From Gammaproteobacteria bacterium (GTDB lineage Bacteria; Pseudomonadota; Gammaproteobacteria; JAUZRS01): a stretch of 64,000 bases of DNA. Made by a program: the position numbers and the translations under genes. Below the pieces are notes generated by a model. That model was given only the letters and a program-made list of their open reading frames with translations. It did no database searches and had not been told where the DNA came from. The DNA lies in the NCBI GenBank assembly GCA_030949385.1, contig JAUZSP010000008.1, forward strand, positions 62,001 to 126,000. The letters run 5' to 3'. Of the stretch, positions 1 to 64,000 are shown piece by piece. Every line of letters begins with the position of its first letter. The stretch's first letter is position 1.

Positions 1-327
1 TGCATCGGTTGTCATAAAATCATTGCCACAGACAAGCCCGAGATTCAAAAGCTGCAACAGTTTTGGGATAAGGGCATCTCGCCGCCTTGGAAGAAAGTCC
101 ATGACATGCCCGACTTTGTGCACTTCACTCATGAAGTACACCTTAAAAAATTCATTTTTGACCCTGATTTCCCGATTCAGAAAGCAGGTGAAGTGTGTGG
201 TGTCTGTCATGGCGACATTGCAAGCATGACAACGGCGCGCAAGGTCAAGCCGCTGACCATGGGTTGGTGTGTTGAGTGTCATGAAAATAACGGCGGTCCT
301 GGGGATTGTTGGACGTGTCACAAGTAG
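1..327 (+). CDS. Multiheme cytochrome c, C-terminal part (ActA-like)
   Basis: The gene enters from outside the window, so only its last 108 codons are visible, reading in frame from base 1 to TAG at 325-327. Four CxxCH heme motifs are present (CIGCH, CGVCH, CVECH, CWTCH), so the whole protein carries at least four c-type hemes and is periplasmic. It lies 44 bp before the ActB-like gene, the place of the multiheme ActA subunit in alternative complex III operons, where it passes electrons from the Fe-S subunits to a periplasmic acceptor. The ActA role is inferred from position and heme content; the N-terminus and total heme number cannot be seen. Confidence 0.85.
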   Translation, partial: CIGCHKIIATDKPEIQKLQQFWDKGISPPWKKVHDMPDFVHFTHEVHLKKFIFDPDFPIQKAGEVCGVCHGDIASMTTARKVKPLTMGWCVECHENNGGPGDCWTCHK

Positions 328-371
328 GTTGTAAAACCGAACTGATGTTAATGGGTGAAAGCAGATAACGT

Positions 372-2582
372 ATGAATGCAAAAATAAGTCGCAGAGATTT
401 CATGAAGCTGCTGGGTGTGACCGGAGCCAGTGGCGCTTTAATTGGTTGTGATGCGCCCAGCATGGTGAATTTGGAAGAGGGCAAAGAGCACGTTGTCTCT
501 TACCTGTTGCCCACGGAGGATATGGTGCCAGGGCTGGGTGTTTGGTATGCCTCCATGTGTTTGCAGTGTTCCGCTGGCTGCGGTGTGCATGGTCGGGTGC
601 GTGAGGGGCGGCCTTTGAAACTGGAGGGTAACCCAGAGTCGCCTATTAATGCAGGCAAGTCTTGCCAGATGGGGCAGGCGGGGTTGCAGGCGCACTACAA
701 TCCTGACCGTATTACGCAGCCGCTGCTGCGCAAAAAAGGTCAGTTGGTACCGAGCAGCTGGGAAGAGGCTTTTGAACTGATCAGTGAGCGTGTGGGGACG
801 ACTTCTGATAAGGCGGATCGAACGGCTTGGTTCACCGGCACGATAAGTGGCCATCAGCAGGTTTTGTTGCAACATCATCTGCAGGCGCTGAACTCAAAAC
901 ATCACTACGCCTATGAGGTGGTGAATACGGCGGTCTTGAGCGCGGTCAATAAAGCGATGTTTGCCGATGAGTCGCCAACATTGCGTTTGGATAAGGCCGA
1001 GTTGATCCTCTCGTTTGGGGCGGACTTCCTTGGCACCTGGGTTTCTCCGGTGCATTTTGCGGGGCAGTTTTCTAAATTCCGGGCGCTGCCCAATCGCGGC
1101 AGTTTGATACAGGTTGAGAGCAAAATGTCGCTGACCGGTGCCAATGCGGATCTGTGGGTGGCGGCTCCTCCCGGCAGTGAAGGTCTGCTGGCGTTGGGTA
1201 TTGCCAATTATTTGTTAAACCACGGTAAGCCGGAAATTGCGCAAGATGTTCCACAAGAGATTGTCGATTTTGTGGGGCGTTACGATGCTCGTAAGGTGGC
1301 GGAAACCACTGGTGTGGAGTACGACCTGTTGCGCCGCATTGCCAAGGCTCTGGAGCGTCGCAGCCCCAGTTTGGTTTTGGCCGGTGCTGCGGTTGAAGGT
1401 CAGGAGGAAGGTTATGCCGCCGTTGCCGCTGTGCAACTGCTGAACCTGATTTTGGGCAACATTGGTAAGACCATTGTGCCCTCGATGGAATTTCCACTGC
1501 CGCAGTTGCAGGTTAAAAATGGCTCAACCGCCGATCTGTTGGCCTTTTCTCAGGCCGTTGTGGAGAAAAAACTCGACGTGGTCTTTTTTCATGGAGCCAA
1601 TCCACTTTTCAATGCGCCCGAGAGTTTGAATCTAGCACAAAACCTGAAAAACAACGTCGCTCTGAAAGTAGCTTTGGCGCAATTTCCTGATGAGACCGCG
1701 ATGCAGGCGGATGTGGTTTTACCGCTTTCTTCTCATTTGGAAGATTGGGGTACGCACGTTGCCAGTTACCAGCCTTCCGGCAGTGTGCTCGGGTTTCAGC
1801 AGCCCTTGATGGAGCCGCTGCACAGCGAAACCCGAGGTCTGGGTGATGTGATGCTGGAGTTGTTGAAAATGATTCGACCTGAAGAGTATTCGGCTTTCAA
1901 GGATTATTATGCCTACTTGCGTAACGCCGTTGCCGGTATCCAAGAGCAAGTGGCTGATCCGTTGCAGAGTGCTCAGGCCTTTTGGCAAAAAACCTTGAGT
2001 TCAGGGCAGATTCAAATGGAAGGAGGGGAGAAAAACTTCAGTATCGAAGTTCGTCTCGCTGATCCACTGATGTCCGTTACGAATGAGAGCTACCCCCTAA
2101 TGCTGGTGCCTTCACCCCGCTTGGGTCTGTTTGACGGTCGTCATGCCAATTTACCGTGGTTGCAAGAGTCACCGGATCAGATCACCAAAGTGGTGTGGGA
2201 CTCGTGGGCGGAACTGCACCCCAGCACGGCTGAAGATATGGGTATTGGTCATGGCGACGTGATTAAGGTTGCTTCTGAGAGCGGTTCTTTTGAGGTCAAG
2301 GCGTACCTAACCAAGTCAGTGCATAAAAATGTGGTGGCGGTGCCGTTGGGTCAGGGTCATGCGTCGTATGGGCGTTATGCCGAGGGGGTTGGGGTGAACC
2401 CGTTGACCATATTGAATCTTAAACAGGAAAAGGTGACAGGGGAGTTGGCCATGTACGCCACGGCGGTGAAACTGGAAAAAATGGATGCAACGGGCACTTT
2501 GGTGCGCATGGGCGGTACTGATTCGCAGCAGGGGCGGCAATTTGTCCGTACCGTGCCAACCTACAAACCTCAAGGTGTTTAG
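372..2582 (+). CDS. Molybdopterin-oxidoreductase-fold subunit of alternative complex III (ActB N-terminal half)
   Basis: A 736-residue protein of the molybdopterin oxidoreductase superfamily. The N-terminus carries a Tat motif (SRRDF, residues 6-10) and a lipobox ending at Cys26, followed by Asp27, the +2 residue that keeps lipoproteins in the inner membrane in enterobacteria. Cys63, Cys66, Cys70 and Cys98 form the usual N-terminal [4Fe-4S] site. The C-terminal part has the dinucleotide-binding-like domain typical of the family. In characterised alternative complex III the corresponding ActB domain has lost the Mo cofactor; whether that is true here cannot be decided by eye. ActB is often one fused polypeptide, whereas here the Fe-S half is the next gene, 2 bp downstream. 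A polysulfide or thiosulfate reductase was considered, but the DUF3341 gene, monoheme cytochrome and two NrfD-type genes nearby favour Act. Confidence 0.85.
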   Translation: MNAKISRRDFMKLLGVTGASGALIGCDAPSMVNLEEGKEHVVSYLLPTEDMVPGLGVWYASMCLQCSAGCGVHGRVREGRPLKLEGNPESPINAGKSCQMGQAGLQAHYNPDRITQPLLRKKGQLVPSSWEEAFELISERVGTTSDKADRTAWFTGTISGHQQVLLQHHLQALNSKHHYAYEVVNTAVLSAVNKAMFADESPTLRLDKAELILSFGADFLGTWVSPVHFAGQFSKFRALPNRGSLIQVESKMSLTGANADLWVAAPPGSEGLLALGIANYLLNHGKPEIAQDVPQEIVDFVGRYDARKVAETTGVEYDLLRRIAKALERRSPSLVLAGAAVEGQEEGYAAVAAVQLLNLILGNIGKTIVPSMEFPLPQLQVKNGSTADLLAFSQAVVEKKLDVVFFHGANPLFNAPESLNLAQNLKNNVALKVALAQFPDETAMQADVVLPLSSHLEDWGTHVASYQPSGSVLGFQQPLMEPLHSETRGLGDVMLELLKMIRPEEYSAFKDYYAYLRNAVAGIQEQVADPLQSAQAFWQKTLSSGQIQMEGGEKNFSIEVRLADPLMSVTNESYPLMLVPSPRLGLFDGRHANLPWLQESPDQITKVVWDSWAELHPSTAEDMGIGHGDVIKVASESGSFEVKAYLTKSVHKNVVAVPLGQGHASYGRYAEGVGVNPLTILNLKQEKVTGELAMYATAVKLEKMDATGTLVRMGGTDSQQGRQFVRTVPTYKPQGV

Positions 2583-2584
2583 TT

Positions 2585-3421
2585 ATGTCGATTAAAAATA
2601 TTGTTGATAACTGGTCAAAGTACCGCAAGGGCATCGAAGAGGGTGGGCATCACGATTACGAACATCGTTGGACGATGTCGATTAATTTGGATCAATGCGT
2701 AGGCTGCAACGCCTGTTCAACGGCTTGTTATGCCGAGAATAATTTGGCCACGGTGGGCAAAGAGAAATTTGAGGCGGGGCAAGCGATGCACTGGATGCGC
2801 ATTGAACGTTATTGGGATAAACCCGAAAGCGAATATCCTGAAGACGGGGCTAGTTTTATTCCGATGATGTGTCAGCAGTGTGGGGCGGCCACCTGTGAGC
2901 CGGTCTGCCCAGCGGTGGCAACGTACCATACCCCCGACGGCTTGAATGCACAGGTTTATAATCGTTGTATTGGTTCCCGTTACTGCGGTACCAATTGCCC
3001 CTTTAAAGTGCGTTATTTTAATAACTTTTCCTATCTTGAAACCGCTTGGCCAGAGCCGCTAAATCATCAATTGAATCCTGACATTACCGTGCGTGATAAA
3101 GGCGTGATGGAAAAATGTACTTTTTGTGTTCAGCGTATCAAGGCGGTAAAAACCACCGCTAAGATGGAAGACCGTGATGTGATGGATGGTGAAGTGGTCC
3201 CCGCCTGTGTGCAGGCCTGTCCTTCCTCTGCCATTGTGTTTGGCGATACCTTGGATGAGAGCAGTCAGGTTGCTGGGCTTTGGAAAGAGCATGAGGTAAA
3301 ACGTCGGGTCACTGAGCAAGAAAAAAGTGATCCAAACAAGCGTGGTTATCGTATTTTTGAGGAGCTGGGTGTTGATCCTTCGGTAATGTATCTGGAGCGT
3401 ATGAGAGATACGGATATTTAA
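2585..3421 (+). CDS. Four-cluster ferredoxin subunit of alternative complex III (ActB C-terminal half)
   Basis: A 278-residue Fe-S protein with four cysteine groups: Cys38/41/44/48, Cys96/99/104/108, Cys128/134/138 and Cys178/181/208/212. The third group reads CIGSRYC, so one Cys is replaced by Ser131; it probably holds a [3Fe-4S] cluster, as in ActB, which carries three [4Fe-4S] and one [3Fe-4S] cluster. There is no signal peptide, so export would occur together with the Tat-targeted partner encoded 2 bp upstream. Its role is to relay electrons between the membrane NrfD-type subunits and the multiheme cytochrome. Confidence 0.88.
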   Translation: MSIKNIVDNWSKYRKGIEEGGHHDYEHRWTMSINLDQCVGCNACSTACYAENNLATVGKEKFEAGQAMHWMRIERYWDKPESEYPEDGASFIPMMCQQCGAATCEPVCPAVATYHTPDGLNAQVYNRCIGSRYCGTNCPFKVRYFNNFSYLETAWPEPLNHQLNPDITVRDKGVMEKCTFCVQRIKAVKTTAKMEDRDVMDGEVVPACVQACPSSAIVFGDTLDESSQVAGLWKEHEVKRRVTEQEKSDPNKRGYRIFEELGVDPSVMYLERMRDTDI

Positions 3422-3464
3422 TTTTCCTAGCACCTTAGAGCTTTAGAGAACGAGAAAAATCGTT

Positions 3465-5192
3465 ATGCAAGAGAAAGAGATTAACCAAGATATAGCTTGG
3501 GCTCAGATTAATGCGGATGTTTTAGACAGTATGAAACGCCCCCGTCGTCTTTATTGGGTGACGTTGGTGGTCTGTGTATTGATGCTCTGTGTTGGCATCA
3601 GCGCGGAGGTTTATCAATACAATACCGGCATGGGCGTGGCGGGCTTAAATAATCCTCATTATTGGGATATGTACATTGCGACGTTTGTTTTTTGGATCGG
3701 CATGAGCCATTCGGGAACCTTATTGTCGGCGATTTTGTTATTGATTGGTGCCGATTGGCGTAAACCGATTTATCGTTTTGCTGAGGCGATGACCACCTTT
3801 TCTCTTTTGACTGCGGCTATTTTCCCCGTAATTCATTTGGGGCGTGTCTGGAATATGTATTGGGTGCTGCCTTACGTCAGTGACCGTGGTATTTGGCCTG
3901 CGTTTACCTCGCCTCTGATCTGGGATGCCTTTGCGATTACCACTTATCTTTGTTCTTCGGTGCTGTTTTTGTTCATTGGTATGATTCCTGATTTGGCTAT
4001 TTGTCGAGATAATACAACGGGTTGGCGTAAACGTCTTTATGGCATTCTTTCTGCCGGTTGGACGGGCAGTGACAGGCAGTGGCGAAATTTTAGGCAGACC
4101 TATTTCTTGATGGCCTGTTTTCTGATTCCACTCGCCGTTTCTGTACACTCGATTGTTTCGGCTGATTTTGCGGTTTCGATCATGCCGGGCTGGCATGTCA
4201 CCAGTTTCCCTCCCTATTTTGTTTCCGGTGCTCTTTACTCGGGCTGTGCAGCAATCATCACCTTGTTCATTATGTTGCGCTATTTCTTCAAGTTTGAGAA
4301 GTACATGACCAAGCCGATTCTCGAAAAAGTCTGTTTGTTGACATTTTGTATCGCGATGATCTGGAGTTACCTCAATCTGGTTGAATTTGCCTCGGTCTGG
4401 TATGGGCATGACGTTTACAGTAAAGAGGTTTTGATTGGCAAAGCGACAGGGCCTTATGCACCGGTTTTCTGGACAATGATTTTCTGTGGTTTTATTGTTC
4501 CCTTTGCCTTTTTATCGAAAAAGTTACGAAATAATCTGTCGGTTATGTTTGTGGTTTCGTTGCTTTTGAATCTAGGCATGTTCACCGAGCGCTGGATGAT
4601 TGTGGCACCGACGTTGGCCATGCCGCACGAGGTGCATCAGTTTGACATTATGTGGGGCAGTTTTGTTGAATGGGCGATTATCTTCGGCAGCTTTGGCTGG
4701 TTTGGCATGCTGTTTTTGATTTTTGTCAAAATTGTTCCGTCCATCTCAATGTATGAAGTGAAGGAACTGGTGTACCACCATCGTGAAGATACCTTCCGTT
4801 GGAATAAAGGTTTTTCTGTTGGTATTGACTCCCTTGATAAGCAGCATAGAAATTTGGTCGACTTGACCAATGAAATGCATGCGGCAATATCACATCGAAA
4901 AGACCGAGGTGTGTTGAAAAAAATGGTGTCTCAGCTTGCAGAATACGTTCAGGTTAACTTCAGTCATGAAGAAGAGTTGATGTCGAAGAGCAATTATCCT
5001 GATTATAAAGCGCATAAAGCGGAGCATAATCTCTTGGTTGGTCGGGTGATTGAGTATCAAAACCGAATTGAATTGGGTGATGAAACGGTGTTTGATGAAT
5101 TGCCGGCTTTTTTGAACTCGCTGTTGATTAACCACCTTAAGGGTACGGATATGAAATACGTTGCTCACTTTAACCAGCATGGCATTGCCTGA
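3465..5192 (+). CDS. NrfD/ActC-type quinol-binding membrane subunit fused to a C-terminal hemerythrin domain
   Basis: A 575-residue protein in two parts. Residues about 30-440 form a multi-helix NrfD/PsrC-type membrane domain, the quinol-interacting subunit ActC of alternative complex III. Residues about 443-575 form a complete bacteriohemerythrin-like four-helix domain. Di-iron ligands by alignment with the family pattern are His461 (DKQH), Glu502, His517 and His521 (HKAEH), His557 and Asp562 (NHLKGTD). The His normally starting the HFxxEE motif is Asn498 here, with a His three residues later (NFSHEEE). Hemerythrin domains bind O2 or NO, so the tail may sense, deliver or scavenge these at the membrane; this is inference. 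ActC proteins usually end after the membrane domain. The gene lies between actB2 and actD on the same strand. Confidence 0.9.
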   Translation: MQEKEINQDIAWAQINADVLDSMKRPRRLYWVTLVVCVLMLCVGISAEVYQYNTGMGVAGLNNPHYWDMYIATFVFWIGMSHSGTLLSAILLLIGADWRKPIYRFAEAMTTFSLLTAAIFPVIHLGRVWNMYWVLPYVSDRGIWPAFTSPLIWDAFAITTYLCSSVLFLFIGMIPDLAICRDNTTGWRKRLYGILSAGWTGSDRQWRNFRQTYFLMACFLIPLAVSVHSIVSADFAVSIMPGWHVTSFPPYFVSGALYSGCAAIITLFIMLRYFFKFEKYMTKPILEKVCLLTFCIAMIWSYLNLVEFASVWYGHDVYSKEVLIGKATGPYAPVFWTMIFCGFIVPFAFLSKKLRNNLSVMFVVSLLLNLGMFTERWMIVAPTLAMPHEVHQFDIMWGSFVEWAIIFGSFGWFGMLFLIFVKIVPSISMYEVKELVYHHREDTFRWNKGFSVGIDSLDKQHRNLVDLTNEMHAAISHRKDRGVLKKMVSQLAEYVQVNFSHEEELMSKSNYPDYKAHKAEHNLLVGRVIEYQNRIELGDETVFDELPAFLNSLLINHLKGTDMKYVAHFNQHGIA

Positions 5193-5217
5193 TTGTTACT
5201 AGGCCACAGGATTTAAA

Positions 5218-5772
5218 ATGAAAAAAAATCATCGAATGCTTGCATCGTTTAAGGATTTTGATTATGCCTTTGATGCAATCAAAGATATACGCAGCGAAAG
5301 GGTGGCGGGTGTCAGTATTGACGATGTGACCCTTAATTCTCCGATAGAACATCCAGAAATTGATGAGGTTTTAGGCAATCGTCCTGTTTACATTGCCCGT
5401 TTTGCTTTTTTTGGCGCGGTGTTTGGAATGGTCTTTGGTTTTATTTTTCTGGCCTCTGCGCAGGCTGGATTTTTGGTGCAGCCGGTGGGAGGAAAGCCGG
5501 TTATTCCTTTGATTAGTAACATCGTTTTGATTTATGAGATGTTCATCTTTTTTGCTGTTTGGTCGATTTTTTTTGGTTTTATGTTGATGTCTGGGCTGTT
5601 TAAAAACAGCATGCTGGTGTTGTTTAACAGAAATAAAGAGCTCTATAACGAAGCTTCGAGTGTGGATGAAGTGGTGGTGATTGTGGAGACGGATGAGTTG
5701 TTGCTCAGTCATTTAAAGGCCTTATTTGAAGAACACTCTGCCGTTGATGTTAAGTGGGAGAAAATTGCATGA
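5218..5772 (+). CDS. ActD-like DUF3341 membrane subunit of alternative complex III
   Basis: A 184-residue protein with a soluble N-terminal section, two transmembrane helices (about residues 59-84 and 98-125) and a soluble C-terminal tail. This layout is that of DUF3341/ActD, a structural subunit of alternative complex III without known cofactors. It starts 25 bp after the ActC-hemerythrin gene, and its stop overlaps the next start (ATGA at 5769-5772), indicating translational coupling. Its presence is the strongest sign that the operon is Act rather than a polysulfide-reductase-type enzyme. Confidence 0.88.
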   Translation: MKKNHRMLASFKDFDYAFDAIKDIRSERVAGVSIDDVTLNSPIEHPEIDEVLGNRPVYIARFAFFGAVFGMVFGFIFLASAQAGFLVQPVGGKPVIPLISNIVLIYEMFIFFAVWSIFFGFMLMSGLFKNSMLVLFNRNKELYNEASSVDEVVVIVETDELLLSHLKALFEEHSAVDVKWEKIA

Positions 5773-6323
5773 AAAACTGGCCATTGATCCTGTTGAGCTT
5801 GTTGGCTTATAGTTATGTCCCTTCGCTTTACGCTTGGCCGTGGTCTACTGATATGGGCAATCAGATCAGTATTAAACCTCAGGAGCCTGCTATTGTAGGC
5901 GCAGGTGGTGAGTTGCAGATGCGTTCTTTTCCTAAGCGTTCCATTGCCGTTACGGGTAAAGCGACTACAGTGGCTAATAGAGAAGAGTCAGATGCCTTGC
6001 TGAATCCTGTTGCAGTAGATGCGCTCTCACTCAGAAAAGGCCGGCAGTTGTATGACATTTATTGTTCTGCTTGTCACGGTTATGACGGCAAAGCAAATAC
6101 GCCGGTGAGCCGTAAGATTTTTTCGGTGCCTTTGATTAATGAGCGGGTGCAACAAGAGATCAGTGAAGGTTGGCTGTGGGGTACGATCACGTTTGGGAGT
6201 GCCATTATGCCTGCTTACGGAGTGCCTGGTGCCGGTGGTGGCAGTAACGATCTGACCGTCGAAGAGCGTTGGCATGTGGTGAATTATATTCGCAACGGTT
6301 TGCTTGATGTGGTGTCCCGTTAG
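5769..6323 (+). CDS. Monoheme cytochrome c subunit of alternative complex III (ActE-like)
   Basis: A 184-residue secreted cytochrome. ATG 5769 is preferred over the in-frame GTG at 5754 because it follows GGGAG (5756-5760) at normal spacing, overlaps the previous stop as ATGA, and gives a clean signal peptide cut near residues 20-22. The heme site is Cys99-Ser-Ala-Cys102-His103, and Met147 in the sequence IMPAYG is the likely sixth ligand. ActE is a monoheme cytochrome c that accepts electrons from the pentaheme subunit in characterised complexes. No lipobox is visible, unlike ActE proteins described as lipoproteins. Confidence 0.87.
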   Translation: MKNWPLILLSLLAYSYVPSLYAWPWSTDMGNQISIKPQEPAIVGAGGELQMRSFPKRSIAVTGKATTVANREESDALLNPVAVDALSLRKGRQLYDIYCSACHGYDGKANTPVSRKIFSVPLINERVQQEISEGWLWGTITFGSAIMPAYGVPGAGGGSNDLTVEERWHVVNYIRNGLLDVVSR

Positions 6324-6388
6324 TTGGGAGCTGTATTGTATTGTGCTGTGTTGGGTAACTTATTAACGAAGTAAAGAGCTGATAGGTC

Positions 6389-7414
6389 ATGGAATTTTTT
6401 GGTAGCTGGTCCATTTTGACGACGAATTTTTTAATCGTCTTGTACGTCGCAATAGGGGGGGTAACACTCTCCTCTATCTTGGTGTTGGTAAATGCGCAGT
6501 GGCGTTATCAGGTTTATGGTTATGCGGCGGCGTTTAACTCTCTATTGCCCATTGCCTTTATTATGCTGTTGGTTCTGCTCTTTAATGGCGAGTCGACTTT
6601 TCCTTGGTTGGCAGATGCTGAAAGTCAGCACCTTTCTGGCTGGCATAATTATACATTTTTGGTGGCGCGGGAAATTATTGGCTTTTTGATTGTCGCTGCG
6701 ACGTGTGTTTATTTTTGTAAAATGCAAAAAAAGGTTCTTTCAAGTGAAAGCTCTGATAAGGATAAGGCAAACTTGAAGTTTATCGCGGTTATTGTTCCGT
6801 TTGTGTATGTCTTTTATGGCACGATGGTGGCTTGGGATTTTGAAATGACTTTAACACCGGGTTGGCACAGTGCCATTTACGGTGCTTATCATTTTGTCAG
6901 TAATTTTCATGGTTTTCTGGCCTGCTTTGCACTTTTTCTAATCTATCTGGATCTTTCTGGGAAAAGAAAAAAACCGTATGATGCTCGGGTGCTGAATTTT
7001 ATGGCACAGTTGATGTTGGGTTTCACCATTCTCTGGACTTATTTTTATTTTTCCCAATATTTGTTGATTTGGTATGGCCGTTTGCCTGATGAGCTGGCGC
7101 GTTTTTCCAGTATGGATGAGGGTTTGGGGGTGTTATGGACGACGTTTGTGGTGTTCAAATTTGTGATTCCTTTCACAGCCTTGGCGGCAATTACGGCGGC
7201 TCGGCATAATCCAATTTTGATTGGGGCGGTGGCATGCTCTATTTTGGCGGGTACTTGGTTGGAGCGTTATGTTTGGATTTCGGGTTCCGTTGACAGCGAG
7301 TATTACCACATGCCTTTTACTCATTGGTTTGATGTTGTGGTTACCGCTGCTGTTATTGTGATTTGTTCGGTGGTAATGCATCTTGGTCTCAGGCGTCGCG
7401 CCATGATTAAATAG
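6389..7414 (+). CDS. ActF-like polytopic membrane subunit of alternative complex III
   Basis: A 341-residue hydrophobic protein with about ten predicted membrane helices and no soluble domain. Charged and aromatic residues in the helices and the WH motifs (GWHNY, GWHSA) resemble the second NrfD-type subunit ActF. In alternative complex III, ActC and ActF form the membrane core, and ActC carries the quinol site. The gene is 65 bp downstream of actE on the same strand. Assignment rests on position and membrane layout; sequence conservation in ActF is low. Confidence 0.78.
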   Translation: MEFFGSWSILTTNFLIVLYVAIGGVTLSSILVLVNAQWRYQVYGYAAAFNSLLPIAFIMLLVLLFNGESTFPWLADAESQHLSGWHNYTFLVAREIIGFLIVAATCVYFCKMQKKVLSSESSDKDKANLKFIAVIVPFVYVFYGTMVAWDFEMTLTPGWHSAIYGAYHFVSNFHGFLACFALFLIYLDLSGKRKKPYDARVLNFMAQLMLGFTILWTYFYFSQYLLIWYGRLPDELARFSSMDEGLGVLWTTFVVFKFVIPFTALAAITAARHNPILIGAVACSILAGTWLERYVWISGSVDSEYYHMPFTHWFDVVVTAAVIVICSVVMHLGLRRRAMIK

Positions 7415-7456
7415 GTTTTGTCCGTGTTGTTTTTATAAAACAGGGGTGTTTTATAA

Positions 7457-8284
7457 ATGAGATGGCTGAAAACAGTTGTGAGTTTTTTGTTTCACGGCAG
7501 TTTTTTTATTTCTGCTGCCGCTGCTTCTTTGGCGGCCTCCTCTTTTCTGCTTTTCAATCTTAACGTTGACCCCCTGTTGTTGCTGTTTGTTTTTTCTGCA
7601 ACGTTGTTTTCCTATAACTTTGCGCGCTGTTTCTCTTTTTTATCCTTGTTTGATTCCTCCTCTGAACCTCTTGCGTGGTATTTGGAAAATAAAACCGCTC
7701 TGTTGCTGACAATTTTTCTGTCTGGCGGCCTATCCACACTGCTGGCATTTCAATTGGAACTAAGAGAGTGGTTGTTTTTGGGTCATGTGGTGGTGATTGT
7801 TTTGCTCTATTCGTGGCCGATAAGAGGACGCTGTCTGCGCATGGTGCCCTGTTTGAAGATTGTCTTGATCGCTTACTGTTGGGCAACGGTCTGTGTGGGG
7901 TTGGTGTTATTGCACAGTGGTGTTGAGCTGTTCTCTGATGTTGCGTATGTTTATCTTTTTTTGGATCGTTTTTTATTTATGGTCGCAATTACTCTGGCTT
8001 TTGATGTTCGGGATATGGCCTGTGATCGCAAAGATGGTTTGTTGACGCTGCCACTGGTTTTGGGCGAGAGGGGAGCTAAGTGGCTGAGTTTGTTTTTATT
8101 GCTGTTGGTTGTTTGTTTGGCTTTTCAGTATTTGCACTCGTCATTGCAGTTTATTTTTGATTTAGGTGTGTTGCTTCTGGCGGCCATTTTGGTCGTTTTT
8201 TCTACTGGAGCTCATCACTATTATTACTATTTGGGGCTGGTTGATGGTTTGATTTTTTTTCGAGCAGTGAGTGTGATGTTGTAA
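7457..8284 (+). CDS. UbiA-like membrane protein of unknown substrate
   Basis: A 275-residue integral membrane protein with about eight helices. A UbiA-type second Asp-rich motif is visible: Asp183, Asp186, Asp190 and Asp193 in FDVRDMACDRKDG, followed by TLP as in prenyltransferases. The first UbiA motif (NxxxDxxxD) is not seen; the matching position reads YNFARC around residues 53-58, with Asn but no Asp. It may be a divergent prenyltransferase-fold protein, active or not. It is 42 bp after actF on the same strand and could belong to the Act operon, perhaps connected with quinone or heme. I do not recognise a named gene. Confidence 0.6.
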   Translation: MRWLKTVVSFLFHGSFFISAAAASLAASSFLLFNLNVDPLLLLFVFSATLFSYNFARCFSFLSLFDSSSEPLAWYLENKTALLLTIFLSGGLSTLLAFQLELREWLFLGHVVVIVLLYSWPIRGRCLRMVPCLKIVLIAYCWATVCVGLVLLHSGVELFSDVAYVYLFLDRFLFMVAITLAFDVRDMACDRKDGLLTLPLVLGERGAKWLSLFLLLLVVCLAFQYLHSSLQFIFDLGVLLLAAILVVFSTGAHHYYYYLGLVDGLIFFRAVSVML

Positions 8285-8350
8285 GTTACTTGTGTGATGA
8301 AAGGGATTGCGGCACCCTAAGCCTGTGTTTTCTGCTCTCAAGAATGTTCT

Positions 8351-8833
8351 ATGAAAAATGTAATTGCTGTTTATCCTGGCACGTTTGATCCCATTACGAA
8401 TGGTCACATTGATCTGTTGAATCGCGCGGTAAAGATGTTTGATCGTGTTGTTTTGGCGGTGGCTGAAAGTCCCGCTAAAAAACCGGTGTTTACTTTACAA
8501 GAGCGCCTCTCTTTTGTTGAGCAGGCGTTGCTGGATTGCCCTTCTGTGAGCGTCTTGGGTTTTTCGGGACTGTTAGTGGATTTTGCTCAGCAACAGCAGG
8601 CGACAGTGATTATTCGTGGGTTGCGGGCGGTTTCTGATTTTGAGTATGAGGTGCAGTTGTCGGGCATGAACCGGCGGTTAAACCCTGATGTCGAGACGGT
8701 GTTTATTTCATCTGCGCAGGAATACGCTTTTGTTTCCTCTAGCCTGGTGCGCGAGATTGCGCTTTTGGATGGGGATGTGAGTGACTTTGTACCGCCGTGC
8801 GTGAAAGCTGCGTTACGCCAGCGCATCGGTTAA
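8351..8833 (+). CDS. coaD: Phosphopantetheine adenylyltransferase
   Basis: A 160-residue cytoplasmic enzyme joining 4'-phosphopantetheine and ATP to dephospho-CoA, the penultimate step of CoA synthesis. The nucleotidyltransferase signature GTFDPITNGH is at residues 10-19, the IIRGLRAVSDFEYE block is in the middle, and the SSSLVRE motif lies near the C-terminus. Length is normal for the family. No strong ribosome binding site is seen before the start. A ferredoxin gene follows 50 bp later; coaD next to a YfhL-type ferredoxin is common in gammaproteobacteria. Confidence 0.96.
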   Translation: MKNVIAVYPGTFDPITNGHIDLLNRAVKMFDRVVLAVAESPAKKPVFTLQERLSFVEQALLDCPSVSVLGFSGLLVDFAQQQQATVIIRGLRAVSDFEYEVQLSGMNRRLNPDVETVFISSAQEYAFVSSSLVREIALLDGDVSDFVPPCVKAALRQRIG

Positions 8834-8850
8834 ACTGTGCTGATGTTTAA

Positions 8851-9132
<282 letters not shown>

Positions 9133-9137
9133 GCAAG

Positions 9138-10844
9138 ATGACCGGTTTTGCAATGGGGCGATGGAGTTGTTTTGTTTTGCTGTTGTTGTTATTGCAGGGT
9201 CGGTCGGTGGCGGATGAAGCGGTATTGCCGCCAAAGGTGGCTGTGGCGTCGGCACATCCTCTGGCAACGGCGGCTGGGATTAAGATTTTAGAATCTGGTG
9301 GCAATGCGTTTGATGCGGCAGTTGCCGTCGCGGCGGCGTTGGCGGTGGTGGAGCCGTACGGTTCTGGCTTGGGTGGCGGCGGTTTTTGGTTGCTGCACAG
9401 TGCAGAGGACAACGTCGATGTGATGTTGGATGGTCGTGAACGTGCGCCGTTGGCGGCTGATCGCAATCTCTATCTGGATGCCAAGGGTGAGGTTGTGGCG
9501 GAATTATCCATGAACGGCCCTTTGGCGGCGGGGATTCCTGGTGTACCCGCAGCGTTGGCTCTGTTGTCGGAAAAATACGGCCGTTTGCCGTTATCGGTCA
9601 GCTTAGCCCCTGCGATTACGTTGGCGCAAAAAGGCTTTGTGGTGGATAAGGTGTTTCAGCAGATGGCGCGTTTTCGTCTGGCTGCTTTGCAAGCGTCAAC
9701 GGATGCCAGAATGCTCTTTTTGCGTTCAGGGCAGGTGCCAAAAGACGGCACACGTTTGGTTCAAAATGATCTGGCTTGGACGTTGGAGCAGATGGCTGAA
9801 CGCGGTGCGGCCGGTTTTTATCAAGGGGAGGTGGCGCAGCGGTTATTGAAATCCGTTACGCAGTCCGGTGGCATTTGGCAGCAGAAAGATCTGGATCAAT
9901 ATTCGGTGGTGGAGCGAGAGCCGATCCGAGCGGAGTATCACGGTATGCGTTTGGTTTCGGCGGCACCGCCTTCCTCTGGTGGTGTGGCCTTGGCCACGAT
10001 TCTCAATGTACTGGAAGAGTTTGATGTTGACATGCGTGACCCCGTGGTGCGTAAACATTTGATTGTAGAGGCGATGCGCCGTGCCTATCGGGATCGGGCT
10101 GAGTTTTTAGGTGATCCCGATTTTGTTCCTGTGCCGGTGGCGCGTCTGATTCATCCTCTGTATGCAGCGGGTTTGCGCGCCTCGATTCGTGAAAACAAAG
10201 CCACTCCCAGTGAAATTTTGCCCGGTGTGGCTCCGGCAACGTCGGGCGGCAATACCACTCATTATTCGATTCTGGATCGTGAGGGTAATCGAGTGGCAGC
10301 GACGTTGTCGGTGAATTATCCCTTTGGTTCTGGTTTTGTTGCAGAGGGAACAGGGGTGCTGCTGAACGATGAGATGGATGATTTTTCTGCTAAACCAGGG
10401 GTGCCGAACCTGTACGGTTTGGTGGGCGGTGAGGCCAATTCTATTGCACCAGGCAAACGTATGCTCTCCAGTATGTCGCCGACGTTTTTGGAGTACAAAG
10501 ATCGGGTGGCGATTTTAGGTACACCCGGTGGCAGTCGTATTATTACCATGGTGTTGTTGTCCAGTTTGGCTTTCCAGCAGGGTGCGACGGCAGAAGAGAT
10601 GGTGGCGTTGCCACGTTTCCATCATCAATTTTTGCCCGATCAAATTCAGTATGAAAAGGGGGCTTTTGGTCGCGAAGAGGCTTTCGGTTTGCAGTGGATG
10701 GGGCATGAGTTGCAGGAGCTGGAACGATCCTATGGCAATATGCAGGTGATCGTTTGGGACAAAAAGAAACAGAAGGTTGAAGCGGCTGCCGACCCGAGGG
10801 GTATTGGCGCGGCGAAAGTAAAGTTAATTTCTTTGCAGAGATGA
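9138..10844 (+). CDS. ggt: Gamma-glutamyltransferase precursor
   Basis: A 568-residue periplasmic enzyme that cleaves or transfers the gamma-glutamyl group of glutathione. A signal peptide occupies about residues 1-26. The autocleavage site and nucleophile is Thr373 in GGNTTHYSI, which becomes the first residue of the small subunit. Other conserved parts are GGGGFW in the large subunit, and PGKRMLSSMSPT and GTPGGSRI in the small one. Length fits the family (about 580 residues in E. coli). It starts 5 bp after the ferredoxin stop, and a terminator follows. Confidence 0.95.
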   Translation: MTGFAMGRWSCFVLLLLLLQGRSVADEAVLPPKVAVASAHPLATAAGIKILESGGNAFDAAVAVAAALAVVEPYGSGLGGGGFWLLHSAEDNVDVMLDGRERAPLAADRNLYLDAKGEVVAELSMNGPLAAGIPGVPAALALLSEKYGRLPLSVSLAPAITLAQKGFVVDKVFQQMARFRLAALQASTDARMLFLRSGQVPKDGTRLVQNDLAWTLEQMAERGAAGFYQGEVAQRLLKSVTQSGGIWQQKDLDQYSVVEREPIRAEYHGMRLVSAAPPSSGGVALATILNVLEEFDVDMRDPVVRKHLIVEAMRRAYRDRAEFLGDPDFVPVPVARLIHPLYAAGLRASIRENKATPSEILPGVAPATSGGNTTHYSILDREGNRVAATLSVNYPFGSGFVAEGTGVLLNDEMDDFSAKPGVPNLYGLVGGEANSIAPGKRMLSSMSPTFLEYKDRVAILGTPGGSRIITMVLLSSLAFQQGATAEEMVALPRFHHQFLPDQIQYEKGAFGREEAFGLQWMGHELQELERSYGNMQVIVWDKKKQKVEAAADPRGIGAAKVKLISLQR

Positions 10845-10870
10845 TGACGGTTTTGTTTGTTTGAGCGAAA

Positions 10871-10895
10871 AAAGGCGGCCTTGATGGCCGCCTTT
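10871..10895. terminator. Bidirectional rho-independent terminator between ggt and prkB
   Basis: A perfect 10-bp stem (10871-10880 with 10886-10895), loop TTGAT, A-rich on the left and a T-run on the right. It lies between the convergent ggt and prkB genes and can serve both strands. Confidence 0.92.
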
Positions 10896-10903
10896 TTTTA
10901 TGG

Positions 10904-11794
10904 CTACTTGGCGTTTTTGAGCATGGTTTCCATAATGGGAGCCAAGATGACTTCCATAGCGAAGCCCATTTTTCCACCAGGAACAACGATGCTGTTGCGA
11001 CGTGACATAAAAGAGCCGTCGAGCATGTTGCGCAAGTAGGTGAAGTCGATGTCGAATTTTTTCGGATCGGCAAAACGGATGATGACAAAACTTTCATCGG
11101 GTGAGGGAATTTCACGCGCGATAAAGGGGTTTGAGGTGTCAACGGTGGGCACACGCTGGAAGTTGATGTCGGTGCGTGAGAACTGCGGGGTGATGTGATT
11201 GATGTAATCGGGCATCCGACGCAGGATGGTATCAACGGTGGCTTCTGCGGAGTAACCGCGTTCGGCTTTGTCGCGATGGATTTTTTGAATCCATTCCAAG
11301 TTGACAATCGGAACCACGCCAACACCCAAATCAACGTGTTGTGCAGGATCATCAGCTTCGGTTTTTACTAATCCGTGTAGACCTTCGTAGAACAGCAGGT
11401 CGCTGCCCGCTTCGATGTCTTCCCAAGGGGTGAATTCACCTGGTTCTTTATTAACACCCAAACGTGCGTTGTGCTCGGCGGCTTCAGGTTCGCTGTGCAG
11501 GTAATAACGTTTTTGGCCAGTGCCATTGTTGCCGTAACTTTTAAAGGTCTCTTCCAGTTTATCGAACAAGTTGGCTTCAGGGCCGAAGTGGCTGAAGTTC
11601 AGATTGCCCTCTGTTTCAGCTGTTTGCATGGCAGCACGCATGTCAACGCGGCTGTAACGATGCAAGCTGTCACCTTCAATAATGGCGGGGTTGATTTTTT
11701 CGCGGGTAAAGATGTGTTCAAAAGCACGTTTTACGGTTGAGGTTCCAGCACCGGATGAACCGGTAACAGCCACGATGGGATGTTTTTTAGACAT
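10904..11794 (-). CDS. prkB: Phosphoribulokinase (class I)
   Basis: A 296-residue enzyme that phosphorylates ribulose 5-phosphate to ribulose 1,5-bisphosphate, the Calvin-cycle step feeding RuBisCO. The P-loop GSSGAGTST is at residues 12-20, followed by the EGDSLHRY block and FYEGLHG. The start at 11794 is chosen because AGGAGA lies directly upstream on the minus strand and the protein then begins MSKKHP as in the family; a longer frame to 11911 adds an unrelated extension. No RuBisCO genes are in the window. It shows that the organism is probably an autotroph. Confidence 0.95.
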   Translation of the reverse strand: MSKKHPIVAVTGSSGAGTSTVKRAFEHIFTREKINPAIIEGDSLHRYSRVDMRAAMQTAETEGNLNFSHFGPEANLFDKLEETFKSYGNNGTGQKRYYLHSEPEAAEHNARLGVNKEPGEFTPWEDIEAGSDLLFYEGLHGLVKTEADDPAQHVDLGVGVVPIVNLEWIQKIHRDKAERGYSAEATVDTILRRMPDYINHITPQFSRTDINFQRVPTVDTSNPFIAREIPSPDESFVIIRFADPKKFDIDFTYLRNMLDGSFMSRRNSIVVPGGKMGFAMEVILAPIMETMLKNAK

Positions 11795-12119
11795 AAAAAT
11801 CTCCTGATGGTCTAGTCTAGAAAGCGATGTGATTCGAGGACAAGAGGTGACCGTTCGTTTGCAAGGTTTCGTTGCACGGGTGGTTCGCTCAGCCAAAAAT
11901 AAGCCCTGCATTCTACCCTAGCTTCTGGCGTTGCGCGAATGGGTTGTGTCGATTCGAGAATGTTAAACCTCACTTGAGTCAGAAATGTGTAAAACGAGTC
12001 ATTTTGCTGCTGGATTTGCTCTGTAGTGAGAATGTAGGCACTATGTGCCGCCATTGGATTCTGGCAAAATTTTGTGCATTGCTTCTGCTGGGTCTCTATT
12101 TTTGATTAAGGGTGAATGT
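11795..12119. other. Divergent intergenic region between prkB and nhaD
   Basis: A 325-bp stretch separating the divergent prkB and nhaD starts. It must hold both promoters, but I find no convincing -35/-10 pair, riboswitch or operator. Short frames crossing it on both strands lack ribosome binding sites and protein-like composition. Confidence 0.6.
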
Positions 12120-13544
12120 ATGAGCGTGTTGGTTATGAGGCTGTTTGCCTCGATTTTGCTGTTGCTTGCGACTCCAGCCGTTTGGGCTTCGGAAGCAAGC
12201 AATATGGATTTAACCACGACGTGGTTTGGTATTGTGGCAGTGATCATCTTCACTTTGGCCTACGGCTTGGTGATTGCCGAAGAGCAGATTCATCTGCGTA
12301 AATCCAAGCCGATGATGGTGGCGGCGGGGCTGATTTGGATCTTGGTGGCGTTGGCTTTTGCTTCTCACGGTGACATCCATACGGCTGAAAAAGCGGTGCG
12401 GCACAATATTTTGGAGTTCGCGGAGCTGTTGATGTTTCTATTGGCGGCGATGACCTACATCAATACGATGGAGGAGCGCGGGGTTTTTGATGCGCTGCGC
12501 GGCTGGTTGATCTCAAAGGGTTTCTCTCTCTATACTATTTTTTGGATTACCGGTGTGTTGGCGTTTATGATTTCACCCATTGCCGATAATTTGACCACGG
12601 CGTTGTTGATGGCGGCGGTGGTGATGGCGGTGGCGGGGGACAATAAAAAGTTTGTCGCTGTGGCGTGCATTAACATCGTTGTGGCGGCTAATGCCGGTGG
12701 TGCGTTTAGCCCCTTTGGTGACATCACCACTTTGATGGTGTGGCAGAAGGGCATTATTGAGTTCAGTGGTTTCTTTGTTTTGTTTTTGCCTGCTTTGGTG
12801 AATTGGCTGGTGCCGGCCTTGATCATGTCTTTTGTTGTGCCCAAAGAGCAGCCTCCAGCGGCTGCTGATGATGCAAGGGTTAAGAAAGGCGGTTATGTGA
12901 TTATTGGTCTGTTTTTATTGACCATTGCAATGGCGGTCTCTTTCCACAGTTTTTTACACCTGCCACCGATGCTGGGCATGATGACCGGCTTGGGGGTGTT
13001 GAATCTGTACGGTTATTATCTCAAATTGAGCGATCATCGTGAGACACGGGGCTTGGGTGATACAGCAGGCAGTTTTGATATTGCAGCGCGTCCACAAAAG
13101 AAACCGTTTGATATTTTTCAGCAGCTGCAGCGTGCCGAGTGGGATACCTTGATGTTTTTCTATGGGGTGATTCTTTGTGTCGGTGGTTTGGGAACTTTGG
13201 GTTATTTGAGCAACGTCTCCAACTTGATGTACGCCGGTTTGGGGGCGACAACCGCCAATATCTTGGTGGGTGTCCTGTCTGCTGTTATCGATAACATTCC
13301 GGTGATGTTTGCGGTGCTCTCGATGAATCCTGAGATGTCTCAAGGGCAATGGTTGTTGGTGACTCTGACCGCAGGTGTCGGTGGCTCTTTGTTGTCTGTA
13401 GGGTCGGCTGCCGGTGTGGCTTTGATGGGGCAGGCGCGTGGCACTTACACCTTCTTTTCGCACCTGAAATGGAGTTGGGCGATTGCCTTGGGTTATGCGG
13501 CCAGTATCTGGGTTCACTTTTTGGTCAACGGTGCCGTGATGTAA
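12120..13544 (+). CDS. nhaD: Na+/H+ antiporter NhaD
   Basis: A 474-residue membrane antiporter that exports Na+ or Li+ in exchange for protons. ATG 12120 is chosen over an upstream frame start because AAGGGTGA precedes it and it gives a signal-like first helix (residues 1-23), as in NhaD. About 12 further helices follow, with conserved blocks ISPIADNLTTALL and NAGGAFSPFGDITT in the first half and IDNIPVMFAVLSM with VGGSLLSVGSAAGVA in the second. The gene is transcribed alone and ends at a terminator. Sodium handling fits a marine or saline habitat. Confidence 0.93.
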   Translation: MSVLVMRLFASILLLLATPAVWASEASNMDLTTTWFGIVAVIIFTLAYGLVIAEEQIHLRKSKPMMVAAGLIWILVALAFASHGDIHTAEKAVRHNILEFAELLMFLLAAMTYINTMEERGVFDALRGWLISKGFSLYTIFWITGVLAFMISPIADNLTTALLMAAVVMAVAGDNKKFVAVACINIVVAANAGGAFSPFGDITTLMVWQKGIIEFSGFFVLFLPALVNWLVPALIMSFVVPKEQPPAAADDARVKKGGYVIIGLFLLTIAMAVSFHSFLHLPPMLGMMTGLGVLNLYGYYLKLSDHRETRGLGDTAGSFDIAARPQKKPFDIFQQLQRAEWDTLMFFYGVILCVGGLGTLGYLSNVSNLMYAGLGATTANILVGVLSAVIDNIPVMFAVLSMNPEMSQGQWLLVTLTAGVGGSLLSVGSAAGVALMGQARGTYTFFSHLKWSWAIALGYAASIWVHFLVNGAVM

Positions 13545-13570
13545 TAATTTCGTTAGATTGGTGTAATGTA

Positions 13571-13599
13571 AGGCCGCCTTTGGGTGGCCTTTTTTTGTT
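13571..13599 (+). terminator. Rho-independent terminator after nhaD
   Basis: An 8-bp stem (13571-13578 with 13583-13590, one G-T pair) and loop TTTG, followed by a T-rich tract to 13599 and beyond. Confidence 0.85.
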
Positions 13600-13689
13600 T
13601 TTGTTTTTGTGAAATGAGTGGCTTTTGTTGTGAATTTCGGGCGTATAATTTGAACTCTAATGTTGCGATAGAGATGGAGGGGCAGGGTT

Positions 13690-15756
13690 ATGCCGGAGTC
13701 TGATGGTTTCAATCTGTTTTTCAATCGTGAGTTGAGTTTGTTGGCCTTTAACCGACGTGTGTTGGAGTTGGCCGAAGATGTGTCACAGCCGATTTTAGAG
13801 CGGTTGCGTTATCTTTGTATCTCTAGCACCAATTTGGATGAATTTTTTGAAGTGCGGGTGGCGGGTCTGAAGCAGCAGTTGGCATTGGCTTTGCCCAAAC
13901 CGGGTGCTGATGGGCTTGGCGCACAGGAGCAACTGCGTCAAATTGGTGAGCTGACTCACGAGCTGGTGCAGGATCAGTACCGCTTGCTGAATGAGGGGTT
14001 GCTGCCGGCGATGGAAGAAAAAGACATCCGTTTTGTGCGCCGGACCTGTTGGAGTCGGGCGCAAGCCGAATGGGTGAGGGGCTATTTTCAGCGTGAAGTT
14101 GCACCGGTCTTAAGTCCCCTGGGGTTGGATCCGGCGCACCCTTTCCCACGTTTGTTGAATAAAAGCCTCAATTTTGTGGTGAATCTTTATGGTATTGATC
14201 CTTTTGGTCGGGACAGTGGAGTGGCGGTGGTGCAAGCCCCTCGTTCTTTGCCGCGTTTAATTCGCTTTCCTGCCGAGCTGTCCGAAGGGCGAAACGATTT
14301 TATTTTTCTTTCCTCAATGATCCATGCTCATGTGGGTGAGCTGTTCCCCGGGATGACCATTACGGGGTGTTATCAATTTCGGGTGACCCGTAACAGTGAG
14401 CTGTTTGTGGACGAAGAGGAGATTGATAATTTGCTCAGCGCCTTGAAAGGTGAATTGCCCTCAAGAAACTTTGGGCAGGCGGTGCGTTTGGAGGTAGCAG
14501 ACAATTGTCCTGAAGAGACTGCTCAGTTTTTGTTGGGGCAGTTTGAGTTGCAGGCGGAAGATCTTTATCGCGTGGATGGTTTGGTCAATTTGAATCGCCT
14601 GCTTAAGGTATTGGATTTGGTGGATGATCCCGAGCTGAAATATCCGCCCTTTACGCCCAGCCTGCCAAAATCTTTTGTTACTGATATGAACCTGTTTGAA
14701 TTGTTGCAACAGGGTGATATTTTATTGCATCACCCCTATGAATCTTTTCTGCCGGTGATCGAGTTGTTGCGCCAGGCAGCGGTGGATCCCAATGTTTTGG
14801 CAATCAAACAGACGTTGTATCGCACGGGTCGCGATTCGGTTTTGGTTGAGTCGTTGATGGAGGCAGCTCGGGCAGGAAAAGAAGTGACGGTGGTGGTGGA
14901 GTTGCGCGCTCGTTTTGATGAAGCAGCCAATATTCACTTGGCAGACCAACTGCACGAAGCGGGTTGTCAGGTGGTGTACGGCGTAGTGGGCTATAAGACC
15001 CACGCTAAAATGGTGCTGGTGGTGCGGCGTGAAAAACAGGGTTTGGTCTCTTACGTACATTTGGGTACGGGTAACTATCATGCGGGGACGGCACGAGTTT
15101 ATACGGATTACGGTTTGTTGAGTTGTAATGCTGAGCTTGCAGATGAGGTGCATAAGGTGTTTCGGCAGTTGACGGGGCCGGGCTGTGTGGAGGGGGTAAA
15201 ACATTTATTGCAAGCGCCGTTTACGTTGCACAGTGGCATGTTGGAGAAAATCGAACGTGAGGCACACATTGCAACGCAGGGTGGTGAGGCGCGTATTGTG
15301 GCCAAGATGAATTCTCTGGTGGAGCCACAGATCATCAAGGCGCTCTACCGTGCTTCGCAAGCGGGAGTGATCATTGAGTTGCTGGTGCGCGGCATTTGTT
15401 GTCTGCGGCCTGGGGTCTCTGGTCTTTCAGAGAATATTCGGGTGCGCTCGATTATGGGGCGGTTTTTAGAGCACAGTCGCATTGTCTATTTCCAAAATAA
15501 CGGCCAGAGCGAGCTGTATTGTGGCAGTGCGGATTGGATGCAGCGTAATTTTTTCTCACGGGTTGAGGTCTGTTTTCCGATTCTGCAAAAAAATTTGCAG
15601 CAGCGAGTGATCGAGGAGTGTTTGGAAAGCAGTTTGCAGGATAATACCCAATCATGGTTGTTGCAGTCGAATGGTTGTTATCGGCGTATCGTGCCTGCTG
15701 AGGGGGAAAGTCCACATGCGTTGCAGGCGGTTTTGCTGCAAAAATTGGCGCGTTGA
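13690..15756 (+). CDS. ppk: Polyphosphate kinase 1
   Basis: A 688-residue enzyme that polymerises the terminal phosphate of ATP into polyphosphate, reversibly. The N-terminal domain begins FFNRELSLLAFNRRVLELA, which is diagnostic. The catalytic half has the phosphorylatable His in KTHAKMVLVVRRE and the HLGTGNYH motif; IKQTLYRTG and the C-terminal SADWMQRNF block are also present. Length matches the family. It lies alone between the nhaD terminator and the tRNA promoter; no ppx partner is adjacent. Confidence 0.96.
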   Translation: MPESDGFNLFFNRELSLLAFNRRVLELAEDVSQPILERLRYLCISSTNLDEFFEVRVAGLKQQLALALPKPGADGLGAQEQLRQIGELTHELVQDQYRLLNEGLLPAMEEKDIRFVRRTCWSRAQAEWVRGYFQREVAPVLSPLGLDPAHPFPRLLNKSLNFVVNLYGIDPFGRDSGVAVVQAPRSLPRLIRFPAELSEGRNDFIFLSSMIHAHVGELFPGMTITGCYQFRVTRNSELFVDEEEIDNLLSALKGELPSRNFGQAVRLEVADNCPEETAQFLLGQFELQAEDLYRVDGLVNLNRLLKVLDLVDDPELKYPPFTPSLPKSFVTDMNLFELLQQGDILLHHPYESFLPVIELLRQAAVDPNVLAIKQTLYRTGRDSVLVESLMEAARAGKEVTVVVELRARFDEAANIHLADQLHEAGCQVVYGVVGYKTHAKMVLVVRREKQGLVSYVHLGTGNYHAGTARVYTDYGLLSCNAELADEVHKVFRQLTGPGCVEGVKHLLQAPFTLHSGMLEKIEREAHIATQGGEARIVAKMNSLVEPQIIKALYRASQAGVIIELLVRGICCLRPGVSGLSENIRVRSIMGRFLEHSRIVYFQNNGQSELYCGSADWMQRNFFSRVEVCFPILQKNLQQRVIEECLESSLQDNTQSWLLQSNGCYRRIVPAEGESPHALQAVLLQKLAR

Positions 15757-15831
15757 GCTGTAAAAATGAGCTTCTTATTAATGTCGTGTATTCATAATGT
15801 GAAATAGTAATAAAAAAATGCCCAGAAGTGG

Positions 15832-15860
15832 TTGACGCTCTGGTATGTGCTCTGTAAGAT
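15832..15860 (+). promoter_or_regulatory. Sigma-70 promoter of the tRNA-tuf cluster
   Basis: TTGACG (15832-15837), a 17-bp spacer and TAAGAT (15855-15860), followed by a GC-rich discriminator (TCGCGC), a hallmark of stringently controlled stable-RNA promoters. tRNA-Tyr starts 15 bp after the -10 box. Confidence 0.82.
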
Positions 15861-15875
15861 TCGCGCTTCTGTAAT

Positions 15876-15960
15876 GGAGGGGTTCCCGAGCGGCCAAAGG
15901 GGGCAGACTGTAAATCTGCTGGCTCTGCCTTCGGAGGTTCGAATCCTCCCCCCTCCACCA
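15876..15960 (+). tRNA. tRNA-Tyr (GTA)
   Basis: An 85-nt class II tRNA with a long variable arm; acceptor GGAGGGG pairs with CCCCTCC, anticodon GTA at 15910-15912, T-arm GGTTCGAATCC, encoded CCA. Confidence 0.97.
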
Positions 15961-15986
15961 ATTTTTTATCTGATACGTTCGGGTAT

Positions 15987-16061
<75 letters not shown>

Positions 16062-16113
16062 TATTGGATTAAGAGGTTCGGTTTTTGACGAGCTTTTAGA
16101 TTGTTTTTAGTTT

Positions 16114-16189
<76 letters not shown>

Positions 16190-16239
16190 AATTTGTGTTT
16201 ATATGTAGTCGTTAATTTTAATAGAGTGGGGTTGTCCTG

Positions 16240-17430
16240 ATGTCTAAGGAAAAGTTTGAACGTACAAAGCCGCATGTGAATGTGGGAACCATCGGTCACG
16301 TTGATCATGGCAAAACCACACTGACCGCTGCGTTGACAAAAGTGGGTGCGGAAGCGATGGGTGGCGAATTCAAGGACTACGGTGATATTGATAATGCACC
16401 GGAAGAGCGCGAGCGTGGTATTACCATCGCGACGGCTCACGTCGAATATGAAACCGAAAATCGTCACTACGCTCACGTTGATTGCCCTGGCCATGCTGAT
16501 TATGTGAAAAACATGATCACCGGTGCGGCGCAGATGGATGGCGCGATTCTGGTTTGTTCTGCTGCGGATGGTCCCATGCCTCAAACCCGCGAACACATCT
16601 TGTTGGCGCGTCAGGTTGGCGTACCGTACATCGTTGTTTACATGAACAAAGCGGACATGGTTGACGACGACGAGCTGCTTGAGCTGGTTGAAATGGAAAT
16701 CCGCGAGTTGTTGGATTTGTATGATTTCCCAGGTGACGATACCCCCATCGTTATTGGTTCTGCGTTGAAAGCGTTGGAAGGCGACAACAGCGAGATTGGT
16801 ACCCCCTCCATCGTTAAATTGATGGAGTATCTGGACAGCTACATTCCAATGCCTGAGCGTGCCATTGATCTGCCGTTCTTGATGCCCATTGAAGATGTGT
16901 TCTCCATCTCCGGTCGTGGCACCGTGGTTACCGGTCGCATCGAACGCGGCGTGGTCAATGTCGGTGAAGAAGTTGAAATTGTCGGCATCAAAGATACGGT
17001 CAAAACCACCTGTACGGGTGTTGAGATGTTCCGTAAGTTGCTGGATCGTGGCGAAGCAGGCGACAACGTCGGTGTGCTGCTGCGTGGCGTGAAGCGTGAA
17101 GACGTGGAGCGTGGTCAAGTTCTGTGTAAAGCAGGCAGCATCAACCCACACACCAAATTTGAAGCGGAAGTGTACATTTTGTCAAAAGATGAGGGCGGTC
17201 GACACACCCCATTTTTTGACGGCTACCGTCCGCAGTTCTATTTCCGTACCACCGACATCACCGGTGCCTGTGATCTTCCCGAAGGGATTGAGATGGTCAT
17301 GCCAGGTGATAACGTGAAGATGGTCGTTACTTTGATCGCACCGATTGCGATGGAAGACGGCTTGCGCTTCGCGATTCGTGAAGGTGGACGTACCGTTGGC
17401 GCGGGTGTCGTCGCGAAGATTTTCGAGTAA
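16240..17430 (+). CDS. tuf: Elongation factor Tu, copy 1
   Basis: A 396-residue GTPase that brings aminoacyl-tRNA to the ribosome. G1 GHVDHGKT is at residues 19-26, DCPGH is the G3 motif, and the NKAD block is the G4 motif. It starts with ATG. Its protein is identical to that of the second copy at 32578-33768, and I see only seven base differences between the two genes, four of them in the last 25 bases. It sits in the tRNA cluster corresponding to tufB of E. coli. Confidence 0.98.
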
Positions 17431-17445
17431 GTATTTAAGCGGTTT

Positions 17446-17474
17446 CGTGCGGTGAGCCTTGGCTTACCGCCACG
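17446..17474 (+). other. Hairpin between tuf and tRNA-Trp
   Basis: A strong stem (CGTG-C-GGTGAGCC with GGCTTACC-G-CCACG, TT loop, one bulged C) without a T-run. It is more like an RNA processing site between the tuf mRNA and the tRNA than a terminator; the role is inferred. Confidence 0.5.
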
Positions 17475-17480
17475 TGTTAC

Positions 17481-17556
<76 letters not shown>

Positions 17557-17602
17557 TTTTTTTGTGGCGGGTAAAACCGGTTCCTGATGGGAAGGTTATG
17601 TG

Positions 17603-17980
17603 ATGGTCGCAAAGGCCGAAGTTCGGGAATCCCGAGGTGATGGGGTAAAACTGTTTCTTGCAGCAGCGTTGTTGGTTGCTGGGGTGACGGGTTTTTACTA
17701 CTTCTCCGAAGAGTCCCAGTTGTTTCGTGTGTTAGGTCTGTTGGCAGTCTTGGCTGCTGCTGTTGCTGTGGTTTATCAAACCGCTCAGGGGCGGGGTGCT
17801 TGGCTGTTTGTGCAGGATGCCCGTACTGAGATGCATAAGGTCGTTTGGCCTACGCGTCAGGAAACAGTGCAAACCACCTTAATCGTATTGGTTGTGGTGG
17901 TTTTGGTGGCGTTCTTTTTGTGGTTGTTGGATATGTTCCTCTCGTGGGGCTACCAGCTGCTAACCGGCTCTGGAGGCTAA
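17603..17980 (+). CDS. secE: Preprotein translocase subunit SecE
   Basis: A 125-residue inner-membrane protein, part of the SecYEG export channel. Three membrane helices are visible (about 16-33, 40-58 and 91-115), the long gammaproteobacterial form. The conserved amphipathic segment before the last helix reads [16 protein letters not shown] 17603 is preferred to GTG 17600 because GGAAGG then has proper spacing. It is 1 bp before nusG, the usual pair. Confidence 0.94.
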
Positions 17981-17981
17981 T

Positions 17982-18518
17982 ATGTCATCAATGAGCTGGT
18001 ATGTAGTGCATGCCTTTTCCGGTTTTGAAAATTCCGTCAAGCGCTCTCTTGAAGAGCGTATTGAACGTTTTGGTCTGCATGATCTTTTTGATGAAATTAT
18101 GATCCCCACAGAAGAGGTGGTTGAGATTCGTAATGGTCAAAAACGTCGTTCCGAGCGTAAGTTTTTTCCTGGTTATGTTCTGGTTCGGATGGAGCTTAAC
18201 GATGAAACATGGCATTTGGTGAAAGATGTGCCGCGTGTCTTGGGTTTCATCGGCGGTACGGCAGACAAACCAGCGCCTATCAGCGACCGTGAAGTGGATA
18301 ATATTCTACAGCGGGTGCAAGAGGGTGTTGAGAAGCCGAAGCCGAAAGTGTTGTTTGAAGCCGGTGAGGTGGTGCGGGTAATTGACGGCCCCTTCAACGA
18401 CTTTAATGGTGTGGTGGAAGAGGTTGATTTTGAGAAAAACAGCCTGTTGGTAGCGGTGCAGATTTTTGGTCGCTCCACCCCGGTCGAGCTTGAATTCGGC
18501 CAAGTCGAAAAATCGTAA
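17982..18518 (+). CDS. nusG: Transcription termination/antitermination factor NusG
   Basis: A 178-residue RNA polymerase-binding factor that joins transcription to Rho and to ribosomes. The N-terminal domain starts [11 protein letters not shown] and contains [10 protein letters not shown]; the C-terminal KOW domain contains [16 protein letters not shown]. Length is as in E. coli (181). It lies between secE and rplK. Confidence 0.97.
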
Positions 18519-18537
18519 GCGAATTTTATTAAAAAGA

Positions 18538-18568
18538 TACGGGGAGCCTAGCGGCGCTTGCACCCGTA
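18538..18568 (+). promoter_or_regulatory. Probable L1-binding leader of rplK-rplA
   Basis: TACGGG (18538-18543) pairs with CCCGTA (18563-18568), enclosing a second short helix GCC/GGC with an asymmetric internal loop, just upstream of the rplK ribosome binding site. The L1 protein represses its own operon by binding such a structure, which mimics its 23S rRNA site. Assignment is by position and shape. Confidence 0.6.
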
Positions 18569-18581
18569 GGAGTTGTGAATT

Positions 18582-19010
18582 ATGGCTAAAAAAGTCGAAG
18601 CGTACATCAAGCTGCAAGTAGCAGCGGGTGCTGCGAACCCCAGCCCTCCTGTTGGCCCTGCTTTGGGGCAGCACGGCGTTAATATCATGGAGTTTTGTAA
18701 GGCATTTAATGCCAAAACTCAGGGTGTTGAAAAGGGTCTGCCGATTCCTGTTGTGATCACGGTTTATGGCGATCGCAGTTTTACCTTCATTACCAAAACC
18801 CCGCCGGCTTCTGTGTTGCTGAAAAAAGCAGCGGGCATTAAGTCGGGTAGTGGTACTCCGAACAGCAAAAAAGTCGGCACCGTGACCCGTGCGCAATTGG
18901 AAGAGATTGCAAATACAAAAGAAGCGGATATGACGTCGGCTTCTTTGGATGCGGCAGTACGCACCATTGCGGGCACCGCTCGCAGTATGGGCTTGGATGT
19001 GGAGGGTTAG
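18582..19010 (+). CDS. rplK: 50S ribosomal protein L11
   Basis: A 142-residue protein of the GTPase-associated centre, binding 23S rRNA and needed for factor function and the stringent response. The proline-rich [22 protein letters not shown] segment shows the N-terminal domain, and the C-terminal rRNA-binding domain contains KIKSGSG-type residues. Two bases separate it from rplA. Confidence 0.98.
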
Positions 19011-19012
19011 AC

Positions 19013-19705
19013 ATGGCTAAATTAAGCAAACGTATGAAAGCAATCCGCGACAAAGTGGATGCAACGAAAGAATACGCAATTGACGATGCGCTGGCGCTGT
19101 TGAAAGAACTGGCAACGGTCAAGTTTGACGAGTCTGTTGATGTGGCGGTTAATCTGGGTGTTGATCCGCGTAAATCGGATCAGGTCGTGCGTAGCTCTAC
19201 CGTATTACCCAACGGTACAGGTAAAACCGTACGCGTTGCGGTCTTTACCCAAGGCGCAAACGTTGAAAAAGCCACCGAAGCGGGTGCGGATGTGGTCGGT
19301 ATGGAAGATTTGGCTGAACAACTCAAGGGCGGTGATTTGGCTTTTGATGTGGTGATCGCCTCTCCTGATGCGATGCGCGTTGTCGGTCAATTAGGGCCGT
19401 TGTTGGGGCCGCGTGGCCTGATGCCTAACCCGAAGGTGGGCACGGTCGCGGTTGATGTGGCTGCAGCGGTAAAGAATGCCAAGTCGGGTCAAGTGCGTTA
19501 CCGCACCGATAAAAACGGCATCATTCACTGCTCTATCGGTAAAGCTGGTTTTGATGTTGCGGCACTGCGCGGTAACTTAGAAGCTCTGATGGCTGATTTG
19601 AATAAATTGAAACCTTCTTCCGCCAAAGGCGTGTATATGAAGAAGGTGACGCTTTCCAGCACCATGGGTACTGGAATCGTGGTTGAGCAGTCCAGCTTAG
19701 ATTAA
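19013..19705 (+). CDS. rplA: 50S ribosomal protein L1
   Basis: A 230-residue two-domain protein of the L1 stalk, which helps release tRNA from the E site and represses translation of its own operon. Conserved [18 protein letters not shown] is present near residues 123-140, and the N-terminal [16 protein letters not shown] block is clear. Cotranscribed with rplK. Confidence 0.98.
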
Positions 19706-19745
19706 GCGGGCAGTACAGACTTTGTTGTGATTTGGCTCCTGGCCG

Positions 19746-19804
19746 ATTCACGTTAAAGACCGCAGGTGCCTTTCGGGGCTTAATTACCTGCGCAAACGGT
19801 GAAT
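19746..19804 (+). promoter_or_regulatory. L10 leader RNA of rplJ-rplL
   Basis: The 212-bp space before rplJ holds nested stems: ATTCACGTT (19746-19754) with AACGGTGAAT (19795-19804), and CGCAGGT (19761-19767) with ACCTGCG (19786-19792). This arrangement and the AAAGAC linker match the gammaproteobacterial leader bound by the L10-L7/L12 complex for translational repression. Confidence 0.78.
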
Positions 19805-19917
19805 GAACTGTCGAATTTATTCGCAGGGGCTAACCGTTTTTAGGGGTAGGTGGTGCGATTTGCCATCTGCTAAGGCTAACATGAGGAACAGTTTCTGTTT
19901 CTTAGTTAGGAGGTGTT

Positions 19918-20442
19918 ATGGCACTTACTCTCGATCAAAAGAAAGCGGTTGTGGCCGAAGTGGCTGAAGTTGCATCTTCAGCTCACTCTGCGGTGGCGGC
20001 TGAGTATCGTGGCCTGACCGTCAGTCAGTTGACTGAACTGCGCATTAAAGCCCGTGAAAGCGGTGTTTATTTGCGCGTGGTGAAAAATTCCTTGGCACGT
20101 CGTGCCATGGCTGACACCGAGTTCGCTTGCATGAGTGACGGTATGACAGGTCCATTGATGCTGGCCTTCTCTGTAGAAGACCCAGGTTCCGCTGCCCGGA
20201 TATTGAGGGACTATGCTAAGGAAAATAAAAAGCTGATTATCAAATTGGCCGCCGTTGGCGGGCAAGTGATTGATCCTTCTGATATTGGTCGTCTGGCGAA
20301 TCTGCCGACCCGTGACGAAGCGATTGCTCAATTGATGTCAGTAATGAAAGCGCCGTTTGATAAATTTGCTCGTACTCTTAACGAAGTACCTGGCAAATTG
20401 GTGCGTACCTTGGCAGCAGTTCAAGATAGCAAGGGCGAATAA
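19918..20442 (+). CDS. rplJ: 50S ribosomal protein L10
   Basis: A 174-residue protein that anchors L7/L12 dimers to the ribosome stalk and, with them, represses this operon. The N-terminus (LDQKKAVVAEV) and the central YRGLTVSQLTELR motif are typical; the C-terminal helix binds L7/L12. AGGAGG lies upstream of the start. Confidence 0.98.
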   Translation: MALTLDQKKAVVAEVAEVASSAHSAVAAEYRGLTVSQLTELRIKARESGVYLRVVKNSLARRAMADTEFACMSDGMTGPLMLAFSVEDPGSAARILRDYAKENKKLIIKLAAVGGQVIDPSDIGRLANLPTRDEAIAQLMSVMKAPFDKFARTLNEVPGKLVRTLAAVQDSKGE

Positions 20443-20506
20443 AAGCATTGGTTTGGCGACTCTTTTAGAGTCGCTGTAAAACGATTACAACTTTGAGGAG
20501 GCTATG

Positions 20507-20878
20507 ATGGCCGTTTCTAAAGAAGACATTCTGGATACTATTTCCAACATGACCGTAATGGAAGTCGTTGACTTGATTTCCGCTATGGAAGAAAAATTTG
20601 GTGTGACCGCAGCGACTGCGGTTGCAGCTGCTCCGGCAGCTGCTGAAGGGGCTGAGGCCGCTGAACAGACTGAATTTGATGTGATTTTGACAAGCTTTGG
20701 TTCTAACAAAGTCTCTGTCATTAAAGCGGTGCGTGCAATCACGGGTCTTGGCTTGAAAGAAGCCAAAGGCGTTGTTGAAAGTGCGCCTGCTCCTCTGAAA
20801 GAAGCTGTTTCTAAAGACGAAGCTGAAGACGTCAAGAAGCAGTTGGAAGAGGCAGGTGCTAGCGTCGAAATCAAATAA
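20507..20878 (+). CDS. rplL: 50S ribosomal protein L7/L12
   Basis: A 123-residue stalk protein that recruits translation factors. It has the N-terminal dimerisation domain, an Ala-rich hinge (about residues 36-53) and the C-terminal factor-binding domain with [20 protein letters not shown]. Of two adjacent ATGs, 20507 has the better spacing from GAGGAGG (20495-20501). Confidence 0.97.
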
Positions 20879-20912
20879 CGACGGTATCGCACTGGTCTTT
20901 GCTGACCGAGGT

Positions 20913-20944
20913 AAGGCCGACGACACGTTTGTGTCGCCGGCCTT
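20913..20944 (+). terminator. rplL-rpoB attenuator hairpin
   Basis: AAGGCCG-A-CGACAC pairs with GTGTCG-C-CGGCCTT around loop GTTT, with one A/C mismatch and a short T-run. It lies between rplL and rpoB, where E. coli has a partial terminator and an RNase III site that lower rpoBC expression relative to the ribosomal genes. Confidence 0.7.
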
Positions 20945-21018
20945 TGCCTGCTTATAGCAATTGTTTTTTATTATGTTTATCCCGGTAGCTGCTTTAGTTT
21001 GAGCGAAGAGGAATCTCG

Positions 21019-24000
21019 ATGGCCTATTCTTTTACAGAAAAGAAACGTATCCGCAAGGATTTTGGAAAGCGTCCTTCCATGTTGGAAGCGCCTTATTTGC
21101 TGCAAACCCAGTTGGACTCCTATCGCAATTTTCTGCAATTGGATAAAAAACCAGAGCAGCGTCAGGATGTGGGCTTGCACGGTGCGTTCAACTCCGTGCT
21201 GCCAATTATCAGTTATTCCGGCAATGTGGAGCTGCAATACGTCAGTTATCGCTTAGGCCGTCCGGCGTTTGATGAACGTGAATGTCGTCAACGGGGCATG
21301 ACTTACGCGGCTCCTCTGCGGGTGTTGGTGCGTTTGGTTATTTTTGATAAAAGCGCACCTGCCAGCAGCAAAGTCGTCAAGGACATTAAGGAGCAAGAGG
21401 TTTATATGGGCGAATTGCCGCTCATGACCCAAAACGGTGCTTTTATTATCAATGGTACTGAACGAGTTATTGTTTCGCAATTGCATCGCTCTCCTGGGGT
21501 CTTTTTTGATCACGATAAAGGTAAAACTCACTCTTCGGGTAAGTTGCTCTTCTCTGCGCGGGTGATTCCTTACCGTGGTTCTTGGCTTGATTTTGAATTT
21601 GATCCCAAAGATTGCATCTACACTCGCATTGATCGTCGCCGCAAATTGCCTGCAACGGTGTTGTTGCGGGCGTTGGGTTACGGCACTCAAGAAATTTTGG
21701 ATATTTTCTTTGAGACCAATACATTCCATTTCCACGGTGAAACTGCGGAATTGGAGTTGGTGCCAGAGCGGCTGCGCGGTGAAACAGCACTGTTTGATAT
21801 CAAGGTTGGTGATGAGGTGCTGGTTGAGGCCGGTCGTCGCGTTACTGCTCGCCACACCAAAAAGTTAGAGCAGGCGGGGGTCACTAAGCTAGAAGTGCCA
21901 ATGGATTATTTGGTCGGTAAAGTGATGGCGCACGAAGTGGTGGATTCCGCTACGGGTGAAGTGATTGCTAATGCTAACGATGAGCTGACCTTGGAGCTGT
22001 TGGAAAAGCTGTTTGAAGCGAATGTGAAAGATTGTCGAGTGCTTTACACTAATGACTTGGATCGTGGTGCGTATATTTCCAGCACTTTGGCCATCGACAG
22101 CAGCACCACCGCTCTGGAGGCGCAAGTCGAAATTTATCGCATGATGCGCCCAGGTGAGCCGCCCACCAAAGAAGCGACTCAAAACCTGTTTAATAACCTT
22201 TTCTTTACCAGTGATCGTTACGACCTCTCTGCCGTTGGGCGGATGAAGTTCAATCGTCGTGTGGGTCGTGAAGAACTGGAAGGCGAAGGCACACTGTCCA
22301 AAGAAGATATTTTGGAAGTGTTGAAAACCCTGATCGATATTCGTAACGGCAACGGCATTGTGGATGACATTGATCACTTGGGTAACCGTCGTATTCGCTG
22401 TGTCGGTGAAATGGCCGAGAACGTCTTCCGCGTTGGTTTGGTGCGCGTTGAGCGTGCCGTGCGTGAACGCCTCTCCATGGTGGAATCAGAAGGCTTGATG
22501 CCACAAGACATCATCAACGCCAAACCGGTTGCGGCGGCGGTGAAAGAGTTCTTTGGCTCATCCCAGTTGTCCCAATTTATGGATCAGAACAACCCCCTCT
22601 CTGAAGTGACGCACAAACGTCGTATTTCAGCACTGGGCCCGGGTGGGTTGACCCGTGAGCGTGCCGGTTTTGAGGTGCGTGATGTGCATCCGACTCACTA
22701 TGGTCGTGTTTGCCCGATTGAGACCCCGGAGGGGCCGAACATCGGTTTGATCAATTCCTTGGCTATTTACGCTCGCACCAATCATTACGGTTTTCTTGAA
22801 ACGCCGTACCGTAAAATCCGTGATGGTAAGTTGGTTGACGACATTGAGTACCTGTCCGCGATTGAAGAGGGCAATTACGTTATTGCTCAGGCCAACGCTT
22901 CCATTGATGAGAGCGGTGCGCTGACCGATGAACTGGTCTCTTGTCGGCATAAAAACGAATTTGCTCTTTCGACTCCCGATAAAGTGGAGTATATCGACGT
23001 TTCACCAAAACAGATTGTCTCTGTAGCAGCGTCCATGATTCCTTTCCTAGAGCACGATGATGCCAACCGTGCCTTGATGGGGTCTAACATGCAGCGCCAA
23101 GCGGTGCCTACTTTGCGGGCGCAAAAACCGCTCGTGGGTACAGGCATGGAGCGCAAAGTAGCGGTGGACTCCGGTGCCACGGTGGCGGCCAAACGCGGCG
23201 GTGTGGTGGATTCCGTTGATGCTGCGCGTGTTGTGGTGCGGGTCAATGACGATGAGGCCGGTGGTGAGGCGGGTGGGGTGGATATTTATAACTTCACCAA
23301 ATACACCCGTTCAAATCAAAACACCTGCATCAATCAGCGCCCACTGGTTAAACCAGGCGATCTGATTGCTCGTGGTGATGTGTTGGCTGATGGCCCTTCC
23401 ACCGATTTAGGTGAGTTGGCGCTGGGGCAGAACATGCTCGTCGCCTTTATGCCTTGGAACGGCTACAACTTCGAAGATTCGATTTTGATTTCAGAGCGCG
23501 TGGTGCAAGAAGACCGTTTCACCACCATTCATATCGAAGAGCTGAGCTGTGTGGCGCGTGATACCAAGCTGGGGCCAGAAGAGGTCACTGCTGATATTCC
23601 CAATGTAAATGAATCGCTGCTCTCCAAGCTGGATGAAACAGGGGTTGTTTTTGTCGGTGCTGAAGTGAAACCGGGTGACATCTTGGTGGGTAAAGTAACC
23701 CCAAAAGGTGAGACTCAGTTGATTCCAGAAGAGAAATTGCTGCGCGCCATCTTTGGTGAGAAAGCCTCTGATGTGAAGGACACCTCGTTGCGTGTGCCTT
23801 CCGGTATGGACGGTACCGTGATTGATGTGCGTGTGTTCACCCGCGATGGGGTGGAAAAAGACGCGCGGGCACTCTCTATTGAGAAAGACGAATTGAAACA
23901 AGCGCGTAAGGATCTTGAAGATCAGATGCGCATCGTTGAGCACGACATCTACGCTCGTGCAGAAAAAATTCTGCTGGGTCAAGTGTCCGACAAAGGGCCG

Positions 24001-25098
24001 AACAATTTGGCCAAAGGTGCTGAAGTCACTTCTGAGTATCTGGCCAGCGTTGAACAGGCCGCTTGGTTGGGCATTACTCTGCGGGACGACGCTGCCAGTA
24101 GCGCGCTGGAAGAGATTGCCGCGCAGTTGCAGATGCAGCGTGAGATGGTGGAGGCGAAGTACAAAGAGCAGAAAACGAAAATCACCCAAGGTGATGATCT
24201 CGCTCCAGGTGTGCTGAAGATGGTCAAGGTCTACTTGGCTGTTAAGCGCCGTCTGCAACCAGGCGATAAAATGGCCGGTCGACACGGTAATAAAGGTGTG
24301 ATCTCGATGATCAAACCGGTGGAAGACATGCCTTACACTGAAGACGGCAACCCCGTTGATATCGTCTTGAACCCACTGGGTGTTCCGTCACGGATGAATG
24401 TCGGACAAATTCTGGAAACGCATTTGGGTTGGGCAGCAAAAGGCATTGGCAAGCGGATCGGTAAAATGCTGGATCAACAGCGTGAAATGGGTGAACTGCG
24501 TGAATTCTTAGGCAAAGTCTATAACCACGACGATCGTCCTCGCGAAGACTTGGATTCTTTCAGTGACGCTGAGATTAAAGAGCTGGCGGGCAATCTGCGC
24601 GAAGGTGTGCCGATGGCAACACCGGTCTTTGATGGTGCCGCCGAGTCTGAGATTCGTCAAATGCTGACCTTAGCGGAACTACCAGAGTCGGGTCAAACGA
24701 CCTTGTATGATGGTCGTACTGGCGATGCGTTTGATCGTCAGGTGACCGTGGGTTACATGTACGTGATCAAATTGAATCACTTGGTGGACGACAAAATGCA
24801 CGCCCGTTCAACAGGGCCGTACAGCTTGGTTACTCAGCAGCCGCTGGGGGGTAAAGCGCAGTTCGGTGGTCAGCGCTTTGGTGAGATGGAGGTCTGGGCG
24901 CTGGAAGCGTACGGGGCTGCTTACACCTTGCAAGAGATGTTGACGGTGAAGTCCGATGATGTGAATGGTCGTAACAAAATGTACAAAAACATTGTGGACG
25001 GCGATCACCGTATGGAAGCAGGTATGCCGGAGTCTTTCAACGTACTGCTGAAAGAGATTCGTTCGCTGGGTATTAACATCGAATTGGAACAGGACTGA
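21019..25098 (+). CDS. rpoB: RNA polymerase beta subunit
   Basis: A 1359-residue core polymerase subunit. The rifampicin pocket reads [16 protein letters not shown] and then [13 protein letters not shown], the wild-type form. The catalytic-region block [13 protein letters not shown] and the C-terminal [23 protein letters not shown] are intact, with no insertion or intein. It is followed after 33 bp by rpoC. Confidence 0.99.
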
Positions 25099-25131
25099 GT
25101 TTCGTCACTGGACTGAATCGTAGGAGAGAAC

Positions 25132-29349
<4,218 letters not shown>

Positions 29350-29373
29350 ATGTGCTTGACAGAGCACAGATGC

Positions 29374-29402
29374 TTGACAGGGGGCGAACAGCTCCCTAAA
29401 AT
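29374..29402 (+). promoter_or_regulatory. Sigma-70 promoter of the rpsL operon
   Basis: TTGACA (29374-29379), a 17-bp spacer and TAAAAT (29397-29402). A 10-bp direct repeat TGCTTGACAG occurs at 29353-29362 and again at 29371-29380, so the -35 box is duplicated with an 18-bp period; only the second copy has a fitting -10. Transcription should start near 29409. Confidence 0.8.
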
Positions 29403-29414
29403 TGCGCCTCTTTT

Positions 29415-29444
29415 GCAGCAGAGCTGATTTTTCAGCTCTGCTGC
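29415..29444 (+). terminator. Perfect 13-bp hairpin in the rpsL leader (attenuator or rpoC terminator)
   Basis: GCAGCAGAGCTGA (29415-29427) pairs with 29432-29444 around a TTTT loop, followed by CTATTTTG. It lies after the predicted promoter, so it would form at the 5' end of the rpsL mRNA. It could be an rpoC terminator that also attenuates the new transcript, or a 5' stabilising stem. Confidence 0.6.
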
Positions 29445-29568
29445 CTATTTTGTGCGTCGAATAAATCAGACGATGTTCTACGGGTCGGTAGGCGTTGTTT
29501 ATACGACCGTTGCGTTGCGGATAGTACCGCTGCTCATCCGGTCACGGTAACGGTTGGAGAAGCTTTTT

Positions 29569-29943
29569 ATGACAACGATTAACCAGCTGGTGCGTAACCC
29601 GCGCAAGCGCAAGACTGTTAAAAGTAATGTTCCTGCGTTGGAGGCTTGCCCTCAACGACGTGGTGTGTGTACTCGTGTTTATACCACGACCCCGAAAAAA
29701 CCAAACTCAGCCATGCGTAAAGTGGCTCGTGTGCGTTTGACGAACGGGTTTGAAGTGACCTCCTACATTGGTGGTGAAGGTCATAACTTGCAAGAGCATA
29801 ACGTGGTGTTGATCCGCGGTGGTCGTGTGAAAGATTTGCCTGGTGTTCGTTATCACACCGTTCGCGGTAGCTTGGACACCCAGGGTGTTGACGGTCGTCG
29901 TCAAGCACGTTCCAAGTACGGCACCAAGCGTCCGAAGAAATAA
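29569..29943 (+). CDS. rpsL: 30S ribosomal protein S12
   Basis: A 124-residue protein at the decoding centre. [11 protein letters not shown] and [11 protein letters not shown] contain the two lysines whose change gives streptomycin resistance; both are wild type here. ATG 29569 follows GGAGAAG, while the upstream TTG in the same frame lacks support. First gene of rpsL-rpsG-fusA-tuf-rpsJ. Confidence 0.98.
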
Positions 29944-29955
29944 GGGTTTATTGAG

Positions 29956-30426
29956 ATGTCCAGAAGAAGAGAGATAACAAAACGCCAAGTACTGCCCGAT
30001 CCTAAGTTCGGCAGTGAGCGTCTGACCAAGTTCGTCAACATGATCATGCAGAGCGGTAAAAAATCCGTTGCTGAACGTATTATGTACGGCGCGTTGGATG
30101 TGGTTGTTGAAAAAGGCAAAGGCGATGCGTTAGAGGTGCTGGAGACAGCACTGACCAACGTCAGTCCTGCGGTAGAAGTGAAGTCACGTCGTGTCGGTGG
30201 CGCTACCTACCAAGTGCCGGTTGAAGTGCGTCCTGTGCGTCGCAGTGCTCTGGCCATGCGTTGGATCATTGATGCTGCGCGCAAACGCGGTGAAAAATCA
30301 ATGACCCGCAAATTGGCAGGTGAGTTGATGGATGCGGCTGAAAAACGCGGTTCTGCGGTTAAGAAACGTGAAGATACTCACCGTATGGCTGAAGCGAACA
30401 AGGCGTTTGCACACTACCGCTGGTAG
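29956..30426 (+). CDS. rpsG: 30S ribosomal protein S7
   Basis: A 156-residue protein that starts assembly of the 30S head and contacts E-site tRNA. The N-terminus [19 protein letters not shown] and the [16 protein letters not shown] block are diagnostic. It is 12 bp after rpsL; in E. coli S7 represses the operon by binding the rpsL-rpsG gap, but that gap is much longer there. Confidence 0.98.
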
Positions 30427-30441
30427 TGTGAGTCAGTCTCC

Positions 30442-32541
30442 GTGGCACGCACAACTCCTATTGAGCGTTATCGTAATGTCGGCATCATGGCACATATTGA
30501 TGCGGGCAAAACGACTACCACGGAACGAATTCTGTATTACACCGGTGTTTCTCATAAGATCGGTGAGGTGCATGACGGCGCTGCCACCATGGACTGGATG
30601 GAGCAGGAGCAAGAGCGAGGTATTACCATTACCTCTGCGGCTACCACCTGTTTTTGGTCTGGTATGGGGCAGCAGTACCCTCAGCATCGAATTAATATCA
30701 TTGATACCCCTGGGCATGTGGATTTCACCATTGAGGTGGAGCGTTCCCTGCGGGTTTTGGATGGCGCGGTAGCGGTTTTTTGTGCTGTGGGTGGTGTTGA
30801 ACCACAATCTGAGACGGTCTGGCGGCAAGCGGATAAATACCGTGTGCCGCGTTTGGCGTTTGTCAACAAGATGGATCGTACCGGTGCAGATTTTCTGCGC
30901 GTGGTGGATCAGATTGAGAGTCGTCTCGGTGCCACCCCAGTGGTGATTCAACTGCCTATTGGCAGTGAAGAGTCTTTTGTCGGTGTGATTGATTTGGTCT
31001 CAATGCAGGCCATTTATTGGGATGATGAATCTCAAGGCATGCAGTACAAGTCTGCTGATATTCCTGCTGAGTATCTGGATGACGCGCAGCAGTGGCGTGA
31101 AACCATGTTGGAGTCGGCGGCGGAAGCCAACGAAGAGCTGATGGATCGTTATTTAGAAGAGGGTGATCTCTCCTCTGTTGACGTCTATTTGGGTCTGCGT
31201 CTGCGTACCTTGGCCAATGAGATTGTGCCGATGCTGTCGGGTTCGGCCTTTAAAAATAAAGGCGTGCAAGCGGTGCTGGATGCGGTCATTGAGCTGCTGC
31301 CGTCGCCCTTGGATGTCCCCGCAATTATGGGTTATGCCGAAGCCTCAGATGAAAAAGAGGTGGAGCGTCATCCTCGGGATGATGAGCCATTTTCAGCCTT
31401 GGCGTTTAAAATTGCCACAGATCCTTATGTGGGTAGCCTGACTTTTTTCCGTGTTTATTCGGGCGTGCTCGAGGCGGGCAAAGTGGTTTACAACCCGCGT
31501 CGTGGTCGCCGTGAGCGCGTTGGGCGCATTTTGCAGATGCACGCCAACGCTCGTGAAGAGGTTAAGTTGGTGCGTACCGGTGACATTGCGGCGGCGGTTG
31601 GGCTAAAAGAGATGGTGACCGGTGACACCTTGTGTGATCAGGCGCACCCGCTGACTTTGGAGAAGATGATCTTTCCGGAGCCGGTAATCTCCGTAGCAGT
31701 AGAGCCGCGCAGTTTGGCGGATCAAGAGAAGATGGATCTGGCGTTGGCCAAGTTGGCGCAAGAAGACCCCTCTTTTCGGGTGCGTACCGATGAAGAGTCA
31801 GGTCAAATCTTGATCTCTGGTATGGGTGAGCTGCATCTGGACATCATTGTTGATCGGATGCGCCGCGAATTTGCAGTGCAGGCCAATGTGGGTAAACCAC
31901 AAGTTTCTTACCGTGAAAGCATTGCGGTGGCCGCTGAAGCAGAGTCTAAATTTGAGCGTGAGTTGGCTGGGCGCGGGCAGTACGCTCACGTCTGTTTGCG
32001 TTTGCAGCCCGCAGAGCGTGGTTCTGGTTACCAGTTTGAGAGCACGATTGCGGACAGTTTGGTGCCGAAAGAATACGTTACGGCGGTGGATAAAGGCATT
32101 CAGGATCAGATGAAAGGCGGTGTGTTGGCCGGTTATCCGATGGTGGATATCAAGGTGACCCTTTATGACGGTTCTTATCATGAAGTAGACTCCAACGAGA
32201 TGGCCTTCCAGATTGCCGCTTCAATGGCTTTTCGTGAAGCCGCTTTGGCGGCCAAGCCCTCTTTATTAGAGCCAATGATGAAGGTTGAAGTGGTCACGCC
32301 GGAAGAGTACATGGGCGATGTGATGGGTGATCTGAATCGTCGCCGTGGTTTGGTTCAGGGCATGGATGATGCCCCAGCCGGTAAAGTAGTGAAGGCTGGA
32401 GTGCCTTTGGCTGAGATGTTTGGTTATTCCACAGATTTGCGTTCAGCAACGCAAGGAAGAGCCACTTATTCGATGGAATTTGAAAAGTATGCTGTGGCCT
32501 CTTCAAAGGTGGCGGCAGCGATAATTAATAGAACGTCCTGA
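30442..32541 (+). CDS. fusA: Elongation factor G
   Basis: A 699-residue GTPase driving ribosomal translocation. G1 AHIDAGKTT is at residues 16-24, the DTPGHVDF and NKMDRTGA motifs follow, and domains II-V are complete. It starts with GTG 15 bp after rpsG. Only one fusA copy is seen in the window. Confidence 0.98.
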
Positions 32542-32577
32542 GTGATTTTTTACGTTATTTGATGAGGTAGCAGAACC

Positions 32578-33768
32578 GTGTCTAAGGAAAAGTTTGAACG
32601 TACAAAGCCGCATGTGAATGTGGGAACCATCGGTCACGTTGATCATGGCAAAACCACACTGACCGCTGCGTTGACAAAAGTGGGTGCGGAAGCGATGGGT
32701 GGCGAATTCAAAGACTACGGTGATATTGATAATGCACCGGAAGAGCGCGAGCGTGGTATTACCATCGCGACGGCTCACGTCGAATATGAAACCGAAAATC
32801 GTCACTACGCTCACGTTGATTGCCCAGGCCATGCTGATTATGTGAAAAACATGATCACCGGTGCGGCGCAGATGGATGGCGCGATTCTGGTTTGTTCTGC
32901 TGCGGATGGTCCCATGCCTCAAACCCGCGAACACATCTTGTTGGCGCGTCAGGTTGGCGTACCGTACATCGTTGTTTACATGAACAAAGCGGACATGGTT
33001 GACGACGACGAGCTGCTTGAGCTGGTTGAAATGGAAATCCGCGAGTTGTTGGATTTGTATGATTTCCCAGGTGACGATACCCCCATCGTTATTGGTTCTG
33101 CGTTGAAAGCGTTGGAAGGCGACAACAGCGAGATTGGTACCCCCTCCATCGTTAAATTGATGGAGTATCTGGACAGCTACATTCCAATGCCTGAGCGTGC
33201 CATTGATCTGCCGTTCTTGATGCCCATTGAAGATGTGTTCTCCATCTCCGGTCGTGGCACCGTGGTTACCGGTCGCATCGAACGCGGCGTGGTCAATGTC
33301 GGTGAAGAAGTTGAAATTGTCGGCATCAAAGATACGGTCAAAACCACCTGTACGGGTGTTGAGATGTTCCGTAAGTTGCTGGATCGTGGCGAAGCAGGCG
33401 ACAACGTCGGTGTGCTGCTGCGTGGCGTGAAGCGTGAAGACGTGGAGCGTGGTCAAGTTCTGTGTAAAGCAGGCAGCATCAACCCACACACCAAATTTGA
33501 AGCGGAAGTGTACATTTTGTCAAAAGATGAGGGCGGTCGACACACCCCATTTTTTGACGGCTACCGTCCGCAGTTCTATTTCCGTACCACCGACATCACC
33601 GGTGCCTGTGATCTTCCCGAAGGGATTGAGATGGTCATGCCAGGTGATAACGTGAAGATGGTCGTTACTTTGATCGCACCGATTGCGATGGAAGACGGCT
33701 TGCGCTTCGCGATTCGTGAAGGTGGACGTACCGTTGGCGCGGGTGTCGTCGCCAAAATCTTTGAGTAA
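32578..33768 (+). CDS. tuf: Elongation factor Tu, copy 2
   Basis: A 396-residue protein identical to copy 1 (16240-17430), corresponding to tufA of E. coli. It begins with GTG where copy 1 has ATG. The few base differences sit at the first codon, at two third positions in the first 300 bp, and in the last 25 bases, leaving almost 900 identical bases between; this is the pattern left by gene conversion. It ends 12 bp before rpsJ. Confidence 0.98.
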
Positions 33769-33780
33769 TTGGTGACCCTT

Positions 33781-34098
33781 ATGAGCAAAGAAACACAAAC
33801 AATTCGCATCTCCTTGAAAGCCTTCGATCATCGTCTGTTGGATCGTTCGGCGCAGGAAATTTTAGAAACCGCTAAGCGCACAGGCGCACGAGTGCAAGGG
33901 CCAATTCCTCTGCCCACTCGTAAAGAGCGTTTTACCATTTTGATCTCGCCTCACGTTAATAAAGATGCGCGTGATCAGTACGAAATCCGTACTCACAAGC
34001 GTTTGATGGACATTGTGGAGCCAACAGACAAGACTGTTGATGCGCTTATGAAGCTTGATTTGGCTGCCGGTGTTGATGTGCAGATCAAATTGAACTAG
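33781..34098 (+). CDS. rpsJ: 30S ribosomal protein S10
   Basis: A 105-residue 30S head protein that also binds NusB/NusG in antitermination. [16 protein letters not shown] and the [15 protein letters not shown] motif are standard. ATG 33781 has GGTGA upstream. It directly follows tuf2, while 173 bp with its own promoter separate it from rplC, unlike the E. coli S10 operon where the leader precedes rpsJ. Confidence 0.98.
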
Positions 34099-34127
34099 GC
34101 GTTTTCGGTTGTCAGTGATGTTTGGGC

Positions 34128-34156
34128 TTTACCCCTTTAAACATCACTGTTATAAT
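34128..34156 (+). promoter_or_regulatory. Extended -10 promoter between rpsJ and rplC
   Basis: TTTACC (34128-34133), a 17-bp spacer and TATAAT (34151-34156) with TGT before it (extended -10). A 10-bp inverted repeat, AGTGATGTTT (34114-34123) and AAACATCACT (34139-34148), brackets the -35 and spacer and could be an operator. Confidence 0.68.
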
Positions 34157-34169
34157 CGCGCTCCTTTCT

Positions 34170-34202
34170 GACCCAGAGCAGGATTTATCTTGTCTCTGGG
34201 TC
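34170..34202 (+). terminator. Leader hairpin before rplC, possible attenuator
   Basis: GACCCAGAG (34170-34178) pairs with CTCTGGGTC (34194-34202), followed by TTGTTTATT. It begins about 7 nt after the predicted start of the rplC transcript. In E. coli, L4 controls the S10 leader by attenuation; a similar role here is inference. Confidence 0.6.
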
Positions 34203-34271
34203 TTGTTTATTGGCAATTAGTGAAACGGCATCGGTCAATCGAAATCGATGTGCTGCACGAAGGAATAACTC

Positions 34272-34916
34272 ATGGCAATTGGTGTTATCGGGCGTAAAGC
34301 TGGGATGACTCGCCTCTTTACCGACGACGGTGTTTCGATACCGGTGACGGTGGTTGAGGTTGATCCCAATCGCATTACTCAAGTTCGCAGTAATGAGGTT
34401 GATGGCTATCGCGCCTTACAGGTGACGGTAGGTTCACGTAAAGTCTCGCGCCTGACAAAGGCGGCGGTAGGTCACTTCGCAAAAGCGGGTGTGGAAGCCG
34501 GTCGAGGTTTGTGGGAGTTCCGTTTGGCTGACGGTGAAGGCGAAGATTTGACCCTTGGTGGTCAAATTGACGTCAGCATGTTCGCAGACGGTCAGAAGGT
34601 GGACGTTTCTGGTATCACCATCGGTAAAGGTTTTGCGGGCGCGGTGAAGCGTCACAATTTCCAAATGCAAGATGCAACGCACGGTAACTCTGTGTCGCAT
34701 CGTGCGCCCGGTTCCATCGGTCAAAACCAAACCCCGGGTCGTGTCTTTAAAGGCAAACGCATGGCAGGTCACATGGGCAGTGTTCGTCGCACCATTCAAA
34801 ACCTGCAAGTGGTTCGTGTTGATGCGGAAAGAAACCTGTTGTTGATCAAGGGTTCTGTTCCTGGCTCCAAGAACGGTGACGTTATCGTGCGGCCTGCTGT
34901 TAAGAGCAAGGCATAA
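34272..34916 (+). CDS. rplC: 50S ribosomal protein L3
   Basis: A 214-residue protein near the peptidyl transferase centre. [14 protein letters not shown] begins the protein, and the extension with [33 protein letters not shown] is typical; its Gln is the methylated residue in E. coli. It opens the run rplC to rpsQ. Confidence 0.98.
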
Positions 34917-34925
34917 GGGGAGATA

Positions 34926-35528
34926 ATGGAACTCAAAATAGAAAATGGTGCAACCATTGAGCTGAGTGATGTGGCTTTTGGTGGCGACTATAACGAAGCT
35001 CTGGTTCATCAGGTGTTGACCGCGTATTTGGCTGCGGCTCGCAGTGGTACCAAGGCACAGAAAAACCGTTCTGCTGTCAGTGGTGGCGGAGCAAAGCCCT
35101 GGCGTCAAAAAGGCACCGGTCGAGCTCGTGCAGGTACCTCTCGTAGCCCGTTGTGGCGTTCAGGTGGGGTGACTTTTGCAGCCCAGCCGCGCAACTATGA
35201 GCAGAAAGTAAACAAAAAAATGTATCGCGGTGCGATGCGTTCTATTTTCTCTGAACTGCTGCGTCAAGAGCGTTTGGTGTTGGTTGAAAGCCTCTCTTTA
35301 GAAGCGCCCAAGACTCGCATGTTGGCGGCTAGGTTGAAAGAATTGAATGCCAGCCAGGCGTTGATTGTCGCTGATGAAGTGGACGAAAACCTCTATCTGG
35401 CCTCGCGCAACTTGCCTCATGTACATGTGGTTGATGCCACAGCAGTCGAGCCGACCAGTTTGATCGGTTTTGACAAGGTGGTGGTCACCGTTGCAGCGAT
35501 GAAGCAAATTGAGGAGTGGTTGTCATGA
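34926..35528 (+). CDS. rplD: 50S ribosomal protein L4
   Basis: A 200-residue exit-tunnel protein, also the autogenous regulator of the S10 operon in E. coli and an inhibitor of RNase E. The tunnel loop carries [20 protein letters not shown]. The stop overlaps the rplW start (ATGA, 35525-35528). Confidence 0.98.
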
Positions 35529-35824
35529 ATCAAGAGCGTCTGCTAAACGTCTTGTTGGCGCCTCATGTCTCTGAGAAGAGTGCCATGAATGCCGACGGCA
35601 GTAATCAACACACTTTTAAAGTGACTGTTGATGCCACCAAGCTCGAAGTGAAACGTGCAGTTGAAGACTTGTTTGAAGTTAAAGTCGTTTCGGTTCGTAT
35701 GATGAATGTGAAAGGCAAAAACAAACGTTTTAGTCAGCGGTTGGGCTCACGTCCCAGCTGGAAAAAGGCGATGGTTCGCCTTGCTGACGGTCAAGATGTT
35801 GAATTTGCTGGCATGGGAGGGTAA
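35525..35824 (+). CDS. rplW: 50S ribosomal protein L23
   Basis: A 99-residue protein at the tunnel exit, docking site for trigger factor and [12 protein letters not shown] and the loop [15 protein letters not shown] are typical. ATG 35525 gives a four-base overlap with rplD; an upstream GTG in frame is less likely. Confidence 0.97.
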
Positions 35825-35830
35825 CGCGTC

Positions 35831-36658
35831 ATGGCTCTGTTAAAAACCAAACCTACTTCTCCCGGTCGTCGCTTTGTTGTTAAGGTTGTTAATCCTGATC
35901 TTTATAAGGGTGAACCCCATCGCGCGCTGGTTGAAGGTAAAAATAAATCCGGCGGGCGTAACAACGCCGGTCGTATCACCACCCGCCATCGTGGCGGTGG
36001 TCACAAACAGCGTTATCGTATTATCGATTTCAAGCGCAACAAAGATGGTATTCCAGCTAAAGTGGAGCGGATTGAATACGATCCCAACCGCAGTGCGAAC
36101 ATTGCTTTATTGTTGTACGCAGACGGTGAACGTCGCTACATGATCGCGCCAAAAGGCGTGAAAGCCGGTGACTCACTGGTTTCTGGTCGTGAAGCTCCGA
36201 TAAAATCCGGTAACTGTTTGCCGCTGAATAATATTCCTGTTGGTTCAACGGTGCATTGCATCGAAATGAAACCTGGCAAGGGTGCTCAAATTGCTCGCAG
36301 TGCTGGCACTTACGCGCAGTTGATTGCTCGTGAAGGTACCTACGCGACGTTGCGTTTGCGTTCCGGCGAGATGCGTAAAGTGTTGTCTGATTGTCGCGCC
36401 ACCTTAGGTGAGGTCGGTAACGGTGAGCACAGTTTACGTAAGCTGGGTAAAGCTGGTGCTAAACGCTGGAAGGGTGTTCGTCCGACGGTTCGTGGTGTTG
36501 CCATGAACCCAGTGGATCATCCGCACGGTGGTGGTGAAGGTCGTACATCAGGTGGGCGTCATCCAGTGTCACCTTGGGGTATGCCAACGAAGGGTTATAA
36601 GACCCGTTCGAACAAGCGTACGGATAAACTCATTGTCCGTCGTCGTAATCGGAAATAA
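35831..36658 (+). CDS. rplB: 50S ribosomal protein L2
   Basis: A 275-residue protein essential for subunit joining and peptidyl transfer. The conserved His of the C-terminal part lies in [15 protein letters not shown], and [14 protein letters not shown] is in the N-terminal part. Normal length. Confidence 0.98.
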
Positions 36659-36670
36659 AAGGGGTCTTAA

Positions 36671-36946
36671 ATGCCACGTTCGTTAAGAAAGGGGCCGTTT
36701 GTAGACGGTCACCTGGTGCGCAAAATTGAAAAAGCGCGCGAAACAAACAACAAGCGTCCAATTAAAACTTGGTCGCGTCGTTCCATGGTTATGCCTGAAA
36801 TGGTGGGTTTCACCATCGCGGTACACAACGGTCGCCAACATGTTCCTGTTTTAATCAGTGAAAACATGGTGGGACATAAACTCGGTGAGTTTGCGTTGAC
36901 ACGTACCTATAAAGGGCATATCGCAGACAAGAAGTCGAAGAGATAG
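36671..36946 (+). CDS. rpsS: 30S ribosomal protein S19
   Basis: A 91-residue 30S head protein forming an intersubunit bridge with S13. It starts [14 protein letters not shown] and contains [16 protein letters not shown] and HNGRQHVPV, all standard. Confidence 0.98.
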
Positions 36947-36957
36947 GGGTTGTCGTC

Positions 36958-37287
36958 ATGCAGGTGAGTGCAAAATTAAGACATGCGCGCATTTCGCCCC
37001 AGAAAGTGCGTTTGGTTGCAGACCAAGTGCGCGGAATGGCGGCAGAACGTGCTTTAGAGTTGCTTTCTTTCAGCACGAAAAAAGCAGCGGTATTGATGAA
37101 AAAGTTGCTTGAGTCGGCAATCGCTAACGCAGAGCACAATGAAGGTGCTGATGTAGATGAGCTGAAAGTGGCCGTGGTTTTTGTTGATGAAGGCCCGATC
37201 TTTAAGCGTTTACGCGCACGTGCTAAGGGGCGTGCGAATCGCATCCTGAAGCGTACCAGTCACATTACCGTGACCGTAGCGGATTAA
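36958..37287 (+). CDS. rplV: 50S ribosomal protein L22
   Basis: A 109-residue exit-tunnel protein, site of macrolide-resistance changes in other bacteria. [17 protein letters not shown] and the C-terminal loop [18 protein letters not shown] are wild type. Confidence 0.98.
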
Positions 37288-37304
37288 TAAAAAGGCATTT
37301 AGCA

Positions 37305-37991
37305 ATGGGTCAAAAAGTACATCCTATTGGAATTCGCCTCGGTATCTCAGCCGACTGGAATTCAACATGGTATGCGGGCGGTGCAGATTACGCCAAATTC
37401 CTCAATAATGATTTGGACGTGCGTGCGTTTCTGAAAAAGAAACTGGCGCATGCGTCGGTCAGCCGCATTCAAATCAGCCGTTTGGCAGCGTCGATTGTGG
37501 TTACCATCCACACCGCGCGCCCGGGTATCGTTATTGGTAAAAAAGGCGAAGACATCGAACGCTTGCGTCGCGATGTTGCGGGCATGACTGCGCTTAACAT
37601 TAATAACGTTAAGATCAATATCTCCGAAATTCGCAAGCCTGAGCTGGATGCGTTGTTGGTTGCCGAAGGCGTTGCACAGCAGTTGGAGCGTCGTGTGATG
37701 TTCCGTCGTGCGATGAAGCGTGTGATCACCAACACCATGCGCCTTGGTGCACAAGGTGTGAAAATCAATGTCGCTGGTCGTTTGAATGGCGCTGAGATTG
37801 CGCGTCGCGAATGGTATCACGACGGCCGTGTGCCTCTGCATACTCTGCGGGCGGATATCGATTACGGTGTTGCTGAAGCTCATACCACCTACGGTGTGTT
37901 GGGTATCAAAGTTTGGATCTGCAAAGGTGAAGTGTTTGACTTCGAGCAGAAACGGGCGGCGAGCAGCAAAACGAAGTCTGCGGCCAAGTAA
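37305..37991 (+). CDS. rpsC: 30S ribosomal protein S3
   Basis: A 228-residue protein at the mRNA entry site with helicase activity. [13 protein letters not shown] starts it, the KH domain contains [15 protein letters not shown], and [13 protein letters not shown] is in the C-terminal domain. Fourteen bases separate it from rplP. Confidence 0.98.
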
Positions 37992-38005
37992 GAGGTTATT
38001 GAGTT

Positions 38006-38419
38006 ATGTTGCAGCCAAAACGAACAAAATTTAGAAAACAGCAGAAAGGTCGCAATCGCGGTCTGGCTACTGTTGGTAACAAAGTAAGCTTCGGTGAGTA
38101 TGGCCTTAAGGCGGTTGGACGTGGTAACATCACCGCCCGCCAAATTGAAGCGGCTCGTCGTGCTATGACGCGTCACATTAAGCGTGGCGGTCAAATTTGG
38201 ATTCGGGTGTTTCCCGATACCCCCATTACCAAAAAGCCTATCGAGGTTCGCCAAGGTAAAGGTAAGGGTAATGTTGAATATTGGGTGGCAAAAGTTCGTC
38301 CCGGTTTCGTTCTTTATGAGATGGAAGGGGTGACTGAGGAAATTGCACGTCAGGCGTTTCGTCTGGCAGCAGCTAAATTGCCAATTCAAACCACATTTGT
38401 GAATCGGACGGTGATGTAA
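38006..38419 (+). CDS. rplP: 50S ribosomal protein L16
   Basis: A 137-residue protein near the A site. [19 protein letters not shown] at the N-terminus and [20 protein letters not shown] in the middle are typical. Its stop shares one base with the rpmC start (TAATG). Confidence 0.98.
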
Positions 38420-38622
38420 TGAAGGTCAGCGAATTACGGGCAAAGTCCTCTGATGAGCTTAAAGAAGAGTTGATCTCTCTGTTACGTGAGCAATTTAATT
38501 TGCGTATGCAGAAGGGTGGCGGACAGATGCCGCGTCCCGATCAATTCCAGAAAGTTCGGAAAAGTATTGCCAGAGTGAAAACTCTGATTGGTGAAAAACG
38601 TACAACAGGTGTGGGTCAATGA
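38419..38622 (+). CDS. rpmC: 50S ribosomal protein L29
   Basis: A 67-residue two-helix protein at the tunnel exit. [28 protein letters not shown] is the family core. It overlaps rplP by one base and rpsQ by four (ATGA at 38619-38622). Confidence 0.97.
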
Positions 38623-38879
38623 GCGCTGATAGCAAATTGCACCGTACGCTTACCGGGCGTGTCGTAAGCGATAAGATGGAAAAAAGCGCTGTTGTGCTGA
38701 TCGAGCGCACGGTGAAACATCCTGTTTACGGTAAGTTCATTAAGCGTTCGAACAAGTTCCATGTCCATGATGCTGATAATGAGTGTCAAACTGGTGATAT
38801 GGTGATTATTGAAGAGTGTCGTCCAATGTCTAAAACCAAATCTTGGCGTTTGGTTAAAGTTTTGGTTAAGGCAAGTTAA
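38619..38879 (+). CDS. rpsQ: 30S ribosomal protein S17
   Basis: An 86-residue OB-fold protein of the 30S body. The [18 protein letters not shown] and [15 protein letters not shown] segments identify it. Last gene before the rplN start, 39 bp on. Confidence 0.98.
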
Positions 38880-38918
38880 ACTGGCTTTTGATGCTTAAAT
38901 TCTGATTGGGAAAATGTC

Positions 38919-39287
38919 ATGATACAAATGCAGACAGTCCTCAATGCTGCTGATAACAGCGGCGCGCGTAAGGTGCAATGCATTAAAGTGTTGGGCGGTT
39001 CGCACCGTCGCTACGCGCGCATTGGGGATATCATTAAGGTTAGCGTCAAAGACGCTATTCCTCGCGGTAAAGTAAAAAAGGGTGATGTCTACAACGCCGT
39101 TGTAGTGCGTACCGCTAAAGGCGTACGTCGTTCTGATGGTTCGACTATTCGTTTTGATGGCAACGCCGCTGTGTTGTTGAACAGCAAGTTGGAGCCGATT
39201 GGTACCCGCATTTTTGGTCCAGTGACTCGTGAGCTTCGTGGCGAACGTTTTATGAAGATCGTTTCATTAGCGCCTGAAGTGCTTTAA
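38919..39287 (+). CDS. rplN: 50S ribosomal protein L14
   Basis: A 122-residue protein at the subunit interface. [18 protein letters not shown] begins it, and the [19 protein letters not shown] block is standard. It is the first gene of the spc order. Confidence 0.98.
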
Positions 39288-39301
39288 CGGGAGCCGACGT
39301 T

Positions 39302-39619
39302 ATGCGTAAAATTAAAAAAGGTGATGACGTTATTGTTATCACTGGAAAAGACAAAGGTCGGCGCGGTTCTGTGCTGCGTGTTTTAGCCAATCAACGTCTG
39401 TTTGTTGAAGGCGTGAACATGGTGAAAAAACACACCAAGCCGAACCCAGGCCGTAGTGTTGCGGGTGGTATCGTAGAGCAAGAAGCCTCTATGAACAGCT
39501 CCAATGTTATGTTGTTTAACCCCTCAAAAAATGCAGGCGACCGTGTTGGTATCAAGACTCTGGAAGACGGAAAGAAAGTCCGTTATTTCAAGTCCAACGG
39601 CGAAGTTGTGGATGCGTAG
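39302..39619 (+). CDS. rplX: 50S ribosomal protein L24
   Basis: A 105-residue assembly initiator with a KOW motif ([21 protein letters not shown]) and the [15 protein letters not shown] segment. Fourteen bases follow rplN. Confidence 0.98.
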
Positions 39620-39626
39620 GTAGAGA

Positions 39627-40169
39627 ATGATGGCTAGGTTACACACACTTTATAAAGAGACGATTGCCCAGAAATTGCAGGACGAGCTTGGTTTAAAAAG
39701 CTCCATGTCTGTTCCCAGGATCGAAAAGATCACCTTGAATATGGGTTTGGGTGAGGCGGTTGGCGACAAAAAAATTATTGAGCATGCGGTTGCAGATATG
39801 ACCAAAATTGCCGGTCAAAAACCGGTGGTTACTTATGCTCGTAAATCCATCGCGGGTTTTAAAATTCGTGATGATATGGCGATTGGCTGTAAAGTAACGT
39901 TGCAGCGCAACCGCATGTATGAGTTTCTTGATCGTTTGATCAATATCTCTATTCCACGTATTCGTGATTTCCGTGGTTTAAACCCGAAATCGTTCGATGG
40001 TCGTGGTAATTACAGCATGGGTGTGAAGGAACAGATCATCTTCCCCGAAATCGATTATGATAAAATCGATAAATTGCGTGGGATGGATATTGCCATTACG
40101 ACCTCTGCGAAAACCGATGATGAGGCTCGTGCGTTATTAAAAGCCTTCAGTTTTCCATTTAGGCAGTAA
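39627..40169 (+). CDS. rplE: 50S ribosomal protein L5
   Basis: A 180-residue protein contacting 5S rRNA and P-site t[19 protein letters not shown] and [17 protein letters not shown] are typical. Two adjacent ATGs (39627 and 39630) both suit the AGGTAGAG ribosome binding site. In E. coli, S8 represses spc translation near this start; I could not define that structure here. Confidence 0.98.
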
Positions 40170-40179
40170 GGGGTTAGTC

Positions 40180-40485
40180 ATGGCAAAAGTATCTATGATT
40201 CAACGTGAACTAAAACGCACCAAATTGGTGGCGCGTTATAAAGTGAAGCGTGATGCACTCAAAGCGACCATTGCAGATAAAAACGTTGCTTACGAAGAAC
40301 GTATGTTAGCAGTGGCAGAGTTACAGGCATTGCCGCGTGATTCCAGTCCCGTTCGCGGGCGTAATCGCTGTCGGATTACGGGTCGGCCACACGGTTTTTA
40401 CCGTAAATTTGGTCTGGGGCGTAATAAATTACGCGAAGCCGCCATGCGTGGCGACATTCCAGGTCTGGTTAAAGCCAGCTGGTAA
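40180..40485 (+). CDS. rpsN: 30S ribosomal protein S14
   Basis: A 101-residue head protein of the long, zinc-free type, as it lacks the CxxC pairs of the short form. [26 protein letters not shown] is the conserved C-terminal part. Confidence 0.98.
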
Positions 40486-40518
40486 CGGTTGCGAAACAGG
40501 TTTTAGGGGTAAATTATC

Positions 40519-40914
40519 ATGAGTATGTCAGATCCTATTGCTGATATGCTAACCCGGATTCGAAACGGGCAAGCACGAAATAAAGCATCGGTCAGTATGC
40601 CATCTTCTACCAAGAAGTTGGCTGTTGCCGCTGTGTTGAAAGACGAAGGTTATGTCGCCGATTTTTCTGTGGAAAAAGACGGTGTAAAAAGCACATTGAG
40701 CATCAGCTTGAAATACTACGATGGCAGGCCTGTCATTGATACCATCAAGCGCGTAAGTCGTCCCGGTCTTCGTATTTTGAAATCGAAGTCTGAGTTGCCG
40801 CAAGTGCTCGGTGGTTTGGGTGTTGCCATTATCTCTACTTCTCGCGGCGTGATGAGTGATCGTCAAGCGCGGGCAGAAGGGCATGGCGGCGAAGTCTTGT
40901 GCTTTGTGTCTTAA
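40519..40914 (+). CDS. rpsH: 30S ribosomal protein S8
   Basis: A 131-residue rRNA-binding protein and, in E. coli, the repressor of the spc operon. It starts [18 protein letters not shown] and ends with the [20 protein letters not shown] segment. Confidence 0.98.
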
Positions 40915-40925
40915 GGTAGCGAACA

Positions 40926-41459
40926 ATGTCCCGAGTTGCTAAACAACCTATACAAATTCCAACTGGTGTTGAAGTTAACATCAGTGGTCAGACCGTCGCG
41001 GCCAAAGGCCCCCTCGGTGCTGCTGAAATGGAAGTCCACAATATTGTGGAAATCGCTTCCAATGATGGCATATTGAGCTGCAGCCCAAAAAGTGCGGATA
41101 AAAAGTCCAATGCGATGGCAGGTACCATGCGTGCATTAATGCACAACTTGGTGACTGGCGTGAGTAAAGGCTTTGAGAAAAAACTGATTCTGAAAGGCAT
41201 CGGTTATCGTGCTCAAGCGAAAGGCAGTGTGCTGAATTTGACCTTGGGTTTTTCTCACCCAGTTAATTTTTCTGTGCCAGATGGCATTACTGTCGAGACT
41301 CCAAGTCAGACGGAAATCGTGGTGAAGGGTGTCAATAAGCAGGTGGTCGGCCAAGTGGCGGCAAACATCCGCGCGTATCGTCCACCCGAGCCTTACAAAG
41401 GCAAAGGTGTTCGTTATATTGACGAGCAGGTTGTCATGAAAGACGCCAAGAAAAAATAG
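40926..41459 (+). CDS. rplF: 50S ribosomal protein L6
   Basis: A 177-residue two-domain protein near the factor-binding site. The C-terminal RAYRPPEPYKGKGVRYIDE signature is intact. Eleven bases separate it from rpsH. Confidence 0.98.
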   Translation: MSRVAKQPIQIPTGVEVNISGQTVAAKGPLGAAEMEVHNIVEIASNDGILSCSPKSADKKSNAMAGTMRALMHNLVTGVSKGFEKKLILKGIGYRAQAKGSVLNLTLGFSHPVNFSVPDGITVETPSQTEIVVKGVNKQVVGQVAANIRAYRPPEPYKGKGVRYIDEQVVMKDAKKK

Positions 41460-41490
41460 CGTTTAACCTTATACATCGTAGAGTCTCGAT

Positions 41491-41844
41491 ATGGATAAAA
41501 AATCAAGCAGATTGCGCCGCTCTAAAAAAGCGAGAGCAAAGATAAGTGAGCTTGGCGCTCACCGTCTGAGTGTGCATCGCACACCACGACACATTTATGC
41601 ACAGGTTATTGCGCCTGACGGTTCGACCGTCTTAGCAGCAGCCTCAACCTTGCAAGCAGATGTTCGTGAAGGCCTCGGGTCTACTGGCAACATTGAAGCA
41701 GCGCAAAAAGTGGGTAAAACCGTAGCAGAGAAAACCAAAGCTGCTGGTATTACCAAGGTGGCATTTGATCGCTCCGGGTTTAGATACCACGGTCGTGTGA
41801 AGGCTTTGGCAGAAGCAGCACGCGAAAGCGGCTTAGAATTCTGA
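41491..41844 (+). CDS. rplR: 50S ribosomal protein L18
   Basis: A 117-residue 5S rRNA-binding protein. [16 protein letters not shown] and the C-terminal [21 protein letters not shown] block identify it. Confidence 0.98.
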
Positions 41845-41855
41845 GGTAAATCAGT

Positions 41856-42374
41856 ATGGCAAATCCAAATTCAAACAGAGACAACAATGACAGCAGCGAT
41901 GGCATGCTGGAAAAGTTGGTCAGCGTTAATCGTGTGGCAAAAGTGGTTAAGGGTGGTCGTCAATTCGGCTTCACTGCTTTGACCGTGGTTGGTGACGGTA
42001 ACGGTAAAGTCGGTTTTGGCTACGGCAAAGCACGTGAAGTGCCTGCTGCGATCCAAAAAGCGATGGAAAAAGCGCGTAAAAATATGCGCAGTGTGCCTTT
42101 GAACGACGGCACTTTGCAATACGCGATGACTGCGCGTCACGGCGCAGCTCGTGTTTATATGCAACCTGCTTCTGCGGGTACCGGTATCATTGCCGGTGGT
42201 GCAATGCGGGCGGTTTTTGAGGCGGTCGGGGTTAGAAACGTACTGGCAAAAATCATCGGTACGCAAAATCCGATTAACGTTGTGCGTGCAACGGTGAGTG
42301 GTTTGACAGAAATGTCCTCACCTGAGCAGATTGCTGCCAAACGCGGCAAAACGGTCGAAGAAATTCAGGGTTAA
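41856..42374 (+). CDS. rpsE: 30S ribosomal protein S5
   Basis: A 172-residue protein at the mRNA entry, involved in accuracy. [19 protein letters not shown] and [15 protein letters not shown] are the double-stranded RNA-binding domain; the C-terminal domain follows. Confidence 0.98.
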
Positions 42375-42378
42375 TACC

Positions 42379-42564
42379 ATGTCCGATAACAAAATTAAGG
42401 TTACCTTGGTGCGCAGCATCAACGGTCGTCTGAAAAAACACAAAGCGTGTGTTGCTGGTTTGGGGTTACGGCGAATGCATCAATGCATTGATGTCAATGA
42501 TACCCCTGAAAATCGCGGCATGATTCATAAAGTTTCCTACATGCTGAAAGTAGAGGAAGCCTAA
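42379..42564 (+). CDS. rpmD: 50S ribosomal protein L30
   Basis: A 61-residue protein. The start is ATG 42379, four bases after the rpsE stop; a frame from 42331 would overlap rpsE and is not the gene. [19 protein letters not shown] and LGLRRMHQ are typical. Confidence 0.97.
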
Positions 42565-42565
42565 G

Positions 42566-43000
42566 ATGCGATTAAATGAAATTAAACCTGCCGTTGGCAG
42601 TAAATTTAATGCCAAGCGTGTGGGTCGTGGTATTGGCTCCGGTTATGGAAAAACCTGTGGTCGTGGCCATAAAGGTCAAAAATCACGCTCTGGTGGTTTC
42701 CACAAAGTCGGTTTCGAAGGCGGTCAAATGCCTTTGCAACGTCGTCTGCCAAAAGTCGGTTTTAGCTCGCGCAGCGGTCGTTATAAAGCCGAAGTGCGTT
42801 TGAATGAACTGCAACTGGTTGACGGTGACGTGATTAACTTGGACAGTTTGAAAGCGGCCAATGTGATTGGCAACCACATCAAACAGGCAAAAGTGATGTT
42901 GTCGGGCAGCGTTGATAAGGCGTTTACCTTGCAAGGCATTCAGGCGAGCAAAGGTGCGCGTGAAGCGATTGAAGCGGCTGGCGGAAAAATCGAGGATTAA
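42566..43000 (+). CDS. rplO: 50S ribosomal protein L15
   Basis: A 144-residue late-assembly protein. [21 protein letters not shown] and [15 protein letters not shown] are standard. One base after rpmD and three before secY. Confidence 0.98.
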
Positions 43001-43003
43001 CTC

Positions 43004-44353
43004 TTGGCTAAGGCATCAGCAGCAAGTGGTGGATTAGGCGCGTTGGGAAAATCCAGCGAATTGCGTCAGCGACTCTTTTTTGTCCTGATTGCGATTGTGA
43101 TTTTTCGCGTCGGTACACATATTACTATTCCAGGTATTGATCCGCATGTAATGGCTTCGTTGTTTGAACAGCAACGTGGCAGCATTCTGGACATGTTTAA
43201 TATGTTTTCCGGTGGTGCTTTGGAGCGCATGTCTATTTTTGCGCTGGGCATTATGCCTTACATTTCTGCCTCTATTATTATGCAGTTGATGACCCATGTG
43301 TTGCCGTCGCTGGAGCAGTTGCGTAAAGAGGGTGAAAGTGGTCAACGTAAGATCACCACTTATACCCGTTACGGCACTTTGGCTCTGGCCAGTTTCCAAT
43401 CCATCGGGGTTGCGATTGCGCTACAAGGGCAGCAGGTCGGTGCAGCACCACTGGTGTATAACGGTGGTTTTAGTTTTGTTTTCACTGCTGCGGTGACTTT
43501 GGTTACCGGTACCATGTTTTTAATGTGGTTGGGTGAGCAGGTGACAGAACGGGGTATCGGTAACGGTATTTCGACTTTGATTTTTGCTGGTATTGTGGCG
43601 GGTCTGCCTTCTGCGGTGGGTGGTACCTTAGAGCTTTCCAGTACCGGTGAGTTGAGCGCAGGCATTGTGATTCTTTTGTTTGCCTTGGCTTTAGCGGTAA
43701 CCGCTTTTGTAATTTTTGTTGAACGTGGTCAGCGCCGAATTACGGTGAATTACGCCAAACGTCAACAGGGTCGCAAAGTGTATGCAGCGCAGAGCAGTCA
43801 TCTGCCCTTGAAGATTAATATGGCGGGAGTGATTCCGCCGATTTTTGCTTCCAGTATTATTCTGTTCCCAGCAACGTTGGGGGATTGGGTTGGACGTAAT
43901 GATGGTATGGAGTGGTTGCAAGACATTGTTGCTGGGATTTCGCCAGGACAACCGTTGTACGTAATGCTTTATGCTGCTGCGATTATATTTTTCTGTTTCT
44001 TTTATACCGCTCTGGTCTTTAATTCTAGAGATACGGCGGATAATTTGAAAAAGTCGGGTGCTTTTATTCCAGGCATTCGCCCCGGTGAACAGACCGCTAA
44101 GTACATTGATGGGGTTATGACGCGTTTGACGCTGATTGGTGCCACGTACATTACAGCGGTTTGTTTGCTGCCGGAGTTTTTGATTTTATATTGGAATGTA
44201 CCGTTCTATTTTGGTGGTACTTCGTTGTTGATCATCGTTGTGGTGATCATGGATTTCATGGCCCAGGTGCAATCACATTTGATGACGCATCAATACGATA
44301 GTCTGATGAAAAAGGCTAACTTAAAAGGCTATGGTGGCACTGGTTTACGCTGA
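43004..44353 (+). CDS. secY: Preprotein translocase subunit SecY
   Basis: A 449-residue membrane protein with ten helices, the core of the Sec channel. [19 protein letters not shown] opens it, the plug region has the [18 protein letters not shown] helix, and the cytoplasmic loops bear [11 protein letters not shown], which binds SecA and ribosomes. It appears to start with TTG 43004, which is rare but keeps the normal N-terminus. Confidence 0.97.
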
Positions 44354-44376
44354 GTGTTGCTGGCGTAGGAGTTGAA

Positions 44377-44490
44377 ATGAAAGTTCGTGCTTCGGTTAAA
44401 AAGATTTGTCGTAATTGTAAAGTGGTTCGCCGTAAAGGTGTTGTGCGTGTGATCTGTAAAGATCCTAGGCATAAACAACGTCAAGGTTAA
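44377..44490 (+). CDS. rpmJ: 50S ribosomal protein L36
   Basis: A 37-residue protein between secY and rpsM, the usual place. The zinc ligands Cys11, Cys14, Cys27 and His32 are all present, so this is the zinc-binding (C+) form. It starts [15 protein letters not shown] with AGGAG upstream. Confidence 0.95.
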
Positions 44491-44515
44491 ACTTATTACA
44501 ATTTTGTGTTGATTT

Positions 44516-44549
44516 GGAAAGCCTGGTACCGTAAGATGCCGGGTTTTCC
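44516..44549 (+). promoter_or_regulatory. Structured leader before rpsM, possible S4-binding site
   Basis: GGAAAGCCTGG pairs imperfectly with CCGGGTTTTCC, forming a stem ending 22 bases before the rpsM start. In E. coli, S4 represses the alpha operon at a pseudoknot in this position. The pseudoknot itself is not shown here. Confidence 0.4.
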
Positions 44550-44571
44550 GCTGTCTCAGGGAGACTGTTTT

Positions 44572-44928
44572 ATGACCCGCATTGCAGGTATAAACATACC
44601 CGTAAATAAGCATGCTTGGGTGGCATTGACCTCTATCTATGGTATTGGTCGTACCCGTGCATACGCTGTTTGTGGTGCAGCTGGCGTCGCTTCTGATCGT
44701 AAAATTCGCGATCTGTTAGAAGACGAAGTCGAAAAGCTGCGTATCGAGGTTGGTAAATTTACCGTCGAAGGTGATCTTCGTCGTGAAGTTTCCATGAATA
44801 TTAAACGCTTGATGGACTTGGGTTCATATCGTGGTATTCGTCATCGTCGAGGCTTGCCTCTGCGTGGACAACGTACCCGTACGAACGCACGCACCCGTAA
44901 AGGGCCGCGTAGAGCGATCAAGAAGTAA
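44572..44928 (+). CDS. rpsM: 30S ribosomal protein S13
   Basis: A 118-residue head protein contacting P-site tRNA. ATG 44572 follows CAGGGAG, and [14 protein letters not shown] is the normal start; the longer frame from 44506 runs through the leader. [22 protein letters not shown] is the conserved tail. Confidence 0.98.
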
Positions 44929-44955
44929 TTCGCATTTGCTAAAGAGTGATTACTA

Positions 44956-45339
44956 ATGGCTAAGGCTGGTACCCGTAAGAAAATTAAAAAGGTCGTGACC
45001 GATGGCATCGCCCACGTTCACGCCTCTTTTAACAATACAATCGTCATGATCACCGATCGTCAAGGCAATGCCCTTTCATGGGCAACCGCTGGCGGATCTG
45101 GTTTCCGTGGTTCTCGTAAGAGCACCCCCTTTGCAGCCCAGGTAGCTGCAGAGCGCGCAGGCACTGCTGCCCAAGATTATGGCTTGAAAAACCTAGATGT
45201 CCGAGTTAAGGGTCCAGGTCCAGGTCGTGATTCCGCAGTACGCTCTTTGCATAATGTCGGGTTCAAGATTAATAGCATCACTGATGTTACCCCGATACCG
45301 CATAACGGTTGCCGTCCACCTAAACGACGTCGCGTCTAA
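44956..45339 (+). CDS. rpsK: 30S ribosomal protein S11
   Basis: A 127-residue platform protein. [17 protein letters not shown] and the C-terminal [18 protein letters not shown] are typical. Confidence 0.98.
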
Positions 45340-45350
45340 GGAGTTTTATT

Positions 45351-45971
45351 ATGGCCAGATATCTTGGACCAACATGTAAACTGAGTCGTCGTGAAGGTAC
45401 GGATCTTTACCTGAAATCAGGTATCCGTGCACTGGACACTAAGTGTAAATTGGAAAATCTGCCAGGGCCTGCTACTGCTCGTCGTGGTCGTCCTTCTGAT
45501 TATGCATTGCAGTTGCGTGAAAAACAGAAATTGCGTCGCATGTACGGTGTTCTGGAACGTCAGTTCCGTAACTACTACAAAAAGTCAGCGCAGCAAAAAG
45601 GCTCGACCGGTGAAAATCTGTTGCAGTTGCTTGAATGTCGTCTGGATAACGTTGTTTATCGTATGGGCTTCGGTTGCACTCGCTCTGAATCGCGTCAGCT
45701 GATCAGCCATAAAGCAATTTTGGTTGATGATGTGATTGTGAACGTGGCCTCTTATCAGGTCTCTGCTTCACAAACGATTACCGTGCGTGAAAAAGCGAAA
45801 AAGCAGACTCGTATTGCGGATGCTTTGGAACTGGCGAGTCATCGCGGTATTCCTGAGTGGATCGATATCGATTCGAAAAAAATGGAAGGCGTTTTTAAGT
45901 CTGTTCCAGAACGTAGTGATTTGCCAGCCGAGATCAATGAATCTTTGGTGGTGGAACTCTACTCCAAGTAA
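45351..45971 (+). CDS. rpsD: 30S ribosomal protein S4
   Basis: A 206-residue assembly initiator and alpha-operon repressor in E. coli. [19 protein letters not shown] starts it and the S4 RNA-binding domain has [18 protein letters not shown]. It is the zinc-free form, without four N-terminal Cys. Confidence 0.98.
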
Positions 45972-45986
45972 GGGGACAGTCTGTTG

Positions 45987-46973
45987 ATGTCAGGCAATGT
46001 AAATGAATTTTTAAAACCGCGCATCGTTGATGTGTCGGTGATCAGTGATCAGCATGCCAAAGTGACACTGGAGCCGCTGGAACGCGGTTTCGGTCATACT
46101 TTGGGTAACGCGCTGCGTCGAATTTTGCTTTCCTCAATGCCCGGTTGTGCGATCACCGAAGCGGTAATTGACGGGGTGTTGCACGAGTACACCACCATTG
46201 AAGGGGTGCAGGAAGATGTCATGGACATCTTGCTCAACCTGAAAGGGGTGGCGATTGTGATGCATTCTCGTGATGAAGCAACCTTGACCCTTGAGAAAAA
46301 AGGCCCAGGTGTTGTGACTGCCGGTGATATCAAACTGGATCATGACATTGAGATCATCAATCCCGATCATGTGATTGCTCATTTGACCAAAGAGGGTCAG
46401 ATCAGCATGTCGTTGACGGCGCGCAAAGGTCGCGGCTATGAGCCTGCGACTCAGCGGCGTAAAGAGGATAACGGTGAGTCTCGTTCCATTGGTGCGTTGC
46501 AAATTGACGCGACTTTTAGTCCGGTTCATCGAGTGGCGTACAGCGTTGATACAGCGCGGGTTGAGCAACGTACCGATCTGGACAAATTGATCATTGATCT
46601 TGAGACCAATGGTACGATTGATCCAGAAGAGTCCATTCGTCGTGCGGCGTCGATCTTACAAGGCCAGCTCTCTGTCTTTGTGGATCTGCAAGCAGACGAA
46701 CAGGTTCAGCAAGAAGAGAAGGGGGCTGATATTGACCCCATTCTATTGCGTCCTGTGGATGACTTGGAATTGACGGTTCGTTCAGCGAATTGCTTGAAAG
46801 CTGAGAACATTTATTACATCGGTGATCTGATTCAGCGCACTGAGGTGGAACTGCTCAAAACCCCCAACTTGGGTAAAAAATCTCTTACCGAGATTAAAGA
46901 TGTGTTGGCTTCTCATGCGCTTTCCTTAGGGATGCGTTTGGAAAACTGGCCTCCACCTGAGTTGGAAGGTTAA
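45987..46973 (+). CDS. rpoA: RNA polymerase alpha subunit
   Basis: A 328-residue subunit that starts polymerase assembly and binds UP elements and activators. The N-terminal domain has [21 protein letters not shown]; the C-terminal domain has [13 protein letters not shown]-type sequence and [17 protein letters not shown] 45987 is preferred to the adjacent TTG 45984. Confidence 0.98.
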
Positions 46974-47043
46974 CAGCGAAATTAAGTGCCCGATTGCCAA
47001 ACTGATTTGGTGATGGTTTGGCAACAGTGTAAGGAAGAGAACA

Positions 47044-47427
47044 ATGCGACATCGCAAAAGTGGTAGACAGTTAAACCGTAACAGCAGTCATCGTAAAGCG
47101 ATGATGCGTAATATGGCCGCTTCATTATTTGAACACGAAGTGATCAAAACCACGCTGCCGAAAGCCAAAGAACTGCGCGGTGTTGCGGAGCCTTTGATTA
47201 CTTTGGCAAAAGAAGACAGTGTTTCCAAACGTCGTTTGGCTTTTTCCCGTCTGCGCGACAAAGCAGCCGTGGGTAAATTGTTCACTGATCTTGGGCCGCG
47301 TTTTAAAGAGCGTCCTGGTGGTTACATCCGTATTCTGAAATGCGGATTCCGTGAAGGTGATAAAGCGCCAATGGCTTACGTTGAGCTGCTTGATCGTCCG
47401 GTAACGGGTGAAGTGGTAAGCGATTAG
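47044..47427 (+). CDS. rplQ: 50S ribosomal protein L17
   Basis: A 127-residue protein near the tunnel exit. [20 protein letters not shown] and the [15 protein letters not shown] block identify it. Last gene of the ribosomal run; a terminator follows. Confidence 0.98.
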
Positions 47428-47461
47428 CTTACTGCTTTAAGAGGGCTTGCTCTCTTGATTT

Positions 47462-47489
47462 AAAAAAGCCCCTTTTGGGGCTTTTTTTT
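47462..47489. terminator. Terminator after rplQ
   Basis: A-run, AGCCCC, TTTT loop, GGGGCT and T8. The A/T flanks allow action on both strands, so it may also end the zinc-ribbon transcript. Confidence 0.92.
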
Positions 47490-47543
47490 GTGGGTGCGAG
47501 AAAGTTTAGATAGAAGAAGTCACCTCTTTTTAGGCTAGGGGAT

Positions 47544-47783
47544 CTAGCCTACAATATTAAATGAATTGCAGTTTTTACATTTCACCAGCACTTTAGTCAG
47601 TTGGCCGAGGCGCATGTTTTCCGCCACTGTTACGCCGCAACCTCCGCAGGTGTAGTTGATGTGTCCTTGGCCTTGAATAACAGAGAAGGGTTCCGCCATC
47701 GCCAGATTGGGGGCTTTGAGGGTTAAAACCGCTGCGTCGGGGCTTTTGGGAGCAGGGACGACTTTCATGGGTGTGCTGGACAA
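47544..47783 (-). CDS. Small zinc-ribbon protein of unknown function
   Basis: A 79-residue protein whose C-terminal half has two CxxC knuckles, CGGC (about residues 46-49) and CKNC (about 69-72), the layout of a zinc ribbon; the N-terminal half is Pro/Ala-rich. The start appears to be TTG 47783, as AAGGA lies eight bases before it, whereas the in-frame ATG at 47768 has no binding site. I do not recognise a named family. Confidence 0.65.
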   Translation of the reverse strand: MSSTPMKVVPAPKSPDAAVLTLKAPNLAMAEPFSVIQGQGHINYTCGGCGVTVAENMRLGQLTKVLVKCKNCNSFNIVG

Positions 47784-47910
47784 GGGGGTGTTCCTTTAGA
47801 AATATGAATTTATATATGAGGCAATTAGCGCGGCTCTATCGTTTATGAATTCTATTGCACTAGACTCTTCAGTTATTTTTGATGCAGACTTTATATTTAT
47901 TAAATTTAAA

Positions 47911-49429
47911 TCACAAAATGACTTCCCTTTTTTCTTGGTTGGTGATGTTTATAAAGTATTCTTTTGGAGTTTTGTCTTTTATCGTTTCTCGATTGATTGA
48001 GCTGTCGATTCGGATAAAGTTGGAAATAGAATTAAATGAGCATTTTGCAGTGAAATTCTTCACCCTTGATTTTGGGAAAATATGGTGATTGTCCATTTTT
48101 TCTATATTTGTATTTTTTATTGGATTTCCATAAAGATCACATGTGAATTTTCCGTCAAATTTTTCTACATACATTATATTCATAATTGCTTTGAATTTTG
48201 AACTTGATGGGGTTATCTCTAATATTTGATTTGCAGTTAAATTTGGGTTGCTGCTTGGGCTGGTGTAATCATACTTTGATGATTCATGGTTGTCGGTTAT
48301 TTGATGTGATATAGAATGCAGTTTTTCTACGGTATCAAGATTTGATTTGCTGAATCCTGATCCGCTGACGGCAAGATACAAAGCATGTTTTTTTATTTCA
48401 TTTTTGAACTTGTTTGAACTAAAGGATTTTGGATTTGCTATTAATATGGCTAGTGAATACTCTAAAAATGTTATTTGTCCTATTTCAAGTAGGCCCTCAG
48501 CTTCCATCCAAGATATTATTTCAAGCATTTTTTCTCCATGCTTGTCCCACATTTCAAACCAAAAATAAGAGTCTTTTCCTAGCATTATTGATTGAAATAT
48601 GCTTGGTATTGATTTCTTTTTTAATAAATCTGATATTTCAAATATCCTTACAATTTTATCTAACTTGTCAAATCCTCTTTTGTTTTCATCATATTTGAAA
48701 AATATATTTGAGCTTGATGTTAGTAGCGTGTTGCCAGATGTGAGGCTCGTTATTTCATTTGTTAAATAATCAGATAGTCCAACTTTATAAGATTCATTTT
48801 TTATTTGAAATGATTTGGCATTAATTAAATCAAATAGAGTTAGCTTTTTGCCGGTTGAATTTACTTTTTCAAACACCCTGATTACAATCCCCAATTCTGA
48901 GTCGCTGGCTATAACTGTTGCAGGAATGCTATAGCCTCCAACAGATCCTAAGACTGCATTTAAATGGTCTGTATATTTATCAATACTGTCCTCATCTGCA
49001 TTTTTAAATACGCGAAGGAATTTGCTAACCACGGAGCCGAATCTATTTTCTATTATGTTTTTACCTGAAATGAATCTGTTGTTTTGTCTTGTTGGTTTTT
49101 CGCTCCTATCTTTAGATATAGAGAAATTCCTACAAAAAACATCTGTTACTTTTGATGTTGAGCATTTTTCTACTATCCCTTCATCTTTCTCTATATTATC
49201 TTCTGGAAATTTCTCTATTAGTATTGCTAAAAGATCAAAGTAGTATTCGTTTTTATTATCAAAGTTTAAAAATATTTTTGATATTGATGTTAGTCTTTGT
49301 TGTCCGTCTAGAATATAAAACCTTATTTCATTGTCGTCTTTACTTTTTTCGTGTTTTTCAGGTGGATTTTCCTTTGATAAGCTGTGAGCGCCAACATTTA
49401 AAGTCCCATTTTCAGCCATGATTAATAGG
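47911..49429 (-). pseudogene. DUF262/HNH (GmrSD-like) gene, 3' part, cut by an IS element
   Basis: About 505 residues of a protein whose start lies on the far side of the insertion. DGQQRLTS near the beginning is the DUF262 (ParB/sulfiredoxin-like nucleotide-binding) motif, and NHHIFPKSR near the end is an HNH-type nuclease motif as in DUF1524. These domains form GmrSD-type modification-dependent restriction enzymes that attack glucosylated phage DNA; defence is therefore the likely original role. The DNA is clearly more AT-rich than its neighbours, suggesting transfer. Joining it to 50747-50913 with one copy of AATAGG gives a continuous 559-residue frame. Confidence 0.85.
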
Positions 49430-49449
49430 CAATACTTCGGACAGTTTTA
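49430..49449 (+). repeat. Terminal inverted repeat of the IS, left
   Basis: CAATACTTCGGACAGTTTTA, exact reverse complement of 50727-50746. The transposase stop codon (49447-49449) lies inside it. Confidence 0.92.
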
Positions 49450-50648
49450 AACCTGAATAGCCCCATACTCACTCAGCTCATGGTAAACCGCCTCGACTTT
49501 TTGACAAGATCTCTCCAAACCTAACTTGTCAAAAAGTATTTTCATCAAATATTGATTGAATTTCTTGCGTCGCCACGAGGCAATCGAAATCACCGAAGGC
49601 TCAGGGTTGTTCTTGTCCTTACGGTCTTCCAGCTTCAATAAATTCAGTGCGGTGAACGAGGCATTAATATGAGTTTGAATGGCCTCTGGGCAACGCGCTT
49701 GGCAATCCATTAAACCCGTATGTTGCTTAGCTTCACGAAACAAAAATTCAATCTGAAAACGAGCGGTGTAATATTCGACAATCTTTTCTGGAGCCAACTC
49801 CGAATCCGTAGAAAACAGCAGAGCCGAACGGACTTTTGTCTTCTGCTCCCATCGCAGCAGCACCACACGGATTTTCCGTTTGAAACAACACGAGTGAACC
49901 ACGGCGCTGTAAATCGATACCCCCTTATCCATTACGCCACACGCATCAAAACGGGACAGCTCCGTTTGGAAATTGACTTTACCATCGTACGTTTTAGGAC
50001 GTCCTTTGCCACCGTACTCGCCCTCAAAATACCAGCTTAGGTTGGCATCTGAACGCAGCTTTCCAATCAGGTGTAAGTCATCTGAACAGACCGCATCGAC
50101 AAACTTCACCTTGCTGTAGTAGGCGTCTGCGGTAAGGTAGCGAATGCCTTGCGCTTGAAGATCACAGGCAAGGTCACAAACCTGTTTCGCGTAGCAGTCC
50201 ACTCGGCTCTCACCCTCTTTCTGTTCCGAGTCCAACGTTTGGCGAGCCTCCAGCGCGTAAGCGGTTCGACTTTGAAGATCAATTCGGCAAACCAACGACA
50301 ACTCCAACCCCACCATGGCTTGCCCCAAAGCGCCGTTGTAAAACCAACCCAACCCTGCTGTTTTCTGACCACTTTTTTCATAAAGCTGGCATCAATGGCA
50401 GCAATTTGATCGTGCTTTTGTGGCAGCTCTTTTTGAAGTAGGCGTCTGTTGAATTGTGCAAAATCAAATGAACGTCGAAACCAACGCGACAGACGTTTTT
50501 CATGCAACGAACTGTAACGACTCAAATTACGAAAAGTGGCTTTCCCTTGAAAAACCATCAATGCGGAAAACAGAGCTGAGAGAAAAAGACGTTGTGGTTT
50601 TTTAACACTGGACATGGAGAGTAAAACCGATTCTACTATGGATTCCAC
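49447..50648 (-). pseudogene. IS4-type transposase with one frame break
   Basis: Two overlapping frames (50648 to 50106 and 50352 to 49447) together form a DDE transposase of about 400 residues. The first Asp is in AIDASF, the second in LTADAYY, and the C-terminal Y-(2)-R-(3)-E-(6)-K signature of IS4 elements is in YTARFQIEFLFREAK. The frames join at a run of six A on the minus strand (T6 at 50373-50378), where one more A gives the sequence KKSGQKTAGLGWFYNG expected for the family. It may be an inactivating deletion, a sequencing error or slippage. Confidence 0.85.
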
Positions 50649-50726
50649 GGGCGGCCTTCTTTGATTGTCGTTTTTTGAGAACTCTATTTTCTCAGAATCC
50701 GTCTGTGGTTCCTATCTTTTTCTCTC

Positions 50727-50746
50727 TAAAACTGTCCGAAGTATTG
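50727..50746 (+). repeat. Terminal inverted repeat of the IS, right
   Basis: TAAAACTGTCCGAAGTATTG, exact reverse complement of the left end; followed by the second AATAGG copy. Confidence 0.92.
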
Positions 50747-50913
50747 AATAGGGATGATATGGGGTATCCTCTTATGAGTGAATCTCCAAGATCTAAGATG
50801 TCTTTGGTTTTCCAAACAAAGTCTCTTTGGAATTTTGGTATTAAATAGTTATCTTTCGATATTTTTTTTACAATTTCTTGTAGGCTTATATCTATGTTTT
50901 GTATGTTGCTCAT
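50747..50913 (-). pseudogene. DUF262/HNH gene, 5' part
   Basis: The first 55 or so residues of the interrupted gene, starting at ATG 50913. LIPKFQRDFVWK and the following DSLIRGYPISSL are the typical DUF262 N-terminal motif (iP-FQR-W and G-P). Beyond 50747 the frame runs into the IS and stops at 50692. Only a weak ribosome binding site precedes it, 38 bp after the gspF stop region. Confidence 0.85.
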
Positions 50914-50951
50914 TTTAAAAATCCCTATTATTTCATAATGGATAGTGGGGT

Positions 50952-52178
50952 TTACCCCACCATCTGATTCAACTCAAAGATCGGCAATAAAATCGCCAGC
51001 ACAATAATCAGCACCGCGATGCCCATAAACAGAATCACCAGTGGCTCAAAGAGGCCGAGGAATATGGCCATTGTGCCTTCCATTTCGCGTTCTTGCTGTT
51101 CGGCGGCGCGTTCCAGCATCGCCTCCAGTTGGCCGGAGGATTCACCGCTGGCGATCAGATTGAGCATCATTGGCGGAAAAAGTTTGCTGTTTTCCAGCGC
51201 ACGGCTGAGGCTGCTGCCCTCGCGTACCTGCAAGGTAGCGGCTTCCACCGCTCGACGCATGGGACGGTTGGTGACCACCGCCGAACTGATTTTTAATGCC
51301 TCCAGCACCGGCACGCCACTGGCGGCGAGAATGCTTAATGTGCGGGCAAAACGACCGGTGTTGTGACCTTTGATCAGCTTGGCGATCATCGGCAGTTTCA
51401 GCAGCACTTTGTGGAAGCGAAACAGCGCCGCCTCATCACGAATGTGGCGTTTAAACAGCAGTACTCCGGCGGTGATGATGATGGCCACATAGATCCCCCA
51501 GCTGCGAATAAAATCACTCACCGCAATCAGGCCGGTGGTCAGGCCAGGCAATTCCTGATCGAGACTGTCAAACACCTGCACCACCTGAGGCACCACATAG
51601 GCCAATAGGCCGGTGACGATCAATAGGGCCATCATGACCAAAATAATCGGATAAATCAGCGCCATGCTGACCTTCTGCCGCGTTGCTTGGCGATTCTCGG
51701 TGTAATCGGCAAGGCGATCTAAAACGCCATCCAGATGTCCTGACTGCTCACCTGCTGCTACGGTGGCCAAATAAATCTCAGGAAAGACCTTAGGAAATTC
51801 AGCAAAACCGTCCGCCAGCGTGTGACCTTCCAGCACTTTAGAGCGTATCGAGAGAATCATGCTTGTGATGCGCTGTTTTTCCGACTGCTGCGCTACTGCG
51901 CGCAGAGACTCTTCCAGTGGCAGGCCGGAATTGATCAGGGTCGAGAGCTGACGGGTGACCAGTGCCAGCTCGGCAGGGCTGATGCCTCGTTGCAGAGTAA
52001 ACAGACTTTTTTGCTCTGTTTTACTGCTTTTACCGCCCCCGCTGGACTCTTTGACCTCCAGTGGCGTAAGGCCTTTTTCACGCAACTGCTGGCGAATTTG
52101 GCGTGGGTTGTCACCTTCTAAAACGCCCTTTTCTTCTCGCCCTTTGGCATTTAAGGCGATGTAATCAAATGCGGCCAT
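50952..52178 (-). CDS. gspF: Type II secretion inner-membrane platform protein GspF
   Basis: A 408-residue protein with two homologous halves and three membrane helices, the platform of the type II secretion pump. MAAFDYIALNAKGREEKGVLEGD and LSTLINSGLPLEESLRAVA are typical, as is the final FEPLVILFMGIAVLIIVLAILLPIFELNQMVG-type helix. It begins 6 bp after gspE. The pseudopilin genes gspG onward, which usually come next, are absent; the AT-rich island follows instead. Confidence 0.95.
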   Translation of the reverse strand: MAAFDYIALNAKGREEKGVLEGDNPRQIRQQLREKGLTPLEVKESSGGGKSSKTEQKSLFTLQRGISPAELALVTRQLSTLINSGLPLEESLRAVAQQSEKQRITSMILSIRSKVLEGHTLADGFAEFPKVFPEIYLATVAAGEQSGHLDGVLDRLADYTENRQATRQKVSMALIYPIILVMMALLIVTGLLAYVVPQVVQVFDSLDQELPGLTTGLIAVSDFIRSWGIYVAIIITAGVLLFKRHIRDEAALFRFHKVLLKLPMIAKLIKGHNTGRFARTLSILAASGVPVLEALKISSAVVTNRPMRRAVEAATLQVREGSSLSRALENSKLFPPMMLNLIASGESSGQLEAMLERAAEQQEREMEGTMAIFLGLFEPLVILFMGIAVLIIVLAILLPIFELNQMVG

Positions 52179-52184
52179 GATTGT

Positions 52185-53687
52185 TTATCCTTCGTGGGTG
52201 ACGCGCATCAACTCTTCGACTGAGGTTTTTCCAGCCAGCACCAAGCGGCGACCGTCGTCTCGAATGCCGGGGCTGCTTTTACGTGCGTGGCGTTCCATCT
52301 CCTGCTCGTTGGCACCGTCGTGGATCATGCGGCGCAAGGTGTCGTCGAGGGTGATTAACTCGTAGATGCCGTTACGACCGATATAACCGCTGTGGTTGCA
52401 CTCGGGGCAGCCCGGGGCGCTGTAGACCATCGGTAGCGTTTCATCGGGATGCAGCCCCAGCGCGGTGAACTCTGCGCCTTTGAGGGCGTGAGGCTGCTTG
52501 CAGTGGGGGCAGAGCATTCGCACCAGACGCTGGGCGACCACACCGACCAAACTGGAGGAGAGCAGAAAGGGCTCCACTCCCATGTCACGCAGGCGGGTGA
52601 CTGCGCCGATGGCGCTGTTGGTGTGCAAAGTGGAGAGCACCAGATGGCCGGTTAAGCTGGCTTGCACCGCAATTTCGGCGGTCTCCAGATCACGGATTTC
52701 ACCCACCATAACGATGTCGGGATCTTGGCGTAAAATGGCGCGCAGGCCACGAGCAAAGGTCAGCTCCACTTTGGCGTTGACTTGCGTTTGGCCGATGCCA
52801 TCCAGATAGTATTCGATGGGATCTTCGACGGTCAAAATGGTGCGACTGGCATCGTTGAGGCGAGTTAAGGAGGCGTACAACGTGGTGGTTTTACCCGAAC
52901 CCGTCGGGCCGGTAACCAGCAAAATGCCGTGGGGCAGATGAATCTGACGGTCGAGCAGATCACGGGTGGCTTTTTCCATCCCCAGATGCTCCAGATCAAG
53001 CCGTCCCGCTTGTTTGTCCAGCAGGCGCATTACGACTCGCTCACCGTGACCGCCTGGCAGAGTGGAGACGCGCACATCCACAGGCCGACCGGCGACTCGC
53101 AGCGAGATGCGACCGTCTTGCGGCAGGCGTTTTTCGGCGATGTCGAGTTTGGCCATGACCTTGATGCGTGAAATCAGCAGCGGAGCCAGATGGCGCGGTG
53201 GGTCGAGCATGTGTTGCATGACACCGTCGATGCGAAAACGCACTGCGAGGCGTTTTTCAAAGGGTTCGATGTGAATGTCAGAGGCATTTTTGCGTATCGA
53301 TTCGCTCAAAATGGCGTTGATCAAGCGAATGATGGGTGCGTCGTCGGCGGACTCCATTAGATCTTCCGGCTCGGGCAGGGAGTCGGCCAGATGCGCCAGA
53401 TCAACGCCGTCGAGATCGTCCATCATCTCCATCGCTTCGCCTGAGCCGCCTTCGTAACGTTGAGTCAGCAGGCGCTCAAATTCGTCGTTATTGACCGCAC
53501 GAGGTTGAATGGCTCGGCCTGCTTTGCGGCGCAGCTCCAGCAGCGAGAGTGGGTTTAACTTCTCGCGGTGAATGACTTTGACAACGTTCTCTTCGCTGGC
53601 TTCGATCAGTACACCGTGCCGCTTGGCAAAGCTGTAGGGCAGATGCAGCGGTTCTACGGTTTCGTCGTTGGGATTCTCTTCACTCAT
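52185..53687 (-). CDS. gspE: Type II secretion ATPase GspE
   Basis: A 500-residue cytoplasmic ATPase that drives pseudopilus growth. The Walker A GPTGSGKTT lies near residue 257, followed by the Asp box EDPIEYYL and Walker B/His boxes (DIVMVGEIRD, STLHTN). The tetracysteine zinc motif CPHC...CPEC is present near residues 400-430. It overlaps gspD by four bases. Confidence 0.96.
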   Translation of the reverse strand: MSEENPNDETVEPLHLPYSFAKRHGVLIEASEENVVKVIHREKLNPLSLLELRRKAGRAIQPRAVNNDEFERLLTQRYEGGSGEAMEMMDDLDGVDLAHLADSLPEPEDLMESADDAPIIRLINAILSESIRKNASDIHIEPFEKRLAVRFRIDGVMQHMLDPPRHLAPLLISRIKVMAKLDIAEKRLPQDGRISLRVAGRPVDVRVSTLPGGHGERVVMRLLDKQAGRLDLEHLGMEKATRDLLDRQIHLPHGILLVTGPTGSGKTTTLYASLTRLNDASRTILTVEDPIEYYLDGIGQTQVNAKVELTFARGLRAILRQDPDIVMVGEIRDLETAEIAVQASLTGHLVLSTLHTNSAIGAVTRLRDMGVEPFLLSSSLVGVVAQRLVRMLCPHCKQPHALKGAEFTALGLHPDETLPMVYSAPGCPECNHSGYIGRNGIYELITLDDTLRRMIHDGANEQEMERHARKSSPGIRDDGRRLVLAGKTSVEELMRVTHEG

Positions 53688-55648
53688 GGGGCGATGGCGC
53701 TGTTGCGTTTTGGAGTGAAACTCAACTCCAGCTCCGGCAGCAGAGGCACGTCAGAGGACATCAGGCTGTCACCCTCTTCACGCGCTTGCAACTGCTGGGC
53801 GCGTAAAAAGCTGTATTTACGGCTGGTGTGGTGATTTTCGGTGGCCGCATCACGCAAAATGGTGGGGTGAATAAAGACCATTAGGTTCTGTTTCACCGTG
53901 GCGGTTTTGCGGTACTGAAACAGACGACCGAGCAGCGGAATGTCGCCCAGCAGCGGCACTTTTTCATTGGTGTCCCGCAGGGTGTCACTGATCAGACCAC
54001 CTAAAACGATGGTTTGACCGTCTTCTACCATGACGGTGGTTTTGATCGAACGTTTGGTGGTGGTGATGTCGGTGCTCGATTGCGAGGAGCTCTTGACGTT
54101 GGAGATCTCTTGGTCGATCTCCATTTTGATTGTGTTGCCTTCGTTGATTTGCGGTTTGACCCTGAGGGTCAGGCCGATGTCTTGGCGCTCGATGGTCTGG
54201 AAGGGGTTGGTGGTACCCGCTGTGGCTCCAGCGGCACTGGTGTATTGGCCGGTGACAAAGGGCACGTTTTCACCGACGATGATCTCCGCTTCTTGGTTAT
54301 CGAGGGTGACTAAACTGGGAGTGGAGAGAATGTTGTTGTTGGCATCGGAGGCCAGTGCGCGCACCAGACCGACAAAATCGAGCACCGAACCGGTGGCGCT
54401 GCCAAAGCCGAAGGTCAGACCGGCCAAGCCAACAGCAGAGGTGCCGCCGCTGGCAACCAATCCGGTGAGGCTGCTGTCACCACCGAAATTGGTGAAACCC
54501 AAGGGCTGATTGTTGTTGCTGTTGCCGCCCGCCAGTTGAATCCCCAGCTCGCGGTTTTTGTCTTCGGATATTTCGGTGATGATCGCTTCGATCAAGACCT
54601 GAGCGCGACGGATGTCCAGTTGTCGAATCACCCCTTGCAGGCTGCGCATTTCGTTGGGCGCGGCGGTGATGATCAGCGAGTTGGTGTGTTCATCGGCCTG
54701 AATGTCGATGTCGCTGCGTCCATTGCTGGCCGTTGTTTTGCCTTTGACGGCGCTGCTAGCGGTGCGTGCTTGACCGGCGCTGACCCCTTTGAGAATGGCG
54801 GCCAGATCTTTGGCATTGGCGTAACGCAGGTAGATGACGCGGGTATTGCCTTCGCTTTCCAGTGGGGTGTCTAGGTGGGCAATCAGCCCCCGAATGCGCA
54901 GACGGTTGGCTTTGTCACCACTGATCAAAACGCTGTTGGTGCGTTCGTCGGCGGCCAGCCGAGCGTGGCCTTTTCTTTGAATGCCGCCTTTGTTGGCGCT
55001 TTGTTGTAGGGTGCCAAGGATGCGCACCACTTCGGAGGCCGAGGCGTGTTGCAGGTGAATCAGTTCCACCTCTTCGTTGTCAGGGCGGTCGATGCGTTTG
55101 ATGATCTGGGTCAGGCGATTGATGTTGCCTGCACGGTCGGTGATGATGAGCATATTGGTGGAAGGATAAGCGGCCAAGTGGCCTTGTTGCGGTACCAGTG
55201 GGCGTAGAATCGGTACCAGTTGGGCAGCGGGTACGTTTTCCAGTGCGATTACTTGAGTGACCAGCTCGTCACCGCCCATGCCACGGTGAAGCTGTGGAAC
55301 AGGGCCTTGTTTGGCGTTGGTCTCGGGGACGATTTTAATCACCTTGCCGGAGCGCACCGCCGCGTAGCCGTGGACTTGCAGCACCGAAAGGAACACTTTA
55401 TAGAGTTCATCGCCGTCCATGTCGTGAGAGGAGATCACGGTGACTTTGGCTTTGACCCGAGGGTCAACGACAAAATTTTTGCCCGTCACTTTGGAGACCG
55501 TGGCGATCAAAGAATGGATGTCGGTGTTTTTCAGGTTGAGTTTAAAGCTGCCAGCCCAGCTGGGGGCGATAAACAGACTGGACAGGAGTGCGATTAGCAC
55601 GGCGTTTACCCAAGTGTGCGGGTTTTTAAAGGGGGTCTTGTTACTCAT
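53684..55648 (-). CDS. gspD: Type II secretion outer-membrane secretin GspD
   Basis: A 654-residue secretin with a signal peptide (about 1-32), N0-N3 domains beginning FKLNLKNTDIHSLIATVSKVTGKNFVVDP, and the C-terminal secretin domain with VPLLGDIPLLGRLF. It forms the outer-membrane channel for folded proteins. Gly/Ser/Asn-rich stretch around residues 385-425 is the usual variable region. The start codon has a 33-bp gap to gspC. Confidence 0.96.
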   Translation of the reverse strand: MSNKTPFKNPHTWVNAVLIALLSSLFIAPSWAGSFKLNLKNTDIHSLIATVSKVTGKNFVVDPRVKAKVTVISSHDMDGDELYKVFLSVLQVHGYAAVRSGKVIKIVPETNAKQGPVPQLHRGMGGDELVTQVIALENVPAAQLVPILRPLVPQQGHLAAYPSTNMLIITDRAGNINRLTQIIKRIDRPDNEEVELIHLQHASASEVVRILGTLQQSANKGGIQRKGHARLAADERTNSVLISGDKANRLRIRGLIAHLDTPLESEGNTRVIYLRYANAKDLAAILKGVSAGQARTASSAVKGKTTASNGRSDIDIQADEHTNSLIITAAPNEMRSLQGVIRQLDIRRAQVLIEAIITEISEDKNRELGIQLAGGNSNNNQPLGFTNFGGDSSLTGLVASGGTSAVGLAGLTFGFGSATGSVLDFVGLVRALASDANNNILSTPSLVTLDNQEAEIIVGENVPFVTGQYTSAAGATAGTTNPFQTIERQDIGLTLRVKPQINEGNTIKMEIDQEISNVKSSSQSSTDITTTKRSIKTTVMVEDGQTIVLGGLISDTLRDTNEKVPLLGDIPLLGRLFQYRKTATVKQNLMVFIHPTILRDAATENHHTSRKYSFLRAQQLQAREEGDSLMSSDVPLLPELELSFTPKRNSAIAP

Positions 55649-55681
55649 GCTAATGCAAACGTATCCTGTGGTTTTCGGTGT

Positions 55682-56542
55682 TTACTCTAAGGAGATGGAG
55701 ACGGGGGTTTCGATACCGCCACGCTGCACCATTAGATCGATGTTTTTGGCCTTCATTAAACCTCTGAGTACTTTGAGGCCGTTTTTGGGGCTGTTCAGCG
55801 AGACACCGTTGACTCGGGTGATGATGTCTTGCGGCATCAGACCGTATTGTTCCAGTGTGCCGGTGTCTTGTTTGGGTTTGAGTCGATAGCCGATCAGCTT
55901 GCCGCCTCGACGCACCGGTTGGGTACTGACCATTTGTGCGAGTACCCGAGGGTTGGCGACAATCTGGTCGCGCAGCTGTTTAGCTGATTGGGATTCCTGT
56001 AAGATGCGGCTCGCTTGGGCGGGTCTGTTGGGGCGTTGGAACTGAATGTTCGCGCCTTTTTCTGGCAGCTTGAGGGTCTCCAGCCGATTACCGCGTTGTA
56101 AAATAATACGGTCGCTGTAAACCTCTTTCAGCTTGGCGTTGCCAGGCAAAGTGTCGCCAACGGCAAAAACCTGCTCATCGCGACCATTTTGACTGATAAT
56201 GGCCATGGCGAACTCCTGTGGTTCAAAGGCCAACACGCCCTTGAGGGTGATGTTGAGGCGTGTTTCTGGGGCGCTTTGTGGTGCCGCTCGATTATTGCTG
56301 CCGGTTTTTGCCGAGCTGCCAAACAGATTATAAGGGGTGATTTGGCTGGCGGGGTTTGTCTTGGTTTGTGGACGAAGATTGAGATTGCCGCTGGTTTTGT
56401 CACTGCTGAGATGGGTTTCAGCGGTGGGGAAAAATTGCCAGCTCAGCTGAGCTGCATTGACGCCCAATAACACGGTAAAAATCAGTGTGGCCACCAAGGG
56501 TAAACGGTTTAATAAGGCGCTTTGCAGCTGCGCAAGATTCAT
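55682..56542 (-). CDS. gspC: Type II secretion clamp protein GspC
   Basis: A 286-residue protein with one N-terminal membrane helix (about 14-34), the homology region that binds GspD, and a C-terminal PDZ-like domain (LMPQDIITRVNGVSLNSPKNG). It links the inner-membrane platform to the secretin. ATG 56542 is the only reasonable start; a longer frame needs TTG at 56599. First gene of gspC-D-E-F. Confidence 0.9.
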   Translation of the reverse strand: MNLAQLQSALLNRLPLVATLIFTVLLGVNAAQLSWQFFPTAETHLSSDKTSGNLNLRPQTKTNPASQITPYNLFGSSAKTGSNNRAAPQSAPETRLNITLKGVLAFEPQEFAMAIISQNGRDEQVFAVGDTLPGNAKLKEVYSDRIILQRGNRLETLKLPEKGANIQFQRPNRPAQASRILQESQSAKQLRDQIVANPRVLAQMVSTQPVRRGGKLIGYRLKPKQDTGTLEQYGLMPQDIITRVNGVSLNSPKNGLKVLRGLMKAKNIDLMVQRGGIETPVSISLE

Positions 56543-56648
56543 GGGATGGCGACCGTATAAGAATAAGGGAGCAAATTTTTCATGGGGGAATGATAGCAAA
56601 AAACGGCCACATCAGCGGTGATTGTGCTGTTGGCCGTTTTAATGCGCT

Positions 56649-57013
56649 TTACACCATGTCTTTCAGACCTTTGAGCGGAGTCACTTTGACCACTTTACGT
56701 GCCGGTTTGGCTTTGAACATCATCTCTTCACCGTTAAAAGGGTTGATGCCTTTGCGGGCTTTGGTGGCGGGTTTTTTCACCACTTTGATCTTTAACGCCA
56801 GGCATATTGAAATAACCGGCGGCACGCGGGCGCAGATTTTTTTCAATCAGTCCGTTGAGTGAGTCGAATACCGCCTGTACATCTTGGCGTGGCATATTAA
56901 TCTCTTCGGCGATGTGAGCTAAGATCTGGGTTTTGGTGGGGGGGCGTTTTACTGCTGCAGGTGCGGCTTTTTTGGTGGCGCTTTTTTTCGCAACTTTCTT
57001 TTTTTACAGCCAT
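56649..57013 (-). pseudogene. HU/histone-like DNA-binding protein with two frameshifts
   Basis: The reading frame is broken twice. From ATG 57013 (good AGGAGA upstream) the start MAVKK leaves frame at a run of seven A (T7 at 56999-57005); with one A fewer it continues as a Lys/Ala-rich tail followed by the HU-like TKTQILAHIAEEINMPRQDV. A second break lies near 56788-56794, where GVK should pass into KIKVVKKPATKARKGINPF. The corrected product has about 120 residues, resembling HU-family proteins with a basic N-terminal tail that condense DNA. It is either a decayed gene or carries sequencing errors. Confidence 0.75.
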
Positions 57014-57153
57014 GTTGTGCATCTCCTTGACGCTCTTGCTGGGGTTATGGATGAGTTCCATTGGGGGCGAACGATAGCATACATAATGTATTTTGGCAGA
57101 GTGGCGCGTAGGTCTCATTTTGAAATGTTGTTTGGAAAATAAGGTTTTTTTCT

Positions 57154-57834
57154 ATGCTGGTAGAGAGTGGATATTTAGCGGCTTTTTTGGTGGGGTTGCT
57201 GGGTGGTGTGCATTGCGTTGGCATGTGCGGGGGCATTGTGGCGGCCTTGAGTTTTGGTTTGCCAGAACAGACGGGGCGCGCATCGTGGCCGTTGTTGTTG
57301 GGGTATAACCTCGGTCGCATTGCCAGTTACAGCGTGGCTGGGGCGATGATGGGCGGAGTGGGTCTGTTGGCGGTGCAGCTCAGTGATCTGCATCAGGTGC
57401 AATTGGTTTTGCAGTTGCTGGCGGCTTTGATGATGATTGTTTTGGGGCTGTATTTGGCCGGTTGGTGGTTTGGTTTAAATCGTTTGGAGCGCTTGGGGGT
57501 TAAAGTGTGGGCGTTGATGGAGCCGTTGGGGCGGCGGTTTTTGCCAGTCAAGACCCCGCAGCGTGCGTTGCTGCTGGGCAGCATTTGGGGCTGGTTGCCC
57601 TGTGGCATGGTCTACAGCGTGTTGATTTGGGCGTTGGCGACGGGTGAGCCGCTAAAGGGGGCGTTGCTGTTGCTCAGCTTTGGTTTGGGAACCTTGCCTA
57701 ATCTGTTGGCGATGGGGCTGTTTGCTCATCGTCTGCGGCGCTGGGTGCAGAACCCTTGGTCTCGTCGGGCGGCGGGGGGGCTGGTGATGGCGTTTGGTTT
57801 TTTGGGTGTGTGGCGTGCGTTTGCATTTTTTTGA
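57154..57834 (+). CDS. TauE/SafE-type (DsbD-like) six-helix membrane protein
   Basis: A 226-residue membrane protein with six helices and the motifs GGVHCVGMCGG (residues about 16-26) and WGWLPCGMVYSVL. This is the sulfite exporter TauE/SafE or DsbD_2-type family, often found near cbb3 oxidase maturation genes and suspected in copper or thiol handling. Substrate is unknown; the Cys in each motif may form a redox or metal site. Divergent from the HU-like gene. Confidence 0.82.
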   Translation: MLVESGYLAAFLVGLLGGVHCVGMCGGIVAALSFGLPEQTGRASWPLLLGYNLGRIASYSVAGAMMGGVGLLAVQLSDLHQVQLVLQLLAALMMIVLGLYLAGWWFGLNRLERLGVKVWALMEPLGRRFLPVKTPQRALLLGSIWGWLPCGMVYSVLIWALATGEPLKGALLLLSFGLGTLPNLLAMGLFAHRLRRWVQNPWSRRAAGGLVMAFGFLGVWRAFAFF

Positions 57835-57943
57835 GGGCGGTGCTGTGTAAAATACAATTATCCCCAAAAAGCCTACGGTTGCACCGAGATAAAACTCACC
57901 TATACTGCGTCTTTTGTTTTATTGATTTTTAAGGAATTGCATT

Positions 57944-59125
57944 ATGTCCATCACTTCGTTTCGTCCGCCTGTTCGTACCTTAATGGGGCCTGGCCCTTCC
58001 GATGTTCATCCGCGTATTTTGGAAGCGATGAGTCGTCCTACCATCGGCCATCTTGATCCTATGTTTGTGGGCATGATGGATGAGGTTAAATCTCTGCTGC
58101 AATACGCTTTTCAGACCTCGAATGAATTGACCATTCCTGTTTCCGCTCCTGGTTCTGCGGGTATGGAAACCTGTTTTATCAACTTGGTAGAGCCTGGCGA
58201 CAAGGTGATTATCTGCCAGAACGGTGTGTTTGGGATGCGCATGAAAGAGAACGTCGAACGCTGCGGCGGTGAGGCGGTGATGGTGCTGGACGACTGGGGC
58301 ACGGCGATCAGTGCCGATAAATTAGAAGCGGCTTTGAAAGCCAACCCTGATGCGAAAGTGGTGGCCTTTGTTCATGCGGAAACCTCTACCGGTGCCAGCA
58401 GTGATGCCGAAACTCTGTGTCGTCTGGCGCACGAACACGACTGCTTGACCATTGTGGATGCGGTGACTTCTCTGGGCGGCTCACCGTTGAAAGTGGATGA
58501 GTGGGGCATTGATGCGATTTACTCCGGCACGCAAAAGTGCCTCTCTTGCACTCCTGGTCTGTCACCGGTGAGTTTCAGCCCGAAAGCCATTGAGACCATC
58601 AAAGGCCGCAAAACCAAAGTGCAAAGTTGGTTTTTGGATTTGAATTTGGTCATGGGTTATTGGGGTGAAGGGGCGAAACGCGCTTATCATCACACCGCGC
58701 CGATCAATTCTCTTTACGCTTTACATGAGTCTTTGGTGATGTTGCAAGACGAAGGTTTAGAAGCCTCTTGGGCGCGACACGCTAAAATTCACGCTGCGCT
58801 GCGCGACGGTCTGGAAGCGATGGGCATCGGTTTCTTGGTCAACAAAGAAGATCGTTTGCCTCAATTGAATTCGGTTTGGATTCCTGAGGGCATTGATGAA
58901 GCGGCGGTTCGGGCGCGTCTGCTGAACGAATTCAATTTGGAAATCGGTGCCGGTCTGGGTGAGTTTGCGGGTAAAGTGTGGCGCATCGGTTTGATGGGGC
59001 ATTCGGCGCGTGCTGAAAACGTTTTCCTCTGCTTGGGTGCTTTGGAAGCGGTGTTGTCAGCAGCGGGCGCTAAGATTAAAACTGGGGCAGCTTTGGCGGC
59101 AGCGCAAGCGGTTCTCTCTGCTTAA
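57944..59125 (+). CDS. Class V aminotransferase (serine/alanine-glyoxylate type)
   Basis: A 393-residue PLP enzyme of the alanine/serine-glyoxylate aminotransferase group. The N-terminal LMGPGPSDVHPRILEAM is typical. The PLP-binding Lys is in SGTQKCLSC, and VDAVTSLGG holds the Asp that binds the cofactor ring. In autotrophs such enzymes turn glyoxylate from RuBisCO oxygenation into glycine, which suits the prkB gene here; the amino donor cannot be told from sequence. Confidence 0.9.
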   Translation: MSITSFRPPVRTLMGPGPSDVHPRILEAMSRPTIGHLDPMFVGMMDEVKSLLQYAFQTSNELTIPVSAPGSAGMETCFINLVEPGDKVIICQNGVFGMRMKENVERCGGEAVMVLDDWGTAISADKLEAALKANPDAKVVAFVHAETSTGASSDAETLCRLAHEHDCLTIVDAVTSLGGSPLKVDEWGIDAIYSGTQKCLSCTPGLSPVSFSPKAIETIKGRKTKVQSWFLDLNLVMGYWGEGAKRAYHHTAPINSLYALHESLVMLQDEGLEASWARHAKIHAALRDGLEAMGIGFLVNKEDRLPQLNSVWIPEGIDEAAVRARLLNEFNLEIGAGLGEFAGKVWRIGLMGHSARAENVFLCLGALEAVLSAAGAKIKTGAALAAAQAVLSA

Positions 59126-59155
59126 AAAAAACCGGATTTTTCAGCGGTTCTTCAG

Positions 59156-59184
59156 CGCTCTGAGTGTAAACTCAGGGCGTTTTT
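59156..59184 (+). terminator. Terminator after the aminotransferase gene
   Basis: CGCTCTGAGT (59156-59165) pairs with ACTCAGGGCG (59170-59179, one G-T pair), loop GTAA, followed by TTTTT. Confidence 0.85.
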
Positions 59185-59220
59185 GGGTTTTGGCAGGACA
59201 ATTTTGTGAGGGAGCGGGTG

Positions 59221-59610
59221 ATGCAAAAAGCAGATCTGAAGTGGTTTCAAGTGTGGTTGTGGGTGGGCTTTGCACTGATTGCCATGATCATTGGCCTTTC
59301 GCTGACCTCTAAACCGATTCAGATCGGTTTTCATATGGGGGATAAAGTAGCGCACGGTGTGGGTTATGCGGTGGTGATGGGCTGGTTTTTACAGCTTTAC
59401 ACGGGCAAGGGCGTGCGTCTGCTGCTGGCGTTGCTGTTTATTGCCATGGGCGCGTCATTGGAGTTTTTGCAGGGTCTGAACCCAATGCGTTATTTTGATT
59501 GGTGGGATATGTTGGCCAATGCCGTGGGGGTTATTTTGGCTTGGTTGAGTGGTTTTACGGTTTTGGGTCAGTTGCTGCTGCGTTTTGAACGCTGGTGGAT
59601 TAAAACGTGA
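59221..59610 (+). CDS. VanZ-like membrane protein
   Basis: A 129-residue protein with four helices and the VanZ-type pattern: DKVAHGVGYAVVMGW, then GASLEFLQGLNPMRYFDWWDMLANAVGV with the conserved Glu and Asn-Gly area. VanZ proteins are linked to teicoplanin resistance and phage or envelope phenotypes; no precise role is known. ATG 59221 follows GGAG, preferred over GTG 59206. Confidence 0.78.
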   Translation: MQKADLKWFQVWLWVGFALIAMIIGLSLTSKPIQIGFHMGDKVAHGVGYAVVMGWFLQLYTGKGVRLLLALLFIAMGASLEFLQGLNPMRYFDWWDMLANAVGVILAWLSGFTVLGQLLLRFERWWIKT

Positions 59611-59739
59611 GCCGGTTGTAAATAATATCGTTGTTGTTTGTTCTGCTTGTGATCTGCCTTTTTTAGAATTGGACTATTTTTTGCCTTGCTTGTCTTCTCC
59701 TCGGCACTTGATGCGTTAGCCAATTTTAAGGAAGATCGA

Positions 59740-60240
59740 ATGAAAGCTGTGTTTGCAATCTTATTTTTTGTGGTGAGTGTGTTGCAGTCTGCATGGGCTG
59801 ATGATTTTGCTTACGATGAAATAAAATATATTCCCTCGTATGAAAATGACATTGTTTTGTACGAGGGTGCGATTTCGCCCTCCGTCGATGAAGAGGCGGT
59901 TTCATTCAATGGAGAGCCGGGTGTTGTTTCCGCAGTCTTTACCCCAGGTTTTGGTACTCAAAATCAGGTTATGGGTGTGAGCAATCAGTTTTCCAGCGCA
60001 ATAAAAACCGTGTTTTTTAATACAGAATTGGATGGCATGGTGGGAAAAGAGATCAAGCACTGCTGGTATTACAATGGAAAAATGGTCTCAGAAGAGACGT
60101 TTGTCGTAGACAATGAACAGTTTTATGCCATCTCCAGAAAAAATATGTTGCCTGATAATATCGGTGAGTGGCGTGTTGAAGTACGCCAGAAAGACACTTT
60201 ATTAGAAGAAAAAACTTTTACCTACTTGGCTGGAATTTGA
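59740..60240 (+). CDS. Secreted DUF2914-domain protein, copy A
   Basis: A 166-residue protein with a signal peptide (about 1-21, cut near SAWA-D). The C-terminal half fits DUF2914: VVSAVFTPGF, TELDGMVGKEIKHCWYYNGK and GEWRVEVRQKDTLLEEKTF. ATG 59740 has AAGGAAG upstream; a longer frame adds an unlikely extension. It is a close relative of the next gene. Function unknown, probably periplasmic. Confidence 0.82.
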   Translation: MKAVFAILFFVVSVLQSAWADDFAYDEIKYIPSYENDIVLYEGAISPSVDEEAVSFNGEPGVVSAVFTPGFGTQNQVMGVSNQFSSAIKTVFFNTELDGMVGKEIKHCWYYNGKMVSEETFVVDNEQFYAISRKNMLPDNIGEWRVEVRQKDTLLEEKTFTYLAGI

Positions 60241-60367
60241 CTCTGTACGCTGAAGGCTCTCCCAGCTTTTTGTAAATGTATCTTGATTGTTACTCTTAAG
60301 GTTCCCTTCATCTTTTTTGAATAGACTGTGGGCATTGATACTTTAATGACTTTCAGGGATGAGTGCG

Positions 60368-60838
60368 ATGAACAAGAGTGTGCGTGTTTCTATTTTGGCG
60401 TTGGCAATGGGGTTCTCTCAATTTATATGGGCTGATGGTTTTGGTGAAGAAGGAATGAGTAATGTTGATGCCTATGAAGGTAAGTCAGTCGTTGCTCAAA
60501 ATACCACTGAAGAGGTGGGGATTGTTTCAGCCGTCTTTACTCCAGGTGTTGATGCTGATGGTCAAGCAATGGGGGTGAGTGAGCGTTTTTTTTCTTCGGT
60601 AAAAATAGTTTTTTTTGATACTGAATTGGACGGTATGGAAGGTAAAGAGATCAGCCACCGTTGGTTTTATAAGGAAAAATTAATTTTTGAGGCGGGTTTT
60701 GTCGTAGATAAAAGTAAATTTAATGCGGTGTCCAAGAGGCATATGGATTCGAGTAAATTAGGTGAGTGGCGCGTTGAAGTGCGTCAAGCAGAGACGCTGC
60801 TAGAAGAAAAAACCTTTGTTTATTTGGCGGCCATCTGA
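60368..60838 (+). CDS. Secreted DUF2914-domain protein, copy B
   Basis: A 156-residue paralogue of the preceding gene, with signal peptide (about 1-22, FIWA-D). It shares the VSAVFTPG, FFxTELDGMxGKEI, GEWRVEVRQ and LLEEKTFxYLA segments, while the region after the signal peptide differs. The pair arose by tandem duplication. It ends 5 bp before the convergent L,D-transpeptidase stop, with no room for separate terminators. Confidence 0.82.
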   Translation: MNKSVRVSILALAMGFSQFIWADGFGEEGMSNVDAYEGKSVVAQNTTEEVGIVSAVFTPGVDADGQAMGVSERFFSSVKIVFFDTELDGMEGKEISHRWFYKEKLIFEAGFVVDKSKFNAVSKRHMDSSKLGEWRVEVRQAETLLEEKTFVYLAAI

Positions 60839-60843
60839 GGTCT

Positions 60844-61383
60844 TTACGGTAAAATGTCGATGGGGGTGTTCTCCCCCACCATTTTCCAGATCTCTTCTAT
60901 TTCTGCATTTTTTACCGCGATGCAGCCCTCTGTCCAATCTTTGCGTTGAACCAGTTTTGCCGCCCAGCCTTGTTCGTTCGGTTGGCCGTGGATCATAATA
61001 TTACTGCCTGCGGAAACGCCGCGTTGTTTTGCTCTGCGAGTGTCTTCTTCGTTAGGATAGGAGACGTGCAGTGAGAGATGGTAGAGACTCTCTGGGTTGC
61101 GCCAATCCAAAATATAATGCCCCTCTGGGGTGCGATTGTCGCCCTCTTGCTGTTTATGACCTTTGGGATTGCCACCTAAGCCTACGTTGTATTCTTTGAG
61201 TATTTTGCCCTCTTTCATTAAATAGAGTTTACGACTCGCTTTTTTTAAAATAACCCAATCGGCCATAACCTCAGCAGGTGAAAGATCAAGCGTGGCTAAT
61301 GTGTCTGCTTTTGCGGCGAATAAGCGCGAGCTAAAACCGAACACCATGATGACAGACACAATAATCAGTATTGTTTTTAACAC
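60844..61383 (-). CDS. L,D-transpeptidase (YkuD family)
   Basis: A 179-residue secreted enzyme with an N-terminal signal sequence (about 1-23). The YkuD catalytic motif is visible: IMIHGQPN with the His, and TEGCIAVKN with the nucleophilic Cys. Such enzymes cross-link peptidoglycan through meso-diaminopimelate or attach lipoproteins. It starts with GTG only 2 bp after the cca stop, so it is translated from the same mRNA. Confidence 0.88.
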   Translation of the reverse strand: MLKTILIIVSVIMVFGFSSRLFAAKADTLATLDLSPAEVMADWVILKKASRKLYLMKEGKILKEYNVGLGGNPKGHKQQEGDNRTPEGHYILDWRNPESLYHLSLHVSYPNEEDTRRAKQRGVSAGSNIMIHGQPNEQGWAAKLVQRKDWTEGCIAVKNAEIEEIWKMVGENTPIDILP

Positions 61384-61385
61384 CG

Positions 61386-62616
61386 TTAAGTTGGCTCCGT
61401 GCAGAGTTGTTGGCGCAATGCGCTGAGGCGTTTACGCCGTAAGCCATCGGCAATTTGAGCGCCTTTGAGACCGTTGGCAATCAGCTCCTTTACCGAGACG
61501 GTTTTAATAATATCCAGAGCCTGTTGAAAGTAATCGCTTTGTGGGTAGGCTTGTTGCTCAAAGCCGGTTCGGCCTCGGGCATCTGCTTTACATGCGTGTA
61601 AAAAGTCTTGCAAGCGGTCTGGCTTACGCAGTCCATCCAGCGCCATCAGGGTATCGAGCAAGGTGGTTTTTTTTAGCTCAAACGCACGATGGCAGTGGGT
61701 GTGGTAGCGAGCGGTGAGAATAGCCAGATCTTGGTAATCACGAGGCACACGCAGTCGTTGGCAGAGGGCTTGAATCAGCGGCACGCCGCGCTCTTCATGG
61801 CCGTGATGCCGTGGCCACAGATCCTTGGGGGTGTTGCCTTTGCCAAGGTCGTGGCAGAGGGCGGCAAAGCGGCTTTCGCCGGAGGCAGTCAGGAGCGCGG
61901 CTTGTTCGAGCACCAGCAGAGTGTGGATGCCGGTGTCGATTTCGGGGTGGTGTTTTTCCGGTTGTGGCACGCCAAACAGTTGATCCAGTTCGGGCAGCAA
62001 AATCTTTAGTGCCCCGCATTGGCGCAGCACCTCAAAAAAGCGCTGAGGTGCTGGTTCGGTTAGGGCGCGGCTCATCTCTTTCCAGACCCGTTCTGCCACC
62101 AGTGCATCAACTTCACCCTCAGTCACCATCTGCTTCATCAGGGTCAGGGTCTCAGGGGCAATGGTGAAGCCGTAAGTGGCGTAACGAGCCGAAAAACGGG
62201 CAATGCGCAGAATGCGTACCGGATCTTCAGCAAAGGCGGGTGAGACGTGGCGCAAGATGCGCTGTTGCAGGTCAGCCAGACCGCCGTAAGGGTCGATCAA
62301 CTCGCCCTTGTCATCTTCGGCGATGGCGTTGACGGTCAGATCACGGCGCAACAGATCCTCTTCGAGAGCTGACACTGGCGGCGGCGTAACACTGAAAGCC
62401 GTCGTAACCTCGGCCTGTTTTGCGCTCGGTGCGCGCCAAGGCGTACTCTTCATGGGTTTTTGGGTGTAGGAAAACAGGGAAATCTTTGCCGACAGGACGA
62501 AAGCCCTGTTGCTGCATTTCGGCGGGGCTGGAACCCACCACCAGCCAGTCGCGCTCCAGCACCTTGCGGCCTAAAAGACGATCTCGAACTGCGCCACCCA
62601 CCAGATAGATTTTCAT
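61386..62616 (-). CDS. cca: CCA-adding tRNA nucleotidyltransferase, with a frame break
   Basis: Two frames joined by one extra base form an enzyme of 409 residues, close to the 412 of E. coli, that repairs or adds the 3'-CCA of tRNA. The N-terminal frame (62616 on) has [14 protein letters not shown] and RDW; the rest (to 61386) has [15 protein letters not shown] and the HD phosphohydrolase motif ALCHDLGKG. The break lies near 62367, after CYAAASVS, where removing one base restores LEEDLLRR. All tRNAs in the window encode CCA, so loss would be survivable but unusual. Sequencing error is a real possibility. Confidence 0.88.
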
Positions 62617-62654
62617 CCGCTTATGCTACCTCTTTTGCGGTGTTTTGTGGGATT

Positions 62655-64000
62655 TTAAGCGATGCCCAGCTCTTTGATTTTGCGGGTCAAGGTGTTGCGT
62701 CCCCAGCCGAGCAGTTGCGCTGCTTCTTGGCGGTGACCGTGGGTTTTTTTTCAGGGTTGTTTCGATCAGAATGCGCTCAACGATGGGCAGCGTTTGCGAG
62801 AGCAGATCAACACCGCCTTGGTTGAGACTCTTTTCCGCCCACTGTTGCAGTGCGTGTTGCCAATGTTCATGCGTTGTGTCGTTTTCCTGTGGCGCTGTTT
62901 CTTGTTGCAGTTCATTGGGCAGATCTTGTAGGTGAATTTCGTTGCCGGTTGCCATTACGGTGAGCCAGCGGCACATGTTTTCCAGTTGACGTACATTGCC
63001 AGGCCAAGCTTGTTGAGAGAGAAACTGTTCTACTTCGGGCAACGGGATTTTGGCATCCACTTTCAGTTCGAGAGCGGCGCTGTTGAGAAAGTGGTTCAGT
63101 AAGAGTGGAATGTCTTCACGCCGTTCACGCAGGGCAGGGCTATGAATACGGATCACATTTAGGCGGTGAAACAGATCTTCTCGAAAACGCCCTTCTTTGA
63201 CCAAGCTCTCCAAATTTTGATGGGTGGCGGCAACAATGCGCACATCCACCTTGATCGCTTTGTGACCCCCAATCCGATAAAACCGCGCATCGGAGAGTAC
63301 CCGCAGCAGGCGGGTCTGTAATTCGGCGGGCATGTCGCCAATTTCATCCAGAAACAGGGTGCCGCCGTTGGCTTGTTCAAAACGCCCCAAACGCAGTTGC
63401 TGTGCGCCAGTAAACGCGCCTTTTTCGTGGCCAAAGAGTTCTGATTCGAGTAGGTCATGAGGAATGGCGGCCATGTTTAGGGCGATAAAAGGTTGGGTTG
63501 CACGGGGGCTGTGACGGTGCAGAGCGTGAGCGATGAGTTCTTTGCCGCTGCCCGATTCACCGTTAATTAAAACGGTGATGTTGGAGCGTGAGAGACGGCC
63601 AATGGCTCGAAAGACCTCTTGCATGGCGGGAGCAACTCCAATGATGCCGCTGGGATGCACATCCTCTGTTGTTGCTGTTTTGTCGTGGCTCTGGTTGGCT
63701 TTGCATGCGCGTTGAGCGACGGTGACTACTTCGTCAATGTCAAAGGGTTTGGGTAGGTACTCAAATGCACCGCCTTCGTAGGAAGAGACGGCGCTGTCCA
63801 GATCGGAGTGGGCGGTCATGATGATAACGGGGGTGTCGGGTTGCTCTCTTTTCATGTAGTCGAGAAAGCTAAGGCCATCCATGCCGGGCATTCGAATGTC
63901 GCTAATAATGGCCTTAGGGCTGCTGTCGGGCAGTGCTTTTAGAGCTTGGTCGGCACTGATAAAACTGCGTACGTCCATGTCTGCTTGTTGTAGCGCGCGT
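62655..64000 (-). CDS. glnG: Nitrogen regulation response regulator NtrC, 3' part, with a frame break
   Basis: The gene runs out of the window at base 64000, so about its first 50 codons are missing. Visible are the receiver end ([13 protein letters not shown] with the phosphorylated Asp, [30 protein letters not shown]), the AAA+ sigma-54 domain ([26 protein letters not shown]) and, after the break, the helix-turn-helix. The break is at a T8 run (62744-62751); with seven, the C-terminus reads [24 protein letters not shown] and stops at 62655. As read, the frame instead runs to 62626 with an altered DNA-binding domain. The protein activates nitrogen genes with sigma-54. Confidence 0.93.

Follow-up and report, generated by a model that had tools for sequence, protein, structure and literature searches.

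An alternative complex III subunit ActC joined in frame to a bacteriohemerythrin domain with an altered iron site in one gammaproteobacterial genus

Alternative complex III (ACIII) widely takes the place of the bc1 complex, and how it is regulated and which way it runs in iron oxidisers are questions that the locus described here bears on. A preliminary description of 64,000 nucleotides of gammaproteobacterial DNA (the window; contig JAUZSP010000008.1, positions 62,001 to 126,000) had claimed that an ActC/NrfD-type gene continues in frame, at about residue 443, into a full-length bacteriohemerythrin within a regular Act operon; O2/NO sensing, O2 storage and protection of quinol chemistry were offered as roles. 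The gene consists of the following parts.

3465-5192, + strand: actC-hemerythrin open reading frame, 575 codons with an ATG start and without internal stop
3465..4787, + strand: ActC part, residues 1-441, the NrfD-type quinol-binding membrane subunit of ACIII (PF03916, R. marinus ActC match, fold match)
4755..4793, + strand: junction, Glu431 to residue 443, a short linker (alignment to R. marinus ActC; PMC5928083)
4794..5189, + strand: bacteriohemerythrin domain, residues 444-575 (NF033749, ligand columns, DcrH fold match)
4956..4958, + strand: codon 498, which encodes Asn where HxxxE canonically has His, in the sister species too

The encoded protein is an ACIII ActC joined in frame to a bacteriohemerythrin domain. 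Both domains exceed curated cut-offs within one open reading frame: Pfam NrfD (PF03916) spans residues 58-384 with 82.7 bits (cut-off 25.8), and Pfam Hemerythrin (PF01814) spans residues 453-566 with 45.3 bits (cut-off 25.3). Residues 24-436 match R. marinus ActC (6f0k_C) with E=1.6e-103, the next-best matches being the ActC chains of Chloroflexus, Flavobacterium and Roseiflexus, while the hemerythrin part is closest to the bacteriohemerythrin 4xpx (residues 450-565, E=3e-16) and to DcrH. The two parts meet at residues about 441-444; the fusion, the ActC/NrfD identity and the junction near residue 443 therefore stand as first described. The NCBIfam bacteriohemerythrin model NF033749 is aligned from positions 2 to 129 of 129 (residues 444-570, 121.7 bits, cut-off 84), and the domain is thus complete in length as claimed; however, one of the seven canonical iron ligands is replaced, with Asn498 in the place of His.

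The fused gene lies among further Act genes, all on the same strand.

372..2582, + strand: ActB1-like molybdopterin-family subunit with a Tat signal (PF00384, PF01568, PF04879)
2585..3421, + strand: ActB2-like iron-sulphur subunit (4Fe-4S families above cut-off; QrcC below its cut-off)
5218..5772, + strand: ActD (PF11821, 94.3 bits)
5754..6323, + strand: ActE-like mono-haem cytochrome c (PF13442, PF00034)
6389..7414, + strand: ActF, second NrfD-like membrane subunit (operon position, syntenic ActF in L034 and L056, weak ActC similarity)

The ActF reading frame is without a Pfam match, and a pentahaem ActA with five CxxCH motifs is located just upstream of the window. The operon is complete, in the order actA-B1-B2-C-D-E-F, and the description of a regular Act operon around actC is borne out. 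If the GTG start of ActE at 5754 is right, the gene overlaps the end of ActD by 19 bases (5754-5772); an alternative ATG start downstream at 5769 would give a shorter overlap. Directly after ActF is a UbiA-type prenyltransferase gene (7457-8284), which is also present in the sister genome with 94% identity and is without a match in the compared stretches of L034 and L056. Further along the window a GmrSD-like restriction reading frame is found beside a DDE transposase reading frame (47914-50352, - strand), adjoined by the type II secretion genes gspC, D, E and F (50955-56599).

A second, separately assembled genome of the genus (G001/L049, JAUZRS01; a MAG with the isolate name 12ROV5_HD12-AMOR20_M1286, the only other genus genome compared) carries the same fusion with the same junction, with 89% identity over residues 223-575. 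The sister actC is split by a contig break: ActA, B1, B2 and the start of ActC are on one contig, and the remainder of ActC followed by ActD, E and F is on the other. An assembly or frameshift error that joined two separate genes, which the preliminary description had named as one danger to its claim, is ruled out as the origin of the fusion, since the separate sister assembly keeps both parts as one frame with an identical junction and the same downstream genes, and the substitutions between the two are of the coding type; the probability left to such an error is negligible. Between the species identity is 93% for ActC residues 223-441 and 84% for the hemerythrin part, and dN/dS (Nei-Gojobori) is 0.026 and 0.10, respectively, values that are approximate because synonymous divergence is high. 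Both halves of the fusion are clearly under purifying selection.

The distribution of the fusion was followed through the window's own phylum and a set of contig loci. ActC matches were found in 38 of 369 class-sample genomes, two of them from this genus, and in 33 of 398 phylum-sample genomes, one being the genome described here; the two samples may overlap. The hemerythrin extension is absent from the other ActC of 36 class genomes, 32 phylum genomes and about 28 contig loci (overlapping sets), and outside the genus all ActC matches in the class and phylum samples stop by query residue 453. A fusion widespread in ACIII is therefore ruled out, as no ActC outside the genus among these genomes or contig loci reaches the hemerythrin. 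Several tblastn rows seemed to reach residues 464-530; once read, their reading frames end in unrelated tails. The other long open frames were likewise rejected as hemerythrin fusions, L130-L133 being upstream read-through and L134 and L135 being fusions of ActC to ActD. An order-level search around the closest ActC carrier came to one genome only, and a pattern search of viral collections gave no relative. Being present in both genus genomes and in no other ActC found, the fusion is, as far as these sequences indicate, a genus-level trait, and its rarity (two genomes, one genus) is a limit. The fused domain is also the sole PF01814 match found in either genus genome.

The ActC relatives, at 61-77% identity, have approximately 465-520 codons and a short, poorly conserved low-complexity tail that often ends in EGA; in the fused protein the hemerythrin occupies the position of this tail. 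The ActC-ActD fusions occur naturally in the same phylum (L134:3-3008 and L135:763-3060, with PF11821 at 113.6 and 53.4 bits), and two genomes with such fusions show that the ActC C-terminus accepts cytoplasmic additions.

The iron site was compared in an alignment of both fused domains and 25 other hemerythrins (A1), and the ligand columns were also set against 4xpx, DcrH and class hemerythrins. Of the seven-ligand pattern H-HxxxE-HxxxH-HxxxxD six residues are kept: H461, E502, H517, H521, H557 and D562. In the di-iron site of hemerythrins three His bind Fe1 and two bind Fe2, and it is Fe2 that binds O2 (PMC9388753). Where HxxxE has its His in 25/25 other hemerythrins of A1, both species have Asn (Asn498). 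We take this His to be one of the two Fe2 ligands, those of the O2-binding iron. Both fused proteins also differ from the 25 at three further positions that are invariant in these (T495, W553 and I558), and at Y494 the sister species has Cys. By alignment, position 558 corresponds to Ile119 of DcrH, a residue beside the di-iron site at which a His has been introduced by engineering (PMC3947700). With Asn at a presumed Fe2-ligand position and the pocket residues changed, a stable oxy form of the fused domain appears doubtful, and its reading as an ordinary O2/NO-binding di-iron module, as originally proposed, is not supported. Iron binding would still be possible, as the hemerythrin-like domains of P1B-5 ATPases also depart from the canonical ligand motif and have been reported in met and oxy forms (PMC9388753); equally, the altered ligand and the pocket changes at T495, W553 and I558 could leave iron binding weak or lost.

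The altered site also bears on the main rival explanation, according to which the domain no longer performs gas chemistry and serves the structure or assembly of ACIII on its cytoplasmic face, with metal function reduced or lost and the ligands that remain binding a residual metal or none. The change of one ligand and three otherwise invariant residues in both species fits this explanation, as do the faster evolution of the hemerythrin relative to ActC and the fusion of another cytoplasmic part, ActD, to the ActC C-terminus elsewhere in the phylum; however, purifying selection has preserved six of the seven ligands in both species, and an inert scaffold would have no need of them. A purely structural role is possible, if on balance unlikely.

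The location of the domain can be approached through the solved complex. In R. marinus ACIII both termini of ActC are cytoplasmic and form part of a small cytoplasmic domain to which ActD contributes most; the quinol site lies close to the periplasmic face, and Glu450 belongs to the cytoplasmic proton half-channel (PMC5928083). Glu431 of the fused protein aligns with this Glu450, and the hemerythrin profile starts 13 residues later. At functional ActC positions 28 of 30 residues are identical to those of R. marinus, including all mapped quinol-site and cytoplasmic half-channel residues; the sole two that differ, Y323 and E338, are in the periplasmic half-channel. An AlphaFold model features ten transmembrane helices and a separate four-helix bundle, with a moderate mean pLDDT of 68.5. 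Its ActC part superposes on solved ActC chains with Z 32.7-34.0 (412-425 residues, rmsd 3.5-4.1 A) and the bundle on the DcrH hemerythrin with Z 14.2. As generic bundle matches, vinculin and FAT domains score in the same Z range (VIA-align), so that the sequence profiles are the basis for calling the domain a hemerythrin. Folded alone from its single sequence, the hemerythrin domain gives four helices with moderate confidence. Homology would place the domain in the cytoplasm, shortly after TMH10 of ActC ends, close to ActD and next to the half-channel glutamate; with respect to ActD and the proton channel this placement is approximate, as the linker 431-455 has low confidence and the model as a whole is moderate.

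This placement is relevant to the remaining roles suggested in the preliminary description. Protection of quinol chemistry fits poorly with a periplasmic quinol pocket and cytoplasmic ActC termini (PMC5928083), and O2 storage is unlikely where each membrane complex has a single such domain and its O2-binding iron is altered. More generally, a conventional O2 (or NO) module for local storage, delivery or scavenging beside the respiratory chain would account for a full-length bacteriohemerythrin fold with six of seven ligands; it is opposed by the substitutions at 498, 553 and 558, by the almost negligible capacity of a single domain, and by a quinol site on the opposite membrane face. Searches of the genome with single families recovered one subunit I of a haem-copper oxidase, ccoN of the cbb3 type, and hence no NorB, a further point against such a module. 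O2 storage, NO scavenging and quinol-site protection are accordingly considered less likely, and a conventional module of this kind is improbable.

The same genome searches give some indication of lifestyle. A cytochrome b gene adjoins Rieske-like and cytochrome c1-like reading frames (bc1), and RuBisCO is present in both genus genomes. Both also contain candidates for a Cyc2-like cytochrome of the outer membrane (L141:1387-2673 and L142:1387-2622) that have a FARQTGMACNTCH motif near the N-terminus and a length that fits the iron oxidase Cyc2; no family model matched these proteins, which are named by motif only. By look, they diverge much more after the haem motif than the Act subunits do. 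Together with RuBisCO and bc1, the Cyc2-like protein and the single cbb3 oxidase point to an Fe(II)-oxidising autotroph as the likely host. Mariprofundus and Ca. Tenderia are the source of several of the ActC relatives. Fe(II) brings a strong rise of the ACIII cluster in Sideroxydans ES-1, where a role in reverse electron transport has been assigned to it (PMC8788666); for Ca. Tenderia, whose ACIII expression groups with that of complex I, such a role has been proposed (PMC5371394).

In such a host the hemerythrin might report cytoplasmic Fe(II) instead of O2 and so adjust ACIII flux. The non-canonical ligand set and the Cyc2-like gene in both genomes agree with this, and the logic would be comparable to that of FBXL5 and BRUTUS, hemerythrin-like iron sensors with non-canonical ligands, and possibly of a P1B-5 ATPase; however, the changed ligand position differs from that of the P1B-5 ATPases, and Cyc2 is believed to oxidise Fe(II) outside the cell. 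An Fe(II) sensor in this strict sense is regarded as quite unlikely.

The explanation favoured, tentatively and somewhat short of probable, is that of an ACIII ActC with a cytoplasmic C-terminal bacteriohemerythrin of the sensor type, which has a modified di-iron (or mono-iron) site and a regulatory role. Its starting points are directly supported: the fusion, the conservation and selection of that fusion in two species, the operon, the functional residues of ActC and the altered ligands. The hemerythrin would respond to the redox state, O2 or Fe(II) of the cytoplasm, and the loop at its N-terminus would relay the change to the end of TMH10 or to ActD; the relayed change may then tune the proton-coupled turnover of quinol and, in an autotroph that oxidises Fe(II), probably shift electron flow between the forward and the reverse direction. 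The hemerythrin fusions known so far work through redox state, and the N-terminal loop of DcrH is redox-dependent (PMC9388753). In a tree of the domain the nearest rows by path are the C-terminal hemerythrins of chemoreceptors, and the branch of the fused pair is without a firm place; it settles on no lineage as the donor of the domain. A cytoplasmic regulator responsive to redox, O2 or iron is favoured over O2 storage or quinol protection because the N-terminal loop is attached where TMH10 ends, next to the half-channel glutamate, and because these nearest rows are of the chemoreceptor type; as Asn498 replaces a ligand of the O2-binding iron, a stable O2 adduct is less likely than a response to redox or metal. 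Of the roles first listed, sensing or regulation would thus appear the best, with signal transfer from hemerythrin to ActC presumed from the arrangement of the parts. A stricter form, in which the noncanonical hemerythrin gates the ActC proton half-channel and switches ACIII between forward and reverse operation by redox, O2 or Fe(II), is unlikely as a complete account.

A member of a di-iron sensor family on a proton- and quinol-handling subunit would make ACIII regulation directly testable, in one protein and with one domain deletion; the recruitment of a hemerythrin with an altered metal site into a respiratory complex also bears on the roles of this fold besides O2 binding. The statement in the preliminary description that no Act complex with a hemerythrin was known agrees with the open-access literature searched (subscription journals lie mostly outside it), in which no fusion of hemerythrin with ACIII, NrfD, a quinol:cytochrome c oxidoreductase or polysulfide reductase is described. 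The solved ActC proteins (R. marinus 6f0k, F. johnsoniae 6btm, C. aurantiacus 8k9e and R. castenholzii 6lod) are alike in sequence (E 1e-96 to 1e-103), in the ten-helix fold, in quinol-site and cytoplasmic half-channel residues and in operon partners; however, their chains align only to approximately residue 447 of the fused protein, where the hemerythrin follows. ActB is encoded here by two genes, as in a Mariprofundus relative and unlike the solved ACIII.

Among hemerythrin proteins, the DcrH-type chemoreceptors likewise have a cytoplasmic C-terminal bacteriohemerythrin on a membrane protein; they differ in that their partner serves chemotaxis signalling instead of respiration, and the HxxxE His is Asn in the fused protein. 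Enzymes of c-di-GMP metabolism with a hemerythrin fused to the output module have their activity set by redox state and not by ligand binding (PMC9388753), but are soluble, with an N-terminal hemerythrin and canonical ligands. In P1B-5 ATPases, too, a protein of membrane transport has at its C-terminus a cytoplasmic hemerythrin-like domain whose ligand motif is non-canonical (PMC9388753); the membrane partner is different, and the change affects HxxxH (HxE) where the fused protein is changed at HxxxE (N). Measured against the definition of hemerythrin-domain sensors in the same review (PMC9388753), the protein is a single-polypeptide fusion, one open reading frame in two species, but departs from the conserved ligands at Asn498, the P1B-5 ATPases being the review's other exception. 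Both parts of the protein are of known kinds; their combination and the altered site are apparently new to us.

Follow-up and report, generated by a model that had tools for sequence, protein, structure and literature searches.

The control of the S10 operon by ribosomal protein L4 is a textbook feedback loop. In our window (the whole stretch of 64,000 nucleotides that was analysed), rpsJ (encoding S10/NusE; 33781–34098, forward strand) has its ATG at 33781, only 12 bp downstream of tuf (32578–33768), a spacing from which we infer that it is probably read together with the str genes. By contrast with this 12-bp spacing, 173 bp lie between the end of the rpsJ stop codon at 34098 and the ATG of rplC at 34272, in agreement with the coordinates on which the original prediction of a displaced control point was built. 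The gene for L3, rplC (34272–34916, forward strand), is the first of a proposed rplC-headed S10 operon, and it is followed by rplD (34926–35528, forward strand), encoding L4, the putative regulator. From 5' to 3', the gap contains an inverted repeat, a promoter-like site, a first hairpin with a U-tract, a second hairpin and an AAGGA motif, and together with the first bases of rplC (34099–34285) it folds far better than its shuffled versions (z −5.05; 0 of 200).

An octaloop hairpin before rplC

The best-supported element of the gap is the second hairpin (34228–34251, forward strand), a putative L4 site whose 8-bp stem (34228–34235 paired with 34244–34251) carries the octaloop CAAUCGAA at 34236–34243 (consensus CAAUCGNA). 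It adjoins the ribosome-binding site of rplC, since the Shine-Dalgarno-like AAGGA (34260–34264, forward strand) lies 8 nt past it. The original prediction had placed a control point between rpsJ and rplC, and that part is strengthened here, but this key element was absent from its list. We looked for the hairpin in the rpsJ-rplC gaps of 80 named loci (two of them without rpsJ) and of further genomes of the class, which provided 203 distinct gaps for the octaloop scans, 220 for a comparison with 23S rRNA and 236 for counts of gap types; loci without both genes and duplicate gaps were left out of the 203-gap scans, from which a rule against gaps longer than 700 bp removed none. Many of these loci are near kin, and the counts given below are not counts of independent events. 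The family of the host is represented by two genomes, its own and that of one congener, in which the gap is also 173 bp long and the second hairpin is identical.

Allowing one mismatch in the octaloop, the hairpin was present in 32 of the 203 gaps, compared with 0.16 (maximum 2) in 100 rounds of shuffling. When sequences were selected by the octaloop CAATCGNA alone on the plus strand of the gaps, 32 of 35 loops were closed by at least five pairs, 30 of them by 8–9; the same octaloop was closed in none of the 93 copies found on both strands of 973,656 bases of sequence from elsewhere, and in neither of its two copies on the minus strand of the gaps. The stems covary: in 34 different hairpins taken from 32 loci, pairing holds in 98.2% of the cells, and double-sided changes occur at seven of the eight stem pairs (55 cells of this kind vs 14.5 after shuffling), although this set was pre-chosen for stems of at least 5 bp and the selection by loop letters is the fairer test. 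The stem is nearly always of 8 bp, with six outer pairs that change in concert, a seventh pair that is G-U or A-U, and a closing pair that is U-A, C-G or, once, U-G. Its position varies little, the octaloop ending 23–32 nt before the ATG in 37 of 42 gaps (38, 38, 59, 69 and 220 nt in the others). Six of these 42 gaps measure at most 90 bp, which leaves little room for a promoter and therefore indicates translation as the level of control. Five loci (L073, L086, L094, L096 and L100), from four Woeseiaceae and one unclassified gammaproteobacterium, have two octaloop hairpins 47–50 nt apart, with different stems, at about 74 and 26 nt before rplC.

A model of the hairpin found one strong match in the genome of the host, which was this gap (E 8e-6, as expected by construction; the next at E 1.09), and matches in 36 of 370 genomes of the class. 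Among the 37 class matches, 33 stand before rplC, in 33 genomes of 18 families, one is inside a thiolase-like gene and three are in fetched stretches without rpsJ or rplC. Hairpins from 22 of these 33 genomes had been supplied to the model; the other 11 had not contributed to it, and eight of them have hairpin letters new to the model. At E 0.01 the model failed to find G054 and G283, two of the genomes from which it had been built. These comparisons of sequences show that the second hairpin is conserved and specific as an RNA element and that it precedes rplC at a nearly constant distance. Rfam 15 has no family for the gap, a search of 33700–34400 at E up to 5 having given a single match, a mir-499 line over the inverted repeat, which is far below the gathering threshold and was discarded as due to chance. 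Likewise, no family was found for the E. coli leader at E up to 1 or for eight related loci at gathering scores. The only Rfam matches at gathering scores in the window are tRNAs, with four tRNA genes upstream at 15876–17553. We did not find the element in the open papers that we searched, and the primary papers on the E. coli leader and on its distribution may hold an earlier report. The accessible portions of PMC2965389, PMC2659441, PMC2704228 and PMC7247131 name no gammaproteobacterial rplC leader, and the accessible part of Table 1 in the last lists no gammaproteobacterial rplC or L4 leader.

Promoter-like site and terminator-like hairpin within the gap

The extended −10 promoter of the original prediction is present at 34128–34156 (forward strand). 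It is of the sigma-70 type, with a −35 TTTACC (34128–34133) and a −10 TATAAT (34151–34156) that together give 10 of 12 matches, a 17-bp spacer, TG before the −10 and CGCGC after it, and transcription is predicted to start at about 34163. Since the promoter pattern alone is not above chance in this region (1 found, 0.8 expected), we turned to a comparative test in relatives, for which 79 of the 220 gaps were selected by length (90–700 bp). Promoter-like sites alone were found in 36 of these 79 gaps, against 15.1 after shuffling. A promoter-like site with a hairpin starting 6–19 nt past the −10 was found in 26 of the 79, against 0.4 (maximum 3) in 40 rounds of shuffling; in three of them (L190, L196 and L250) the octaloop hairpin itself was scored as the immediate hairpin after TATATT, so that the clean count is at most 23. 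The gaps with a promoter-like site and a GC-rich hairpin include those of Woeseiaceae, a member of the Granulosicoccaceae, a Chromatiales genome and several other families, and those of Thioalkalivibrio (L026 and L060), which fail the rule of our script, are similar by eye. The data from relatives thus lift the promoter-like site and the first hairpin, taken together, above chance.

This first hairpin and its U-tract (34170–34211, forward strand) would begin at about +8 of the predicted transcript. The hairpin (34170–34202) has 9 + 5 bp (−22.4 kcal/mol, z −6.5) and, as in intrinsic terminators and attenuators, its GC-rich stem is directly followed by a U-tract, UUGUUUAUU (34203–34211). A strict terminator scan of the same strand did not list it, probably because 15 bases lie between the 9-bp outer arms and the scan allows at most 8. 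The original prediction had described an attenuator-like hairpin here, and we consider it a predicted attenuator or terminator-like element; it is identical in the congener. Between the −10 and the ATG, only two of 121 columns differ from the congener (one substitution and one base deleted just before the Shine-Dalgarno), compared with 21 of 164 fourfold-degenerate sites in rpsJ and rplC (p 0.0006). In this one genome pair, the promoter core and both hairpins are constrained, and the inverted repeat is not, apart from its pairing as RNA. Promoter and hairpin, whose conservation in relatives the original prediction had left to be looked for, are therefore both kept in the congener and recurrent in the long gaps. 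Five other loci (L104, L145, L155, L213 and L256) present by eye a terminator-like hairpin with a T-run between rpsJ and the octaloop hairpin, without a gap promoter passing the promoter and hairpin rule; it is possible that this is a partial terminator lowering the expression of the S10 operon relative to str.

L4 as the candidate ligand

In E. coli, the leader bound by L4 precedes rpsJ, and L4 exerts its control there at the levels of transcription and of translation, as described in the portions available of three sources (PMC10931766, PMC7186457, PMC10578931), the last of which reports that stem D is needed for L4 control. According to the accessible text of the first two, domain I of 23S rRNA competes with the S10 leader for L4, both being known L4 targets (PMC7186457, PMC10931766). 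In the E. coli leader, a hairpin that precedes a U-run has CCCAU-CAAUCGUA-AUGGG as its tip. From its position, we take this octaloop-tipped hairpin to be the attenuator hairpin E. All seven fixed positions of the octaloop agree with those of the rplC hairpins, as does the closing U-A pair. The original prediction was right to see a connection with the L4-controlled leader of E. coli, in that the same octaloop stands here beside the ribosome-binding site of rplC. With the hairpin model, the E. coli hairpin receives a low score (16.8 bits, E 0.15 in 176.5 kb).

We compared further leaders from the order of genome G226, which appears to be that of E. coli, keeping the best 30 of 76 genomes that matched the E. 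coli leader-rpsJ stretch, among 99. The octaloop, which in E. coli and in these leaders reads CAAUCG[UA]A, is present in seven of the 30 and absent from 23, and the hairpin model reports four of the 30 at E up to 1 (best E 0.01). It stands on at least three different stems: CCCAU/AUGGG in L304–L306, UCCAU/AUGGA in L307, UCCUGU/ACAGGA in L308, and stems of 6 bp in L309 and L310. The leaders of Aeromonas, Shewanella, Idiomarina and Moritella are without octaloop and have another hairpin (HD) in common. We therefore dropped the octaloop shared with E. coli as a proof of homology, given its absence from these four genera and from the 23 leaders; its retention in E. coli and in the seven others is suggestive of homology. 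A hairpin of the HD type, presumably stem D (stem ..UCC[C], loop RAUNN, GGA.., a consensus taken by eye from the compared leaders) is absent from the 173 bases of the window gap, which contain a single TCC.

A different element occupies the same rplC-proximal spot in 21 of 220 gaps, where the sequence resembles 23S rRNA (14 gaps from Marinobacter, one each from Oleiphilus, Spongiibacter, SAR92 and Porticoccaceae, and three from other genomes of the class). The best of them has 48 identities in an ungapped alignment of 60 bases with E. coli 23S rRNA nt 288–347, presumably part of domain I (score 72 vs a shuffled maximum of 31). Seven of eight loci tried exceed all of their 100 shuffles, and the score of L102 (32) is below the maximum of its shuffles (37). 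Eight of these look-alikes align with 23S rRNA over the core GGGU..-AGCCCCGUAC.C, and their extent on the E. coli molecule is nt 317–343 in Marinobacter L030 and nt 288–347 in L270. The loci concerned include L270, L273, L269/L229, Marinobacter L030, L072, L074, L095 and L102. Such a look-alike before rplC is likely an L4 leader that mimics rRNA. The window gap was also tried as a 23S mimic and rejected (score 22 vs a shuffled mean of 23.4 and maximum of 31).

We consider it probable that the gap serves the feedback of L4 on an S10 operon headed by rplC, with translation as the level of action and with its own promoter and attenuator, and that rpsJ goes with str. The assignment to L4 would follow from the octaloop common to the E. 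coli L4 leader, from the position, and from the mimic of 23S domain I at the same spot. The 173-bp gap would then constitute the 5' control region of the operon, in which the sigma-70-type promoter, judging from its sequence and conservation, would yield a transcript whose leader, up to rplC, is about 109 nt long. The first hairpin and U-tract may stop a part of this transcript and of the read-through from str-rpsJ, and would thereby set the ratio of the two transcription units. L4 in excess over free 23S rRNA would bind the octaloop hairpin and keep ribosomes off the adjoining Shine-Dalgarno, so that L3, L4 and their coupled genes would be repressed, whereas rpsJ, 12 bp behind tuf, would escape the L4 loop and follow str. 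Because the polymerase passes the terminator-like hairpin before it reaches the octaloop hairpin, L4 bound to the latter could not drive termination as in E. coli, which makes control of translation likelier.

The strongest competing explanation, to which we give perhaps one chance in a handful, is that the octaloop hairpin is a genuine ribosomal-protein operator for another ligand encoded in the S10 operon (L3, L2 or L23), its match to E. coli being due to convergence or chance. The weak model score of the E. coli hairpin and the 23 related leaders without octaloop agree with it, as does the window gap itself, which has no 23S likeness that would name the ligand. Against it, the E. coli octaloop matches all seven fixed positions and the U-A closing pair and is found on different stems in seven leaders, and the look-alike of domain I, the very region that competes for L4, occurs at the same spot in other gaps. 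It is rather improbable that the gap is an ordinary operon boundary in which the octaloop hairpin serves mRNA stability or ribosome access without any feedback by a ribosomal protein: in several gaps (L088, L104, L145, L155, L180 and L211), as judged by eye, rpsJ is indeed followed by a terminator-like hairpin with a T-run ahead of the octaloop hairpin, but stability requires neither a near-invariant octaloop whose stem covaries freely nor its constant distance from a single gene.

Finally, the inverted repeat announced by the original prediction over the −35 and spacer is present, with 11 bp instead of 10 (34113–34149, forward strand; arms 34113–34123 and 34139–34149, loop of 15). In RNA form, it would be a hairpin of −16.3 kcal/mol in the tuf-rpsJ read-through transcript. 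That it is a transcription-factor operator controlling the gap promoter is very improbable: of 1000 dinucleotide-shuffled versions of the gap, only 2 contain a perfect repeat of at least 11 bp, but two arm changes in the congener break the symmetry of the DNA and leave the RNA paired through G-U, and the sequence upstream of the −10, where the repeat lies, evolves at the rate of fourfold-degenerate sites (8 of 53 positions differing vs 21 of 164, p 0.65). Three loci (L055, L205 and L210) have by eye other inverted repeats before the −10 in place of that of the window, with arms near ATCACTRCA...TGTAGTGAT, and long inverted repeats, which look like insertions, precede the promoter in L096 and L100 (by eye). 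The gaps of these last two and of L069 are near 700 bp.

Evolutionary history and relation to known systems

Returning to the L4 feedback site before rplC as our preferred reading, its distribution bears on the history of this control. Among 236 gaps, 42 have the octaloop hairpin, 21 the 23S mimic and 173 neither, numbers that include loci fetched by the model's own matches and are not frequencies; gaps with neither element have a median length of 40 bp. Short tuf-rpsJ spacings (at most 30 bp) are found in 25 of 34 loci with the octaloop hairpin vs 76 of 135 of the remaining loci, and the spacing exceeds 130 bp in all 17 mimic loci with tuf in view. We built a quick tree from rpsJ, rplC and rplD (101 rows, 516 columns, LG+G4, SH-aLRT only), keeping one row for each distinct rplC, only loci with complete proteins, and 45 of the 80 rows of other type. 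The minimum number of changes on this tree is at least 10 for the octaloop, 2 for the mimic and 3 for the E. coli type, a label that misses L308–L310, whose leaders fail the HD pattern; each state is clustered when compared with shuffled labels (20.9, 16.8 and 14.2, respectively).

Octaloop rows are scattered over deep branches, one of them beside the E. coli-type group, whereas 15 E. coli-type rows fall in one region; E. coli may therefore be the lineage whose site moved, on a tree that cannot polarise gain versus loss. The original prediction held that the control point had moved one gene down: rpsJ does follow tuf closely, and the connection with the E. coli L4 leader is retained, but the direction holds relative to E. 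coli only. More tentatively, the rplC octaloop hairpin could be a widespread and perhaps older L4 operator of the class, from which the E. coli leader would be a derived relocation that kept the octaloop at the tip of its attenuator, with a copy of part of 23S rRNA swapped in at the same spot by the Marinobacter type. If true, this would overturn the view expressed in the available portions of a 2024 review, in which L4 control is described as having arisen late, as lacking in Pseudomonas and as poorly conserved even within the gammaproteobacteria (PMC10931766). The presence of a covarying element one gene further on in 33 of the 370 genomes of the class, and of the 23S look-alike at the same spot in another group, suggests that the L4 loop has been overlooked because it was sought before rpsJ. 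With control next to rplC, the L4 loop would no longer include S10, the antitermination factor NusE, and a switch between the two sites can be tested with one small RNA and one protein.

The gap resembles the E. coli S10 leader in belonging to the same operon, in the TATAAT-GCGCGG of its promoter region and in the apical octaloop before the start codon of the first gene. It differs in that it lies before rplC instead of rpsJ, with an L4 action that is putative, and in that the octaloop sits on a separate hairpin, 3' of the terminator-like one, so that the E. coli order, in which the L4 site precedes the termination point, is not that of the window gap. It is also comparable to the L4 r-leader candidate of Archaeoglobi, described in the accessible text of its source as a predicted L4 leader of genes beginning with rplC (Eckert and Weinberg 2020, PMC7247131), an archaeal element likened to ours by its description and not by its structure. 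A further parallel, in position, is that of the leaders of the Marinobacter type, which likely mimic rRNA: they occupy the same gap, near the start of rplC, and have the same proposed ligand but, unlike the window gap, they resemble 23S rRNA.
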